Below are positions 1-64,000 of a stretch of 64,000 nt of DNA, one piece after another; the stretch's first letter is position 1, and each line of letters begins with the position of its first letter. The stretch comes from Oricola sp. Its GTDB lineage: Bacteria; Pseudomonadota; Alphaproteobacteria; Rhizobiales; Rhizobiaceae. Position numbers and translations under genes: made by a program. Under the pieces are notes generated by a model. The model saw only the letters and a program-made list of their open reading frames with translations. It was not told the DNA's origin and did no database searches. The stretch covers positions 434,001-498,000 of the forward strand of contig NZ_JALEGV010000012.1 of the NCBI RefSeq assembly GCF_022763245.1, written 5' to 3'.

Positions 1-44
1 ACCTTGCGTCAGATCAGAGTCCTTTTCAGAAGCTCCATTGCCTT

Positions 45-2918
45 ATGAATTTCCTGCCTTCCAAGACAGTCCGCACCGCCGCGTCATTTCTCCTCAGCAC
101 CACCTTCCTCGTCCCCGCTCTCGCATCGACATCCGCCGTTGCGGACGAGGCCGCGCAAGGCTGGTCCGGCTGGACCGCGCTCGGCGGCTATTACGGGTCG
201 GAAGGGTCGAGCTACGGGGAACTGGTGCTGTTTGCGCCCCTCCACCAGACCGACGACAGCCTCTTCTTTACCGACATCCGCGGCAAGTTGTTCGAAGGCG
301 AGATCCTGGAGGGCAACGCCGCGGTCGGCTTCCGCCAGATGACCGGGTCCGGCTTCAATCTCGGCGTCTGGGGCGGGCTCGACGTGCGCCGCACGGCCAA
401 TGACAACGTGTTCGGCCAGGTGTCGGGCGGCCTGGAAGCGCTTTCCGACAATTTCGATTTCCGCTTGAACGGCTACCTGCCCGTCACCGGGCCCAAGACC
501 GCCTCTGCCGGCGACGCCGAGGTCTTCCTGACCGACAGCAACATCTTCATGATCGGCGGCGAGGAAGTCGCGCTTCACGGCGTCGATGCCGAGGCGGGCG
601 TCCGGCTGAATTTCGGCGACGACAATGCCGGCCACCTCGCCATCTATGGCGGCGGCTACTGGTTCGACCACGACGACGCCTTCGAAGCCGTCACCGGCGG
701 CAAGGCGCGCGTCGAACTGGCCTTTAACGACGTCGCCGGCGACGGCTCCAGCCTCGTCGCGCGCTACGAATACACCAGCGACGACGTCCGCGGAGACCGG
801 CACACGGTCGGCGCGAGGCTGCGCATCCCGCTTGGCGCCGCGCCGCGCGCCGCGCGCTCCATGAGCGTGCAGCAATGGCGCATGACGGATCCGCTGGAAC
901 GCGACACGGACATCGTCATCGGCCAGTCCGAGGAGGAACTGGTGGCCGACGCCTATTCCGACGTGCGCTTCGACCGCGTCGCCTATGCCGATGACGCCGG
1001 TTCCTTCCAGTCCGGCATCGACGAGGGCGCCAACACGCTGATCATTCTCGACGGGTCGCAGGGCGACGTGACCGGCGGCCAGACGCTGGCCGAGGCGCAG
1101 ACCCTGCTCGGCGGCGGCAGCACGCTCGCCGTCTATGGCGTGGAATCCGGCACGACGGGCATGGTCACCGCCCCCGGCCTGCGCCCGACGCTCGTCAACG
1201 GCGCCGGTTCCGGCTACGCACTCTCGCTCGGCGGCTACAACACCGTTGCCGGCATCGATGTCAGGTCCGAACTCGTCAAGACCGACGGCACCGTCGACGG
1301 CGTCACGCTTGGCGGCATCGACGGCTCGGGGCTGGACGTCATCGCCCTTCTCGACATCGGCGTGACGGTCAACATGGAAGGCACCGGCACGGCAGGCGCC
1401 AGCGACAACGGCGTGACGGGTACCGATGGCGGCCTCGATGTGAACGCCGAAGACGGCGGCGACGGCGGAACGGGTGGCGGGGGAACCGCCGGCGTCAGCG
1501 AGAGCGAGGTCTTCGGCATCAATCTGGCCGGCGCGTCGGACGTCCTGATCGAAGACGTCACCATCGACGCCACCATGACGGGCGCCGGCGGCGCCGGCGG
1601 AAGCGCGACCGGCGGAGCGGGCGGCGATGGCGGTTACGAATATGACGACGAAGATTCCCAGGGCCTCCCGGGCGGCTGGGGCGGAAACGGCGGCACCGGA
1701 GGCGACGGCGGCGACGGCGTCCATGCAAGCACGCTCGCCGCGCTCGACCTGAGTGGCGCGGACAATGTTCGCGTCGCCGACACGGTTGTCACCGCCGGCA
1801 TGACGGGCACCGGCGGCAATGGCGGCAGCGCCACGGGCGGCTCGGGCGGCAGCGGCGGCAGCGGCGACCGTGGCGGCTACGGCGGCGATGGCGGAACCGG
1901 AGGCACCGGCGGCACGGCCGGGGACGGCGTCGCCGGCGAGACCAGCGTTCGCGGGATCGACCTCGCCGGTGCGAGCGACGTCGAATTCGAGAATGTCACG
2001 GTGAATGCGAGCCTGGCCGGCACTGGCGGCAATGGCGGCGGCGCCAATGGCGGAGCCGGCGGCGGCTCCGGCGGGGAATATGACGGCGAATGCAACTGTC
2101 CGGGCGAGGCCGGCACGGGCGGAGCCGGTGGAACCGGCGGGTCGGGTGTCCACGACGCGTCCGTCGCCGGCATCGACGCCGCCTCCGCCTTCGACATCCG
2201 GATGACCGGCACCGACATCACCACCACCATGACCGGAACGGGCCGCAATGGCGGCAATGCCAATTACGGCGTCAATGACGGCGAAGCGGGCGGCGGCGAC
2301 GGAGGCGACAGCGGCTTCGGCATCTCCGGCGGCTGGCTCTACGGCCTGCGGCTCGCGGACGCGTCATCCGTCTGGCTGACCGACACGACGATGGCCGCCA
2401 GCATGACCGGAACCGGCGGAACCGCGGGCAGCGGCAACGGTTACGGCGATCCGGCAGGCACCGGCGGCGACGCGGCGGCCGGCGTTTTCGACAGCCGTTT
2501 CTACGGTATCGACCTCAGCGGCTCTTCCGACACGACCCTGGTCGGAACGTCGGTCACCGCCTCCCTGACGGGAACCGGCGGAAACGGCGGCAATGCCACG
2601 GCGCGCTATTCCGATGGCGGCATCGGCGGAAATGGCGGCGTCGGCGTCGGCAACACCCTGCTGCACGGCATCGACCTGGCGGGCGCGTCCACGGCGTCGC
2701 TGGAAGACACGTCCGTCACGGCGTCGATGACCGGCAATGGCGGGGATGGCGGCGACAGCAGCGATGACGGAACCGCCGGCACCGGCGGCCCCGGCCTGAG
2801 CGGCGAGACCTTCGAGCGGATCAACCTCACCGGCGTCGTCAGCTACGACTACGTCGACACCCCGGTCGAGGCGGGCGCCGGCACGAGCGGAACCGACGGC
2901 AGCGACGGCGCGCCCTGA
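45..2918 (+). CDS. Inverse autotransporter (intimin/invasin-like) with Gly-rich repeat passenger
   Basis: Likely a type Ve secreted surface protein of 957 residues. A Sec signal peptide covers about residues 1-33 (cleavage after SAVA). Residues ~38-270 read as an inverse-autotransporter beta-barrel, with alternating aromatic/Gly strands and the barrel-exit phrase RMTDPLERDTDIV near residue 279. The segment around GGQTLAEAQTLLGGG (~344) resembles the passenger entry of this family. From ~490 to the end lie seven recognisable repeats pairing a GIDLAGASDV-like helix rung with a TGTGGNGG-type Gly/Asn loop, plus a degenerate eighth copy. No C-terminal anchor exists, as expected for the N-terminal barrel topology. 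The ligand is unknown. The Gly-rich part superficially resembles PE_PGRS proteins, but the N-terminal barrel argues against that. No strong ribosome site is visible in the 44 bases available upstream. Family inferred from pattern, not from a profile search. Confidence 0.8.
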   Translation: MNFLPSKTVRTAASFLLSTTFLVPALASTSAVADEAAQGWSGWTALGGYYGSEGSSYGELVLFAPLHQTDDSLFFTDIRGKLFEGEILEGNAAVGFRQMTGSGFNLGVWGGLDVRRTANDNVFGQVSGGLEALSDNFDFRLNGYLPVTGPKTASAGDAEVFLTDSNIFMIGGEEVALHGVDAEAGVRLNFGDDNAGHLAIYGGGYWFDHDDAFEAVTGGKARVELAFNDVAGDGSSLVARYEYTSDDVRGDRHTVGARLRIPLGAAPRAARSMSVQQWRMTDPLERDTDIVIGQSEEELVADAYSDVRFDRVAYADDAGSFQSGIDEGANTLIILDGSQGDVTGGQTLAEAQTLLGGGSTLAVYGVESGTTGMVTAPGLRPTLVNGAGSGYALSLGGYNTVAGIDVRSELVKTDGTVDGVTLGGIDGSGLDVIALLDIGVTVNMEGTGTAGASDNGVTGTDGGLDVNAEDGGDGGTGGGGTAGVSESEVFGINLAGASDVLIEDVTIDATMTGAGGAGGSATGGAGGDGGYEYDDEDSQGLPGGWGGNGGTGGDGGDGVHASTLAALDLSGADNVRVADTVVTAGMTGTGGNGGSATGGSGGSGGSGDRGGYGGDGGTGGTGGTAGDGVAGETSVRGIDLAGASDVEFENVTVNASLAGTGGNGGGANGGAGGGSGGEYDGECNCPGEAGTGGAGGTGGSGVHDASVAGIDAASAFDIRMTGTDITTTMTGTGRNGGNANYGVNDGEAGGGDGGDSGFGISGGWLYGLRLADASSVWLTDTTMAASMTGTGGTAGSGNGYGDPAGTGGDAAAGVFDSRFYGIDLSGSSDTTLVGTSVTASLTGTGGNGGNATARYSDGGIGGNGGVGVGNTLLHGIDLAGASTASLEDTSVTASMTGNGGDGGDSSDDGTAGTGGPGLSGETFERINLTGVVSYDYVDTPVEAGAGTSGTDGSDGAP
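1515..2915 (+). repeat. Degenerate in-frame repeats of the autotransporter passenger
   Basis: Eight in-frame copies of a unit whose rung segment (GINLAGASDV, ALDLSGADNV, GIDLAGASDV and so on) starts near 1515, 1739, 1953, 2168, 2343, 2506, 2668 and 2817. The spacing falls from about 220 to about 150 bases toward the 3' end. The Gly-rich inserts carry the length variation, and the rung plus the TGTGGNGG phrase are the conserved core. The last copy has lost most of the Gly-rich phrase. Confidence 0.8.
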
Positions 2919-2937
2919 GGGACAGACGGAACGCATG

Positions 2938-2972
2938 AAAAAGCCGGGGCGCGCTCAGCACCCCGGCTTTTC
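2938..2972. terminator. Bidirectional Rho-independent terminator
   Basis: A perfect 11-bp stem AAAAGCCGGGG / CCCCGGCTTTT with an 11-base loop sits between the convergent autotransporter and GGDEF/EAL genes. The A-rich left side and T-rich right side let it work in both directions. Confidence 0.85.
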
Positions 2973-2989
2973 TCGTTGTGATTGGCTGA

Positions 2990-5776
2990 TTACGCCGCCT
3001 TGTCGCGGATCCACGTTTCGAGCGCCTCGGGCGGCATCGGCCGGCCGAAATAATAGCCCTGGGCCAGAAGCCCCTTGGACGAGCGCAGCAGCGCCACATG
3101 CTCTTCGGTCTCCACGCCTTCGACGATGCCCCGGATGCCGAGCAGGCTCGTCGTCTCGATCATCGCCTTGAGAATGGCGCGCGAGCGCATGCCCTGCCGC
3201 AGGAAGGACTTGTCGAATTTCAGCACGTCGACCGGCAGCGTGTTCAGCCGCGCCAGCGACGAATAGCCCGATCCGAAGTCGTCGATGGCGATCAGCAGGC
3301 CCATCTCGCGCAGCTTGGCGATGATGATCGCGCTGCGGTCCGCGTCGTGCATCGCGCCTTCCAGCACCTCCAGCACGATCGCGTCGCTGTCCAGTTGCTC
3401 TTCCGCGAGCAGGGACCCGATCTGGTCGGGAAGCCCCTCGTCGATCAGCAGGGTCGCGGGAATGTTGATCGACGTCCTGAAGTCGTGACCCTCTCGGTGC
3501 CACTGCGCCGTCTGCCGGATCGCCCGGGCGATCAGATAGTGCGACAGCGGAACGATCTCATGGTTGCGCTCGGCATGCGGCAGGAACTCCGCCGGTGACA
3601 GGAGGCCCCGCTCGGGATGGCGCCACCGCACCAGCGATTCCACCAGCGCCAGCGAGCCGCTGCCGATCTCGACGATCGGCTGGTAGAACAGCTCGAATTC
3701 CTCGTTCTCGATGCCGCGCGGTATCTCCGCATCCGCCTGCGCCTGGCTCACGATCTTGGCGCGCAGCGCGTCGCTGAACTGCTCGGCGCGGTCGCCCTCC
3801 AGCTTCGCTTCCTTCAGGGCCAGGCCCGCATAGCGGAACAGTTCGCTCGCGTCGGCCACGCCCGGCGAGAATTCGCAGACGCCGATCGACGCGCTGACAC
3901 GCACCGACTGGCCGGCGATGTCGAACGGCTCGTCGAAGAGCTTGATCAGCATTTCGGCCTGCGCGCCGGCATCGCCACACATCTCGCAACCGCTCAGGAG
4001 AACGCCGAACTCGTCGCCGCTCAGCCGCGAGAGAAAGCCGTCCCGCGCCTGGCTCCATCCGGCCAGCCGCTCGCCGAACCGGATGAGGAGCTGGTCGCCG
4101 AACGCGGTGCCCTGGGTCGCGTTGATCGACTGGAAACCGTCGATGTCGACCAGGAACAGGCAGGGCGGCGGCTGGTCGGGACGATGGCTCTGCACCGCGG
4201 CCCTGCACGCGTTCTTGAGCGCGTTCCTGTTGCCGAGCTGCGTGAGGGCGTCGCGCATCGCCATCTGTTCGAGCAGCGCGAAGTTCTTCTGGCGCACCGT
4301 GACGTCGGCGATCACCAGCACGGCCTCGCGAACCTTGCCGTCACTGTCGAAGAGCGGCGCCGAACTGACCTCGACGAAGCGCGACTCGGCACCGTGCTCG
4401 CGGATCTCCAGGAGTTCGTTGCGGATGGTCTCGCCATGCATCGCCCGGACGGAAGGCAGCGTGGTCTTCTGGCAGGGAAAACCGTCGCGAAAACACTCGT
4501 AGCGGTCGAGGAAGTCGTAATAGGGCCTGCCCTCCGGCGCGCTGTACATCTCCTCGAAATGGCGGTTGGCGAGAAGGGCGTGCTCCGACTTCGCGTCGAT
4601 CAGGCAGACCGCCACCGGCAGGTTGCTCAGGATGCCTTCCAGCCATTCGTTGCGCGTGGAGATCTCGTCGTTCGACCGGCGCAGCTCCTCGGTGCGTTCG
4701 GCGACCAGCGCCTCGGCGACCAGCTTGGCCTGGCGCTCGGCCTCGGCCTCGCCGGCGGCGCGCATCCGTTCGCGGAACACGACGAGCGATCGCGCCATCG
4801 CGCCCAGTTCGTCGGTCCGTTCGATATAGGGAATGCCGTCGTCCGACTGCCCCTCCTCCAGCGCCTTCATCACCGCGTGCAACCGGTTGATCGGCTTGGC
4901 GACACGATGGCCGAAGAGCAGTCCGGCGCCCAGGATCATGATCGCCACGGTCGCCACGCCGATGAGCAGCGTATGAACCAGGTCGTCCCACACCGTGAGC
5001 GCCTTGTCCGCGGGCACCAGCAGGAACACGGACCAGCCCAGATAGAGGCTGGCATTCGGCATGGGTGGCGCCACGGCAAAGGCCGTCAGCTGGTCGTCTC
5101 CGGCGACCCCGCTCAGCGGCGTCACGTCGAGATGCTCGGTCAGAAGGGACCGCCCGGCGCTGTCGAGCACGATCATGCTGATGTCGCCGCGCCAGTCCTG
5201 CTCGATCCGCGAGAAATAGCCGGCGCTCAGATCCGAGATGTGGCGCAGGTCGGTGAAGTTGACCCAGTAGCCCGTCGCGGTTCCGTTGAGATCCTGCGCG
5301 ACCGCTCCGAACGGCACCACCGCGCGCACGTCGGGCGCGACCTGCAGCACGACGCCGACCGGCTGGGCCTCGCCGATGAAGACGGTCGTGGGCTGCGCAG
5401 CGCTCAGCGCCTTGAACCAGCGCGTGTTGGCGACCTGCGTGCCCGGCTTGACCGGACGCTCGATCGGGCGGCCGAGCGCGTCCTTGGTGTTGGCCGCGAT
5501 CACCGTGCCGGAAAGGTCGACGAACAGCATCAGCGGATAGACGTCATACTGCTCCACATAGCCGTTCATCGCCTCTTCGATCAGGCCGCGGCCGCGCTCG
5601 GTGTCCCAGTTGAAGGTGTCGCGCACGGCCCCGTTCAGAACGAAGGCCTGAACGTCGGCATAGCGCTCGCCCATGGTGGCCGAGATGCTGCGCGCGATGT
5701 CGGACGCCACATGCGACAATTCCCGGATGGTGTTTTCGCGCAAGCGTGTCTCGTTCGCCAGCACGGTCAGGATCAT
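2990..5776 (-). CDS. Membrane sensor GGDEF/EAL cyclic-di-GMP protein with PAS domain
   Basis: A bifunctional-type c-di-GMP turnover protein. Numbering from the first canonical start (ATG at 5776, 928 residues): periplasmic Cache-like sensor ~10-255, membrane helix ~268-292, HAMP ~293-345, PAS ~375-495, GGDEF ~505-665, EAL ~680-925. The cyclase signature is SGDEF rather than GGDEF. The phosphodiesterase motif is ESL rather than EAL, but DDFGSGYSSL and LKFDKSF are intact, so phosphodiesterase activity is plausible and cyclase activity uncertain. This start cuts into the first membrane helix. The same frame is open upstream to 5875 and encodes R-S-V-K-T-R-F followed by about 18 hydrophobic residues, but contains no ATG, GTG or TTG. 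An ATC at 5863 preceded by ACGGAG is the best candidate initiator. Otherwise the start codon has been lost or a frameshift is present. Confidence 0.85.
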   Translation of the reverse strand: MILTVLANETRLRENTIRELSHVASDIARSISATMGERYADVQAFVLNGAVRDTFNWDTERGRGLIEEAMNGYVEQYDVYPLMLFVDLSGTVIAANTKDALGRPIERPVKPGTQVANTRWFKALSAAQPTTVFIGEAQPVGVVLQVAPDVRAVVPFGAVAQDLNGTATGYWVNFTDLRHISDLSAGYFSRIEQDWRGDISMIVLDSAGRSLLTEHLDVTPLSGVAGDDQLTAFAVAPPMPNASLYLGWSVFLLVPADKALTVWDDLVHTLLIGVATVAIMILGAGLLFGHRVAKPINRLHAVMKALEEGQSDDGIPYIERTDELGAMARSLVVFRERMRAAGEAEAERQAKLVAEALVAERTEELRRSNDEISTRNEWLEGILSNLPVAVCLIDAKSEHALLANRHFEEMYSAPEGRPYYDFLDRYECFRDGFPCQKTTLPSVRAMHGETIRNELLEIREHGAESRFVEVSSAPLFDSDGKVREAVLVIADVTVRQKNFALLEQMAMRDALTQLGNRNALKNACRAAVQSHRPDQPPPCLFLVDIDGFQSINATQGTAFGDQLLIRFGERLAGWSQARDGFLSRLSGDEFGVLLSGCEMCGDAGAQAEMLIKLFDEPFDIAGQSVRVSASIGVCEFSPGVADASELFRYAGLALKEAKLEGDRAEQFSDALRAKIVSQAQADAEIPRGIENEEFELFYQPIVEIGSGSLALVESLVRWRHPERGLLSPAEFLPHAERNHEIVPLSHYLIARAIRQTAQWHREGHDFRTSINIPATLLIDEGLPDQIGSLLAEEQLDSDAIVLEVLEGAMHDADRSAIIIAKLREMGLLIAIDDFGSGYSSLARLNTLPVDVLKFDKSFLRQGMRSRAILKAMIETTSLLGIRGIVEGVETEEHVALLRSSKGLLAQGYYFGRPMPPEALETWIRDKAA

Positions 5777-5893
5777 GACCGTCAGCGGCAGGAGCCCGAA
5801 ACCGACAAGCAGCGCGATGAAACGCGTCTTGACGCTTCGCAGTGTGGCGGGACCGAATGAGATCGTTCGACTCCGTCAAAGTGAGACACCGCG

Positions 5894-5910
5894 ACCATTG
5901 AAACAATGGT
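5894..5910. promoter_or_regulatory. Perfect inverted repeat upstream of the GGDEF/EAL gene
   Basis: ACCATTG-AAA-CAATGGT, 7+3+7 bases with no mismatch, lies 31-47 bases upstream of the proposed ATC initiator of the divergently read sensor gene. It could be an operator or a leader hairpin. No regulator is assigned. Confidence 0.4.
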
Positions 5911-6220
5911 TCCTTCGCGGAAGCTTAATGGACGCCGAGCAATACGCGCAATGCTCGGAAGCATATATTGCGCCGCACAAACAGGTTTGGTTGCAAAAGC
6001 AGGCACCACAACCTGTCGGGATCAGTGTCGGCATTTGCTATTCTTTGCGGGAAAATACAATCGGAAAATCAATGCGCGGAACGCGCGGCAGCCATGCGAT
6101 TCACGCCGGCATGGACCTGCGGGGAGCGCTCGAAGAAGCTCGGCGCGCCCGGGCGGTGCGGGAGCCGGGGCGCGGTCGGCGCCCCGGGATTGCGGTTCGA
6201 TCAGCGTTCGCGATACGCGA
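5911..6220. other. Intergenic region between GGDEF/EAL and aztD
   Basis: About 310 bases without a convincing gene. They presumably hold the promoter of the leftward sensor gene. At 6165-6187 a GC-rich stem CCGGGGCG / CGCCCCGG with a 7-base loop lies just after the aztD stop. It may end aztD transcription, although no T-tract follows. I see nothing else structured. Confidence 0.4.
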
Positions 6221-7450
6221 TCAATGCTCCAGGCCGGAGCCTCCGATCGCGACGATGTTGAACGGCAGCCCTTCGACCGGGATCGTCCTGACCTCCTCGA
6301 AGCTCTCGGCATCGACGAGGCGCACGAGGTGCTCGCGCGGGTCCGTGACCGCGATGAGGTCGTGCATCAGTGCAATCCGCGGACGCGGATCGCGCCAGTG
6401 ACCATCCTTGCTGTAGGGGTCGGTGATCTTCCTGGACCGGACCACCGCCCCGCTGAGGACGTCAACCGCGTGAAGCTGCCCGTCCTCCGTGAAGACATAG
6501 GCGTACTTCACCCGCGCGTCGTCGAGCAGGAAATGCACGTGGCGCACCGGCAGGTCGACGATGCGATAGGGCGCCTCGCTCGACGGGTCGATGATCGTGA
6601 GCTTGTCCGCCCCGTAGTCGCCGAAGAAGAACTGCATCGCCTTGCCGCCGATCAGGTGGCTGACCCGGCCTGCCGGCAAGTCGTCACCATAGGCGAGCAT
6701 GTCCTGCTTCGGCGCGTTGCCGCCGTCGGGCCGCGCCAGAAGCACGCCTTCGTCGCAGCCGAACGCCACGAAACCGGCGGAATAGGCTTCGCCGTGAAGC
6801 CCCGTGCAGGGAGCGGTTTCGCCGATCTGGCCGCCGCTCTCGTCGAGAACGTTCAGACCGAGGCGCGGCGGCAGGTCGCCCGCCTTGGTCTCGACGTCGA
6901 GATTGGGCGTGGAGATGAGGAAATAGTCGCCCATCGGAACGGCGACGCCGTGATGCGGCGCCGTGGCCTTGACCGCCTCATAGGCCGCATCGCCTTCAAG
7001 GAGGTCCTTCTCGCGATAAGCGCGCGCCTCGCCCTCGCGGTCGAAGAACTGCACGATCTCGTCGCCGTGCATGACGGCATGAACCGGGCGTTTTCCGGCA
7101 AGCGTCACCGGCAGGAGCGCGGGGGCGCCGACTTCGATGTCGCTGTGGTCGCCATGTCCCGACAGCGTGATCCCGCTCTTGATCACATGGACCACGTCAT
7201 GGTCCATCTGCACGGCCGCAAGTGTCGCGCCGCTCTCGCTCGGCACGAGATGCGTGACGTAGCCCGTGGTTGCGTATGCGTCGATCAGCGTCCCGTCGGC
7301 CGGGTCGATGACCGACACCTTGGCCTGCTCCTGGTCCGTCACGAAAAGCCGCCACGCCTCCCGTGTCTCGTCCTCGGCATGGGCCGCCGTGGCGAAAAGA
7401 ACAGAAACCAGCCCGGCGGCAATGCCGGTGGAACGAACGTGCTTGTGCAA
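6221..7450 (-). CDS. aztD: Periplasmic zinc metallochaperone AztD
   Basis: A 409-residue secreted beta-propeller protein resembling AztD, which hands zinc to the AztC solute-binding protein of the AztABC importer in Paracoccus and relatives. The chosen start is TTG at 7450: it is preceded by GGAGG with a 5-base gap and gives a clean signal peptide (HKHVRSTG, a hydrophobic stretch, ATAAHA cleavage). An upstream ATG in the same frame lies inside the operator and has no ribosome site. Histidine-rich segments MDHDVVHV and SGHGDHSD near the N-terminus are candidate metal ligands. The gene is monocistronic here and no aztABC genes are in the window, so it must act on a distant transporter. A Zur operator sits 22 bases upstream of the start, which predicts induction by zinc limitation. 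Confidence 0.85.
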   Translation of the reverse strand: MHKHVRSTGIAAGLVSVLFATAAHAEDETREAWRLFVTDQEQAKVSVIDPADGTLIDAYATTGYVTHLVPSESGATLAAVQMDHDVVHVIKSGITLSGHGDHSDIEVGAPALLPVTLAGKRPVHAVMHGDEIVQFFDREGEARAYREKDLLEGDAAYEAVKATAPHHGVAVPMGDYFLISTPNLDVETKAGDLPPRLGLNVLDESGGQIGETAPCTGLHGEAYSAGFVAFGCDEGVLLARPDGGNAPKQDMLAYGDDLPAGRVSHLIGGKAMQFFFGDYGADKLTIIDPSSEAPYRIVDLPVRHVHFLLDDARVKYAYVFTEDGQLHAVDVLSGAVVRSRKITDPYSKDGHWRDPRPRIALMHDLIAVTDPREHLVRLVDAESFEEVRTIPVEGLPFNIVAIGGSGLEH

Positions 7451-7471
7451 GATAACCTCCGAATTATGGAA

Positions 7472-7491
7472 TGTAATGTTATAACATGACA
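7472..7491. promoter_or_regulatory. Zur operator of aztD
   Basis: The near-perfect 20-base palindrome TGTAATGTTATAACATGACA matches the alphaproteobacterial Zur box core (ATGTTATAACAT). The only mismatched pair is the A/G position in the outer arms. It lies directly upstream of the aztD ribosome site, where bound Zur would block transcription in zinc-replete cells. Confidence 0.85.
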
Positions 7492-7617
7492 TTCATACAG
7501 TCGGACGATCCCCTTGTCCATGGCGTATCGCGCGCGCCGGCGCATCGGAACACCGACCGGCGTCCGTCACACCGCGCTGCCGCGCGAACTACCGGGAAAG
7601 TGAAGCGGCGTTCCGCC

Positions 7618-8757
7618 CTACAGTGCCGCCAGATAGGTCGGCACTTCGTCCAGATGCGGCACGACGATCATGTGCTTGACCTCGCCGCGCTTGAAGGCCT
7701 TGAGGAAGCGGTCGTAATCCTTGAACACCACGCAGCCGTTCGACTGCGAGCGGTCGCCGCCGCCGACATACATGTAGGTGTGGGCCAGGAGCCCGTCGCG
7801 GTTGAACTTCTTCTTGCCGTCGGCCGGCAGCAGGCGGATCGCCTCGACGCCGTGGAACCGGGCTTCGCGCATGCGCAGCTTGTAGAGATTGGGCGGCGTC
7901 GGGCCGCGGTTCTTCTCTTTCACGTAGCGCGGATTGTCCTGCATGTGGGCGAGGCCGGAATGCGCCTCCAGCTTCTCGCCATTCGGCATGTAGACCGTCG
8001 CCGAGCCGATGTCGTAGACGGCGACCCGCTGGCCGGGATCGGGAAGCTGGCTGCCGCTGCGGCCGAACAGCCGCCCGAACACGCCCTCGGAGGCCTCGCT
8101 CCCGCCGCCTTCGGCGTTCGGATTGGCATAGGCGAGCGTCGAATGCGCCGTGGCGCCCGAAGGCGCATGGGCCGGGCGCGCATTCGGCACCGGAACCGCC
8201 CGGGCGAGAACGATCGCGGCCTCGGCCTCGGCCGCCGCTTCGGCTTCGACCATCTCCCGCGTCACCGGCATCGCCAGCGCCACCGGCGACGCTGCCGCCG
8301 CGAACCGCAGGTCCAGACCGCCGGGCGAAACGGCCGCCGCGGCCTCCGTGATCATCGCGTAATGCTCGACATCCGTGAGCGGCCGCGCCGCCGGAACCGG
8401 GATGACGACCGGCAGGCGCCGCGTGTCCAGTTCCTCGAAACGCGGCGCGGGCGGCGTGTCGTCGATCATGGCGAGATCATAGGCCCGGTCGAGACGGTCG
8501 CCGAGGAGATCGCGCGCCAGCGTCTGTCCCGTGCCCGTGTCATGCGGCCGAAACAGCCGAACGCTTTCCGGGCCGGAGACCGAGGCGCTCACCGTGTCGG
8601 GCATGGTGATCAGCCCGGCGGAAAACTGCATCAGCCCGCCGGTCATCATCGGCACGATCGCCAGCGACCCGGCGATGCCGACGGCAGCCGTCGCGTGGAC
8701 CGGATGAAGAAACCGCCTCAGAAATACCCGCACGATACGTCCCCTGCTTTCTGCCAT
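7618..8757 (-). CDS. DUF2778 (L,D-transpeptidase-like) envelope protein
   Basis: About 379 residues. An N-terminal membrane anchor or uncleaved signal (VHATAAVGIAGSLAIVPMM) follows an Arg-rich stretch. A long Ala/Pro-rich spacer comes next, and the C-terminal ~140 residues carry the DUF2778 fold with conserved AHTYMYVGGGDRSQSNGCVVF-like residues, where His and the Cys of SNGC are the presumed catalytic pair. The family is related to L,D-transpeptidases and to Tlde1-type peptidoglycan-active proteins. In Hyphomicrobiales it is usually chromosomal and housekeeping. A start 30 bases earlier (ATG at 8787, preceded by AAAGGG) is also possible. Substrate inferred from family, not shown. Confidence 0.75.
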   Translation of the reverse strand: MAESRGRIVRVFLRRFLHPVHATAAVGIAGSLAIVPMMTGGLMQFSAGLITMPDTVSASVSGPESVRLFRPHDTGTGQTLARDLLGDRLDRAYDLAMIDDTPPAPRFEELDTRRLPVVIPVPAARPLTDVEHYAMITEAAAAVSPGGLDLRFAAAASPVALAMPVTREMVEAEAAAEAEAAIVLARAVPVPNARPAHAPSGATAHSTLAYANPNAEGGGSEASEGVFGRLFGRSGSQLPDPGQRVAVYDIGSATVYMPNGEKLEAHSGLAHMQDNPRYVKEKNRGPTPPNLYKLRMREARFHGVEAIRLLPADGKKKFNRDGLLAHTYMYVGGGDRSQSNGCVVFKDYDRFLKAFKRGEVKHMIVVPHLDEVPTYLAAL

Positions 8758-9082
8758 GTCGTGATCCGCCGCGTCGCCGCCGGCCATGGGCCGGCCCTTT
8801 CGGGCGGTGGATCAATTCGCGATGTCGCGCCGGCGTCCGGCCCTGGCTTCGGGCGCGCCGTCGTTCCGCGAGAGCATCGCGCATTATGGTAAATCAAAGC
8901 TTGCCGAACCCCGTTTTGCCGGCAGCATGATCCGCACGGGACCGACTCGACCGATGAATGTGGCCTCGCCATGACGACGCGCTCACCGGCCCGCATCTGT
9001 GGCCATTTGCCGCGATCTCTGTCCACCGCCACGCGCCCCGCCCCTAGACTGGCCGGGACTTTGACCGCAACGGAACAGGCGC
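8758..9082. other. Divergent intergenic region
   Basis: About 325 bases between the leftward DUF2778 gene and a rightward hypothetical gene. A possible -10 element CATAAT for the leftward gene lies at 8888-8883. I see no repeat, operator or small gene. Confidence 0.35.
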
Positions 9083-9919
9083 ATGGATTGGGAAAGGGCC
9101 GTCGACCGCAATCGCGAGGCGCTTCTGCGCATCGTCGCGCTGCTGGTCGCCATGACCGGGCTCGACGAGAGCGCCCTGGCGGCGACGCTGACACGCGCCC
9201 GCAAGAAGACCGTCCTGCGCATCCTGCGCCCGGCCGAATCCGCCGTCCGCCGCCTGATCGTGCTCGCCGCCCACGGGCTGGTCGCGACGGTCCGCAAGGC
9301 GGCCACATCGGCGCGAACGACCGGCCGCGTCGCCAGGCAGACCTCGGCAAGGCAGACCTCGCCAACGCCTCCATCCGCGCAAACGGCAAGCCGGGAGACG
9401 CCCGGCGACACGGGGCTCGTCGTGACGATCCGGCCGCGCGGCGAGCCCGAACCCGTCGATCCGCGCGCCAAGGCCCGCAAGGGTCACCGGCAACCGGCCC
9501 GGCCGAGCACCGCCCCGGCCGCGCCAGGCCTGCCGCTGCTCGACCCGCTGAAGCGCTTTTCCTCGCACCCGTTCCGGCTTCGCCCGCGGAGCTATCCGCG
9601 TGTCACCGTGCTCGGCTGGTCCGAGCCGCGCCCGATCCCCGAACACTGGATCCCGTCACCGGACGATCTCCTGGACGCGGCATCCGTCTGCCGCCGCATC
9701 ACCGCGTTGCGGCGCGTTCTGGGCGACCTGCCCGCGCAGGCCCGGAGGCTCGCCCGTTGGCGCGCCCGCACCGACCATGGCGAAGGGCCGCGCCGCTTCT
9801 CGCCGATGCGCGCCGGCCGCCCGCCGGGCCACCGCGTCCGCGCCCTGCATCGGGCCGACGACATCCTGCGCGAATGCCACGCCCTGGCGCGCGCGCTCGA
9901 GCGCCACGACACGTCGTGA
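9083..9919 (+). CDS. Conserved-looking hypothetical protein, Arg/Pro-rich
   Basis: 278 residues, function not recognised. Residues ~1-70 contain two moderately hydrophobic amphipathic segments (EALLRIVALLVAMTGL and RLIVLAAHGLVATV). A Ser/Thr/Pro/Arg-rich linker spans ~75-165. The C-terminal ~110 residues are basic and helical with many Arg and His (RARTDHGEGPRR, ALHRADDILRECHALARAL). No signal peptide is evident. The strong codon bias and the lack of a better frame argue that it is real. It stands alone between a divergent envelope gene and a convergent oxidoreductase. Confidence 0.6.
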   Translation: MDWERAVDRNREALLRIVALLVAMTGLDESALAATLTRARKKTVLRILRPAESAVRRLIVLAAHGLVATVRKAATSARTTGRVARQTSARQTSPTPPSAQTASRETPGDTGLVVTIRPRGEPEPVDPRAKARKGHRQPARPSTAPAAPGLPLLDPLKRFSSHPFRLRPRSYPRVTVLGWSEPRPIPEHWIPSPDDLLDAASVCRRITALRRVLGDLPAQARRLARWRARTDHGEGPRRFSPMRAGRPPGHRVRALHRADDILRECHALARALERHDTS

Positions 9920-9939
9920 CCGCTGCTTCACTGCAATGG

Positions 9940-9960
9940 CCTGACAATCCGCCTGTCAGG
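9940..9960. terminator. Stem-loop between convergent genes
   Basis: Perfect 7-bp stem CCTGACA / TGTCAGG with a 7-base loop, placed between two convergent stop codons. There is no T-tract, so it may be a weak terminator or a 3'-end stabiliser. Confidence 0.4.
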
Positions 9961-9991
9961 GGCAAGCGCGGAGACGCGCCCGCGCGGCCGT

Positions 9992-10984
9992 TCACCCCAC
10001 ATCCAGCACGATCTTGCCGATGTGGCTTCCTTCCTCCATGCGCTCATGCGCCCGCCACGCTTCGCTGAGCGGATAGATCAGGTCCATCACCGGCTGCACC
10101 TTGCGGTCGGCCAGAAGCGGCCAGACCTTGTCCAGCAGGTCGGCGGCCAGCGCCGCCTTGAACTCCACAGAGCGCGCCCGGAGCGTCGAGCCGGTATGGG
10201 TCAGCCGCTTGACCATCAGCAGCGTGAAATTCGCCTCCGTCTTGGCCCCGCCCAGAAAGGCGATCTGCACGATGCGCCCCTCCACCGCCGCCGCCTTGTA
10301 GTTGCGGGTGATATAGTCGCCGCCGACCATGTCGAGGATCACCTCGGCGCCCTTGCCGTCGGTCACCTCCTTCGTCACCTCGACGAAGTCCTCCTCGCGG
10401 TAATTGATCGCCCGGTCGGCCCCGAGCTTCTCGCAGACCGCGCATTTGTCGGCGCTGCCCGCCGTCGCGATCACCGTCGCGCCGAAGGCCTTGGCGAGCT
10501 GGATCGCGGTCGTGCCGATGCCCGACGTGCCGCCATGCACCAGAAGTGTCTCGCCCGGCTGCAGCCCGCCGCGCTGGAACACGTTGTGCCAGACGGTGAA
10601 ATAGGTCTCCGGCACGGCCGCCGCCTCGGAAAAGGTGAAGCCGCCCGGCACCGGCAGCGCGTTCGTCTCGTGAACGGTGGCGAATTCGGCATAGCCCCCG
10701 CCCGGCAGAAGCGCGCAGACCGCGTCGCCGACCGCAAAGCGCGACGCCCCCGGCCCCAGCGCCTCGACCGTGCCGGAAACCTCCAGCCCCGGAATGTCCG
10801 GCGCGCCCGGCGGCGGCGGATAGGAGCCCATGCGCTGCAGCACGTCCGGGCGGTTCACGCCGGCGCATTTCACCCGCAGCAGCATTTCGCCGGGCCCCGG
10901 TTCCGGCACGGGCCGCTCCGTCATCCGAAGCGCGCGCGGTCCGCCGGGTTCCGCGATCTCGATCGCCTTCATCGTCTCAGTCAT
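9992..10984 (-). CDS. NAD(P)H-quinone oxidoreductase, PIG3/zinc-free MDR family
   Basis: 330 residues of the medium-chain dehydrogenase superfamily, quinone-oxidoreductase branch. The N-terminal GroES-like part (CAGVNRPDVLQRMGSYPPPPG) shows the Asn-Arg-Pro-Asp pattern of PIG3-type enzymes and lacks the catalytic zinc ligands. The nucleotide-binding motif GGTSGIGTTAIQLAK is near residue 150. Predicted to reduce quinones with NAD(P)H in the cytoplasm. The start at 10984 (MTETMKAI) is chosen over an in-frame upstream ATG because it follows GGCAGGA and matches the family N-terminus. It is divergent from the DUF1192 gene. Confidence 0.85.
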   Translation of the reverse strand: MTETMKAIEIAEPGGPRALRMTERPVPEPGPGEMLLRVKCAGVNRPDVLQRMGSYPPPPGAPDIPGLEVSGTVEALGPGASRFAVGDAVCALLPGGGYAEFATVHETNALPVPGGFTFSEAAAVPETYFTVWHNVFQRGGLQPGETLLVHGGTSGIGTTAIQLAKAFGATVIATAGSADKCAVCEKLGADRAINYREEDFVEVTKEVTDGKGAEVILDMVGGDYITRNYKAAAVEGRIVQIAFLGGAKTEANFTLLMVKRLTHTGSTLRARSVEFKAALAADLLDKVWPLLADRKVQPVMDLIYPLSEAWRAHERMEEGSHIGKIVLDVG

Positions 10985-11055
10985 GGTCCTGCCTTTTCTC
11001 GATGCGCGCGCGACTGTAGGGTCGCTTTCCCGGGGCGGCAACTGTGGAGGCGACG

Positions 11056-11238
11056 ATGGACGAAGACCTGCCGAAACCAAAACCCACCTACCAGCTCGGC
11101 CAGGACCTGGCGCTGATGTCGGCCGACGAATTGAGCGAAACCATCGCGGCGCTGCGCGACGAGATCGCCCGGCTGGAAACGGAATTGGCCGCTAAATCGG
11201 CGAGCCGCAACGCCGCCGAGGCCTTCTTCAAGCGCTGA
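11056..11238 (+). CDS. DUF1192 small protein
   Basis: A 60-residue acidic protein with a short N-terminal Pro/Tyr-containing leader and a helical, coiled-coil-like C-terminal half (ELSETIAALRDEIARLETEL). It matches the DUF1192 family, which is common beside rcdA and rpmE in Hyphomicrobiales. A strong GGAGG with a 5-base gap decides the ATG at 11056 over an upstream GTG. Function unknown. A role as a small adaptor or structural protein is only inference from size and helix content. Confidence 0.8.
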   Translation: MDEDLPKPKPTYQLGQDLALMSADELSETIAALRDEIARLETELAAKSASRNAAEAFFKR

Positions 11239-11339
11239 CGCGGTTCGGCATCCGGTTCCCCGCCTTGTCCCGAAAACTGGCGAAACGGCAGGAATTCGCA
11301 ATTCCGTTAACCCGCTGTTAGCCTTTACGTGGTGTTACT

Positions 11340-11446
11340 AAGACTGTTCGGATTCGTCCGGACTCAAGCGAAGTGACCTCGTCGCTTTGTTTGACGCCTC
11401 CCTGTTTTAACTCCTGAGAGCTGCTTTTCTGCGGCTCTTTTTTTTT
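11340..11446 (+). ncRNA. Candidate three-hairpin small RNA
   Basis: There is no coding gene here, yet a strong intrinsic terminator is present. Reading rightward: hairpin 1 is GTTCGGA-TTCG-TCCGGAC (11346-11363, UUCG tetraloop); hairpin 2 is AAGCGA...TCGCTT (11366-11387); a single-stranded segment contains CCTCCCT (11397-11403, complementary to ribosome-binding sites); hairpin 3 is GAGCTGC-TTTTCT-GCGGCTC (11418-11437) followed by nine T. This architecture matches Hfq-type alphaproteobacterial trans-acting sRNAs with anti-SD motifs, such as the alpha-r8/MmgR type. I cannot assign a named family. The 5' end is estimated: a weak promoter match lies at about 11306-11335. RNA-seq or a covariance search would settle it. 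Confidence 0.6.
11418..11446 (+). terminator. Rho-independent terminator of the candidate sRNA
   Basis: A 7-bp stem (one G-U pair) with a 6-base loop is followed by nine consecutive T. It lies 180 bases beyond the DUF1192 stop, after a structured non-coding stretch. Confidence 0.85.
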
Positions 11447-11624
11447 GCGCGCGCTGACCCGTTTCGGGAACGGCCTTCCGGAGCGCGTTAACCTTGCATT
11501 AAGCATGTTGTTGCGCTGGCCTGTGGACATGCTCAATATGCCGATGTGCGCAAGCGTCGGCGCACCTACGAACATAACCGCGTAGCGGCGCTGAAATGTG
11601 CGGGAAGTCGGGCAGGAATCGAGT

Positions 11625-12152
11625 ATGTCGGAAGTGAGCAAGCGGCCCAACACGATCAGCTTCATCGAGCGCAAGGCCACATCGACCGCGTTCAAGAAGC
11701 TCTATGCCGACGGCATGAGCCTGGTCGAGGAAACGGCAGCCTATCTCGATGGCGAGGGCCGTACCGAAGCCAAGCGCCTCGGCCGCGTCGCCGCGACGCT
11801 CTATGCGGCCGAATCGATGCGCCTGACCACGAGGCTGATGCAGATCGCCTCCTGGCTGCTTCTCCAGCGCGCCCTGAATTCAGGCGAGATGAGCCGCGAC
11901 CAGATGCTTCTCGAAAAGAAGAAGATCCGCCTCGACACGGCCTCGGCCAAGACGTCCGCCAACGCCTGGAACGAACTGCCCGAATCCTTCCGTCTGCTGG
12001 TCAACCGGTCGCTGCGCCTGCAGAACTACGTGCAGCGCCTCGACCAGGACCTCTTCTCCGAAAATCCCGCGGCCACCATGGTCGAACCGTCCGACGACAA
12101 TCCCGTCGGTTCGCAGATCGAATTGCTGCGCACGGCCTTCGCCGCGCGCTGA
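11625..12152 (+). CDS. rcdA: RcdA, protease adaptor for CtrA degradation (DUF1465)
   Basis: 175 residues matching the DUF1465/RcdA family (TISFIERKATSTAFKKLYADG near the N-terminus, then the helical bundle LYAAESMRLTTRLMQIASWLL). In Caulobacter, RcdA works with CpdR and PopA to deliver CtrA and other substrates to ClpXP during the cell cycle. The C-terminal tail is acidic and probably disordered (ENPAATMVEPSDDN). The ATG at 11625 follows AGGA with an acceptable gap. It is convergent with rpmE across a shared terminator. Function rests on family knowledge. Confidence 0.85.
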   Translation: MSEVSKRPNTISFIERKATSTAFKKLYADGMSLVEETAAYLDGEGRTEAKRLGRVAATLYAAESMRLTTRLMQIASWLLLQRALNSGEMSRDQMLLEKKKIRLDTASAKTSANAWNELPESFRLLVNRSLRLQNYVQRLDQDLFSENPAATMVEPSDDNPVGSQIELLRTAFAAR

Positions 12153-12174
12153 CGCCGCAGCGAAACTCCGGACA

Positions 12175-12208
12175 CAAAAAAGCCCGGGCGGCGCGCCCGG
12201 GCTTTTTC
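12175..12208. terminator. Bidirectional terminator between rcdA and rpmE
   Basis: The stem AAAAAGCCCGGGCG / CGCCCGGGCTTTTT with a very small loop, flanked by A-run and T-run, serves both convergent genes. Confidence 0.9.
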
Positions 12209-12231
12209 GTTGTCTGCGATCTGCGAAGCGG

Positions 12232-12453
12232 TCAGATGCCGAGGCCTTCGTAACGCTTCTTGAACTTGGAGACGCGGCCGCCGCGGTCGAGCAGGTTCTG
12301 CTGGCCGCCGGTCCAGGCCGGGTGCGACTTGGAGTCGATGTCGAGGTTGAGGGTCTCGCCCTCGGAACCCCAGGTCGAACGGGTCATGTATTCGGTGCCG
12401 TCGGTCATGACCACTTTGATCATGTGGTACTCGGGATGGATGTCAGCCTTCAT
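12232..12453 (-). CDS. rpmE: 50S ribosomal protein L31
   Basis: 73 residues, the normal size, with the L31 signatures [17 protein letters not shown] and SHPAWTGG. It has no cysteine, so it is the zinc-free (C-) form usual in this order. A 5' leader of about 100 bases contains two hairpins, the nearer of which includes the ribosome-binding region. Confidence 0.95.
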
Positions 12454-12560
12454 TGTCTCTGTCCTGCCTTGCGGGCGGGCAGGCGGACGCTGTCTTCGTC
12501 CTTGTCCCGCGCCGGTCTGAAATCACGAAAGCCGTGCGCCATTTGGCCACGGCTTCCCAA
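12454..12560 (-). promoter_or_regulatory. Possible structured leader of rpmE
   Basis: Two hairpins precede the rpmE start on the leftward strand. The distal one is AAGCCGTG / CACGGCTT (12529-12555, 8 bp). The proximal one is CCTGCC / GGCAGG (12463-12483), whose right arm overlaps the GGCAGGA that could act as ribosome site. This is the layout expected for ribosomal-protein feedback, but no such leader is assigned here. Confidence 0.4.
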
Positions 12561-12664
12561 AAAGATGCGCAGCCTATACATCAGCCGGGCGAGAAGCTCA
12601 AGACCGGCAATTGAGACAAACCAGACCGGCGGTGGCCGGCAGCAATACGGAACTGCGAGACCCC

Positions 12665-14479
<1,815 letters not shown>

Positions 14480-14494
14480 GCCGGACCGTCCCGG

Positions 14495-15526
14495 TCAGCG
14501 CTCGGTAAGCTTCAGCTCGATGCGGCGGTTGCGGTCTCGCGCCTCCGGCGTGTCGGCCGGATCCAGCGGCTGATACTCGCCGAAGCCCGCTGCGACCAGC
14601 CGCTCCGGCGGCACGCCCTGCGAGATCAGATATTTGACGACCGACGTGGCGCGCGCGCTCGACAGTTCCCAGTTGTCGGCGAAACGGCCCGTGCCCGAAA
14701 CCGGCACGTTGTCGGTGTGCCCGTCGACGCGCAGAACCCAGTTGATTTCCCCGGGGATCTCGCCTCCGAGCTCGATCAGCGCCGCGGCAAGCTTGGCCAT
14801 TTCGGTCGCGCCGGCCGGATTGAGATCCGCCGAGCCCGACGGGAACAGCACTTCCGACTGAAACACGAACCGGTCGCCGACGATGCGGATGTTCTCGCGG
14901 TCGGAGAGGATCTCGCGCAGCCGGCCGAAGAAGTCCGACCGGTAGCGGTTGAGTTCCTGTACCCGCTGCGCAAGCGCGACATTCAGCCGCCGGCCGAGAT
15001 CGGCGATCTTGGCATTGGACTCTCGGTCGCGCTCCTCGGACACCTCCAGCGCGTCCTCCAGCGCGGCGATCTGCTGGCGCAGCGCCAGGATCTGCCGGTT
15101 GAGCAGTTCGACCTGGCTCAGCGCCCGCTGGCTGATCGCGCGCTCGTCGCCCAGCGCGGCTTCCAGGTCGCCGATCTGGCTCTGCGCCGCCTCGCTCTCG
15201 CCGCTGCCGGCCGCAAGCAGGCTTTCCAGCCGCGACCGTTCGGCTTCCGCCGCCGACAGCGAAGCCTGCAACGCCAGCAACTGGTCCTCGGCATCCTGCC
15301 GGTTGCTGCGCTCAAGCGCGAGCAGTTGCGTCAGCTCGTTGATCTGCGAGTTCAGCCGGTTGAGCACGGCGTCCTTGCCGGAAATCTCCTGGCTCAACAG
15401 GAACTGTGCCAGCACGAAGACCGACAACAGGAACATGATCGCAAGGAGCAGCGTCGCCATGGCGTCGACGAAGCCCGGCCAGTAATCGACTCGCCTGTCG
15501 CTGCGGCGGTTCCGCGCCAGAGCCAC
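14495..15526 (-). CDS. MotB/OmpA-like peptidoglycan-binding membrane protein
   Basis: 343 residues. One N-terminal membrane helix (WPGFVDAMATLLLAIMFLLS) carries an Asp (FVDAM) at the position used by MotB/ExbD/TolR proton channels. A long coiled coil (~45-190) and a C-terminal OmpA domain (~215-343; LRVDGHTDNVP, RNRRIELK) follow. It starts at a GTG two bases after the MotA-like stop, so the two genes are translationally coupled and probably form one proton-driven stator-like complex anchored to peptidoglycan. No flagellar genes are nearby, so a flagellar role is unlikely. The function of this conserved pair is unknown to me. Confidence 0.8.
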   Translation of the reverse strand: MALARNRRSDRRVDYWPGFVDAMATLLLAIMFLLSVFVLAQFLLSQEISGKDAVLNRLNSQINELTQLLALERSNRQDAEDQLLALQASLSAAEAERSRLESLLAAGSGESEAAQSQIGDLEAALGDERAISQRALSQVELLNRQILALRQQIAALEDALEVSEERDRESNAKIADLGRRLNVALAQRVQELNRYRSDFFGRLREILSDRENIRIVGDRFVFQSEVLFPSGSADLNPAGATEMAKLAAALIELGGEIPGEINWVLRVDGHTDNVPVSGTGRFADNWELSSARATSVVKYLISQGVPPERLVAAGFGEYQPLDPADTPEARDRNRRIELKLTER

Positions 15527-15528
15527 GG

Positions 15529-16566
15529 CTATCTGCCCCCGTCATTCTTTTCGATGGCCGCGCTCAATCGGTCCAGCGTCCTACGGATCGCCTTCTGCTC
15601 CTCGGATTGCGATTCCACCCAGTCGCGCATCATCTGCTGTTCGGAGCGCATGTTGCGCACCAGCCCCTGGATACCCTCGGCCAGATTGGCCATCGCGGCG
15701 GTGGCCCGCTGATTGCCGCCCGCCCCGCTCTGCATCGATTTCAGCGCTTCGGCGACCGTCTTCATGTCGGCGCTGGTGTCGGCGCCGGCCCGCAGGCTGG
15801 GCACGCCGGATTGCAGGTCGGTCACGGACGAGAGCCAGTTTTCCAGCTCCGTGTAGAAACGGTTCTGCGCCCGGCCAGCCTGCAGGTCGAGAAAGCCCAG
15901 CACCAGCGATCCGGACAGGCCGAACAGCGAGGACGAGAACGCCGTGCCCATGCCTTCCAGCGGCGCGTTCAGGCCGGCCTTCAAGGCGTCGAGAATGTCG
16001 TTGGCGTCGCCCGCGCCCGGATCGAGCGACTGGATCGTCGCGCCGATCGATCCGATCGTCTGCAACAGGCCCCAGAAGGTGCCGAGCAGGCCGAGGAAAA
16101 CCAGAAGGCCCGTCAGGTAGCGGGAGATGTCGCGCTGCTCGTCGAGGCGCGTGGCGATGGAATCGAGGATCGTGCGCGTTGAAAGTGTGGAGAGCGACCG
16201 CGCTTCGTGCCGGCTCAGAAGCGCACGCATCGGCGCGAGCAGCACAGGATCGCGCCGCGCCGCCATCAGCGCGTCGCCGGACCGGTAGGTGTTCACCCAG
16301 CCGACCTCGCGAAACAACCCGATAACCTGCTGGAAAACGAGGATGATGCCGACGAAGAGAACGCCGAAGATCAGCCCGTTCAGCCCCGGATTGCTCATGA
16401 AGGCCGTCGAGATGTGCCGGAACAGGATCGCCGCAACGAAGCCGACGATCACCAGGAAGATGATCATCGATAGAAGGAAGACTTGCGGGTTGGACAAGCG
16501 GTTGGGATCGAACCGGCCCTGCGGCGGGACGGTCGCGCCGTCCTGTTCCGTATCATCCATGCTCAT
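15529..16566 (-). CDS. MotA/TolQ/ExbB-type proton channel protein
   Basis: 345 residues with four hydrophobic segments: VFLLSMIIFLVIVGF (~28), GLIFGVLFVGIILVF (~62), LLVFLGLLGTFWGLLQTIG (~153) and SSLFGLSGSLVLGFLD (~210). The last two form the MotA/ExbB channel signature. A cytoplasmic linker and a helical tail follow. First gene of a two-gene operon with the MotB/OmpA-like protein. Likely forms the pentameric ring of a proton-powered envelope machine. Zorya defence also uses MotA/B homologues, but its other components are absent here. Confidence 0.8.
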   Translation of the reverse strand: MSMDDTEQDGATVPPQGRFDPNRLSNPQVFLLSMIIFLVIVGFVAAILFRHISTAFMSNPGLNGLIFGVLFVGIILVFQQVIGLFREVGWVNTYRSGDALMAARRDPVLLAPMRALLSRHEARSLSTLSTRTILDSIATRLDEQRDISRYLTGLLVFLGLLGTFWGLLQTIGSIGATIQSLDPGAGDANDILDALKAGLNAPLEGMGTAFSSSLFGLSGSLVLGFLDLQAGRAQNRFYTELENWLSSVTDLQSGVPSLRAGADTSADMKTVAEALKSMQSGAGGNQRATAAMANLAEGIQGLVRNMRSEQQMMRDWVESQSEEQKAIRRTLDRLSAAIEKNDGGR

Positions 16567-16729
16567 TCCCGAATCCCTTTGGCATACGATCCCCTATGGA
16601 TAACGAGACCTTAGACGGAAAAATGGCATAATCAAATGACGGAACGGCGTCCAACGCCAACCGGCGGGAAGGATTCGGATAGCCGGTGCGCTGATCGATA
16701 TCCGGCGCGACAACGAGCGAACGGTCTCG

Positions 16730-17530
<801 letters not shown>

Positions 17531-17575
17531 GCCGCTCGTCCTTCAGATCGTGTGTCGAATATCCGCGGCGGACGG

Positions 17576-18139
17576 TCAGTCCGCGCGGCGAATGTAAGTG
17601 ATCTCGTTGGTGTCCACGAGGATCTTCTCGCCGGCCTCGATGAAGGGCGGCACCATCACGCGCACACCATTCTCCATGATTGCCGGCTTGTAGGAGGATG
17701 CCGCCGTCTGGCCCTTGACCACCGGGTCGGCCTCCACGATTTCGAGCACCACCTGGTCGGGCAACGAAACGCCGATCGGCCGGTCTTCGTGCAGTTCCAC
17801 CGTGACCGTCATGCCGTCCTGAAGGAAGGCGGCGCGATCGCCGACGAAGTCCTTCTGCAATTCGAGCTGCTCATAGGTCTCGTTGTCCATGAAGACCAGT
17901 GCGTCGCCCTGCTCGTAGAGGAACTGGAAATCCTTCTGCTCCAGACGCACGCGCTCCACGGTCTCGCTGGCGCGAAAGCGTTCGTTCAGCTTGGTGCCGT
18001 CGATCAGGTTCTTCAGTTCCACCTGGTTGAAAGCGCCGCCCTTGCCGGGTTTCACGGCGTTGCATTTCACAGCCGCCCAAAGCCCGCCATTGTGTTCGAT
18101 GACGTTGCCCGGCTTGATTTCGTTTCCGTTGATTTTCAT
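17576..18139 (-). CDS. efp: Translation elongation factor P
   Basis: 187 residues, standard EF-P length, three beta-barrel domains. The modifiable lysine is in KPGKGGAF near residue 34, the site that EpmA/EpmB lysinylate in many proteobacteria; no epmA or epmB is adjacent. EF-P relieves stalling at polyproline, which matters for the Pro-rich proteins seen in this window. The start at 18139 (MKINGNEIK) matches the family N-terminus, so the in-frame extension upstream is rejected. Confidence 0.95.
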
Positions 18140-18250
18140 GTGAGAGCACCGATTGTTGTCGCCCACCAGGGGGCCGCGTATTGGGGCGGTTCAAGACCAC
18201 ACTTGCGGCGATCTTTCAAGCTGCTTCGCCGCGCCGGCGGCGTGGAAGGT

Positions 18251-19222
18251 TCAGCGCAGGCGGTTGGCCCGATCGATGGCCGCGCGCCGCTCCTCCTCGG
18301 TCAACCCTTCCCAGAAGTCGTCCAGCGCTTCGTCGCGCAGCCCCGCGCGGCGCGTGACGACCACCCAGGCGGCGGCCTCCATTTCGTTCGGCTCCGTGCC
18401 GAGCCCGCCCCAATAGAGCTTCGCGACTTCCGCCTGCGCCGCGACATTGCCGGCGCGCGCCGCGCGGATCGTCCAGGCGAACGCCTTGTCGAGGTCGCGC
18501 ACCCCGCCGATGCCGTGCAGGTACCAGTTGCCGAGATCGAACTGCGCCGTATCGTAGTTCTGGCGCGCCGCCTTGATCAGCCATTCGCGGGCGGCAACCG
18601 GATCGGGCGCAACGCCGGCCGTGCCGTTGACCAGGAACTGGCTGACGGCATATTGCGCGTCGGCGATCCCCTGCTCGGCGGCCTTCAGGAAATAGGGATA
18701 GGCCTCCATCGTGGACCGGCTTCCGGGCCTCTGGTCGATCAGGAGCTGCGCGTAATTGAACTGCGCACTCGCGTTGCCGGAATCCGCCGCGGCCTTCATC
18801 AGCTTGCGCGCCTCGTCGATCGCCGCCGGATCGTTCTTCCTGTCCAGGAGGATCAGGGCATATTGCAGCTGCGCTTCCGCCACGCCCTGCCCGGCCGCCA
18901 GGCGATACCATTTGGCGGCTTCTTCCTTGTCGCGCGAGACGCCGAGACCGCGCGCATAGATTTCGGCCAGCAGCGTCTGCGCCGCCGGATCGCCCTGTTC
19001 GGCGCGCGGCAGGGCCAGGTTGCGGGCGGTCAGGTAGAGCCCGCGCTGATAGGCGCCGAAGGCCTCGTCGACGGGCTGGTTGCCGAAACGCGAGGGAGCG
19101 ATCTCCTCCGCGTCGAGCGTCTCCGGTCCGTCCGCCGCATAGACGGCGGGCGCGCACGCCACGGCGATCGCCACGAGAGCGGCGAGCCCGCGCCCGGCGC
19201 GCCTTGCGACTGCCATTGTCAT
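18251..19222 (-). CDS. Secreted Sel1/TPR-repeat protein
   Basis: 323 residues: signal peptide ~1-29 (cleavage near AVYA), then about six Sel1-like repeats (AAKWYRLAAGQGVAEAQLQYA, AYPYFLKAAEQGIADAQYAVS, AFAWTIRAARAGNVAAQAEVA). Sel1 repeats are protein-interaction scaffolds. The ATG overlaps the stop of the thiE-like gene as ATGA, indicating coupled translation. Its partner is unknown; this family has links to exopolysaccharide and envelope processes in other rhizobia. Confidence 0.82.
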   Translation of the reverse strand: MTMAVARRAGRGLAALVAIAVACAPAVYAADGPETLDAEEIAPSRFGNQPVDEAFGAYQRGLYLTARNLALPRAEQGDPAAQTLLAEIYARGLGVSRDKEEAAKWYRLAAGQGVAEAQLQYALILLDRKNDPAAIDEARKLMKAAADSGNASAQFNYAQLLIDQRPGSRSTMEAYPYFLKAAEQGIADAQYAVSQFLVNGTAGVAPDPVAAREWLIKAARQNYDTAQFDLGNWYLHGIGGVRDLDKAFAWTIRAARAGNVAAQAEVAKLYWGGLGTEPNEMEAAAWVVVTRRAGLRDEALDDFWEGLTEEERRAAIDRANRLR

Positions 19223-19899
19223 GCCGCTTCGGTCAGGGTGAACGGTCCGAGGATGCGGTTGGCTTCGGCCACGGCCTCGCCCGGCTCCACCCCCTCCGCG
19301 AAGATCGCCCGCGACAGGGCGACGAATTCCGTTCCGGTGGATGCGGCGTCGGCCAGCGTCTCCAGAGACGCGCCGCCCATGAGGATGCATGGGATCTCGA
19401 CCATCGCGGCCCACCACTCGGCGATATCCATGTTCTTGCGGTGCGGGCCCGGATGGGTGTCCTGTCCGAAGCGCCCGAAGAACAGGTAGTCGGGACGCGC
19501 CTCGCCCATCTCCAGAGCCTTGTGGCGGGTCTCGGCCCCGCCGGCGCCGACGATGTTGCGGCCGGCCAGCCGTTCCGCCGCCTCGCTCAAATCCGCCATT
19601 CCGCTGTCGACGTGCAGCCCGTCGGCGCCGGTTCGGCCGAAAGCGCGCGTGTCGTTGACGGCGATGGCGGCGACGCCCCGCGCCTGGGCGACGGGCACGC
19701 AGGCTTCGAGGTGCTTCTGATAAGCGCCCTCGTCGAGATCATGGACGGGGAAGATGACGGACGCGACATCGCCTCCGGTGAGTGCGGCTTCGAGCCGGGC
19801 GGCGAAGGCCGGACCGGACTCGCCGGGCGGCGCGACAAGCACGAGCCTGCAACGTTCGAGATCGGCCTCGTCGGCCGTATGGGATACCGTCTGGTTCAT
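19219..19899 (-). CDS. thiE: Thiamine phosphate synthase-like protein
   Basis: 226 residues, a TIM-barrel protein of the ThiE/TenI type, expected to join the thiazole and pyrimidine halves of thiamine. Recognisable pieces are IAVNDTRAFGRTGADGLHVDSG and DYLFFGRFGQDTHPG, but the canonical GPIFxTxTK phosphate/pyrimidine loop is altered (GRFGQDTHPGPHRKN). The enzyme is therefore divergent, and activity or substrate may differ. Gene symbol tentative. It forms a pair with the Sel1 protein. Confidence 0.65.
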   Translation of the reverse strand: MNQTVSHTADEADLERCRLVLVAPPGESGPAFAARLEAALTGGDVASVIFPVHDLDEGAYQKHLEACVPVAQARGVAAIAVNDTRAFGRTGADGLHVDSGMADLSEAAERLAGRNIVGAGGAETRHKALEMGEARPDYLFFGRFGQDTHPGPHRKNMDIAEWWAAMVEIPCILMGGASLETLADAASTGTEFVALSRAIFAEGVEPGEAVAEANRILGPFTLTEAA

Positions 19900-20046
19900 G
19901 GGCGCTAACTAAATTTCCTTCGGGTCCGGTTCAACCGGAAAAGGGACCGTTTTGCGGCGGAACCGTCCCGCTTCCCCGCCGCGACCTTTCTTAATCGCGT
20001 GAAATGCCGTAAGCGCGGCAGTGTCCAACGTCTCCGACGGCCCCCG

Positions 20047-20811
20047 ATGCCCATCATTACCGATCCGTATTTCTATGCCGCGGCCATCCCGGCCGTCATC
20101 TTCGTCGGCCTGTCGAAAGGCGGCTTCGGCGGCGCGATGGCGCTGATCGGCATGCCGCTGATGGCGCTCGTCGTCTCCCCGATCAAGGCCGCGGCGATCA
20201 TGCTGCCCATCCTGATCGTGATGGACATGGTCAGCCTGTGGACCTGGCGCGGCGTCTTCGACGGGCGCACGCTGAAGATCATGCTTCCGGCAGCGATTGT
20301 CGGCATCGGCATCGGCTGGCTGACGGCGACCTGGGTCACGGCGGCCCATGTCCGTCTCCTCGTCGGCGCCATCGCGCTGCTCTTCGTCGCGGATTATCTG
20401 CGCCAGCGGATCATGGATACCGGCAAGCAGCCCCTGGCGCACAACCCGATCAAGGGGCAGATCCTCGGCATCATCGCAGGCTTCACCAGCTTCGTCTCGC
20501 ATGCCGGCGGCCCGCCCTATCAGTTCTATGCCCTTCCGCTCCGCCAGGATCCCAAGGTCTTCGTCGGAACCTCGGTCATCTTTTTCTCGGTCGTCAACGC
20601 GGTCAAGCTCGTACCCTATTTCGCGCTCGGGCAGTTCGACCCGACCAATCTGGCGACATCCGCCGTGCTGATGCCGGTGGCCCCGGTCGCCACGCTGACG
20701 GGCGCCTGGATCGTCCGCCGCATCGACAGAAGTGTCTTCTATCCCTTCATGTACACGATGATCCTGGTCGTCGGCGCGAAGCTCGTCTACGACGGATGGA
20801 CCGGACTTTAG
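20047..20811 (+). CDS. TauE/SafE-type sulfite exporter family permease
   Basis: 254 residues with about eight membrane helices and the family hallmarks GLSKGGFGGAMALIGMPLM near residue 20 and FTSFVSHAGGPPYQFYALPL in the second half. The family exports sulfite, sulfoacetate or other small organosulfur anions; the substrate here is not determinable. The start at 20047 (MPIITDPYFY) places the first helix at the N-terminus. The next gene is an ArsR regulator 53 bases downstream. Confidence 0.85.
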   Translation: MPIITDPYFYAAAIPAVIFVGLSKGGFGGAMALIGMPLMALVVSPIKAAAIMLPILIVMDMVSLWTWRGVFDGRTLKIMLPAAIVGIGIGWLTATWVTAAHVRLLVGAIALLFVADYLRQRIMDTGKQPLAHNPIKGQILGIIAGFTSFVSHAGGPPYQFYALPLRQDPKVFVGTSVIFFSVVNAVKLVPYFALGQFDPTNLATSAVLMPVAPVATLTGAWIVRRIDRSVFYPFMYTMILVVGAKLVYDGWTGL

Positions 20812-20864
20812 CTGCCGCGTGGGAAGGATTGACCGCGGCCTGGTTTGCCCCTACCGGTTAAAAG

Positions 20865-21131
20865 ATGAATGCCGCGGACTCCTTTCACGCAATCGCAGAC
20901 GCCAACCGCCGATTCATTCTGGAGGAGTTGCGCCGCGCGCCCATGACGGTGGGGGAACTGGCCCAAAAGCTTCCCATCTCCCGTCCAGCGGTTTCGCAGC
21001 ACATGAAGATCTTGCTCGATGCGGGGCTGGTCTCGGCGCGCGCCGCGGGCACGAAGCGGTTTTACGAACTGAACCCGGCGGCCTTCCTGCCGCTCAACAT
21101 TTGGCTCGACCAGTTCTGGGACGGCGACTGA
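20865..21131 (+). CDS. ArsR/SmtB-family winged-helix regulator
   Basis: 88 residues, essentially one winged helix: PMTVGELAQKLPISRPAVSQHMKIL is the recognition part (~25-50), followed by the wing AGTKRFYEL. There are no cysteines and no classical metal-binding motif, so this belongs to the metal-independent subgroup that often pairs with an SRPBCC protein; none is adjacent. Its target is unknown; the upstream TauE-type permease is a candidate. Confidence 0.85.
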   Translation: MNAADSFHAIADANRRFILEELRRAPMTVGELAQKLPISRPAVSQHMKILLDAGLVSARAAGTKRFYELNPAAFLPLNIWLDQFWDGD

Positions 21132-21142
21132 GCGCCGTCCCG

Positions 21143-21164
21143 AAAAGGCCGCCTCGCGGCGGCC
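21143..21164 (-). terminator. Terminator of the leftward DUF465 gene
   Basis: Stem GGCCGCC / GGCGGCC with a 4-base loop. Read leftward it is followed by TTTT. It lies between the ArsR and DUF465 stop codons and may also end ArsR transcription. Confidence 0.65.
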
Positions 21165-21187
21165 CCAAACTCGGATAACTGATGTGA

Positions 21188-21364
21188 CTAGTGACGCGTC
21201 GCGGTGCGGATGCGCTCGATCTCTTCCTTCACGCGCAGCTTCTCGCGCTTGAGCTGGGTGAGTTCGACGCTGTCGGGTACGGGGCGGGACATGGCTGTGG
21301 AAATCTGCGATTCCAACGTTCCGTGCTTGCGCAGGAGGGACTCCAGATGGGCTTCTATCGACAT
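21188..21364 (-). CDS. DUF465 (YdcH-like) small protein
   Basis: 58 residues, a two-helix hairpin with the pattern HLESLLRKHGTLESQI and LKREKLRVKEEIERI. Matches DUF465. A GGAG seven bases before ATG 21364 decides the start. Function unknown. A second member is encoded divergently at 21548. Confidence 0.82.
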   Translation of the reverse strand: MSIEAHLESLLRKHGTLESQISTAMSRPVPDSVELTQLKREKLRVKEEIERIRTATRH

Positions 21365-21547
21365 GTAATGTCTCCTTCCGTTTGACCGGCCTGTCGTGGG
21401 CCGGACTTGGCATGGTGACACGGAAACCCGCATCTGTCGAACACGTGGCTGTGGAAATGAGTGTGAATTTGTTGCAAATAGTGAACTGATCGTAACGCGG
21501 GGATTCGCGACCGACGGCAGGCTGAAACACGACAAGAAGGAAGCGGC

Positions 21548-21751
21548 ATGTCAGAGCAGGATCAGGCCGATTTGCGGCTTGCATTTGCGCGGCTTAAACA
21601 GGAACACGCAGACTATGACGCCGCCATCGACGCGATGCTCCAGGTCGGGTGCAACATGATGCAGATCCAGCGCATGAAGAAGAAGAAACTCGCCGTCAAG
21701 GACCAGCTTCAGAAGCTGGAAGACCAGATCATCCCGGATATCATCGCCTGA
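21548..21751 (+). CDS. DUF465 (YdcH-like) small protein
   Basis: 67 residues with the same fold as the divergent neighbour ([20 protein letters not shown] and [19 protein letters not shown]) but low identity to it. It lies 11 bases upstream of purE on the same strand, so it is probably co-transcribed with purEK. Function unknown. Confidence 0.82.
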
Positions 21752-21762
21752 CCGGAACCGCC

Positions 21763-22260
21763 ATGACCGCAAAAGTCGCCATCATCATGGGCAGTCAATC
21801 CGACTGGCCGACCATGCGGCACGCCGCCGCTGCCCTGGATGAGCTGGACGTGCCTTACGAGGCGCGCATCGTCTCCGCCCACCGCACGCCCGACCGCATG
21901 GTCGAGTTCGCCAGGACCGCGAAACAGTCCGGCTTTCAGGTCGTCATTGCCGGCGCCGGCGGCGCCGCGCACCTTCCGGGCATGGTCGCTGCGATGACCC
22001 CGCTTCCCGTGCTTGGCGTGCCGGTCGAATCGAAAGCGCTGTCCGGGCAGGATTCGCTGCTGTCGATCGTGCAGATGCCGGCGGGCATTCCGGTCGGAAC
22101 GCTTGCCATCGGCAAGGCGGGCGCCACCAATGCCGGGCTGATGGCCGCTGCAATCCTCGCCTTGCAGGACGACGCGCTTGCCGGCCGGCTCGAGGCCTGG
22201 CGCGCGGCCCGCACCGCCGCCGTCGCCGACCATCCGGTCGACGAGGAAAGCGGCTCGTGA
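21763..22260 (+). CDS. purE: N5-carboxyaminoimidazole ribonucleotide mutase
   Basis: 165 residues, class I PurE with GSQSDWPTM (phosphate/substrate loop), SAHRTPDRM (catalytic His) and [11 protein letters not shown]. Converts N5-CAIR to CAIR in purine synthesis. Its stop overlaps the purK start as TGATG. Confidence 0.95.
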
Positions 22261-23342
22261 TGCGGCTGCGGCGCGGCGCCACGATCGGCATCATCGGCGG
22301 CGGCCAGCTCGGCCGCATGCTCGCAATCGCCGCGGCCCGGCTCGGCTTCAAGACCTGCGTGCTGGAGCCGCAGGAGGAATGTCCGGCGGCCCAGCTCTGC
22401 GACACCCACATCGTCGCCCCCTATGACGACCTGAGCGCGCTGGAAGACCTCGCCGAGCGCTGCGACGTCATCACCTACGAATTCGAGAACATCGATCTCG
22501 ACGCTGCGCGCTGGCTCGAAGGCCGCGCAGAACTGCGCCCCGGCGCCCTGGCGCTCGAAATCGCGCAGGACCGGCTCGCGGAGAAGAATTTCCTCAATGA
22601 CGCCGGCATCCGAACCGTGGCGTTCCGCCAGGTCGACGACGCGGCGCAACTGTCCGAGGCGCTGGCGGCGTTCGGCGGCCGCGGGATCCTCAAGACCCGC
22701 CGCTTCGGCTATGACGGCAAGGGCCAGGTCCGCTTTCGCGGCGACGCGTCCGACCCCTCACCAGAGGCCGCGCTGGAAAGCCTCGGCCACGCCCCGTCGA
22801 TCCTGGAAGAGTTCGCACCCTTCGCCGCGGAGATTTCGGTCATCGCGGCGCGCGGAGCGGATGGGGCCGTCGCCTGCTACGACCCGCCCTGCAACGTCCA
22901 CGAGGACGGCATTCTTGCGACCTCGACCGTGCCGAGCGGCTCAAGCAACGAGATCGAGTCCGCCGCGAAGACCGCGGCCGGCAAACTCGCCGAATCGCTG
23001 AACTATGTCGGCGTGATCGGCCTCGAGTTCTTCGTGATGTCGGACGGAAGCCTGCGCGCCAATGAATTCGCTCCGCGCGTCCACAATTCCGGGCACTGGA
23101 CGGAAGCCGCATGCACAGTCTCGCAATTCGAGCAGCACATCCGCGCCGTCGCCGGATGGCCGCTCGGCGACATACGCCGGCATAGCGATTGCGTCATGCA
23201 CAACCTGATCGGAGACGATATCGGCCGCATTCCCGATCTCGCCGGCCAGTCCGATGTTCTGGTGCACGATTACGGCAAGGCCCAAAGCAGAAAGGGCCGC
23301 AAGATGGGGCATTTCACCCGGATTACTCCGCGCATCGGTTGA
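22260..23342 (+). CDS. purK: 5-(carboxyamino)imidazole ribonucleotide synthase
   Basis: 360 residues, ATP-grasp enzyme. The N-terminal nucleotide motif [14 protein letters not shown] and the ATP-grasp loop [12 protein letters not shown] (~148) are intact; the C-terminal [15 protein letters not shown] carries the metal ligands. Makes N5-CAIR from AIR, ATP and bicarbonate for PurE. The ATG at 22260 overlaps the purE stop; a GTG one codon earlier is the alternative. Confidence 0.95.
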
Positions 23343-23385
23343 CATCGGCCGGGGTTTGCGGTTATCCACCGCTCCACTGGTTTGG

Positions 23386-23406
23386 CGCGCCTTTCGGCGC
23401 GTTTTT
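23386..23406 (+). terminator. Terminator after purEK
   Basis: CGCGCC-TTTC-GGCGCG stem-loop followed by five T, 44 bases after the purK stop. Confidence 0.85.
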
Positions 23407-23440
23407 GTTTGAGCCCTCGACGGGCACCATAGGCGATAAA

Positions 23441-23566
23441 ATGAAGATCAAGAACTCGCTCAAGGCGCTGAAGACTCGTGACCGCAACAACCGGGTCGTT
23501 CGCCGCAAAGGCCGCGTCTACATCATCAACAAGCAGAATCCGCGCTACAAGGCTCGCCAGGGCTGA
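23441..23566 (+). CDS. rpmJ: 50S ribosomal protein L36
   Basis: 41 residues, very basic, [17 protein letters not shown] then [19 protein letters not shown]. No cysteine, so this is the zinc-independent form usual in Alphaproteobacteria. Monocistronic between two hairpins. Confidence 0.95.
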
Positions 23567-23571
23567 TCGGC

Positions 23572-23588
23572 GCCGCGTTGCTCGCGGC
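23572..23588 (+). terminator. Stem-loop after rpmJ
   Basis: GCCGCG-TTGCT-CGCGGC, six bases after the rpmJ stop. The following bases are only weakly T-rich (ATTTT 11 bases on). Confidence 0.45.
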
Positions 23589-23607
23589 TGCCTCACGCAA
23601 TTTTGCA

Positions 23608-23636
23608 TTTGACGTTTGCGATGCGGGCAATACCTT
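23608..23636 (+). promoter_or_regulatory. Possible promoter of the TPR gene
   Basis: TTGACG at 23610-23615 and TACCTT near 23632-23637 are spaced as -35/-10 elements. The -10 lies so close to ATG 23643 that the transcript could be leaderless. Confidence 0.35.
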
Positions 23637-23642
23637 GTCCGC

Positions 23643-24329
23643 ATGCAGACGTTTTTTCGCTTTGTCCTTCTGACCTCGATTCTCGCTCTCGGCACACCCG
23701 CAGCGCTGGCGCAGGACGTTCCTGCCCAGGATTTCAACGGACCCGAATTCGAAGAACCCGGCCTCGACGAGCCCTTGCCGGTTCCGCGCGAAAACCTCAC
23801 CCCGCAGCCGCCTGTCTATGACGACGTGCCGCTGGCCGCGGAGCCCGAGGCGACCCGGCTCGACGAGCTTTTCACCAAGCTGAAGAAGGCGAGTGATTCG
23901 CGCTACGCCGAAACTTTGGCCAACGGCATCTGGACCCAGTGGTACCGCTCCGGCAGCGCGACGATCGACCTGATGATGGGCTGGGCAAACGACGCCTACG
24001 AGGAAAAGAAATACAATGTCGCGCTGGATTTCCTCGACCAGGTGATCATCCGCGCACCGGACTTCGCCGAAGGCTGGAACCGCCGCGCCACGCTGCATTA
24101 CTCGATGGACAATTTCGCGAAATCGATGACCGACATCGAGAAGGTGCTCGAACTGGAACCCCGCCACTTCGGCGCGCTGGCCGGCCTGGCCACGATCCTG
24201 GAGCGCACCGGCAAGAACGAGGCCGCGCTCAAAGCCTGGATGCGGGCGCTGGACGTCTATCCGGCGATGCAGTCCGCGCAGGACGCGGTGGTTCGGCTGT
24301 CCGACGAACTGGCCACCGACCAGATCTGA
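23643..24329 (+). CDS. Secreted tetratricopeptide-repeat protein
   Basis: 228 residues. Signal peptide ~1-23 (cleavage after ALAQ or ALA), an acidic Pro-rich linker, then three to four TPR-like helical repeats (YNVALDFLDQVIIRAPDFAEGWNRR, AKSMTDIEKVLELEPRHFGAL). Probably a periplasmic scaffold. The start at 23643 gives the signal peptide; an in-frame start 27 bases upstream is possible but adds nothing. The hydrolase gene begins 34 bases downstream. Confidence 0.8.
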   Translation: MQTFFRFVLLTSILALGTPAALAQDVPAQDFNGPEFEEPGLDEPLPVPRENLTPQPPVYDDVPLAAEPEATRLDELFTKLKKASDSRYAETLANGIWTQWYRSGSATIDLMMGWANDAYEEKKYNVALDFLDQVIIRAPDFAEGWNRRATLHYSMDNFAKSMTDIEKVLELEPRHFGALAGLATILERTGKNEAALKAWMRALDVYPAMQSAQDAVVRLSDELATDQI

Positions 24330-24363
24330 ACCCGGCAACGCAGGACGAGACGATACCGGGCCG

Positions 24364-25437
24364 ATGAACCTTGTCACCGTGACGCTTCTCGCCATCGCAG
24401 CGCCATTCCTGGTGCTCGCCGCGATCACCCGCGTCTGGGTCTGGCAGGTCGAGAAGGAGCATCCGCCGATCGGAAGCTTCGCGACCGCCAACGCCACGCG
24501 CATGCATTACGTCCTGGACAAGGCCGGTGCTTCGGCCGACCTGCCGCCGATCGTTTTCCTGCATGGCGCAAGCGGTAATCTCGCCGACCAGATGACGGCC
24601 TTCCGCGATCGCCTCGCCGGTCGTGCCGACCTCCTCTTCGTCGATCGGCCGGGGCACGGCTGGTCGGAGCGCGGTCCCCGTTCGAACGAACTTCCCGACG
24701 GCCAGGCCGCCACCGTCGCCGCGCTCATGGACGAACTCGGCATCGACAAGGCGGTGATCGCCGGCCATTCCTTCGGCGGAGCCATTGCCGCCAGCTTCGC
24801 GCTCGAACATCCCGACAAGACGATCGGCACGCTCTTCCTCGCACCCGTCAGCCACCCCTGGCCGGGCGGCGTCGACTGGTACTACAACCTGACGCCGGTC
24901 CCTGTGATCGGCCGCATCTTCTCCGAAACGCTGGTGCTGCCCTTCGGCCTCGGACGCATGAAGTCCGGCATCGCGGCCGTCTTCACGCCGAACAAGCCGC
25001 CCGAGGGTTTCGTCGAACAGACCGGTGTGCCGCTGCTGCTGCGGCCCTGGCACTTTCGCTCGAACGCCACGGATGTCGCCCGCCTCCACGACTACGTCAC
25101 GCGAACGGCGCCGCGCTATCGCGAGATCCGTACTCCGGCCGTGATCATCACCGGAAACTGTGACGCCATCGTCCTGCCGAAGGTGCATTCCGTCGGACTG
25201 AACCGCGATCTGCCGGACGCCGAACTACTTTGGATCCGTAATCTCGGCCACAAGCCGGATTATGTCGCGACCGATCTAGCGGTCGCGGCCATCGAGAAGC
25301 TTGCCGGTTTCCCGCGCGACCTGCAGTCCATGGCGCGAGCACTGGAAGCGAGGATCGCGGATGACGCCTTCGGGCCGCTTGAGCGCTGCCTCGGCGATGT
25401 CGATCAGATGCCGGACAGTCCGTCAGAACCGATATAG
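24364..25437 (+). CDS. Membrane-anchored alpha/beta hydrolase
   Basis: 357 residues. N-terminal membrane anchor (~4-25), oxyanion segment VFLHGASG (~67), nucleophile elbow AGHSFGGAIA (~137), acid near ITGNCDAIV (~262) and a C-terminal His region NLGHKPDYV. Substrate unknown; the fold covers esterases, lipases and dehalogenase-like enzymes. Its last 34 bases overlap the end of pyk on the opposite strand. Confidence 0.82.
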   Translation: MNLVTVTLLAIAAPFLVLAAITRVWVWQVEKEHPPIGSFATANATRMHYVLDKAGASADLPPIVFLHGASGNLADQMTAFRDRLAGRADLLFVDRPGHGWSERGPRSNELPDGQAATVAALMDELGIDKAVIAGHSFGGAIAASFALEHPDKTIGTLFLAPVSHPWPGGVDWYYNLTPVPVIGRIFSETLVLPFGLGRMKSGIAAVFTPNKPPEGFVEQTGVPLLLRPWHFRSNATDVARLHDYVTRTAPRYREIRTPAVIITGNCDAIVLPKVHSVGLNRDLPDAELLWIRNLGHKPDYVATDLAVAAIEKLAGFPRDLQSMARALEARIADDAFGPLERCLGDVDQMPDSPSEPI

Positions 25438-26840
25438 GCGATCCGCAGCATGTTGGTCGCGCCCGGCGTGCGCAGGGGCACGCCCGCCGTGATGATGATC
25501 CGGTCGCCGGGCTTGGCGAACTCCTCGCGAAACGCGATGCGGCAGGCACGGTCGACCATGTCGTCGAGATCGATCGCGTCGTCGGTCACCACGCAATGCA
25601 GCCCCCAGACGAGCGCCAGCCGGCGCGCCGTCTCGATCACCGGTGAAAGTGCAATGACCGGGGTGTCGGGCCGCTCGCGCGAGGCGCGCAGGCCCGTCGT
25701 GCCCGACGAGGTGTAGCAAACCACCGCGGACAGTTTCAGCGTATGCGCGATCTGCCGGGCCGCCGCCGAAATCGCATCCGATCCCGTCGCCTCTGCCTCG
25801 GGACGCTGTGCGTTCATGATGCCCTGGAACAGCGAGTCGCGCTCGACCTTCTCGGCGATGCGCGACATCGTCTCGACCGCCTCGACCGGATAATCGCCGG
25901 CCGCCGATTCCGCCGACAGCATCACCGCATCCGCGCCTTCATAGACGGCGGTGGCGACGTCGGAGACTTCGGCGCGTGTCGGCACCGGAGCGGAGATCAT
26001 CGATTCCAGCATCTGGGTAGCGACGACGACCGGCTTGCCGGCCTTGCGCGCCGCGCGCGTGATCTGCTTCTGAATTCCGGGCACCGCTTCCAGCGGCATC
26101 TCGACGCCGAGATCGCCGCGCGCGACCATGATCGCGTCGGACAGTTCGATGATCTCGTCCAGCCGCTCTACGGCCTGCGGTTTCTCGATCTTCGAGAGGA
26201 GCCCCACCCGTCCGCGCGCGATCTTGCGCGCTTCGGCCAAATCGTCAGGACGCTGGATGAAGGACAGCGCCACCCAGTCGATCTCTTCCTTCAGCACCGC
26301 GTCGAGGTCGACGCGATCCTTCTCGGTCAGAGCGCCGACGCCCAGCGTCGTGTCCGGCAGGCTGACGCCCTTCTTGGTCGAGATCTTCGTGCCGGAGACC
26401 ACCTTGGCGACGATCGACTTGCCGTCGGTCTTCTCGGCTACCAGTTGCAGCCTTCCGTCGTCGATCAGCAGCCGGTGGCCGGGCTGAACCGCTTCGAGGA
26501 TTTCGGGATGCGGAAGATAGACGCGCGTGGTGTCGCCCGGCTCGTTGCGATTGTCGAGCGTGAAGGTCTGGCCCGGCTGGAGCTCGACCGCGCCGTCGGC
26601 GAACGCGCCGACCCGCAGTTTCGGACCCTGCAGATCGGCCAGCACGCCGATCGGCCTGCCGATCCGTTTCTCGACCGAGCGGATGCGCTTGACGAGGTCG
26701 CGCATCAGATCGTGGCTGGCATGGCTCATGTTGATGCGGAACACGTCCGCACCGGCATGATGCAGCTTTTCGATCATCTCTTCGGTTGATGAGGAAGGGC
26801 CAAGCGTCGCGAGTATCTTGACTTTGCGAACGCGCCTCAC
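25404..26840 (-). CDS. pyk: Pyruvate kinase
   Basis: 478 residues, normal length. Motifs: KILATLGPSS, FRINMSHASH, catalytic LSKIEKPQAVERLDEI with the active lysine, MVARGDLGVEMP, and the C-terminal effector domain. Converts phosphoenolpyruvate and ADP to pyruvate and ATP. Starts at GTG 26840, which overlaps the stop of the DUF1036 gene (GTGA), so translation is coupled. Confidence 0.96.
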   Translation of the reverse strand: MRRVRKVKILATLGPSSSTEEMIEKLHHAGADVFRINMSHASHDLMRDLVKRIRSVEKRIGRPIGVLADLQGPKLRVGAFADGAVELQPGQTFTLDNRNEPGDTTRVYLPHPEILEAVQPGHRLLIDDGRLQLVAEKTDGKSIVAKVVSGTKISTKKGVSLPDTTLGVGALTEKDRVDLDAVLKEEIDWVALSFIQRPDDLAEARKIARGRVGLLSKIEKPQAVERLDEIIELSDAIMVARGDLGVEMPLEAVPGIQKQITRAARKAGKPVVVATQMLESMISAPVPTRAEVSDVATAVYEGADAVMLSAESAAGDYPVEAVETMSRIAEKVERDSLFQGIMNAQRPEAEATGSDAISAAARQIAHTLKLSAVVCYTSSGTTGLRASRERPDTPVIALSPVIETARRLALVWGLHCVVTDDAIDLDDMVDRACRIAFREEFAKPGDRIIITAGVPLRTPGATNMLRIAYIGSDGLSGI

Positions 26841-27340
26841 TGGCCTTCTCCTTGCTGTCCGTTGGATGCCTGACCGGCCGGACTGGTCTCCGCCGGTTCC
26901 GGATCGTCCACGAGCTGGACCATCCAGTTTGTCTGGTTGCCTGTATCGTATTCACGGAAGCCGGCTTTCTGGAAGCCGCGCGCGTAGCAGTCGTTGACGC
27001 CCGTGATCTTGAACTGCAATTCGGCGATGCACATGCTCACCGGCCCGTCCCATCGCCCGCCGCGCACGCCGTCCTCCGCATAGAGGTAGTAGTAGCGTGA
27101 TTCCAGCGGCCCCTCGATGAGCGTCTTGCAGGTCGAACCTTCAACGGCCCACCATCCTTCCGTGATCCAGCCGGCCCGCGCCCGGTAGCCGATGGCGACG
27201 CCGACAAGATCCTGTGTTGCGTTGCACACGCGAAAGTCCGCCCGTGCGACCCCCGTCTGCAGCGCGATCGCGGCCGCAGACACCGCGAACAGACCGACAA
27301 CGCGCGTGTAAATCGATTTATCGAACGGATTTATCGGCAT
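26837..27340 (-). CDS. DUF1036 secreted protein
   Basis: 167 residues with a signal peptide ~1-33 (cleavage near GVARA) and a compact Cys-containing domain (DFRVCNATQDLVGVAIGYRA, WWAVEGSTCKTLI). The C-terminus is Gln/Pro-rich. It matches DUF1036, a small periplasmic family of unknown function. Co-translated with pyk, a pairing that offers no obvious functional link. The start at 27340 fits the signal peptide; longer in-frame extensions are rejected. Confidence 0.82.
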   Translation of the reverse strand: MPINPFDKSIYTRVVGLFAVSAAAIALQTGVARADFRVCNATQDLVGVAIGYRARAGWITEGWWAVEGSTCKTLIEGPLESRYYYLYAEDGVRGGRWDGPVSMCIAELQFKITGVNDCYARGFQKAGFREYDTGNQTNWMVQLVDDPEPAETSPAGQASNGQQGEGQ

Positions 27341-27528
27341 TTCGGGTGACACTGGTGTGACGCGATACAAATGGGTTTTCTCATCGTGGTTTGTCGCATG
27401 GCAACACTTTATGTCAATGCAAAGGTGGAACACAGACATGTTTTGCGCCCGCAGGCGATATCCCCGGGCTTGAAGCGCCGCCTGCGCCACCGATATGAAG
27501 TCCATCGCATGAGAGTGGAGACCCGGAC

Positions 27529-27837
27529 ATGACCGACATCCCGGAAGAAAAGCGCACCGAACTGGAAGCCGCCGCGTTCCGGCGCCTGGTCGCGCATCTG
27601 CGCGAGCGCACCGACGTGCAGAACATCGACCTGATGAACCTCGCCGGCTTTTGCCGGAACTGCCTGTCCAACTGGTATCGCGACGCCGCCGGGGCCGACG
27701 GCCTGGACCTGACGAAGGACGAAGCGCGCGAGATCGTCTACGGCATGCCCTATGACGACTGGAAGGCGCAATATCAGACCGAGGCGTCGCCGGACAAACA
27801 GGCCCGCTTCGCCGAAGTCGCGCCCCGCCACGATTGA
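27529..27837 (+). CDS. DUF1244 protein
   Basis: 102 residues with the conserved core VQNIDLMNLAGFCRNCLSNW and GMPYDDWKAQYQ. Matches DUF1244, whose CxxC-like pair (FCRNC) and acidic surface are conserved in Proteobacteria. Function unknown. A GGAG lies 9 bases before the ATG. Transcribed away from the DUF1036-pyk operon. Confidence 0.85.
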   Translation: MTDIPEEKRTELEAAAFRRLVAHLRERTDVQNIDLMNLAGFCRNCLSNWYRDAAGADGLDLTKDEAREIVYGMPYDDWKAQYQTEASPDKQARFAEVAPRHD

Positions 27838-27886
27838 GCCTGCACGCCTGATCGGGCTTTGACGATCGTGCATGGCCGGCGCCCCG

Positions 27887-29092
27887 TCAGGCGGGCGGCC
27901 ACTTGAAGTCGTTTGCCCGGCCCGGCTTGCCGGGCGGCGGAACGCCGTCTTCCACCAGCTTCTTGCGCGCCGATTTCGCCTTCAGCGGGCTTTCCGGGTT
28001 CTGCTGGTTGACCGCGCGGATGTCGCCGAGAAGCGCGGTGCCGCCGTCCAGTTCCGGTGCGCCGACGGGTATCGGGTCGATGCGCTCGACATCCTCTTCC
28101 AGCAGCAAGGGCGGCAGGTGCATCGGCGAATAGCTCTCCGGCGCCAGCACCGTCAGCAGCGACGACGCTGCGTCACCGAACATCTGCTTGATCTGGCGCT
28201 CGACGTAGAAGGCGAGCTTGCGCTTGCCCGCGGTGGTGAAATTGATGCCGTCGGAATTGCGCAGGCTGACCGTCTGTCCGTTGATGTCGGAGCCGCGCGT
28301 GATGAAATTGCCGTCCTGGTCCACGAAACCGTCCCAGATGTCGACGAAGGTTCCGCCGGCGCTCTCGACCGCGGCGCGGTAGAATTCGTTGAAAGCGAGA
28401 ATGTCGGCCGACATGCTCTTGAAGCGATAGGGCGCCCCGCCGACCCAGATCAGCGGAGTGTTGGTCTTGCGCACGCTCTGGGCCAGGCGCTCGATACGCG
28501 CCTTGTATTCGCGCACCCAGGCTTCGCTGCGCACCTGTTCGGTCTTTCCGTCCACCCGCATCGGCTGGCGGTCGTTGGAACCGATCATGACGACGACGAG
28601 CGCCGGATCGACCTCATCGATGATCGGCCCGACAGACGCGTTCCAGTCATAGTAGTCGTCGCGGACGAGACCCGACGACCCCTTGCTGCGCGCCTCGATC
28701 ACGATCGCAGGCGCCTTCTCGAAGGCCGTTTCCAGCCCGCTGGCAAGGCCACCGGCGGTGAAATCGCCGACCACGAGGATGACGAGGGCGTTTTCCACCT
28801 TCTCCGGCGTGGGCTCGGACGCGGTGGAGTTTGATTGCGACTGCGATTGCGGCGCGACGCGCGCGCGCTTCACGTCACGGCGCGGCGCCTGCTGAACCTT
28901 CTCCTTCGCCTTGTTGCGACGGAACAGGAGGTCGATCAGGTTGCGCTTGGGCTTCTCCCTGGCCGATTGCGCCTGCGCCACGGAAACGCCGATCCCCGGC
29001 GCAACGCCGGGACCGGGCTTCACGGACAGGAACACGCCCGCAAGGGCCAGAACGATCAGCGGACGAAAGAACACCGCACGCATAGACAACAT
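27887..29092 (-). CDS. SGNH/GDSL hydrolase family protein (DUF459)
   Basis: About 401 residues. Signal/anchor at the N-terminus (FRPLIVLALAGVFLSV), a basic disordered spacer, then the SGNH fold from ~100 to ~310: VVGDFTAGGLASGLE replaces the classical GDS block, MIGSND is block III, and a DGINFTTAGKRKLA segment holds the terminal Asp/His region. Likely acts on acyl or acetyl groups in the envelope. A start at 29083 is equally possible. It follows the MltB-type gene by 35 bases on the same strand. Confidence 0.78.
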   Translation of the reverse strand: MLSMRAVFFRPLIVLALAGVFLSVKPGPGVAPGIGVSVAQAQSAREKPKRNLIDLLFRRNKAKEKVQQAPRRDVKRARVAPQSQSQSNSTASEPTPEKVENALVILVVGDFTAGGLASGLETAFEKAPAIVIEARSKGSSGLVRDDYYDWNASVGPIIDEVDPALVVVMIGSNDRQPMRVDGKTEQVRSEAWVREYKARIERLAQSVRKTNTPLIWVGGAPYRFKSMSADILAFNEFYRAAVESAGGTFVDIWDGFVDQDGNFITRGSDINGQTVSLRNSDGINFTTAGKRKLAFYVERQIKQMFGDAASSLLTVLAPESYSPMHLPPLLLEEDVERIDPIPVGAPELDGGTALLGDIRAVNQQNPESPLKAKSARKKLVEDGVPPPGKPGRANDFKWPPA

Positions 29093-29127
29093 CCGCGGTT
29101 GACGACGCGGCCCGAGCCGCGCCGCGG

Positions 29128-30348
29128 TCAACGATCACGCAACAGGTTTAGCAATTCCTTGGAGGCATAGCCATCCTGCTGCAGTCCCGATTCGGCCTGA
29201 TAGGAGAGTATGGCGCTTCGCGATTCCGGTCCGATCTTGCCGTCGATCGACCCGCCATAGTGCCCCTCGGTCTTCAGGCGCTTCTGCAATTCCTCGCTTT
29301 CGGCGATGCTGAGCCGGGTGAACGGCCGGGTCCAATCCTTCCTCGGCGCCGGGAAACCGGCGATCTGGTCGGCGAGCAGCCCGACGGCAAGCGCATATTT
29401 GTCGGCATTGTTGTAGCGCTTGATGACGAAGAAGTTCTTCACCATCAGGAAGGCCGGTCCGTCCCGCCCTTGCAGCACCTTCAACTCCGCGGATTGCCCG
29501 CCGCGGGGGAAATCCTTGCCGTTGGCGCGCCGCACGCCGATGCTTTCCCATTTCGACAAAGACATCGATCCGCCCGGGAACTTGCGGCCTTCCGGCAGGA
29601 CGACCTCGTAACCCCAGGTCTGGCCCTTCTCCCAGCCATTGCGCCGCAGCAGGTTCGCCGCGGTCCACAACGCGTCCGGCACGGAATTCCAGATGTCGCG
29701 ACGCCCGTCGCCGTCACCGTCGAGGGCGTAAGCGATGTAGCTCGTCGGAATGAACTGGGTATGCCCCATGGCGCCGGCCCACGAGCCCATCAGGTCCTTG
29801 CGGGACACGTCGCCGCGCTGCAGGATCTTCAAGGCGCCGATCAACTGGCCGCGCGCATATTTGGCGCGGCGGCGGTCGGCATAGGCCAGCGTGGCGAGCG
29901 CCTGCGGAACGTAATGCAGCCGGTCGCTGCGCTTCAGGAACTCGCCATAGTCGGACTCCATCGACCAGATGGCGAGGACCACGTGGCGGTTGACGCCGGT
30001 CTGGCGCTCGATCGAGTCGAGCAGGCGGCGGTACTTGCGCGCCATCTCCCGGCCGGTCGCCACCGAGCGTTCGTTCACCCGCCCGTCGATATATTGCCAG
30101 GCTTCGTCCCTGAATTCGGGCTGAAACCGCGCCTTCTCAAGCACGGTGGGGTCGGGCGCGGTGATCCCCGCGAAGGCCCGGTCGTAGACCGACGCGGAAA
30201 CGCCGTTGGAAATTGCGATCTTCCGGAAATCTCCGATCCACCGCTGAAAGGCGGCGTCGGCGGATGCGTGGGATACGGCCAGTGACGCGAAAAGCGCCGT
30301 CGCCGCGATCACGGTTCCCGCATGTCGCAGACTGGATGCAAAGGGCAT
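29128..30348 (-). CDS. MltB-family lytic murein transglycosylase
   Basis: 406 residues. Signal peptide ~1-29 (cleavage near SHASA), the SLT_2/MltB catalytic domain with WSMESDYGEF (catalytic Glu) and AGAMGHTQFIPTSY, then a C-terminal peptidoglycan-binding domain (YGGSIDGKIGPESRSAI). Cleaves glycan strands of peptidoglycan with formation of anhydro-muramic ends. Start decided by GGAGTGAGAG before ATG 30348. Operon with the DUF459 hydrolase. Confidence 0.9.
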   Translation of the reverse strand: MPFASSLRHAGTVIAATALFASLAVSHASADAAFQRWIGDFRKIAISNGVSASVYDRAFAGITAPDPTVLEKARFQPEFRDEAWQYIDGRVNERSVATGREMARKYRRLLDSIERQTGVNRHVVLAIWSMESDYGEFLKRSDRLHYVPQALATLAYADRRRAKYARGQLIGALKILQRGDVSRKDLMGSWAGAMGHTQFIPTSYIAYALDGDGDGRRDIWNSVPDALWTAANLLRRNGWEKGQTWGYEVVLPEGRKFPGGSMSLSKWESIGVRRANGKDFPRGGQSAELKVLQGRDGPAFLMVKNFFVIKRYNNADKYALAVGLLADQIAGFPAPRKDWTRPFTRLSIAESEELQKRLKTEGHYGGSIDGKIGPESRSAILSYQAESGLQQDGYASKELLNLLRDR

Positions 30349-30457
30349 GGCTCTCACTCCTTTGTTGGCCCCGTGTCGATTCGCCCTGTTCCGCAATCGA
30401 ACCGTCGATGTTTTGCTCGACAGAATCCAACGATTCCGTGGCATAATTTCGACGGCC

Positions 30458-31957
30458 CTATCGCTGCAGCCTCAAGCCGACGCGGGCGGTCGTCGTGGTC
30501 GAGCGTTGCAGCGGATCGCCGCTGAAGACGCGTTCATGGCCGAACTGCGTCACAAGGCCGGCAAACCGATTGAACCAGTGGGTGAAGGTCGCCTCGGCGC
30601 TCACCGTGGTTTCGTCCGCGCCGCTTTCGGCATCGCGGTATTCCACGCCCAGCGAGGCTTCCGCCGTCAGATAGGAGCGTGCGCGGTGAACGACGCCGAG
30701 ATCGGCGGCATAGACGAGCGCGCCGCCCTCCCCCGACTTGCCGCTGGTTTCCGTGGTCGTGGACAAACCGAGGCTGACGTCGGTTTCGCGCCGCGGCGAC
30801 CAGTTGACCGTGGCGGCGACAGAGATGCCGCCGATGTCGTCGAGCGCGGCATCGGCGACGTCTTCAAGCACGTAGCCGGCCGCGATCTCGCCATTCAGCT
30901 TCTCGCCGAGATCGACCTGCGTTCCCAGTTGCAGCGCGTATCGCATCGCGTCGCGATCGTAGCCGCCGCTGTCCGGCGTGTGGACCATGCGCCGCGTCCC
31001 GTAGCTGCCCTGGACGAAGGGCGCGAACACAGGCGACGCGTGAAAGCCCACGCGAAGCCGGCCGTCGATGACGGTGTTGTCCAGGTCGGACTGCGAGATT
31101 ACCGCCCCGTCGCTGAGTTCCGCGTCGCCGTACATTTCATGCGTCGCCGCGATTTCGACTTCCCCGAACAGCCCGCCGGTGTCGCGGGCGAGAACCAGCG
31201 ATCCGCCGACCGTCTGCGTCGCGGGCTTGTTGACCCCGCTGACCGCAGGCACCAGCGACGGGTCGGTGGCGGCGACGAACGCAGCCGATTGCGGATCGTC
31301 CAGCGCGTAGGCATAGCTCAGCGTCCCCGTCAGCGTGGCGTCCGCGCCGATATCGAGACGTCCGGTCGCCTCGGCCGACAGCGCCGGCTCCATGGTGCCA
31401 TTCTCCAAGTCGCGCTGCAGGTTGCCGTCCACGGACATACCCATCGCATGCCGCGCCCAATCGGATTCCAGTTCCAGTGCAAGCGCCCCGTCGAGCGGCA
31501 GCGAACGGGTCGTCGATTCCGTGACGACCGGCGGAGCGCCGCTTTCCGTGTTGGCCGTTTCGGCCTTGGCGGAGAAGCCGACATCCAGCGTCGAGCGCAG
31601 CACGAAACTGCCCAGCTGCACCCCTGGGGCCGAGAACGGATCGTCCTCGCGCGTCGCACCGCCGCCTTGCACCGGCCCGATGGCGCCGGTGGGCATCAGC
31701 CTGGATCGCGCCGCGTCGTCCTGGGCCATTTCGGGATCGCCGGGCACCGAGGCCGCGGCCTCGTCCTCCATCGTCCAGATGTCGGAGCCGGCGTCGCTCG
31801 CCGACGGATCATCCGTTCCAAGACGCAGATCGCCGAGGTTCTGGCCGGCCGCGGGCGCGCAAAGGCCAAAGGCCAGCAACGCGCCGCCAAACAGGGGCAC
31901 GAGCCGCACCGGGTGTCGCATCCGGTTCCATCGCCTTGAATTCGGGACCGTTGCCAC
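30458..31957 (-). CDS. Outer-membrane beta-barrel protein (BBP2-like)
   Basis: 499 residues: N-terminal signal (LVPLFGGALLAFGLCAPAAG), an acidic Asp/Pro-rich linker to ~110, then about 380 residues of alternating beta-strands ending in TTTTARVGLRLQR, a typical outer-membrane barrel terminus with alternate hydrophobic residues. Resembles the outer-membrane family used in polysaccharide export or adhesion loci of rhizobia. Start at GTG 31957 (GAGGTGA upstream) or ATG 31921. Confidence 0.75.
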   Translation of the reverse strand: MATVPNSRRWNRMRHPVRLVPLFGGALLAFGLCAPAAGQNLGDLRLGTDDPSASDAGSDIWTMEDEAAASVPGDPEMAQDDAARSRLMPTGAIGPVQGGGATREDDPFSAPGVQLGSFVLRSTLDVGFSAKAETANTESGAPPVVTESTTRSLPLDGALALELESDWARHAMGMSVDGNLQRDLENGTMEPALSAEATGRLDIGADATLTGTLSYAYALDDPQSAAFVAATDPSLVPAVSGVNKPATQTVGGSLVLARDTGGLFGEVEIAATHEMYGDAELSDGAVISQSDLDNTVIDGRLRVGFHASPVFAPFVQGSYGTRRMVHTPDSGGYDRDAMRYALQLGTQVDLGEKLNGEIAAGYVLEDVADAALDDIGGISVAATVNWSPRRETDVSLGLSTTTETSGKSGEGGALVYAADLGVVHRARSYLTAEASLGVEYRDAESGADETTVSAEATFTHWFNRFAGLVTQFGHERVFSGDPLQRSTTTTARVGLRLQR

Positions 31958-32112
31958 GGTCAGTCACCTCGTTTTCGTTACCAGATGCTAAATGGCCGTG
32001 GTTAACGAATGCTTAGGGGCTGCCGCAAAAACCTTTGAATTCAAGGGCGTTCGACTTGCCTTACACGCTGTCTTTCATGGACAAGTCGCAGAGGTTGGAG
32101 TAGCCAAGCGCC

Positions 32113-33108
32113 ATGAGCAGCGAAGCAAAAAAGCTGGAGCCCCTTGCAGAGCCGATCCTGTCGGCCATGAGGGCGATTTCCGTCGAGCAGAAGGGGCTCA
32201 CCGCCCTGTCCGAATCCCTCGGCAACGGCCTCGGCGCGCCTTTCATGCAGGCGATCGAGACGATCCGCGCGATCCGCGGCCGCGTCATCGTGACCGGCGT
32301 CGGAAAGAGCGGCCATATCGGTTCCAAGGCGGCGGCGACGCTGGCATCGACCGGCACCCCGGCCTTTTTCGTCCACCCTGCCGAAGCCAATCACGGCGAT
32401 CTCGGCATGATCGCCCGCGACGACGCGATTCTCGCCATGTCGTGGTCGGGTGAAACCCAGGAATTGAGCGGCATTTTGCGCTATTCGCGCCGCTTCGAGA
32501 TCCCGCTCATCGCGATGACGGCCGGCGTCAACTCGACGCTGGCGCGCGAGGCCGACATCGTCCTGGCCCTGCCGAAGACGGAGGAAGCCTGTCCGCACGG
32601 GCTCGCGCCCACCACCTCGACGCTCATGCAGCTCGCGCTCGGCGACGCGCTGGCCGTCGCCCTTCTGGAGAGCCGCGGCTTCAGCGCCTCCGATTTCAGG
32701 ACGTTCCACCCCGGCGGCAAGCTCGGCGCGAGCCTGACCCATGTCGGGGAAATCATGCACAAGGGCGACGCGCTGCCGCTGGTGCCGGCAGGCACGCCCA
32801 TGCCGCAAGCCGTTCAGGTCCTGTCGGCGAAACGCTTCGGCTGCGTCGGCGTGATCGACGCGGACGGACTTCTGGCGGGCATCTTCACCGATGGCGACCT
32901 CGCCCGGAACATCGAGAACAACCTCTCCGGTCTTCTGGTCGACGACATCATGACCCGTACGCCGAAAACGGTGACGGAACAGACCCTGGCGGCGACCGCG
33001 ATGGACCTGCTCAACCGTCACAATATTTCCGCGCTGATGGTGGTCGAGGGGCGCAAGCCCGTCGGCATCCTGCATTTCCACGATCTCTTGCGGATTGGGG
33101 TCGCCTGA
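32113..33108 (+). CDS. kdsD: Arabinose-5-phosphate isomerase (KpsF/GutQ/KdsD)
   Basis: 331 residues: SIS domain ~40-185 (GVGKSGHIGSKAAATLASTG; MSWSGETQEL) and two CBS domains ~210-330 (IFTDGDLARNI; ILHFHDLLR). Converts ribulose-5-phosphate to arabinose-5-phosphate, the first step to KDO of lipopolysaccharide. No other KDO genes are adjacent. Convergent with nfeD. Confidence 0.92.
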   Translation: MSSEAKKLEPLAEPILSAMRAISVEQKGLTALSESLGNGLGAPFMQAIETIRAIRGRVIVTGVGKSGHIGSKAAATLASTGTPAFFVHPAEANHGDLGMIARDDAILAMSWSGETQELSGILRYSRRFEIPLIAMTAGVNSTLAREADIVLALPKTEEACPHGLAPTTSTLMQLALGDALAVALLESRGFSASDFRTFHPGGKLGASLTHVGEIMHKGDALPLVPAGTPMPQAVQVLSAKRFGCVGVIDADGLLAGIFTDGDLARNIENNLSGLLVDDIMTRTPKTVTEQTLAATAMDLLNRHNISALMVVEGRKPVGILHFHDLLRIGVA

Positions 33109-33110
33109 CA

Positions 33111-33135
33111 GGGCGAAGCGTCGTCCGCCTCGCCC
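33111..33135. terminator. Stem-loop between kdsD and nfeD
   Basis: GGGCGA-A-GCG-TCGTC-CGC-C-TCGCCC, a 9-bp stem with one mismatch, three bases after the kdsD stop. There is no T-tract on either side. Confidence 0.45.
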
Positions 33136-33145
33136 ATGAGACGCG

Positions 33146-33610
33146 TCAGGCCCTTTCGATTTCCAGCCGGTCGGAATTGCCGCCGCTGACGCGGACCGTC
33201 GTTCCCGCCGGAAGATCAGGCCCCTGCACCCGCCACAAAGTGTCGCCGAGGCGCACATGGCCGACGCCGTTGGTGATCGGCTGCTCCAGCGTGGCGGTCC
33301 GGCCGATCAGCTGCGCGACGCGGTTGTTCAGCATCGGCTCGTCGCTCGGCTTCTCGCGCCGCGCCAGCCAGGAACGCCCGGCATAGGCCAGGATGACCGA
33401 GAGCACCAGAAAGGTCAGGACCTGCGCCTGCCAGCCCCAGGCCTCCGCGCCATTCCCGGCGAAAGCAAGTGAAGCGCCGCCCACGATCAGGGCCGCCGCG
33501 CCCATCCACATGAAGAAGACGCCGGGCGCAAGCAGCTCGAGGACGAGCATGACAAGGCCGAGAATGACCCAGCTCCACGCTCCGAGCGCGCCTATCCATT
33601 CGATGATCAT
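33146..33610 (-). CDS. NfeD-like membrane protein
   Basis: 154 residues: three hydrophobic segments ~10-85 (GAWSWVILGLVMLVLELLAP, FMWMGAAALIVGG, LTFLVLSVILAY) and a C-terminal OB-fold (LIGRTATLEQPITNGVGHVRLGDTLWRV). NfeD proteins partner with SPFH proteins encoded next door. Its ATG is one base past the qmcA-like stop, so the two are coupled. Confidence 0.88.
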   Translation of the reverse strand: MIIEWIGALGAWSWVILGLVMLVLELLAPGVFFMWMGAAALIVGGASLAFAGNGAEAWGWQAQVLTFLVLSVILAYAGRSWLARREKPSDEPMLNNRVAQLIGRTATLEQPITNGVGHVRLGDTLWRVQGPDLPAGTTVRVSGGNSDRLEIERA

Positions 33611-33611
33611 C

Positions 33612-34607
33612 TCACGCGTCCTCGTTGCGCTGGTCCGGCATCGAACGCCGCGTTGCGGGCACGGTGCGGCTGCGGGGCGCCTCGCCTGACGGACCGTCGC
33701 CGAAGACTTCCTTCGCGATCGCGCCGATGCCGCCGAGCGAGCCGATCAGCGATGCGGCCTCCATCGGCAGCATGACGATCTTCTGGTTCGGCGCCGAGCC
33801 GATCGTCTGCAAGGCCTCGGTGTATCTCTGTGCGACGAAGTAGTTGATCGCCTGGGTCGAACCGCCGGCGATCGCCTCTGAGACCGCCCGCGTCGCGTTG
33901 GCCTCGGCTTCGGCCAGACGCTCGCGCGCCTCGGCCTCGCGATAGGCCGCCTCTCGTTCACCTTCCGCCTGCAGGATGGCAGACTGTTTCATGCCCTCCG
34001 CGCGCAGGATCTGCGACTGGCGCTGGCCTTCCGCCTCGAGGATCTCGGCGCGCTTGTCGCGCTCGGCCTTCATCTGCCGCGCCATCGCATCGACGAGGTC
34101 GGTCGGCGGATTGATGTCCTTGATCTCGATACGGGTGATCTTGATGCCCCACGGGCTCGCCGCTTCGTCGACGACGCGCAGCAGACGTTCGTTTATTGCG
34201 TCGCGGTTCGACAGCAGCTCGTCCAGATCCATCGACCCCATGACCGAGCGGATGTTGGTCATGGTCAGGTTGAGAATGGCGTTTTCCAGCCCGGCCACCT
34301 GATAGGCGGCCTTCGGCGCGTTCAGCACCTGGTAGAAGCAGACGCCGTCGGCCTCCAGCGAGGCGTTGTCGCGGCTGATCACGACCTGCGTCGGCACGTC
34401 CAGCACCTGCTCCATCATGTTCATCTTCGCACCGATGCGGTCGAAGAACGGGATGATGATGTTGAGGCCCGGTTCCAGCGTCCGGGTGTACTTTCCGAAC
34501 CGCTCGACAGTGTAGTTGTAGCCCTGCGATACGGTCTTGATCGCAGCAAACAGGACAATGACAATCAAGGCGGCAAACACCGCGACGGCAATATCGAATC
34601 CGAACAT
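33612..34607 (-). CDS. qmcA: SPFH/stomatin-like protein (QmcA type)
   Basis: 331 residues: N-terminal membrane anchor (~5-25), SPFH/Band 7 domain ~28-190 ([40 protein letters not shown]), a long Glu/Ala-rich coiled coil ~190-270 and a disordered tail. Forms membrane microdomain rings and may modulate FtsH-type proteolysis. GGAGGG nine bases before ATG 34607 decides the start. Operon with nfeD. Confidence 0.88.
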
Positions 34608-34689
34608 CGAGCCCTCCAAAAGCCGCAAGCGGCACCAACCATGTCTGCTATAATATGGGGACGTAAACCAGTGATTACAAAGCACTGGC

Positions 34690-34716
34690 CCAAATGACGT
34701 CTTCAGGCGTCATTGG
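34690..34716. terminator. Stem-loop downstream of hemH
   Basis: CCAAATGACG / CGTCATTGG stem with one bulged base and an 8-base loop, between the hemH stop and the qmcA promoter, both leftward. There is no T-tract; it may define the hemH 3' end. Confidence 0.4.
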
Positions 34717-34769
34717 CATCGATACGGAAATCAGGCCCGCGCCACGCACCCCGGCCAGCGCAAACCGCC

Positions 34770-35834
34770 TCAGATCCAGCCCTGCAACTCGCGCCGGACC
34801 ATCGCTTCGATGACGGCCATGCCCTCGTCGCTGTCGTTGAGGCAGGGAATATGGGTGAAATTCTCGCCGCCATGCTCGTGGAAGATCTCAGCGCCCTCGC
34901 CGGCGATCTCCTCCAGCGTCTCCAGACAGTCCGACACGAAGCCCGGATTGAAGACCGCCAGCGACTTCACGCCTTCCCCGGCCAGCTTCTCGATCGTCTT
35001 GTCCGTGTAGGGCTGCAGCCATTCCTCCGGCCCGAATCGCGACTGGAAGCAGGTGATCAGCCGGCCCGTCTCCCAGCCGAGCCGCTTTTCGAGGAGCCTC
35101 GACGTCTTGTGGCAGTGGCAGTGATATGGGTCGCCACGCTTGAAGTAGCTTTGCGGAATGCCGTGATAGGAGGCGATCACCTTCTCCGGTTCGAAGTCCA
35201 GCGTCGCGATATGTGCCTCGATCGAGCGCGCCAGCGCCTCGATATAGGCCGGCTCGTCGTGATAGGAGGGCACGGTGCGCGCGGCCGGCATGAAGCGCGT
35301 CGCCATCAGCGCCTCGAACACCTTGTCATTGACGGTCGCGGTCGTCGTCGCGGAATATTGCGGATAGAGCGGAAACGCCACGATCCGGTCGCAGCCCTGC
35401 TCGCGCAACGCCGTCAGCCGCTCCTCGATGGAGGGGTTTCCGTAGCGCATCGCCCAGTCCGTGATGACGTGCGGATGACCCTTCAGCGCCTCGCCGAGCT
35501 TTTCGGCCTGCGAGCGCGTATAGGTCCGCAGATAACTCTCGTCGCGCTCCTTGTTCCAGATCTCCGCATAGGCCTTTCCGACCTTGCCCGGGCGTGTGCG
35601 CAGGACGATGCCGAACAGGATCGGGTACCAGACTGCCTTCGGCCATTCGATCACGCGCTTGTCGGTCAGGAACTCCCGCAGATAGCGGCGCATCGAAACG
35701 ACATCCGTGCCGTCCGGCGTGCCGAGGTTGATCAGCAGCACGCCGACTTTCTGGATGGAGACTGGCGGATGATCCGATGGCAGCGGCCCGATGGCCTTCG
35801 AAGCCTCCCGGTCGATCGAGGTCGTGAGATTCAT
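34770..35834 (-). CDS. hemH: Ferrochelatase
   Basis: 354 residues. Motifs VLLINLGTPDG (N-terminal), FPLYPQYSATTTATVND, the iron-binding His region SYHGIPQSYFKRGDPYHCHC and CLNDSDEGM near the end. Inserts ferrous iron into protoporphyrin IX. Start at 35834 (MNLTTSIDRE) after AAGGAAA. Sits downstream of the 5'-nucleotidase gene but behind that gene's terminator, so probably has its own promoter. Confidence 0.95.
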   Translation of the reverse strand: MNLTTSIDREASKAIGPLPSDHPPVSIQKVGVLLINLGTPDGTDVVSMRRYLREFLTDKRVIEWPKAVWYPILFGIVLRTRPGKVGKAYAEIWNKERDESYLRTYTRSQAEKLGEALKGHPHVITDWAMRYGNPSIEERLTALREQGCDRIVAFPLYPQYSATTTATVNDKVFEALMATRFMPAARTVPSYHDEPAYIEALARSIEAHIATLDFEPEKVIASYHGIPQSYFKRGDPYHCHCHKTSRLLEKRLGWETGRLITCFQSRFGPEEWLQPYTDKTIEKLAGEGVKSLAVFNPGFVSDCLETLEEIAGEGAEIFHEHGGENFTHIPCLNDSDEGMAVIEAMVRRELQGWI

Positions 35835-35916
35835 TCTTGTTTCCTTTTCGCCGGAACTTAGCCGCCGCCTGCGCAATTTCAATGCCGCCAAGCGACGCAA
35901 CCCCGGCGCCCCAAAC

Positions 35917-35947
35917 GAAAAAGGCGCGGGAATGTTTCCCGCGCCTT
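35917..35947 (-). terminator. Terminator of the LysM 5'-nucleotidase gene
   Basis: Perfect 12-bp stem AAGGCGCGGGAA / TTCCCGCGCCTT with a 3-base loop. Read leftward it runs into TTTTTC. It lies just past the stop at 35969. Confidence 0.9.
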
Positions 35948-35968
35948 CATCTGTTTGCTGCCTGCGGA

Positions 35969-37963
35969 TCAATTCGGAATGACGAGTTCCGTGCCGATCG
36001 TCAGGCTGCCGGCCGAAGCGCCCGGATTGGCTTCGGCGATCTTCTTCCACATGGTGCCGTCGCCGTAATAGGTCTTGGCGAGATCCCAGTAGTTGTCACC
36101 GCGCACGACGGTGTGCGTCTTCGGCGCCATGGCGTCTTCGGAAGCCGTCTCTTCCATGGCCGGCTTTTCTTCCGTCATGGTTTCCTCGGTCGCCGCCTCT
36201 TCCATGGCGGGCTTCTCTTCCGTCATGGTCTCCTCGGTCGCCGCTTCTTCCATGGCCGGCTTCTCTTCCGTCATGGTTTCTTCGGTGGCCGCCTCTTCCA
36301 TGGCAGGCTTTTCTTCCATCGCCTCTTCGGCGGCCGGCTCTTCGGCCATCGCGGCTTCAGCGACGGTGATGCGGCCGTCCGTGTAGGGCTGGTAGGGGCT
36401 GTTGGCCGCGACGTAGTCGGCGAGCACCTGTTCCAGGCCCGGACCGTAGTCATAGGCGTTCATGCCGCTGTCCTTGAACACGGTGTAGCCGTCACCGCCG
36501 GCGCGCATGAAGTTGTTGGACACAACGCCGTAGGTGGCGACCGGATCGATCGGCGCGAAGGCGCCGCTGGCGTCGGCGACCATGACGTCAGAGACGCGCG
36601 AGCCCGGCTCCATGGCCACGTCGAAGGTGAACTTCACACCGGCGACCTGCGGGAAGCGTCCGGCGCCGTCCTCGATCTGGCTGACACCGTTCTCGAGCGC
36701 GGCGACCACGTCGGCGCCCGTCAGCTGGAACGTGGCAAGCGTGTTCTGGAACGGAAGCACGGTCAGCACTTCGCCCATCGTCACTTCACCCGCGTCGATG
36801 GAAGCACGCAGCCCGCCGCCATTCTGGATGGCGATCTGAACGCCCTGGTCCTTGACGCGATCGAGCATGGCATCGGCCACCAGATTGCCCATCGAGCACT
36901 CGACGGCGCGGCAGAACTTGCGGTCGCCTTCGATCGGTTCCGCGGACTCGCCGATCACCTTGGCCTTCAGTTCCTCGATCGGAGCGGCCAGTTCGGCGAT
37001 CCGGTCGAGCGAGGCCTGGTCCGGCGTGACGGATGCGTCCATGGCGATCGGCTCGCCGGTCGCCTCGGTCACGACGCCTTCGTCGGAGAAGGTGACGGTC
37101 AGGTCTCCGAGATATTTCGAGTAGGCGTATGCCTGCACGACGGGGACCTTGTAGCCGGCCGGATTGTCGACCCAGGTCGGATAGGGGCCCTCGGCGTTTT
37201 CGGCGGTGTTCGACAGGAAGGTGTTGGAGTGGCCGCCCACGACGACGTCGACGCCTTCGATCTTGGCAATGGCCTCCAGGTCGCGCGGATAGCCGACATG
37301 GGTCAGCGCGACGATCTTGTTCACGCCCATCTCCGTCAGTTCCTTGACGGCGGCGGCGATCGTCTCGACATCCTCGGCAATCGTCACGTTCTCGCCCGGC
37401 GAGGACAGTTCGGCGGTGTTGTTGACCACGGCGCCGACGACGGCGATCTTCTCGCCACCCTTTTCGACGATCACATAGGGCTCGATCTTGTCGGCGAGTG
37501 CCGAAGCGCCGTCAGCGACGACGTTGGCGGACACGACCGGGAACTCGACTTCCGCGAGGAAGGTGGCGAGACCGTCTTCCCCGTCGTCGAATTCGTGGTT
37601 GCCGATGGTCATCACGTCGGTGCCCATCTTGTTCAGGAACTCGGCTTCCGCCGCGCCCTTGTAGGTCGTGTAGAACAGCGATCCCTGGAAATTGTCGCCA
37701 GCATTCAGGAACAGGAGGTTGCCGTCACCCGCCTTCTCGCGCGCCGCTGCCGCCGCGCTCACCAGGCGTGCGACACCGCCGAAGCACTTGCCTTCGGTTT
37801 CGTCTTCGGCCGAGCAGGTCGAATCGTACTTGTTGATCGATTCGATGCGCGAATGCAGGTCGTTGATGTGGATGATCTCCAGCGTGTAGTCCGCGCTGGC
37901 AGTGGCGGTTGCGACCGTCAGAGCGGAAACGCTCAAGGCGGCGAGTTTCAGAAATCGCTTCAT
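35969..37963 (-). CDS. Periplasmic 5'-nucleotidase/metallophosphatase with LysM domain
   Basis: 664 residues. Signal peptide ~1-24; metallophosphatase domain ~25-300 with IIHINDLHSR, NAGDNFQG, IGNHEFDDG and GGHSNTF; 5'-nucleotidase C-terminal domain ~330-520 (IAIQNGGGLRASI, NNFMRAGGDGYTVF); then an acidic repeat region (three full 16-residue copies of a unit beginning EEKPAMEEAATEE) and a C-terminal LysM (~612-664, THTVVRGDNYWDLAKTYYGD). It probably hydrolyses periplasmic nucleotides or UDP-sugars and is tethered to peptidoglycan through LysM. The repeat spacer and the C-terminal LysM are unusual for the family. Confidence 0.88.
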   Translation of the reverse strand: MKRFLKLAALSVSALTVATATASADYTLEIIHINDLHSRIESINKYDSTCSAEDETEGKCFGGVARLVSAAAAAREKAGDGNLLFLNAGDNFQGSLFYTTYKGAAEAEFLNKMGTDVMTIGNHEFDDGEDGLATFLAEVEFPVVSANVVADGASALADKIEPYVIVEKGGEKIAVVGAVVNNTAELSSPGENVTIAEDVETIAAAVKELTEMGVNKIVALTHVGYPRDLEAIAKIEGVDVVVGGHSNTFLSNTAENAEGPYPTWVDNPAGYKVPVVQAYAYSKYLGDLTVTFSDEGVVTEATGEPIAMDASVTPDQASLDRIAELAAPIEELKAKVIGESAEPIEGDRKFCRAVECSMGNLVADAMLDRVKDQGVQIAIQNGGGLRASIDAGEVTMGEVLTVLPFQNTLATFQLTGADVVAALENGVSQIEDGAGRFPQVAGVKFTFDVAMEPGSRVSDVMVADASGAFAPIDPVATYGVVSNNFMRAGGDGYTVFKDSGMNAYDYGPGLEQVLADYVAANSPYQPYTDGRITVAEAAMAEEPAAEEAMEEKPAMEEAATEETMTEEKPAMEEAATEETMTEEKPAMEEAATEETMTEEKPAMEETASEDAMAPKTHTVVRGDNYWDLAKTYYGDGTMWKKIAEANPGASAGSLTIGTELVIPN
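36150..36335. repeat. 48-bp tandem repeat inside the LysM 5'-nucleotidase gene
   Basis: The marker TCCATGG recurs at 36153, 36201, 36249 and 36297, exactly 48 bases apart. This gives three full copies plus flanking partial copies, with a few base differences between copies. The period is in frame, so copy-number change would only lengthen or shorten the acidic spacer. Confidence 0.9.
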
Positions 37964-38088
37964 GCTGTGCTCCCTTGTGGAATCGGCGCGCGGAGGTGAC
38001 GACGCCGGTCAGCCACCTCTGGCATCGTATTGTTACGATTGAACGAAGGCGGCCATCGCCACATTGTTTCCATTGCAGGCCGCGCTTG

Positions 38089-38132
38089 GCAAGGGAGGTC
38101 TGCGATCACGCATTCGCGATCTCTTCCCTTGC
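38089..38132. other. Long imperfect stem-loop between omp10 and the nucleotidase gene
   Basis: GCAAGGGA / TCCCTTGC outer stem (8 bp) with an inner GATC...GATC pairing. It lies in the 199-base gap, 31 bases after the omp10 stop. There is no T-tract; it could be an omp10 3'-end structure or an upstream site of the next gene. Confidence 0.4.
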
Positions 38133-38162
38133 GTTGTTTTCGTGGGGATATCCGGCCGGACG

Positions 38163-38561
38163 TCAGCCGAAGGTGCCGCCGCGGCGCACGAGCTTGAACT
38201 GCGCGCCGTCGGCGCGGGTGCAGTTCATTTCGCTCGGCGTGACCAGCCGGCAATTCGCCTTCACCCGCGTCGCCTTGCCGATCGAGACGTAGTCGAGCGA
38301 GATGGTCTGCGAGTCGATGTAGGAATAGGAGCCGCGCGCCAGCGTCGCGCCGTTGGAATTGTCGATCGTCGTCACGAGCCCGTTGCGCAGCTGCGAGGTT
38401 GAAATGCCCTGCGTGTCGCCCCAGTCGCCCTCGGCATAGGTCGGACGCGACGTGTAGACGCCGCCCGAGCGAGGCGCATCCATCACGCACCCGGCCAGGG
38501 AAGTGACCACGAGCATGGACACAGCGATTTTGGAAAACTTGACGGACTGGCGCAAAGACAT
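38163..38561 (-). CDS. Omp10-like outer-membrane lipoprotein
   Basis: 132 residues. Lipobox SLAGC (~20-24) after a short signal. The mature part ends with [17 protein letters not shown] and KLVRRGG, the same arrangement of two Cys and a C-terminal beta region as Brucella Omp10 (NC..VSPTQLNCT). Probably an outer-membrane lipoprotein of about 11 kDa. The start at 38561 (MSLRQSVKF) has GAGG upstream; a longer in-frame start would bury the signal. Divergent from ilvD. Confidence 0.75.
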
Positions 38562-38779
38562 GCGAAACCTCGACTGAACCGGTGGAATCAAAGCATACGG
38601 CATTTTCCGAAGGCATTGAAGGCGCAAGAACTTTCAACACCTGCGAATGTGGCGACAAAGAGGTTAATCGCCGGCCGCCTGCAAAGTTCCATCATCGATT
38701 TCACGCAAAACGGTTTCAGTTGCGGCCAGTCGGCGCTATGTGCTGGCCTGAGAGGAAACGTACAAGACAAGGTGATCGC

Positions 38780-40615
38780 ATGCCCGCCTATCGCTCCCGA
38801 ACCACCACCCATGGCCGCAACATGGCCGGCGCGCGCGGCCTATGGCGCGCCACCGGCATGAAGGATGGCGATTTCGGCAAGCCGATCATCGCCGTGGTCA
38901 ACTCCTTCACGCAGTTCGTTCCAGGCCATGTCCACCTGAAGGACATGGGCCAGCTCGTCGCCCGCGAAATCGAGGCCGCCGGCGGCGTCGCCAAGGAATT
39001 CAACACCATCGCGGTCGATGACGGCATCGCCATGGGCCACGACGGAATGCTCTATTCGCTGCCGAGCCGCGAGATCATCGCCGACTCGGTGGAGTACATG
39101 GTCAACGCCCATTGCGCCGACGCCATGGTTTGTATCTCCAACTGCGACAAGATCACCCCCGGCATGCTCAATGCGGCGATGCGGTTGAACATCCCGGCCG
39201 TCTTCGTGTCCGGCGGCCCGATGGAGGCCGGCAAGGTCGTCTTGAAGGGCAAGACGCATGCGCTCGACCTGATCGACGCCATGGTCGCGGCCGCCGACGA
39301 CAGCATCTCCGACGAGGAGGTGCAGGAAATCGAGCGTTCGGCCTGCCCGACCTGCGGATCCTGCTCCGGCATGTTCACCGCAAACTCGATGAACTGCCTG
39401 ACCGAGGCGCTCGGCCTGTCCCTGCCTGGCAACGGCTCGACGCTCGCCACCCACGCCGACCGCAAGCGCCTCTTCGTGGAAGCCGGCCACCTGATCGTCG
39501 ATCTCGCCCGCCGCTACTACGAACAGGACGACGAGGGCGTGCTGCCGCGGTCCATCGCGACCAAGGCCGCCTTCGAGAACGCCATGGCGCTCGACATCGC
39601 GATGGGCGGCTCCACCAACACGGTGCTGCACATCCTGGCGGCCGCTTATGAGGGCGACGTCGATTTCACGATGGACGACATCGACCGCCTTTCGCGCAAG
39701 GTGCCCTGCCTCTCCAAGGTCGCGCCCGCGAAGAGCGACGTGCACATGGAAGACGTCCACCGCGCCGGCGGTATCATGCGCATCCTCGGCGAGCTCGACC
39801 GCGGCGATCTCCTCAATCGCGACTGCCCGACCGTCCATTCCGCGACGCTCGGCGACGGCCTCGATCGCTGGGACATCCGACGCACCAACAGCGAGGACGT
39901 GCGCACCTTCTTCCGCGCAGCGCCCGGCGGCGTGCCGACCCAGGTCGCCTTCAGCCAGGAGGCACGCTGGAAGGACCTCGACATCGACAGCGAGAAGGGC
40001 GTGATCCGCTCCGTCGAGAACCCCTTCTCCAAGGATGGCGGCCTGGCCGTGTTGAAAGGCAACATCGCGCTGGACGGATGCATCGTGAAGACCGCGGGCG
40101 TCGATGAATCGATCCTGAAATTCACAGGCCCCGCCCGCGTCTTCGAAAGCCAGGACGCTGCCGTCAAGGCGATCTTGTCGAACGAGATCGTCGCCGGCGA
40201 CGTCGTCGTGATCGTCTATGAGGGCCCGAAGGGCGGGCCCGGCATGCAGGAGATGCTCTATCCGACGAGCTATCTGAAGTCGAAGGGCCTCGGAAAGGCC
40301 TGCGCGCTGATCACCGATGGCCGCTTCTCCGGCGGCACCTCCGGCCTTTCCATCGGCCACGCGTCTCCGGAAGCCGCCAATGGCGGCGCCATCGGGCTGG
40401 TGCGCGAGGGCGATACCATCGAGATCGACATCCCCAACCGGACGATCAATCTCGCGGTGTCCGACGCCGAACTGGAGAAGCGCCGCGCGGAGCAGGACGC
40501 CGCCGGCTGGAAGCCCTCCAAGCCGCGCAAGCGCAACGTCACGACGGCCCTGAAGGCCTATGCGGCTTTCGCCGCTTCAGCCGACAAGGGCGCGGTGCGC
40601 ATCCTGCCGGACTAG
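38780..40615 (+). CDS. ilvD: Dihydroxy-acid dehydratase
   Basis: 611 residues, normal for the long IlvD form. Iron-sulfur cysteines are in [10 protein letters not shown] and [19 protein letters not shown]; catalytic and magnesium parts are [16 protein letters not shown]. Dehydrates dihydroxy-acids in isoleucine/valine synthesis. The start at 38780 follows AAGGTGATCGC; longer in-frame extensions lack the family N-terminus. Its last 4 bases overlap the end of the pabC-like gene on the other strand. Confidence 0.96.
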
Positions 40616-41244
40616 CGTCTGCTGAGCGTTGCGGGAATAAGGCCCCGCAGCGAATTGCCGCAATAAAGCTGCGACGCCCCGGCAAGATCGCCGGGCGTCA
40701 GCAGCGCCTCGCACGCAGCCCCGCTCGCCAGCAATTCCTGTCGCAAGACCCCCGGCAGCAGCCCGCAGAGGAGCGGCGGCGTAAGCAGGGCATCCCCCGG
40801 CGCCATCCGCGCGAAGACATTGGTGATCGTGCCCTCGCACACTGTCCCCTGCTCGTTGAGCAGGATCACTTCGTCGGCATCATCCACGGAGAATTCCGCC
40901 CGCGCCGCCGCATAGGTCCCGCGCCGCGTCGTCTTGTGACGCTGAAGCGGATCGTCGGACGCCAGCCGCGTCGACGCGATCGCCACCCGCCAGACCGTTC
41001 CCGGCGGATGCGCCGCATGGACCGAGGCGGTGACGGCCAGATCGCCGTCGCGCGCCAGTTCGAGCCGCATGCGCAAAAGGCCTTCGTCGGAAGCCGTTTC
41101 CCGCATCCGGGCAAGAGCCGCCGCCCGGTCGAAAACAAAACCGAGCGCCGTCGCGGACGCCTGCATCCGGTCGAGATGCAGGTCGCCACGCACGAACCCC
41201 GCCTCGGGGTCGTAGCGCAAGGTTTCGATCAGCCTGAAATCCAT
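40612..41244 (-). CDS. pabC: Class IV aminotransferase, aminodeoxychorismate lyase-like
   Basis: 210 residues of the PLP-dependent fold-type IV family. [18 protein letters not shown] holds the presumed PLP lysine, and [21 protein letters not shown] and [12 protein letters not shown] are family hallmarks. In operon with pabB (16-base overlap), so it most likely converts aminodeoxychorismate to p-aminobenzoate for folate. It is shorter than E. coli PabC and N-terminally trimmed, as in other rhizobia. Confidence 0.82.
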
Positions 41245-42383
41245 TTCTCCCCCGCCGCGAAGCGCGCCTTGAGCAGCGCTTCCTCATATTCGGCCTCGGC
41301 CACCGAATCGAAGACTATCCCGCCGCCGACATTGAACACAGCCTCACCGCTATCGAAGAGCGACAGCGTTCGTATGGCGACGCTGAATCGCATCTCGCCG
41401 CCCGGCGCGACATAGCCGATCGCTCCGCAATAGGCCTCGCGCGGCGACGTTTCCAGATCGTCGAGGATCTCCATCGCGGCGATCTTTGGCGCACCGGTGA
41501 TCGAGCCGCAGGGAAACAGCGCCGCGAAGATGTCGTAAATCGTCACATCCGTCCTGAGCTTCGCCCGCACCCGGCTGATCATCTGGTGCAATGTCGGATA
41601 GGTCTCGACCTCGAACAGCGCCGGCACGTGAAGCGATCCGACTTCGCTGATGCGCGAGATGTCGTTGCGCAGCAGATCGACGATCATCCGGTTTTCCGCC
41701 TGGGACTTGATATCGTCCTTCATCTTGAGGATTTCAGCGGCGTCTTCCGCCGGATCCGGCCGGCGCGGCGCCGTGCCCTTCATCGGATGCGCCTCGATCC
41801 AGCCGTCGCGGCCCACCTGGAAGAACAATTCCGGCGACCGCGACACGAGGACAGGGTCGCACAGATCGACGCAAGCCCCGTAGCGCACCGGCTGGCGCGC
41901 TGTCAGTCCGTCGAACACGTCGCGGGGATTTCCACGCCATGCGCCCCGGATCGGGAAAGTGAGGTTTCCCTGATAGCAATTGCCGGCCCGCAGGTGATCA
42001 TGCAGCACGGCGAATTTCCCGGCATAGGTTTCGCCATCCCAATCCGCCCGCAATCCCGACAGAAGCTCTCCATCATTCCCACCGTCCGGCAGGGCCGCAT
42101 CGACCTCCGGCCCATCGAAGAGGCCGAAACACAAAAGCGGCGTCCGCATCGCTCGCGCACCGCCACGCGACGCCAGCGCCTCGTCGAAGAAAAAGCCCGC
42201 CTCGTATGAAACGAAGCCCGCCGACCATAGCCCTTCCCCCCGCGCGCGCTCGATCCGGTCGAACGCCGCCGCCAGTTCCGCGCCGTCGCGAGCGATCACA
42301 ATCTCGCGCGGCCCGGAGAAGAACACCGATGTCGCTTCGAGATCGTTTCGGAAAAGGACAGAAGGGGCGGCTCGGCGGCCCAT
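41229..42383 (-). CDS. pabB: Aminodeoxychorismate synthase component I
   Basis: 384 residues. Chorismate-binding domain with AENRMIVDLLRNDI, FPCGSITGAPKIAAMEIL and the C-terminal GGGIVFDS. Makes 4-amino-4-deoxychorismate from chorismate and ammonia. ATG 42383 is preferred; a TTG six bases earlier is possible. A perfect 18-base palindrome lies 38 bases upstream. The pabC-like gene overlaps its 3' end. Confidence 0.9.
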   Translation of the reverse strand: MGRRAAPSVLFRNDLEATSVFFSGPREIVIARDGAELAAAFDRIERARGEGLWSAGFVSYEAGFFFDEALASRGGARAMRTPLLCFGLFDGPEVDAALPDGGNDGELLSGLRADWDGETYAGKFAVLHDHLRAGNCYQGNLTFPIRGAWRGNPRDVFDGLTARQPVRYGACVDLCDPVLVSRSPELFFQVGRDGWIEAHPMKGTAPRRPDPAEDAAEILKMKDDIKSQAENRMIVDLLRNDISRISEVGSLHVPALFEVETYPTLHQMISRVRAKLRTDVTIYDIFAALFPCGSITGAPKIAAMEILDDLETSPREAYCGAIGYVAPGGEMRFSVAIRTLSLFDSGEAVFNVGGGIVFDSVAEAEYEEALLKARFAAGEKWISG

Positions 42384-42420
42384 GGGCAAGGCATTCTCAT
42401 CGCGGGAGGGCGAGCGCGAA

Positions 42421-42438
42421 GCTCATGTATACATGAGC
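42421..42438. promoter_or_regulatory. Perfect 18-base palindrome upstream of pabB
   Basis: GCTCATGTATACATGAGC with no mismatch, centred between the DUF3445 stop (42440) and the pabB start. The ATGTATACAT core resembles operators of FadR-type GntR regulators. A cis hairpin is an alternative, but it would have almost no loop. Confidence 0.5.
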
Positions 42439-42439
42439 G

Positions 42440-43399
42440 TTAGACCCGCTGACGGCTCTGTCCGTCAAGCGCAACGGGCGCGCTATCCGCAACTTGCCGC
42501 AAATAGGCGGTCAACCGTTCCCGGCCGACTGCGAGCCCCTTGTAGGCGAGTTGCTCCGCATCCAGCGCCGCCAGTTGCCCAAGGAGCCTGCACGCAAGCT
42601 CCGGGCCGGCCGGATGGCTCACCAGCACCGAGATCGGATCGAGAAAAATGCGGATCGTGAACAGGATGTCGCCCGAGCGGGGCATCTTGCGCAGGGTCTG
42701 CCGCTCGACGCGCAGATGAATGCGGTCCGGCGACATTCCGGCAAGAAACCCGCCGTCCACCTCCCTGCCCTCGTCACGCTCCTTTTTCGAGCGCGGATGA
42801 TAGAGAGCCGCATTCTCCTGCAGAGACCAGTTCAGTCGCTCGACCGGCAATTCCACCCTCAGCTTGTCGAAGATGCGCGTGATCATCCCGGCTGTCCGCG
42901 TGCCCGGCCCGAAATCGGGCACGGTCGCGTGGATGACCTGCATGGGCCGGTCGAACTTCTCTGCCAGCGACCAGGATGACGGGAAGCACAGCGAGGCCGC
43001 GACCAACCGCCAGCCATCGTCGCATTTGCGCATCAGCACGAGATCGTCCTGCACAAGCAGCGAAGCCGTCTTGAGCGGTGCCGGATCGTCGGCAGCAAGC
43101 GGCACGCTCCGGCCCTCCTCGCCGATCGCCATCCGGTCTTCCGCAAGCCCATACGTGCCGGGAAACCGCTCCGGCAGATGACGGACCAGGTCGTCCAGAA
43201 CCTCGCGCTGCGCCTCGACCGTGTCCGGCCGGGCCATGAAGACCCGGTCCGGGGCTGTGAGAAACAGCCTGTCCTTTTCCGCGAGATAGGCTTCGAGATC
43301 GCCGTCGATCTCGATCCAGTTCGCCATGTCGAACGGCTTCAGCCCGATCGTGAACGGCGTCGCCGATCCGTCATACGGCGTATGGGCGAGCTTCTTCAT
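42440..43399 (-). CDS. DUF3445, heme-dependent oxidative N-demethylase-like protein
   Basis: 319 residues matching DUF3445 (PFTIGLKPFDMANWIEID near the N-terminus; VASLCFPSSWSLAEKFDRPM and IHATVP in the middle; ALYHPRSKKERD later). Characterised members are heme enzymes that oxidatively N-demethylate dimethylamine-type substrates. Substrate unknown here. Its ATG overlaps the preceding stop as ATGA, placing it in an operon with the NTF2-like gene and pepF. Confidence 0.78.
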   Translation of the reverse strand: MKKLAHTPYDGSATPFTIGLKPFDMANWIEIDGDLEAYLAEKDRLFLTAPDRVFMARPDTVEAQREVLDDLVRHLPERFPGTYGLAEDRMAIGEEGRSVPLAADDPAPLKTASLLVQDDLVLMRKCDDGWRLVAASLCFPSSWSLAEKFDRPMQVIHATVPDFGPGTRTAGMITRIFDKLRVELPVERLNWSLQENAALYHPRSKKERDEGREVDGGFLAGMSPDRIHLRVERQTLRKMPRSGDILFTIRIFLDPISVLVSHPAGPELACRLLGQLAALDAEQLAYKGLAVGRERLTAYLRQVADSAPVALDGQSRQRV

Positions 43400-43767
43400 G
43401 GCGTTTGTGCCGGCGTTCCCTGATGAAAGATCATGCGCCAGGACCCGTCTTCTTCGCGGCGCCACAGCGAACTTCTGAGCGAGACCCGGGGATCTCCGTC
43501 GCCGCCTTTCCGCGAGGAGCGGTAGGTCGCCAGCACGATCATGTCGCTCACCCTCGCAACCTCGAAATCCTGGATCGAGACATCTGACGACGCGGTTTCT
43601 GAAACGAGCGCATCGACCACGTCCGCGAAGTCATACACCCGCCCGGACCGTCCGAATTCCCTGAAGTCCGGCGCGAGCACGGATTTGAGCCACGCGGAAG
43701 ACCGCCGCGTGTCGGGAGCCGTCAGCGCCGTTTCGAGCGCGAGGATGTGATGCTTGAGGTCCTCCAT
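43396..43767 (-). CDS. NTF2-like/DUF4440 small protein
   Basis: 123 residues of the SnoaL/NTF2 cone fold: an N-terminal helix (LKHHILALETAL), LAPDFREFGRSGRVYDFADVV, and a C-terminal sheet ending SLWRREEDGSWRMIFHQGTPA. These proteins bind small ligands or act as accessory subunits. It is the middle gene of pepF-NTF2-DUF3445, with a 10-base gap upstream and an ATGA overlap downstream. Confidence 0.78.
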   Translation of the reverse strand: MEDLKHHILALETALTAPDTRRSSAWLKSVLAPDFREFGRSGRVYDFADVVDALVSETASSDVSIQDFEVARVSDMIVLATYRSSRKGGDGDPRVSLRSSLWRREEDGSWRMIFHQGTPAQTP

Positions 43768-43777
43768 CGCGACCTCG

Positions 43778-45634
43778 TCACGCGCCTTCGTCCATCGCCT
43801 CCAGCTCGTCGATGATGCCCTCGATGACCGACAGGCCCTTCGACCAGAAGGCGGGATCGGAGGCGTCCAGGCCGAATGGCGCCAGCAATTCGGAATGGTG
43901 TTTCGAGCCGCCGGCCCGCAGCATGTCGAAATACTTCGCCTGAAAACCGGTTTCCGCGTCCTGGTAGACGGCGAAGAGCGAGTTCACCAGGCAATCGCCG
44001 AAGGCATAGGCATAGACGTAGAAGGGCGAGTGGATGAAATGCGGAATATAGGCCCAGAAGGTCTCGTAGCCGCCGGCAAGCCGGATCGCCGGGCCTAGGC
44101 TTTCGCCTTGCACGCTCATCCACAATTCGCCGATCTGCTCCGAGGTCAGTTCGCCGGCCTTGCGTTCGGTGTGGACCTTGCGCTCGAAAGTGTAGAAGGC
44201 GACCTGCCGGACGACCGTGTTGATCATGTCCTCGGCCTTCTGCGCCAGCATCGCCTTGCGCTCGCGCCGTTCGGTCGTGCGGTCCAGCATCGAGCGGAAG
44301 GTCAGCATCTCACCGAAGACGGACGCCGTCTCGGCCAGCGTCAACGGCGTCTGCGCCATCAAGGCGCCCTGCTCGCCGGCCAGCACCTGGTGAACGCCGT
44401 GGCCGAGTTCGTGCGCGAGCGTCATGACGTCGCGCGGCTTGCCCAGATAGTTCAGCAGCACATAGGGATGCGCCGACGGCACGGTCGGATGCGCGAAGGC
44501 GCCCGGCGCCTTGCCCGGTCGCGCCGGCGCGTCGATCCAGGCCTTGTCGAAGAACTGCCGTGCGATCGCCTCCATTTCCGGTGAAAACGCGCCATAGGCG
44601 GAAAGCACCGTGTCCCGGGCCTCCTCCCAGCCGATCGTCGCCTGCGGCGTGTCGGGCAGCGGCGCGTTGCGGTCCCACGCCTCCAACTGGTCGAGGCCGA
44701 GCCACTTCGCCTTCATCGCGTAGTAGCGATGCGAGATCCGAGGATAGGCGTCGCGCACCGCTTCGGTCAGCGCGTCCACCACTTCGCGTTCGACCCGGTT
44801 GGCCAGATGCCGGCTGTCGGCGATGTCCTGGAAACCCCGCCAGCGGTCGGAGATCTCCTTGTCCTTGGCGAGCGTGTTGGTGATCAGCGTGAAGGTCGGC
44901 AGATGCGCTTTGAAGGTCTCGGCAAGGGCCAGGAAGCCTTTCTCGCGCTTGATGCGGTCATGGTCCTGCAACAGGTTCAGCGTCGGCTCGATCGCCAGTT
45001 CCTCGTCATCGACCACGAAGCGCAGTGCCGTCATGGTCTCGTCGAACAGCCGGTTGAAGGCGCCGCGGCCGGTCAGCGACTTTTCGTGGAAAAGCTGCTC
45101 GACCCGGTCTTCCAACTGGTAGGGCTTCTCCTTGCGCAGATCCTCCAGCCACGGCCGGTAGACGGCCAGCCTCGCATCCCCGGCGAGAGCGCTTTCCAGT
45201 TCCGCATCGCCCAGACGGTTCAGTTCCAGCGCGAAGAACAGCAAATGCGAACTGGTGTCGGTCAGGCGCTGCTGGATGTCCCCGTAGAACTTCGCCTTCG
45301 CCGGATTGGCCGTCTCGCCGGCATAGGTGAGGCTCGCATAGGCCATGATCCGGCCCAGCAGCTCTTCCAGTTGCTCATACTGCTCGACGGCCTTGCCCAA
45401 TTCGCCCTGCGCGGCGGCGATCGCCAGCTTGCCCTTCCATTCCTCGCCGAAGGCACGGGCGTCCTCGTCAGCCTCTTCCAGGTCCCGCTTCAGTTCCGGC
45501 GCGTCGATCGCGGCATAGAGATCGGCGAGATTCCATTCCGGCAGGTCACCGAAGGGCGACCCGGGTTCGCTCGCCGACAGGCCGGCGGATCGGACCGGCG
45601 TGCCACCGGACAGGAAAATCGAATGGGAAATCAT
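43778..45634 (-). CDS. pepF: Oligoendopeptidase F, M3 metallopeptidase
   Basis: 618 residues. The zinc motif HELGHGVHQVLAG is near residue 415, and GGYETFWAYIPHFIHSPFYVYAYAFG is the typical C-terminal family segment. Cytoplasmic, cleaves short peptides. ATG 45634 with GAGG eight bases upstream is preferred over an ATG 18 bases earlier. First gene of a three-gene operon. Confidence 0.92.
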   Translation of the reverse strand: MISHSIFLSGGTPVRSAGLSASEPGSPFGDLPEWNLADLYAAIDAPELKRDLEEADEDARAFGEEWKGKLAIAAAQGELGKAVEQYEQLEELLGRIMAYASLTYAGETANPAKAKFYGDIQQRLTDTSSHLLFFALELNRLGDAELESALAGDARLAVYRPWLEDLRKEKPYQLEDRVEQLFHEKSLTGRGAFNRLFDETMTALRFVVDDEELAIEPTLNLLQDHDRIKREKGFLALAETFKAHLPTFTLITNTLAKDKEISDRWRGFQDIADSRHLANRVEREVVDALTEAVRDAYPRISHRYYAMKAKWLGLDQLEAWDRNAPLPDTPQATIGWEEARDTVLSAYGAFSPEMEAIARQFFDKAWIDAPARPGKAPGAFAHPTVPSAHPYVLLNYLGKPRDVMTLAHELGHGVHQVLAGEQGALMAQTPLTLAETASVFGEMLTFRSMLDRTTERRERKAMLAQKAEDMINTVVRQVAFYTFERKVHTERKAGELTSEQIGELWMSVQGESLGPAIRLAGGYETFWAYIPHFIHSPFYVYAYAFGDCLVNSLFAVYQDAETGFQAKYFDMLRAGGSKHHSELLAPFGLDASDPAFWSKGLSVIEGIIDELEAMDEGA

Positions 45635-45794
45635 CAGGCTGCCTCGCCGCATCCGCCGGTGTCGCCGGCGATTGTTAAACTTTGAACGGCGGATTTAGCC
45701 CGCCCTTCAGCTGTGTGTGCCAACCTGACGCACAGATTGGAATTCCGGTCTCCCCTTGTCCGGAACATACTAGAGGCGCACGGCTGTACAAGCG

Positions 45795-47288
<1,494 letters not shown>

Positions 47289-47523
47289 CTGTCGACAACT
47301 TTCGGCATCCGCCGGTCACGCGGCCTTTTGTCATCGTATTACCGCATTTGCCGACCATCAGGGCCGCCAAGTGGGGGGAAAATCGGAGACTTGGTGCGGA
47401 TCGGCCTGTTATTCGGTGCACAATCGGGATTTCTCCGTGATCTGCGCTTCGATCATGATAACAAGCGGTTAACCATGTCTCCATTAGCCTCGCGGCATTG
47501 CAGTTCTGACGGGTTGGTGCGTA

Positions 47524-49230
47524 TTGAGGTGCCGGACAACAAGTGAAGCAAGAGGGCTTCGCCAAGGGCGAGTGCGCGCATTCCCGCATGCGTTCGCCTT
47601 GCTGTGTCTGCTCGCCCCTCTCGCTCTGATTTCCGCCTCGGCCGCCGAGGCCGAAACGCGCACGCTCAAGCTCTACTACATCCACACGAAAGAGCGCGCC
47701 GAGATCACCTTCAAGAAGGACGGCAAATACGTCCAGAGCGGCCTCAACAAGCTGAACCGCTTCCTGCGCGACTGGCGGCGCAACGAGCCGACCAAGATGG
47801 ATCCGCAGCTCTTCGACATCGTCTGGGAAGCCTACCAGATGGCCGGCGCGCGCGACTACATCCACGTCGTCTCCGCCTACCGCTCGCCGGCAACCAACGA
47901 GATGCTGCGCCGCACCCGCGGCGGCCAGGCGTCGAAAAGCCAGCACATGTACGGCAAGGCGATGGATTTCTACATCCCCGGCGTCAAGCTGTCGAAGCTG
48001 CGCGAGATCGGCTTCAAGCTGCAGGGCGGCGGCGTCGGCTACTATCCGAAATCCGGCTCGCCCTTCGTCCATTTCGACACCGGCAGCGTGCGCGCATGGC
48101 CGCGCATGAGCCGCGCCGAGCTCAACAAGGTGTTCCCGAACGGCGGAACGCTGCACCTGCCGCCGGATGGCAAGCCCCTGCCCGGCTACCAGCAGGCGCT
48201 CGCCGCCTACAAGTCGCGCAAGGCGAAGGGCCAGGCGACAGCCGTCACCTCCGGCGGCCGCAGCAGCGGTGGCGGCGGCCTGATCGCCGGCCTGTTCGGT
48301 GGCGGCATCCGGGACGAGGAGACGGTCCAGGCGCCCGCCGCGGCACCGCGCCCGCCTTCCGTGGTCCGCGCGCAGCCCGAACGGCCGCGCGAAACGCCCG
48401 CCACGCTGATGGCAGCACTTGCGCCCCGCGCGACGCCCCTGCCGCAATTCGCACCGCGTTCGGCGCCGATCGAGGCCGTCGAAGCGGTCGAGGCCGACGA
48501 CGTGCCGCTGCCCTCCAACCGCCCGGAAATCCTGCTCGCGAGCACCAGCCCCGACGCGGGATTGCCGCGCCGTTCCGCCGAGGACATCGAGGCCGCGCTT
48601 GACAATGACAGCCCTCAAAGCCCGGCGGAGGACGAGGTCGAAAAGCTGATCGCCTCGGCCCGCGAAACCGACATCGTCAAGCGCGCGATGCAGATCCCGC
48701 TGCCGCAGGCCGCGCCGCGCCCCGAACGCATGGCCGGACCGAAGGTCGAGGTCGCCTCCCTGCCGAACCCGGAACCGCGCCCCGCCGAGACGGCGAGCGC
48801 TTTCGCACAGATACCGGTGCCCGGAGAACGCGCCGCCACCGAAGCGCGGCCGATGGCGCCCAGCTACGACACTGGCGTCGAAACCACCGAGAGGGCGCCG
48901 CGCCCCAATCCCTACACCGCGTCGATCAACCGCCCGGCCTCCGAACTCGTCCCGGCCGACATGATCGATCCGAGCCGCTTCGGCACCTGGACGACGGCAC
49001 AACTGTCGCTCACGGATTACGGGCAGTTCGTCGAGCGCCCGATCTTCGCCCGCAACGCGCTTCGCGAAGCGCCGACCACCGTCTATACCCAGGGCTTCAC
49101 CCGGCAGTCCGCCCCCGACCCGAACCGCTTCTCGGGCAAGGCCGTCAACTTCCTGACCGTGGCGAAGTTCGAAGGCGGCAAGGGCGGCGACGGCATGCCG
49201 CTGACGCTCAGCATCCCGCCCACGAACTGA
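47524..49230 (+). CDS. DUF882/M15-type peptidase with disordered C-terminal tail
   Basis: Up to 568 residues. Signal peptide with hydrophobic AFALLCLLAPLALISAS near residue 25, then the DUF882 domain (~45-200): zinc-ligand pattern SKSQHMYGKAMDFYI and PFVHFDTG, as in D,D-carboxypeptidase-like M15 enzymes acting on peptidoglycan. The last ~360 residues are Pro/Ala/Arg-rich and low complexity. The start is uncertain: TTG 47524 has no clear ribosome site, while GTG 47572 has AAGGG close by and still leaves a signal peptide. Confidence 0.8.
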   Translation: MRCRTTSEARGLRQGRVRAFPHAFALLCLLAPLALISASAAEAETRTLKLYYIHTKERAEITFKKDGKYVQSGLNKLNRFLRDWRRNEPTKMDPQLFDIVWEAYQMAGARDYIHVVSAYRSPATNEMLRRTRGGQASKSQHMYGKAMDFYIPGVKLSKLREIGFKLQGGGVGYYPKSGSPFVHFDTGSVRAWPRMSRAELNKVFPNGGTLHLPPDGKPLPGYQQALAAYKSRKAKGQATAVTSGGRSSGGGGLIAGLFGGGIRDEETVQAPAAAPRPPSVVRAQPERPRETPATLMAALAPRATPLPQFAPRSAPIEAVEAVEADDVPLPSNRPEILLASTSPDAGLPRRSAEDIEAALDNDSPQSPAEDEVEKLIASARETDIVKRAMQIPLPQAAPRPERMAGPKVEVASLPNPEPRPAETASAFAQIPVPGERAATEARPMAPSYDTGVETTERAPRPNPYTASINRPASELVPADMIDPSRFGTWTTAQLSLTDYGQFVERPIFARNALREAPTTVYTQGFTRQSAPDPNRFSGKAVNFLTVAKFEGGKGGDGMPLTLSIPPTN

Positions 49231-49298
49231 TGTCCTGACACATCCCGCGGAAGATCGGCCGCCGGCGATAGCCGTGCACGCTTCCTCGCCGACATATC

Positions 49299-49362
49299 AA
49301 AAAATGCGCCTACGCGAATCCGGCTCCGGCGATGTCGCCGAAACCGGAACGCGCAAGCGCAT
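49299..49362 (-). terminator. Long terminator of gapR
   Basis: Read leftward, a 59-base hairpin pairs almost completely (outer ATGCGC / GCGCAT, inner CGGCG-ACAT-CGCCG, one internal loop) and ends in six T. It begins 47 bases past the gapR stop. Confidence 0.85.
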
Positions 49363-49408
49363 CAAAAGGTGAAATCGTGGTCGCGTCTCCCGGGAAACGC
49401 GAGACGTC

Positions 49409-49663
49409 TCAGATCATGCCAAGAGCGTTCTTGTAGAGGTCGAGGACGGCCTCTTCCTCCTGGCGCTCATTGGGATCCTTCTTGCGCAGGCGGACGATCG
49501 CGCGCAGCGCCTTGGTGTCGTAACCGCGCCCCTTGGCTTCGGCCATGACTTCCTTGATGTCGTTCTGGATCGTGGCCTTTTCCTCTTCGAGCCGCTCGAT
49601 CCGCTCGACCAATTGCCGCAACTCGGCTGCCGCCACCGTGGTTTCGCTAACGGTTTCGTCCAT
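49409..49663 (-). CDS. gapR: GapR-family nucleoid protein (DUF2312)
   Basis: 84 residues, helical: [39 protein letters not shown]-type coil followed by [13 protein letters not shown]. Matches DUF2312. In Caulobacter GapR clamps overtwisted DNA ahead of replication forks and RNA polymerase. Length and basic C-terminal half agree. It has its own strong terminator and no operon partner. Confidence 0.9.
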
Positions 49664-49848
49664 CTGAACCTCGATATGTTTGCAGGACCATGCGCGGCCG
49701 CCTCATCTCCGCGAATGCGAAGCAGCGCCGGATGTCCGATGCTCTGGAAAGAGGTCAACCGATGCCCGATGCGCGCAGCAAGGTCAACTGCGCGCAAGCG
49801 TCTTTCACAGCTGCTTCGCGCTGCCCCGAAAGGCACGACGCACGGCTG

Positions 49849-50049
49849 TCACCTGCGCTTGGCGTCGAAGACGTGTTCGAGCTTGCGCGACAGGAGCCAC
49901 GCCACCGGAATGGCGACGACGGCGCCCGCGATTGCCGCGATGCCGATATACTGGGCGGAGAACAAGTCGACCGTCAGAAGGCCGATCACGATGATGCCCA
50001 TCAGCGTCGGAGCGGTGAGAAGATAGGCGGCGAGAAAGAGCGCGAACAT
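49849..50049 (-). CDS. Small two-helix membrane protein
   Basis: 66 residues: two hydrophobic helices (MFALFLAAYLLTAPTLMGIIV and IGIAAIAGAVVAIPVAWLLS) and a short basic tail (RKLEHVFDAKRR). Function unknown. GGGGG before ATG 50049 supports this start over a longer in-frame version. It lies after the gltBD terminator on the same strand. Confidence 0.65.
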   Translation of the reverse strand: MFALFLAAYLLTAPTLMGIIVIGLLTVDLFSAQYIGIAAIAGAVVAIPVAWLLSRKLEHVFDAKRR

Positions 50050-50146
50050 GGCAACCCCCGTTTCATATTCCACGGAGGGAATATGTTCGCACGGGAGCGC
50101 CCTCGCCTTGACCGGGATCAAGGCGTTCAGCGTTCGCTTGGTCGGG

Positions 50147-50179
50147 AAGAAAAGCCCCGCCCGATAGGACGGCCGGGGC
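50147..50179 (-). terminator. Terminator of the gltB-ybjQ-gltD operon
   Basis: GCCCCG...CGGGGC with an inner CCG/CGG pairing; read leftward it is followed by TTTTCTT. Fourteen bases after the gltD stop. Confidence 0.8.
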
Positions 50180-50192
50180 ATGCAGGGCGGGA

Positions 50193-51647
50193 TCAGCGCG
50201 GCAGCGTGGTCTCGCCCATCAGGAATTCGTCGATCGCACGCGCCGCCTGACGACCCTCGCGGATCGCCCAGACCACCAGCGACTGGCCGCGCCGGGCGTC
50301 GCCGGCGGCGAAGAACTTGTCGACCGTCGTCTTGTAGTCTTCGTCGTCGGCATGCACGGACGTGCCGCCGCGCCGGTCCACGTCGATCGTCAGCGCGTCG
50401 CCAAGCTCGGCCGACACGCCCTCTTCCAGCGGACCGGAAAATCCGATGGCGATGAAGGCGAGATCGGCGCGGATGAAGAATTCGCTGCCGGCGATCGGCT
50501 TGCGCCTTTCATCCACTTCGCAGCACTTCACATGGGTGATCTGGCCGTTCTCGCCGATGAATTCGAGCGTCGCGACCTGGAACTCGCGCTGCGCGCCTTC
50601 CGCCTGGCTCGACGAGGTGCGCATCTTGGTCGCCCAGTAGGGCCAGACCGCCAGCTTGTCTTCCTTTTCCGGCGGCTGCGGCCGGATGTCGAGCTGCGTG
50701 ACCTTCACCGCGCCTTGCCGGAATGCCGTTCCGACGCAGTCCGACGCGGTGTCGCCGCCGCCGACCACGACGACATGCTTGCCGCCGGCCAGGATGGGCT
50801 CGGAGTTCCACGCGACCGAGGCGATGTTCTCGCCCGCCACGCGCTTGTTCTGCTGCACCAGATAGTTCATCGCCGGGTGCACGCCGCCCAGTTCGTCACC
50901 GGGAATGCCTGCCTCGCGCGGCTTTTCCGAACCGCCGCAATAAAGCACTGCGTCGAACTCGGCGAAGAGTTCGGCCACCGGCTTGTCGACGCCGATATTG
51001 ACGCCCGTGTGGAACGTCACGCCCTCGCCTTCCATCTGCCGCGCACGCGCGTCGATATAGTGCTTTTCCATCTTGAAGTCGGGAATGCCGAAGCGCATCA
51101 GCCCGCCGACGCGGCTCTCGCGCTCGAACACATGCACCGTGTGGCCGACGCGCCCGAGCTGCTGGGCCGCGGCCATGCCGGCAGGCCCGGATCCGATCAC
51201 CGCGACCCGCTTGCCGGTCTTGTGTGCCGGCGGCTGCGGCATGACGTAGCCGCTCTCATAGGCCCTGTCCGCGATCGCCTGTTCCACCGTCTTGATGGCG
51301 ACGGGGATGTCTTCCAGGTTCAGCGTGCAGGCTTCCTCGCACGGCGCCGGGCAGATGCGGCCGGTGACTTCCGGGAAGTTGTTGGTGGAATGCAGGTTGC
51401 GGATCGCCGAGTCCCAGTCGCCATTGTAGACGAGGTCGTTCCAGTCCGGGATCTGGTTGTTGACCGGACAGCCCGTCGGCCCGTGACAGAACGGAATGCC
51501 GCAATCCATGCAGCGCGCGGCCTGCTTGGCCACTTCCGCGTCGTCCATCGGAATGGTGAATTCCTTGAAATGACGGATGCGATCCGATGCCGGCTGGTAG
51601 CGCGGCGTGTAGCGGTCGATCTCGAGGAAACCCGTAACCTTGCCCAT
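50193..51647 (-). CDS. gltD: Glutamate synthase (NADPH) small subunit
   Basis: 484 residues. N-terminal cysteine clusters CMDCGIPFC and CPAPCEEACTLN for two 4Fe-4S centres, FAD motif VAVIGSGPAGMAAAQQLG (~150), NAD(P)H motif VVVVGGGDTASDCVG (~290). Passes electrons from NADPH to the large subunit for 2-oxoglutarate plus glutamine to glutamate. Third gene of the operon. Confidence 0.96.
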   Translation of the reverse strand: MGKVTGFLEIDRYTPRYQPASDRIRHFKEFTIPMDDAEVAKQAARCMDCGIPFCHGPTGCPVNNQIPDWNDLVYNGDWDSAIRNLHSTNNFPEVTGRICPAPCEEACTLNLEDIPVAIKTVEQAIADRAYESGYVMPQPPAHKTGKRVAVIGSGPAGMAAAQQLGRVGHTVHVFERESRVGGLMRFGIPDFKMEKHYIDARARQMEGEGVTFHTGVNIGVDKPVAELFAEFDAVLYCGGSEKPREAGIPGDELGGVHPAMNYLVQQNKRVAGENIASVAWNSEPILAGGKHVVVVGGGDTASDCVGTAFRQGAVKVTQLDIRPQPPEKEDKLAVWPYWATKMRTSSSQAEGAQREFQVATLEFIGENGQITHVKCCEVDERRKPIAGSEFFIRADLAFIAIGFSGPLEEGVSAELGDALTIDVDRRGGTSVHADDEDYKTTVDKFFAAGDARRGQSLVVWAIREGRQAARAIDEFLMGETTLPR

Positions 51648-51661
51648 GACTGATCCTGAAA

Positions 51662-51985
51662 CTATTCCACGACGACCGCAGTGCCCGATGCAGATACCAT
51701 CAGCATCGAGCCGCTGCCGGCCGTGATGTTTTCGTAATCGAGGTCGATCCCGATCACGGCGTTGCCGCCGAGACGGAGCGCCTCTTCCTGCATTTCCCTC
51801 AGCGCGATCTCACGCGCCTCGCGCAACGACTTCTCGTAGGCGCCCGAGCGGCCGCCGACGATGTCGCGAATGCCGGCGAAGAAATCGCGGAAGATGTTGG
51901 CACCGAGGATCGCCTCCCCGGTGACAACGCCGCGATAATCCACGATCCGCCGGCCTTCGATGGTGTTGGTCGTCGAAACGATCAT
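51662..51985 (-). CDS. YbjQ/UPF0145 heavy-metal-binding domain protein
   Basis: 107 residues with the conserved [31 protein letters not shown] and the loop [16 protein letters not shown] homopentameric fold of unknown function. It lies between gltB (5-base gap) and gltD (14-base gap), so it is expressed with GOGAT. ATG 51985 is preceded by GGAGTAGGG. No cysteines, so metal binding is doubtful. Confidence 0.88.
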
Positions 51986-51989
51986 CACC

Positions 51990-56711
<4,722 letters not shown>

Positions 56712-57095
56712 CGCTCGATCCTCCGTCTCGGCGCAAGAAGCGCGCCCTTCAAACCCTGTCTAGCATCCCGGGCAAAGCCTGGCACCTTTCCGTTCGCGCT
56801 GCGTCACCCCGCGCCACCGACGCTCGCCGGTGAGATCGGAATGCCGCTCGTCAGGATCGGATCGGTGCCCTGCGCCTGCAGACGCCTATATGGATCAATC
56901 GGAAATTTCCATTCCAATTGACCCGAAATTCAAAATAGGACAGCAATGCTGCCCTATTCGTATGACAGATCGCAAAACTTTTCTCAAGATGCAAACACAA
57001 AAAAATCAAACCCTGTCTTGAACGAATCTGTCGCCAGGCCCGCGTTTTCGGTCACTTCCTTTCGCGGCGCCCACGCCTATCCATGCCTGCCGGGG
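56712..57095. other. AT-richer intergenic region upstream of gltB
   Basis: 384 bases with no convincing gene. The part nearest gltB is GC-rich; 56890-57020 is markedly AT-rich and probably holds the gltB promoter. It contains GGAAATTTCC (56901-56910) and a 25-base near-perfect inverted repeat (56934-56958). Confidence 0.5.
56934..56958. promoter_or_regulatory. 25-base inverted repeat upstream of gltB
   Basis: AATAGGACAGCA-A-TGCTGCCCTATT: 12-base arms with one mismatch about a single central base, some 225-250 bases upstream of gltB. A plausible operator for nitrogen or amino-acid control; it does not match the NtrC consensus. Confidence 0.5.
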
Positions 57096-57575
57096 TCAGT
57101 CCCAATAGTTCGCCATCAACGCAAGCGCCCATTCCGGTTCGCGGAATTCGCCCCGAGGGCGGTAGCCCGACCAGACCGGCTTGACGTCCAGCACCGGCGT
57201 GCCGTCGACCGCGTCCAGCCCCTCCACCGCGATCTCAAGGCCGTTGACGCCGACGACGCGGCAGATGCTGACGCCGATCCGGTTCATCCGCATGCGCCCC
57301 CGCTGGGCGAAGATCCCGACTTCGGGCCAGTCGGTCCGCCCGCGCGGATGCCGTGCGCCGAATTCCATGGGTTCGTCGGCATGCATGTGGAAATGGAAAA
57401 CGACCTCGACATGCGAATGCGCGTCGACCCCCTTCAGGGCATCCGGCGAAAACAGGTCGTCACGCAGGCGTATCACCGCCCGGCTGTCGCCCCAGTGATC
57501 CTTGGTCGCCTCGACGCGCCCTCCTTCGACCCGCCCGATCGGCGTCATCGTGATCGTCTCGAAACCGTGATCCAT
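57096..57575 (-). CDS. TrmO/TsaA-domain SAM-dependent tRNA methyltransferase-like protein
   Basis: 159 residues of the UPF0066 beta-barrel. HVEVVFHFHMHAD, HPRGRTDWPEVGIFAQRGRMR and NRIGVSICRVVGVNGLEI correspond to the family core. The usual GVFATRSPxRPNPIG loop is changed to GIFAQRGRMRMNRIG, so tRNA t6A37 methylation, as in E. coli TrmO, is only tentative. Start at 57575 after GGAGGG. Confidence 0.78.
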   Translation of the reverse strand: MDHGFETITMTPIGRVEGGRVEATKDHWGDSRAVIRLRDDLFSPDALKGVDAHSHVEVVFHFHMHADEPMEFGARHPRGRTDWPEVGIFAQRGRMRMNRIGVSICRVVGVNGLEIAVEGLDAVDGTPVLDVKPVWSGYRPRGEFREPEWALALMANYWD

Positions 57576-57790
57576 CGATCCCTCCTCAACTCGGCGGCCG
57601 CAATCTAGCCGGGTCGACCCGCCAATGACAGCCACACCCCGAGAAGAGGACGGGCCGGCGCTTTCGGACGACCACGCCCAATCGGCCCTTGATCCTTCGG
57701 CCACGCGGTGCCAATCGGAACGTTCACGACATATCGCACTCCCCCGCTTTGCGCGATCCGCGCCAAGCGACCCCACCAAGGAGCCCCGCA

Positions 57791-58840
57791 GTGTTTTTCG
57801 CCTCCGACAACTGGGCCGGCGCCCATCCGAAGATTTCCGCTGCGCTCGCCGAACATGGCGGCGGCTTCAATGCCGCTTACGGCGCCGGCGAGATCGATCG
57901 CGCGGTGGAGCGGCGTTTCGCCGAGATTTTCGAACATGAGGTCTCGGTCTGGTTCCTGCCGACCGGCACGGCCGCCAATTCGCTGGCCGTCGCCTCCGTC
58001 GGCCACGTCGGGGGCGTCGCTTTCGCCCATCCCGACGCCCATATCCGCGAGGACGAAGGCGGCGCCCCGGAATTCCTGACCGCCGGCATGCGCGTGCGTC
58101 CTGTGCCGGGACCGGACGGCAAGATGGACGCCGCCCTCCTGCGCGAAACGATCAAGCCCTTCTCGCCCGGCGCGATCAATCAGGGCCGGGCCTCGGCTGT
58201 GTCGATCACACAGGCCACCGAAGCCGGAACGGTCTATTCCACCAGCGAGATCGCCGGCATCTCGAATGTCTGCCGCGATTTCGACCTGCCGCTGCACATG
58301 GACGGCTCGCGTTTCGCCAATGCGATGGTGACGCTCGATTGCTCTCCGGCCGAGATGACGTGGCGCCAGGGGGTCGACATCCTGTCCTTCGGCGGCACCA
58401 AGAACGGCTGCTGGTGCGCCGAGGCGCTCATCTTTTTCGATCCCGCCATGGCCGCAGAAATGCCCTATCTGCGCAAGCGCTCCGGCCTGCTCTTCTCCAA
58501 GAACCGCTTCATCGCCGCCCAGTTCCTCGCCTATCTCGAAGACGGTTTGTGGCTCGACCTGGCCCGCCACGCCAACGCCATGGCGGCGCAACTGGTCGCC
58601 GCAATCGAAGCGGCCCCAGCCACCCGCATGGCATGGGCCTGCGAGGCAAACGAGGTGTTCGCGATCCTGCCCATGGCGATCTATGAGCGCATCAAGACCG
58701 AAGGCGGACATCTCTATCCATGGCAGGTGCCCGCCGGCAGCGGCCTCGCCGTCGGCGAAGATGAAACCGTCGTGCGGATGGTCACCAGCTTCGCGACCGA
58801 AGCCTCGGAGATCGCCCGCTTCGCGGAACTTCTTGGCTGA
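57791..58840 (+). CDS. ltaE: Low-specificity L-threonine aldolase
   Basis: 349 residues of the PLP fold-type I aldolase family. The PLP lysine is in SFGGTKNGCW (~200); HMDGSRFANAM holds the cofactor-binding Asp and Arg. Splits threonine and related beta-hydroxy amino acids to glycine and an aldehyde. Starts at GTG 57791, seven bases after AAGGAG; upstream in-frame ATGs lack a ribosome site. Confidence 0.88.
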   Translation: MFFASDNWAGAHPKISAALAEHGGGFNAAYGAGEIDRAVERRFAEIFEHEVSVWFLPTGTAANSLAVASVGHVGGVAFAHPDAHIREDEGGAPEFLTAGMRVRPVPGPDGKMDAALLRETIKPFSPGAINQGRASAVSITQATEAGTVYSTSEIAGISNVCRDFDLPLHMDGSRFANAMVTLDCSPAEMTWRQGVDILSFGGTKNGCWCAEALIFFDPAMAAEMPYLRKRSGLLFSKNRFIAAQFLAYLEDGLWLDLARHANAMAAQLVAAIEAAPATRMAWACEANEVFAILPMAIYERIKTEGGHLYPWQVPAGSGLAVGEDETVVRMVTSFATEASEIARFAELLG

Positions 58841-58866
58841 CAAGATAAAAACGGCGCTCAACTTTG

Positions 58867-58884
58867 CCTCACACGGAAGTGAGG
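58867..58884. promoter_or_regulatory. Inverted repeat between the aldolase and bufA1
   Basis: CCTCAC-ACGGAA-GTGAGG, a perfect 6-bp stem in the 145-base gap before the bufferin operon, about 100 bases upstream of bufA1. It could be the aldolase terminator (no T-tract) or a bufferin operator. Confidence 0.35.
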
Positions 58885-58985
58885 GCGGATAACGCCGCGT
58901 TGATTTCCGTTTTACCGGCATGTTTGCGAACTCTTCGGTCACCGGCGGCACAATGCCCCGGGTCAGACCTTCAGAGGAGTTACAC

Positions 58986-59297
58986 ATGTCCAAAGCAACC
59001 AAGACCGCCTTCGGTGGCGCCGTTCTCGCCGGTGCCGTAGCAGCTGCCATTTCCGGCGCACAGCTCGTGACCGCAACCGACGCCGCCGCAGCCAATGTGA
59101 AGTGCTACGGCGTCGCCATGGCCGGCCAGAACGACTGCGCCGCCGGCCCGGGCACCACCTGTCAGGGCACCTCCACCATCGATTTCCAGGGCAACTCCTG
59201 GAAATATGTCGAGGAAGGCACCTGCGCATCCATGGAACTGCCGGATGGCCGCATGGGCTCGCTCGAGCCGCTCGACCGCGACCTGCCGGAGGCCTGA
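58986..59297 (+). CDS. bufA1: BufA1-type bufferin precursor (DUF2282)
   Basis: 103-residue precursor of a ribosomally made, modified metal-binding peptide. The signal peptide ends near the AAAAN segment at residue 36; the mature part has four Cys at 40, 51, 59 and 80 in the family arrangement [13 protein letters not shown]...TTCQGTST...EGTC. Family knowledge: in Caulobacter the MNIO enzyme BufB converts cysteines of BufA to thiooxazoles and the product sequesters copper in the periplasm. The C-terminal tail after the last Cys (about 20 acidic residues with [11 protein letters not shown]) is longer than I expect for the family. GAGGAG seven bases before the ATG is the best ribosome site of the operon. 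Confidence 0.9.
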
Positions 59298-59334
59298 GGC
59301 CCCGCCACCTGACGCCGCAAACCGGAGACACCCC

Positions 59335-60285
59335 ATGAACACGACCCCGTTTCGCGAAGGCCCGTTCGCAGCCCGTCCCCCGGCTGAAGGCAGGTCCCGG
59401 TTTGCGGCGCGAACCTCCCGTATCCCGGCTTCGGCCGGGGTCGGCTTCAAGCACAGCCACCTCGACGCCATTCTCGCCGATCCCGATCCGGTGGGCTTTC
59501 TCGAGGTTCACGCCGAGAACTACATGGGCGACGGCGGCTTTCCCCACCGCGCCCTGGAGCGCGTCCGCCAGGACTATCCGCTCTCGCTGCACGGCGTCTG
59601 CATGTCCATCGGCGGGCCGCAGCCGCTGAGCGAGGATCATCTCGCCCGCTTCAAGGCGGTGGTCGACCGCTACGAACCCGCTCTCATATCCGAACATCTG
59701 GCCTGGTCGACCCATGACGAGGTCTTCATGAACGACCTGCTGCCGCTCCCCTATACGCAGGCGACCCTGGCCCATGTCTGCGATCACATCGATCGCATGC
59801 AGGGTTTCATCGGCCGGCAGATGCTGCTGGAAAATCCCTCGACCTATGTCGTCTTCGAAAACTCGACCTTTTCGGAGACCGATTTCATCCGCGAGATCGT
59901 GCGCCGCACCGGTTGCGGCCTGCTGCTCGACGTCAACAACGTCTTCGTCTCGGCCACCAATCACGGCTTTTCGCCGATGTCCTATCTGATGGACTACCCG
60001 ATGGAGCATGTCGGCGAGATCCACCTTGCCGGCCATGCCGTCCAGGAGGACGACGAGGGTGCGCCGCTGCTCATCGACAGTCACGACGCCCCGGTCGCCG
60101 ACGCCGTCTGGGACCTCTATGCGATCGTCGTCAAACAGGCAGGCCCGATCCCGACGCTGATCGAATGGGACTCCGATCTCCCCGACTGGCCGGTGCTGCG
60201 CGCCGAAGCCGCCGCTGCCGACCGCATTCTCGAAGACGCGGCGCATTCCTTCATGATGGGCAAGAGCCATGCCGTCGGCGCCTGA
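59335..60285 (+). CDS. bufB: BufB, MNIO-family bufferin maturase (DUF692)
   Basis: 316 residues, TIM-barrel multinuclear iron oxygenase family. Metal-ligand-type segments line up along the sequence: [67 protein letters not shown] and [10 protein letters not shown]. It would modify cysteines of BufA1 before export. A ~30-residue N-terminal extension (MNTTPFREG...) precedes the barrel. 37 bases downstream of bufA1, overlapping bufC by 17 bases. Confidence 0.92.
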
Positions 60286-61048
60286 GACACACGACCTCGA
60301 CACGGCCGGTTTCCGCGCCGCGATTCTCGATCCCGCGCGCGAAAAACCAGCCATGGTCGCAGGACCGCGCGGCAAGCAGGCGGTCAAGCGGTTCAACGTC
60401 TACCGCAACAATGTCACCGTGAGCCTGATCAACGCGCTCGCCGACATCTTCCCGGCCGTCCAGCGCATCACCGGCGAGACGCTGTTCCGCGACATGGCGC
60501 GCGCATTCGTGCGTGCTAATCCGCCATCTTCGCCACTCCTGTTTCTCTATGGCGGCGAATTTCCGGCCTTCATCGAGGGCTTCGAACACGCCCGGCGCAT
60601 GCCCTATCTCGCCGACGTCGCCCGCCTGGAGCGCGCCTGGCTGACGGCCTATCACGCCGCCGATCTCCCGGCGCTGCAGGCACAATCGCTCGCCGCGATC
60701 CCACCGGAGGATCTCGCAGACACCGTCTTCGCCCCCCACCCGGCCGCCGGCCTCGTGCGCTCGCGCCACGCGGTCTTCGACATCTTCGACACCAACCGCC
60801 ACCACGAGAAAATCCGCCCGATAGACACCGCACGCGCCCAGGACGCGCTGGTCGCTCGTCCGGGGATCGACGTGACGGTGACCGCCCTTCCCGAGGGCCA
60901 CGGAGCCTTCTTCGAGGCGCTGCTGGCGGGAGAAACACTCGGCGCGGCGGCAGAAGCCGGAGCTAAATGCGCCGACACCTTCGACATCAACGAGGCGATC
61001 GGCGGACTGCTGTCCACCGGCGCTTTTCTTGCCGTGAAAACGGACTGA
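60269..61048 (+). CDS. bufC: BufC, bufferin maturase partner (DUF2063)
   Basis: 259 residues. The N-terminal ~100 residues have the DUF2063 pattern ([31 protein letters not shown]), which binds the DUF692 partner and recruits the precursor. The C-terminal half is a separate domain with HRHHEKIRP-like polar segments and [12 protein letters not shown]. Overlaps the bufB end by 17 bases, so translation is coupled. Confidence 0.9.
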
Positions 61049-61064
61049 CGCGAACGGAAAAGAG

Positions 61065-61682
61065 ATGACAATGACGACGACGCCCCTGTCCGGGATGCGC
61101 GATACGCGCCCCAATGCCCTGCCGGCTCCGATCGGCGCCCTCATCGGCCTTCATGAGAGAGTTTTTTCCGCGCTCGACGGCCTTTTGGCCGGGTGGTTCA
61201 ACGGCTTTGCAGCACGCTTCACCTTCGCAAGCCTGCTGCTGCTCTATTACCTGAATTCGGGTGTGAACAAGCTGGGTGACGGCCTCTTCGGCTTTCTCAG
61301 CCCGTCGGTCGGCGCCTATGCGACGATCCTGCCGCCGGTCTTCGAGAACCATGGCGCCGATATCGCGACGATCCCCTTCTATTGGGACGCGGTTGTGCTG
61401 CTTGGCACCTGGGCGGAACTTCTGCTTCCGATCCTGATCGTGCTCGGCCTCTTCAGCCGCGTCGCCGCCCTCGGCATGATCGGCTTCGTCCTCGTCCAGA
61501 GCTATGTCGACATCGCCTTTCACGGCATTTCAGGCAAATATCTGGGCGCGATGTTCGACCGCTTTCCCGACGCGATCATCTTCGACCAGCGCCTTCTCTG
61601 GATCTTCGTCCTGGTGGTGATCGTCGCCAACGGTCCCGGCAAGCTGTCGCTCGACCACGTTCTCGCGCGCCGGTTCCGCTGA
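61065..61682 (+). CDS. bufD: BufD, DoxX-family membrane protein
   Basis: 205 residues with four membrane helices, including FTFASLLLLYYLNSG (~48), AVVLLGTWAELLLPILIVLG (~108), ALGMIGFVLVQSYVDI (~131) and LWIFVLVVIVA (~174). A DoxX-type partner commonly closes bufferin operons; its role, perhaps redox supply or secretion support, is unproven. Two starts are possible, 61065 and 61071. Fifth-strand context: 16 bases after bufC, then a terminator. Confidence 0.85.
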   Translation: MTMTTTPLSGMRDTRPNALPAPIGALIGLHERVFSALDGLLAGWFNGFAARFTFASLLLLYYLNSGVNKLGDGLFGFLSPSVGAYATILPPVFENHGADIATIPFYWDAVVLLGTWAELLLPILIVLGLFSRVAALGMIGFVLVQSYVDIAFHGISGKYLGAMFDRFPDAIIFDQRLLWIFVLVVIVANGPGKLSLDHVLARRFR

Positions 61683-61713
61683 CGAACCGCGCTTGCGGCC
61701 TCTTATAGACAAG

Positions 61714-61745
61714 AAAAAAGGCGGGATCTCTCCCGCCTTTCCGCG
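61714..61745. terminator. Bidirectional terminator between bufD and hsp20
   Basis: AAAGGCGGGA-TCTC-TCCCGCCTTT with a run of six A on the left and T on the right, shared by the convergent bufferin operon and heat-shock gene. Confidence 0.9.
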
Positions 61746-61818
61746 TCAGTCGCGCCGGCAGGGAGGGGGAACCCGGCGCGCTGACGTATGGGTGTTGGGC
61801 CTGTGAGAGGCCTTGGCC

Positions 61819-62286
61819 TTAGTTGACCGCCTTGGCCTCGATCCGCTTGGAATCCTTGCCGTTTGCGATCTCGATCTTGCGCGGCTTCATCGCTTCGGGG
61901 ATTTCGCGCTCCAGATCGATATGCAGCAGGCCGTTCTTGAGTTCGGCGGCCTTCACTTCCACATAGTCGGCAAGCTGGAAGCGGCGCTCGAAGGCGCGCG
62001 ATGCGATGCCGCGATGCAGGAATTCCCGCTTTTCGTCAGCCTTGTCTTCCGGCTTGGCGCCTGCGACGGTCAGGACGTTGGAACGGGCTTCGATGGTCAG
62101 GTCGTCTTCGGCGAAACCGGCGACGGCCATGGTGATGCGATAGGCGTTCTCACCGGTCCGCTCGATATTGTAGGGCGGATAGGTCTGGCCGTTGCTCTCC
62201 GGCTGGGCAAGCGTGTCCAGCATGGAAAACAGGCGGTCGAAACCGACGGTGGAACGGAACAGGGGCGAATAGTCGACGTGACGCAT
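61819..62286 (-). CDS. Hsp20/IbpA-type small heat-shock protein
   Basis: 155 residues with the alpha-crystallin domain (~35-130): YNIERTGENAYRITMAVAGF, the conserved LTVAGAKPE and GIASRAFERRFQLADYV, then a C-terminal KPRKIEI anchor (IxI type). Holds unfolding proteins during heat stress. The start at 62286 has GGAGG six bases upstream, which is sequestered by the preceding anti-SD segment. Confidence 0.92.
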   Translation of the reverse strand: MRHVDYSPLFRSTVGFDRLFSMLDTLAQPESNGQTYPPYNIERTGENAYRITMAVAGFAEDDLTIEARSNVLTVAGAKPEDKADEKREFLHRGIASRAFERRFQLADYVEVKAAELKNGLLHIDLEREIPEAMKPRKIEIANGKDSKRIEAKAVN

Positions 62287-62400
62287 AATGGTCCTCCATT
62301 GGATGAGCGACTGTGTTTGCGTTTGACGTTGGCGACCACCCTCACGAGGCGCGGTCCTTGACGTCAGCGAACCCGTTACCGGCGTCCGCTCCCGATATCT
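62287..62400 (-). promoter_or_regulatory. ROSE-type RNA thermometer in the hsp20 leader
   Basis: Immediately before the start, GTCGCTC (62311-62305) pairs with GAGGAC of the ribosome site (62296-62291) with a single bulged G, the hallmark UYGCU/anti-SD arrangement of ROSE elements. The ~105-base leader is the usual length and contains further pairing upstream. Heating should open it and allow translation. Confidence 0.75.
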
Positions 62401-62425
62401 GGTGATTGCCCGAAATCGGTTCAAG
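62395..62425 (-). promoter_or_regulatory. Possible heat-shock promoter of hsp20
   Basis: CTTGAA at 62425-62420 resembles the -35 of RpoH promoters and a ATAT-containing -10 lies near 62400-62395. Spacing (19) is slightly long, so this is tentative. Confidence 0.35.
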
Positions 62426-62567
62426 GGGGCGAATTTCGACGAACCTCGCTTCATGAACGGCAGATGAACAGTGCCTTCCGGACACGTTCAGGTCGGTTAC
62501 GCCATTTTGTCTCCAACGTCGAACGGGTCGCCCACTGCGAGCCGGATACGAAGACAGGAGATCGAAC

Positions 62568-62969
62568 ATGAAATCGCTTTCGACCATCGCCCTCGCCGCG
62601 CTTCTTTCCACCGGAACGATCGTTGGCGCGCACGCCATGCCGGCCATGCAGGCACCGGCCGCTGCGACCGCGACTGCTGCAGATGTCGAACTTGTTGGCC
62701 ATCATCGCTACAGCCATCGCATTTTGCCCAAGCACGTCGTCCAGCGCTCGCTGCAGCGCCGCGGCTATCGCCACATCCGCAACATGCGCCTTGTGCGCGG
62801 CGACTACTTCCTGACCGCGCGCGGCCATCGCGGCGAGGTTCGCCTGAGGGTTGACGGACGCACCGGCCGGATCCTCTCGCGCCAGGCATTGCACCACAGG
62901 CCGCACCGTCCCGGCATCCGGCTTCATGGCGGCAATGGCAACTTCTCCTACTCCTTCGGCATTCACTGA
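62568..62969 (+). CDS. Secreted PepSY-like His/Arg-rich protein
   Basis: 133 residues: signal peptide ~1-23 (cleavage after AHA), then a His-rich segment (GHHRYSHRILPKHVVQ), a PepSY-like beta-helix region (RGYRHIRNMRLVRGDYFLTARGHRG, RLRVDGRTGRIL) and an Arg/His/Gly-rich tail. Small PepSY-like periplasmic proteins occur throughout Hyphomicrobiales. Function unknown; the His content suggests weak metal binding at most. GGAG eight bases before the ATG. Confidence 0.75.
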   Translation: MKSLSTIALAALLSTGTIVGAHAMPAMQAPAAATATAADVELVGHHRYSHRILPKHVVQRSLQRRGYRHIRNMRLVRGDYFLTARGHRGEVRLRVDGRTGRILSRQALHHRPHRPGIRLHGGNGNFSYSFGIH

Positions 62970-63024
62970 GGAGAGACAAGAGTTCGGCCGGGCCGCATCG
63001 TCCCTTCCGGTTCGGCCGTCCATG

Positions 63025-63056
63025 CCGGGAGCGCCTTCGTGGCGCTCCCGGTTTTT
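63025..63056 (+). terminator. Terminator after the PepSY-like gene
   Basis: Perfect 11-bp stem CCGGGAGCGCC / GGCGCTCCCGG, 5-base loop, five T. Confidence 0.92.
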
Positions 63057-63137
63057 CTTTGACCTTTCGCGAACCGCCTCCTATCAATGCCGCCGACCCT
63101 TTTGGCGGGCCGGGGCCCGCAAGCGATCCCGTAGGCG

Positions 63138-64000
63138 ATGACGGAACTCCGGCTTTTCGAACACAACCCCAATCCCCCTGTCTATTCCGACGGCTTCGTG
63201 GAGACGCCGGACGGGTTTTCGATCCGCTACGCCGCCTTCAGGACCGACCGGAATCCCGTGAAGGGATCGGTTTTCCTGCTGCAGGGCCGCAACGAGACGA
63301 TCGAGAAATACTTCGAGACGATCGGCGACTTCATCAGCGCCGGGTTCGACGTCGCCACCTTCGACTGGCGCGGACAGGGCCGATCCAGCCGCTTCTTCGA
63401 AACGAGCGACGCCGGCTATGTCGACAGTTTCGAGCAATATGCGGTCGATGCCGAAACGGTGTTCCGGCATGTCGTCCTTCCGGACTGCAGACCGCCCTAT
63501 TTCATCCTCGCCCACTCCACCGGCGGCCTTGTTGCCCTGCTCCTCGCCCCGCGCATGGTCAACCGGATCCACCGCATGGTGCTGCTCGCGCCCTTCCTGG
63601 GAATGCCCGTCTCGGAACGCCAGGAATGGCTGATGCGCACGGCCACGAAGTCGATGAGCTTCCTCGGCCTGGGCAATCTCGGCGTCTCGAACCGGGCAAA
63701 CCGGCGGGTCAACAAGCCGTTTCAGGTCAACAACCCGGTGACGAGCGACGCCCATCGCTACGCGCGCAACATTTCCCTGCCGATCCGTTTTCCGGAATTG
63801 AAGCTCGGCGGCCCATCGGCCGCCTGGGTCTCCGCCGTGTTCGACGCCATCGACAAGGTCAACGACCCCGCCCACCTCGCCAAGACCATCATCCCGACGC
63901 TGGTCTTCATGGCAGGCGAAGAGCGCGTGGTCTCAAACGAAGCGATCCGACAATTGGTGGCCAACCTGCGCTCGGCGTCCCTGTTGACCATCGACGGGGC
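63138..64000 (+). CDS. Alpha/beta hydrolase, lysophospholipase-like (truncated by window end)
   Basis: At least 287 residues; the gene runs off the window. Serine hydrolase motifs: GSVFLLQGRNETIEKY, FDWRGQGRSS, nucleophile elbow LAHSTGGLVAL (Ser in AHSTGG) and LVFMAGEERVVSNEA, which supplies the acid. Resembles monoacylglycerol lipase/lysophospholipase L2-type enzymes. The His of the triad must lie beyond the window. ATG 63138 has no ideal ribosome site. Confidence 0.85.
   Translation, partial: MTELRLFEHNPNPPVYSDGFVETPDGFSIRYAAFRTDRNPVKGSVFLLQGRNETIEKYFETIGDFISAGFDVATFDWRGQGRSSRFFETSDAGYVDSFEQYAVDAETVFRHVVLPDCRPPYFILAHSTGGLVALLLAPRMVNRIHRMVLLAPFLGMPVSERQEWLMRTATKSMSFLGLGNLGVSNRANRRVNKPFQVNNPVTSDAHRYARNISLPIRFPELKLGGPSAAWVSAVFDAIDKVNDPAHLAKTIIPTLVFMAGEERVVSNEAIRQLVANLRSASLLTIDG

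Follow-up and report, generated by a model that had tools for sequence, protein, structure and literature searches.

The window, the whole 64,000-nucleotide stretch of Oricola sp. DNA analyzed here, carried a complete, ordinary Buf1 bufferin operon of the published kind. As the initial annotation had proposed for bufA1-bufB-bufC-bufD, this assignment was well supported by protein families, gene order, and synteny, and the four open reading frames lay where it had placed them. We read the locus as a vertically inherited Buf1 copper bufferin operon under the control of an upstream region with a dyad and a TTGATTTCC box, not of an ECF16 sigma-F promoter, and give this explanation as a whole a probability of about 0.87. 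In it, the chemistry, export, and copper function of the precursor BufA are predicted from published relatives, and the mode of control is suggested by comparison among loci. Bufferin chemistry is already known, and novelty, if any, may be confined to the control region.

Table 1. Features of the bufferin locus in the window (positions of the whole stretch)
Feature	Position	Strand	Basis
Inverted repeat CCTCAC-ACGGAA-GTGAGG, core TCAC-N6-GTGA at 58869-58882	58867-58884		Pattern search
TTGATTTCC box, 31 nt after TCAC core start	58900-58908	+	Motif search; overlooked by the initial annotation
bufA Shine-Dalgarno AGGAG, 6 nt before ATG	58975-58979	+	By eye
bufA, Buf1-type bufferin precursor, 103 aa	58986-59297	+	ORF call, Pfam, precursor parsing
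bufB Shine-Dalgarno-like GGAGA, 6 nt before ATG	59324-59328	+	By eye
bufB, MNIO bufferin maturase, 316 aa	59335-60285	+	Pfam, NCBIfam, PDB alignment
bufC, DUF2063 (PME-type 1) partner protein, 259 aa	60269-61048	+	ORF call, Pfam
bufD, DoxX-family membrane protein, 205 aa	61065-61682	+	ORF call, Pfam
Terminator-like hairpin between bufD and convergent Hsp20 gene	61715-61742		Scored on - strand

The four genes were intact and arranged head to tail at 58986-61682. BufA, BufB, and BufC matched the Pfam families DUF2282 (E = 1.5e-22), MbnB_TglH_ChrH (E = 3.4e-107), and DUF2063 (E = 4.5e-24), respectively, all above the curated cut-offs, and BufD matched DoxX (E = 3.8e-5) with a narrow pass of 24.7 bits against a cut-off of 23.6. 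BufB scored 389.1 bits against the NCBIfam equivalog model MNIO_BufB (NF050167; cut-off, 310), and the sole NCBIfam model matched by BufA was BufA2, at 25.5 bits where 60 are needed. A PDB sequence search with BufB returned MNIOs only, and the searches with BufA and BufC returned no relative (E up to 0.1). The BufB motifs SEH, LEN, LDxxN, IHxAGH, and DxH aligned, with variations, to the solved MNIOs 3bww, 8hci, and 7dz9, whose metal ligands we take to sit in these motifs. The 5.63-Mb genome contained one MNIO match and one DUF2282 match and no further match of either. The BufB-type MNIO gene was located directly 3′ of the DUF2282 precursor gene and was followed by the DUF2063 gene. In the passages cited here from PMC12452194, the core of a bufferin cluster comprises precursor, MNIO, DUF2063, and DoxX genes with a strict bufABC order, and the majority of BufC proteins have 250–260 residues, a range into which the window BufC falls.

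The 17-nt overlap of bufB and bufC reported earlier was reproduced at 60269-60285. The initial annotation had also assigned a strong ribosome site to bufA1 only; this did not hold, as bufB also has such a site (Table 1), and the excess of precursor over enzyme deduced from it is weakly founded for the same reason. No obvious Shine-Dalgarno sequence was seen by eye before bufC or bufD.

BufB matches adjoined bufA matches in 110 of the 110 loci fetched, and the threonine-aldolase-like gene upstream and the Hsp20 gene downstream were kept as in the window in 31 of 80 loci counted by eye. The nearest relatives were Oricola and an Ahrensia genome, with BufB identities of up to 92% and BufA identities of 90–91%. 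Since the kept synteny and the nearest BufA and BufB sequences in Oricola and Ahrensia fit vertical descent, the operon was probably inherited vertically. Two terminator-like hairpins were found in the region, no more than shuffled sequence gave on average (2.3), and an Rfam scan of 58700-61850 yielded no family at the gathering threshold. A small secreted-looking ORF of 133 aa at 62568-62969 (+) had no significant Pfam family (best E = 0.093) and had matches near the bufferin operon in 5 of 80 loci (L033, L034, L035, L040, and L105). Tandem bufferin precursor genes were observed in relatives (L035, 6001-6777; L048, 5565-6297; L066; L075; and L096), and in Oricola nitratireducens the second of these copies has diverged further; the window genome is single-copy.

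Upstream of bufA, a 6-bp inverted repeat had been proposed as the only candidate site, with no dedicated regulator adjacent. The repeat was exact, and its TCAC-N6-GTGA core begins 117 nt before the bufA ATG, but it was not the only candidate, because a second conserved element, the TTGATTTCC box, was found downstream of it (Table 1). No regulator was seen beside the operon, in agreement with the earlier claim, and the anti-sigma factor NrsF had no match in the whole genome either (assembly 98.76% complete). The pattern CCTCAC-N6-GTGAGG with at most one mismatch, which was picked after the repeat had been seen, was expected 0.13 times in the whole window and was present in 12 of 100 shuffles. 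Dyads of the window type recurred upstream of bufA in relatives: TCAC-N6-GTGA was present in 17 of 100 bufA upstream regions versus 1.45 in stretches taken at random from these loci, and CACG-N4-CGTG in 32 of 100 versus a mean of 1.7, although these regions include the window's own and the counts, coming from related loci, are not independent.

The extended form of the box, TTKATTTCCNNTKKA, had its sole match in the genome at 58900-58914, upstream of bufA. TTKATTTYC, first spotted in an alignment of 14 of the regions concerned, occurred in 25 of 105 bufA upstream regions (related loci, the window's own included) versus 0.14 expected from base shuffles. In all six genomes compared within the genus, the composite of dyad and box had exactly one occurrence, immediately before a DUF2282 match, and its reversed control gave no match in the six genomes. 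In an alignment of 24 de-replicated loci, TKKA after the box was conserved while neighboring positions varied, and so was the dyad in 19 rows picked independently of it; the rows had been selected for the box itself and, in 5 cases, for the dyad, and the conservation is thus partly a product of choice.

This arrangement differs from the two alphaproteobacterial examples whose control was found in print, those of Caulobacter vibrioides and Sinorhizobium meliloti, both of which depend on ECF16 sigma factors acting at GTAAC...CGAA promoters in the passages cited (PMC3511200, PMC6180224, PMC8224329). The bufferin 1 operon of C. vibrioides (CC3254-CC3257, CCNA_03363-03366), which is induced by copper (PMC8224329; PMC12452194), has the same DUF2282-MNIO-DUF2063-DoxX order and is under the control of ECF sigma-F/NrsF, with the promoter GTAACC-N16-CGAA (PMC3511200). 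In S. meliloti, SMb20530-SMb20527 comprise a gene in the precursor position, a DUF692 gene, a DUF2063 gene, and one further gene; RpoE7 raises all four, and the ECF16 promoter is tabulated as AATGTAACAT...GCGAATG (PMC6180224); judging from its position, SMb20530 would be the bufferin precursor gene. The gene layout of the window operon is like that of these operons, whereas their ECF16 promoter is absent: GTAAC-N15-19-CGAA was not found in the 200 nt upstream of bufA, where the dyad and the TTGATTTCC box are present instead. The Caulobacter sigma-F pattern with two mismatches had 43 matches in the window, a chance level (35.5 expected), and none upstream of bufA.

The same division was observed among relatives, which were classed by matches to the anti-sigma factor NrsF alone. 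Among 49 of 80 loci typed for NrsF, with the weak sub-cut-off matches in L052, L063, and L091 counted as negative, the sigma-F (ECF16) motif was present in 13 of 15 NrsF-positive and 0 of 34 NrsF-negative loci, whereas TTKATTT was found in none of the 15 and in 27 of the 34. In the 30 genomes whose locus was parsed (that of the window and 29 relatives, G095 being counted as NrsF-negative), the corresponding numbers were 11/14 and 0/16 for the sigma-F motif and 0/14 and 9/16 for TTKATTT; the two samplings may share species and are not additive. TTKATTT was missing from 7 of the 34 NrsF-negative loci and from 7 of the 16 in the other sample. Sigma-F motif and box occurred together in none of the 105 upstream regions, and a TCAC-N6-GTGA-type dyad was seen in NrsF-bearing relatives as well. 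Rhodobacteraceae-type loci such as L057, L068, L070, and L082 lacked both the sigma-F motif and the box; they showed, by eye, what look like two adjacent CAC...GTG dyads and possibly represent a third control class.

On the BufB tree, from which L088 was excluded (matched fragment with a stop), the box label required at least five changes, indicating that the control classes switched more than once on this tree. A tree-corrected test was restricted to pairs whose branches were supported. NrsF and the sigma-F motif were concordant in an average of 4.5 of 5 such pairs and discordant in none (median p = 0.0625; range, 0.0625–0.25); NrsF and the box were discordant in an average of 2.1 of 5 and concordant in none (median p = 0.5; range, 0.25–1). 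The positive association of NrsF with the sigma-F motif and its negative association with the box were thus consistent in direction after tree correction but not established statistically. We tentatively propose, at slightly less than even odds, that Alphaproteobacteria lacking NrsF have placed bufferin under a different dedicated switch, in which a putative regulator reading the dyad and the TTGATTTCC box replaces the sigma-F promoter, and that several such swaps occurred.

In one alternative, which we consider less likely than not, the box is the -35 element of an ordinary promoter, the dyad serves an activator, and the link between the box and the absence of NrsF reflects shared ancestry. 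The lack of significance for NrsF versus the box after tree correction is in line with this alternative, as is a similar dyad followed by TTGATTT, with a spacing 4–6 nt longer than at bufA, that precedes an ar7-like small RNA elsewhere in the family. On the other hand, the bufA upstream region showed no sigma-70 hexamer pair, the box flank and the dyad were conserved amid variable neighbors in the alignment described above, and the composite in the genus was restricted to bufA.

The ar7-like loci (L153-L156, L164-L166, and L176-L179) had the TCAC-N6-GTGA dyad and then TTGATTT within 42–44 nt in total. Rfam ar7 scored 46–58 bits in three such loci scanned at a lax threshold, below the gathering score of 60, and 0 of 13 loci had ar7 at the gathering threshold. 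An ORF resembling the N terminus of a 5′-3′ exonuclease was seen by eye on the other side in L153-L156 and L176-L178; in L176, the one locus tested for its family, it proved to be a 5′-3′ exonuclease gene. In the genus, ar7 was present in six of six genomes, and the composite was absent, by eye, from five displayed ar7 upstream regions. A shared ar7/bufA regulon was considered and rejected, and the ar7-like arrangement does not name the bufA regulator, because the composite in the window's genus occurs only at bufA.

Under the preferred reading of a Buf1 copper bufferin operon controlled by dyad and box, the products would act as in published relatives. Buf1 precursors have four conserved Cys residues, with modification at the central positions and a disulfide between the outer pair, in the passages cited from PMC12452194, and 5-thiooxazole is supported as the modification across MNIO systems of such kind (PMC13097082). 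For related products, a mass decrease of about 4 Da for each modified Cys and absorbance at 305 nm are reported (PMC13097082). The captophorins (fontiphorin, oxazolin, and gonophorin) share the pair of MNIO and PME1 (DUF2063), which installs 5-thiooxazole in them (PMC13097082), but their precursors form an EGKCG-repeat group, whereas the window precursor belongs to DUF2282. By analogy, BufA would be translated and then held by BufC-BufB, BufB would oxidize the central Cys51 and Cys59 to thiooxazoles, and a disulfide would join Cys40 and Cys80. The modified BufA would be exported by Sec to buffer copper in the periplasm, with BufD as a putative accessory membrane protein, and transcription would be set by the TCAC-N6-GTGA dyad and the TTGATTTCC box, not by the ECF16 sigma-F promoter of Caulobacter and S. 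meliloti. A role other than copper buffering, involving other metals or oxidants, is improbable. In its favor, operons of this kind elsewhere are responsive to chromium and cadmium (PMC3511200) or to gold and silver (PMC8224329), and the window operon is controlled differently; against it, the BufA core and BufB are conserved, and the sequence gave no sign of another metal.

The N terminus of BufA was judged by eye to be signal-peptide-like. Its Cys residues, at positions 40, 51, 59, and 80, are all inside the DUF2282 match, which upholds the earlier placement of four Cys at the family positions; four Cys were present in 105 of 105 parsed precursors, though the parsing pattern demands them. 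This pattern missed 11 of 111 loci (L009, L034, L041, L044, L047, L054, L060, L062, L078, L086, and L105) and 6 of 27 in the sample that supplied the precursors from outside the class. The acidic tail after the last Cys, GS-L-x-x-L-x-RDLP, lies largely past the end of the DUF2282 match (residue 88) and had been taken as a possible mark of a variant. Its generalized form GS[LMPT]-x2-[LM]-x-RD-x-P was found in 86 of 105 parsed precursors, a biased set in that 75 of them came from a search with one of six patterns inside the tail, and in 15 of 29 in the fairer sample of relatives fetched by the Pfam model alone. In the AlphaFold2 model of BufA, which was of moderate quality (mean pLDDT, 68.9; pTM, 0.49), residues 81-100 were predicted about as confidently as the core (block means, 83 and 79), and for this reason the tail more likely belongs to the fold than marks a variant; its role may be structural or in contact with BufBC. 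That the tail gives a different product is therefore very improbable: 14 of the 29 Pfam-only precursors have no such tail or a shorter or different one, as do 6 of 7 parsed from outside the Alphaproteobacteria (present in 1 of 7), but the tail is the commonest form among the relatives near Oricola.

The window operon thus extends a large published bufferin family, and its control architecture is the only possibly new part. Strains like this one allow one to ask which signal controls bufferin production without the ECF16 pathway, and the dyad and box together provide a defined DNA bait for the regulator.
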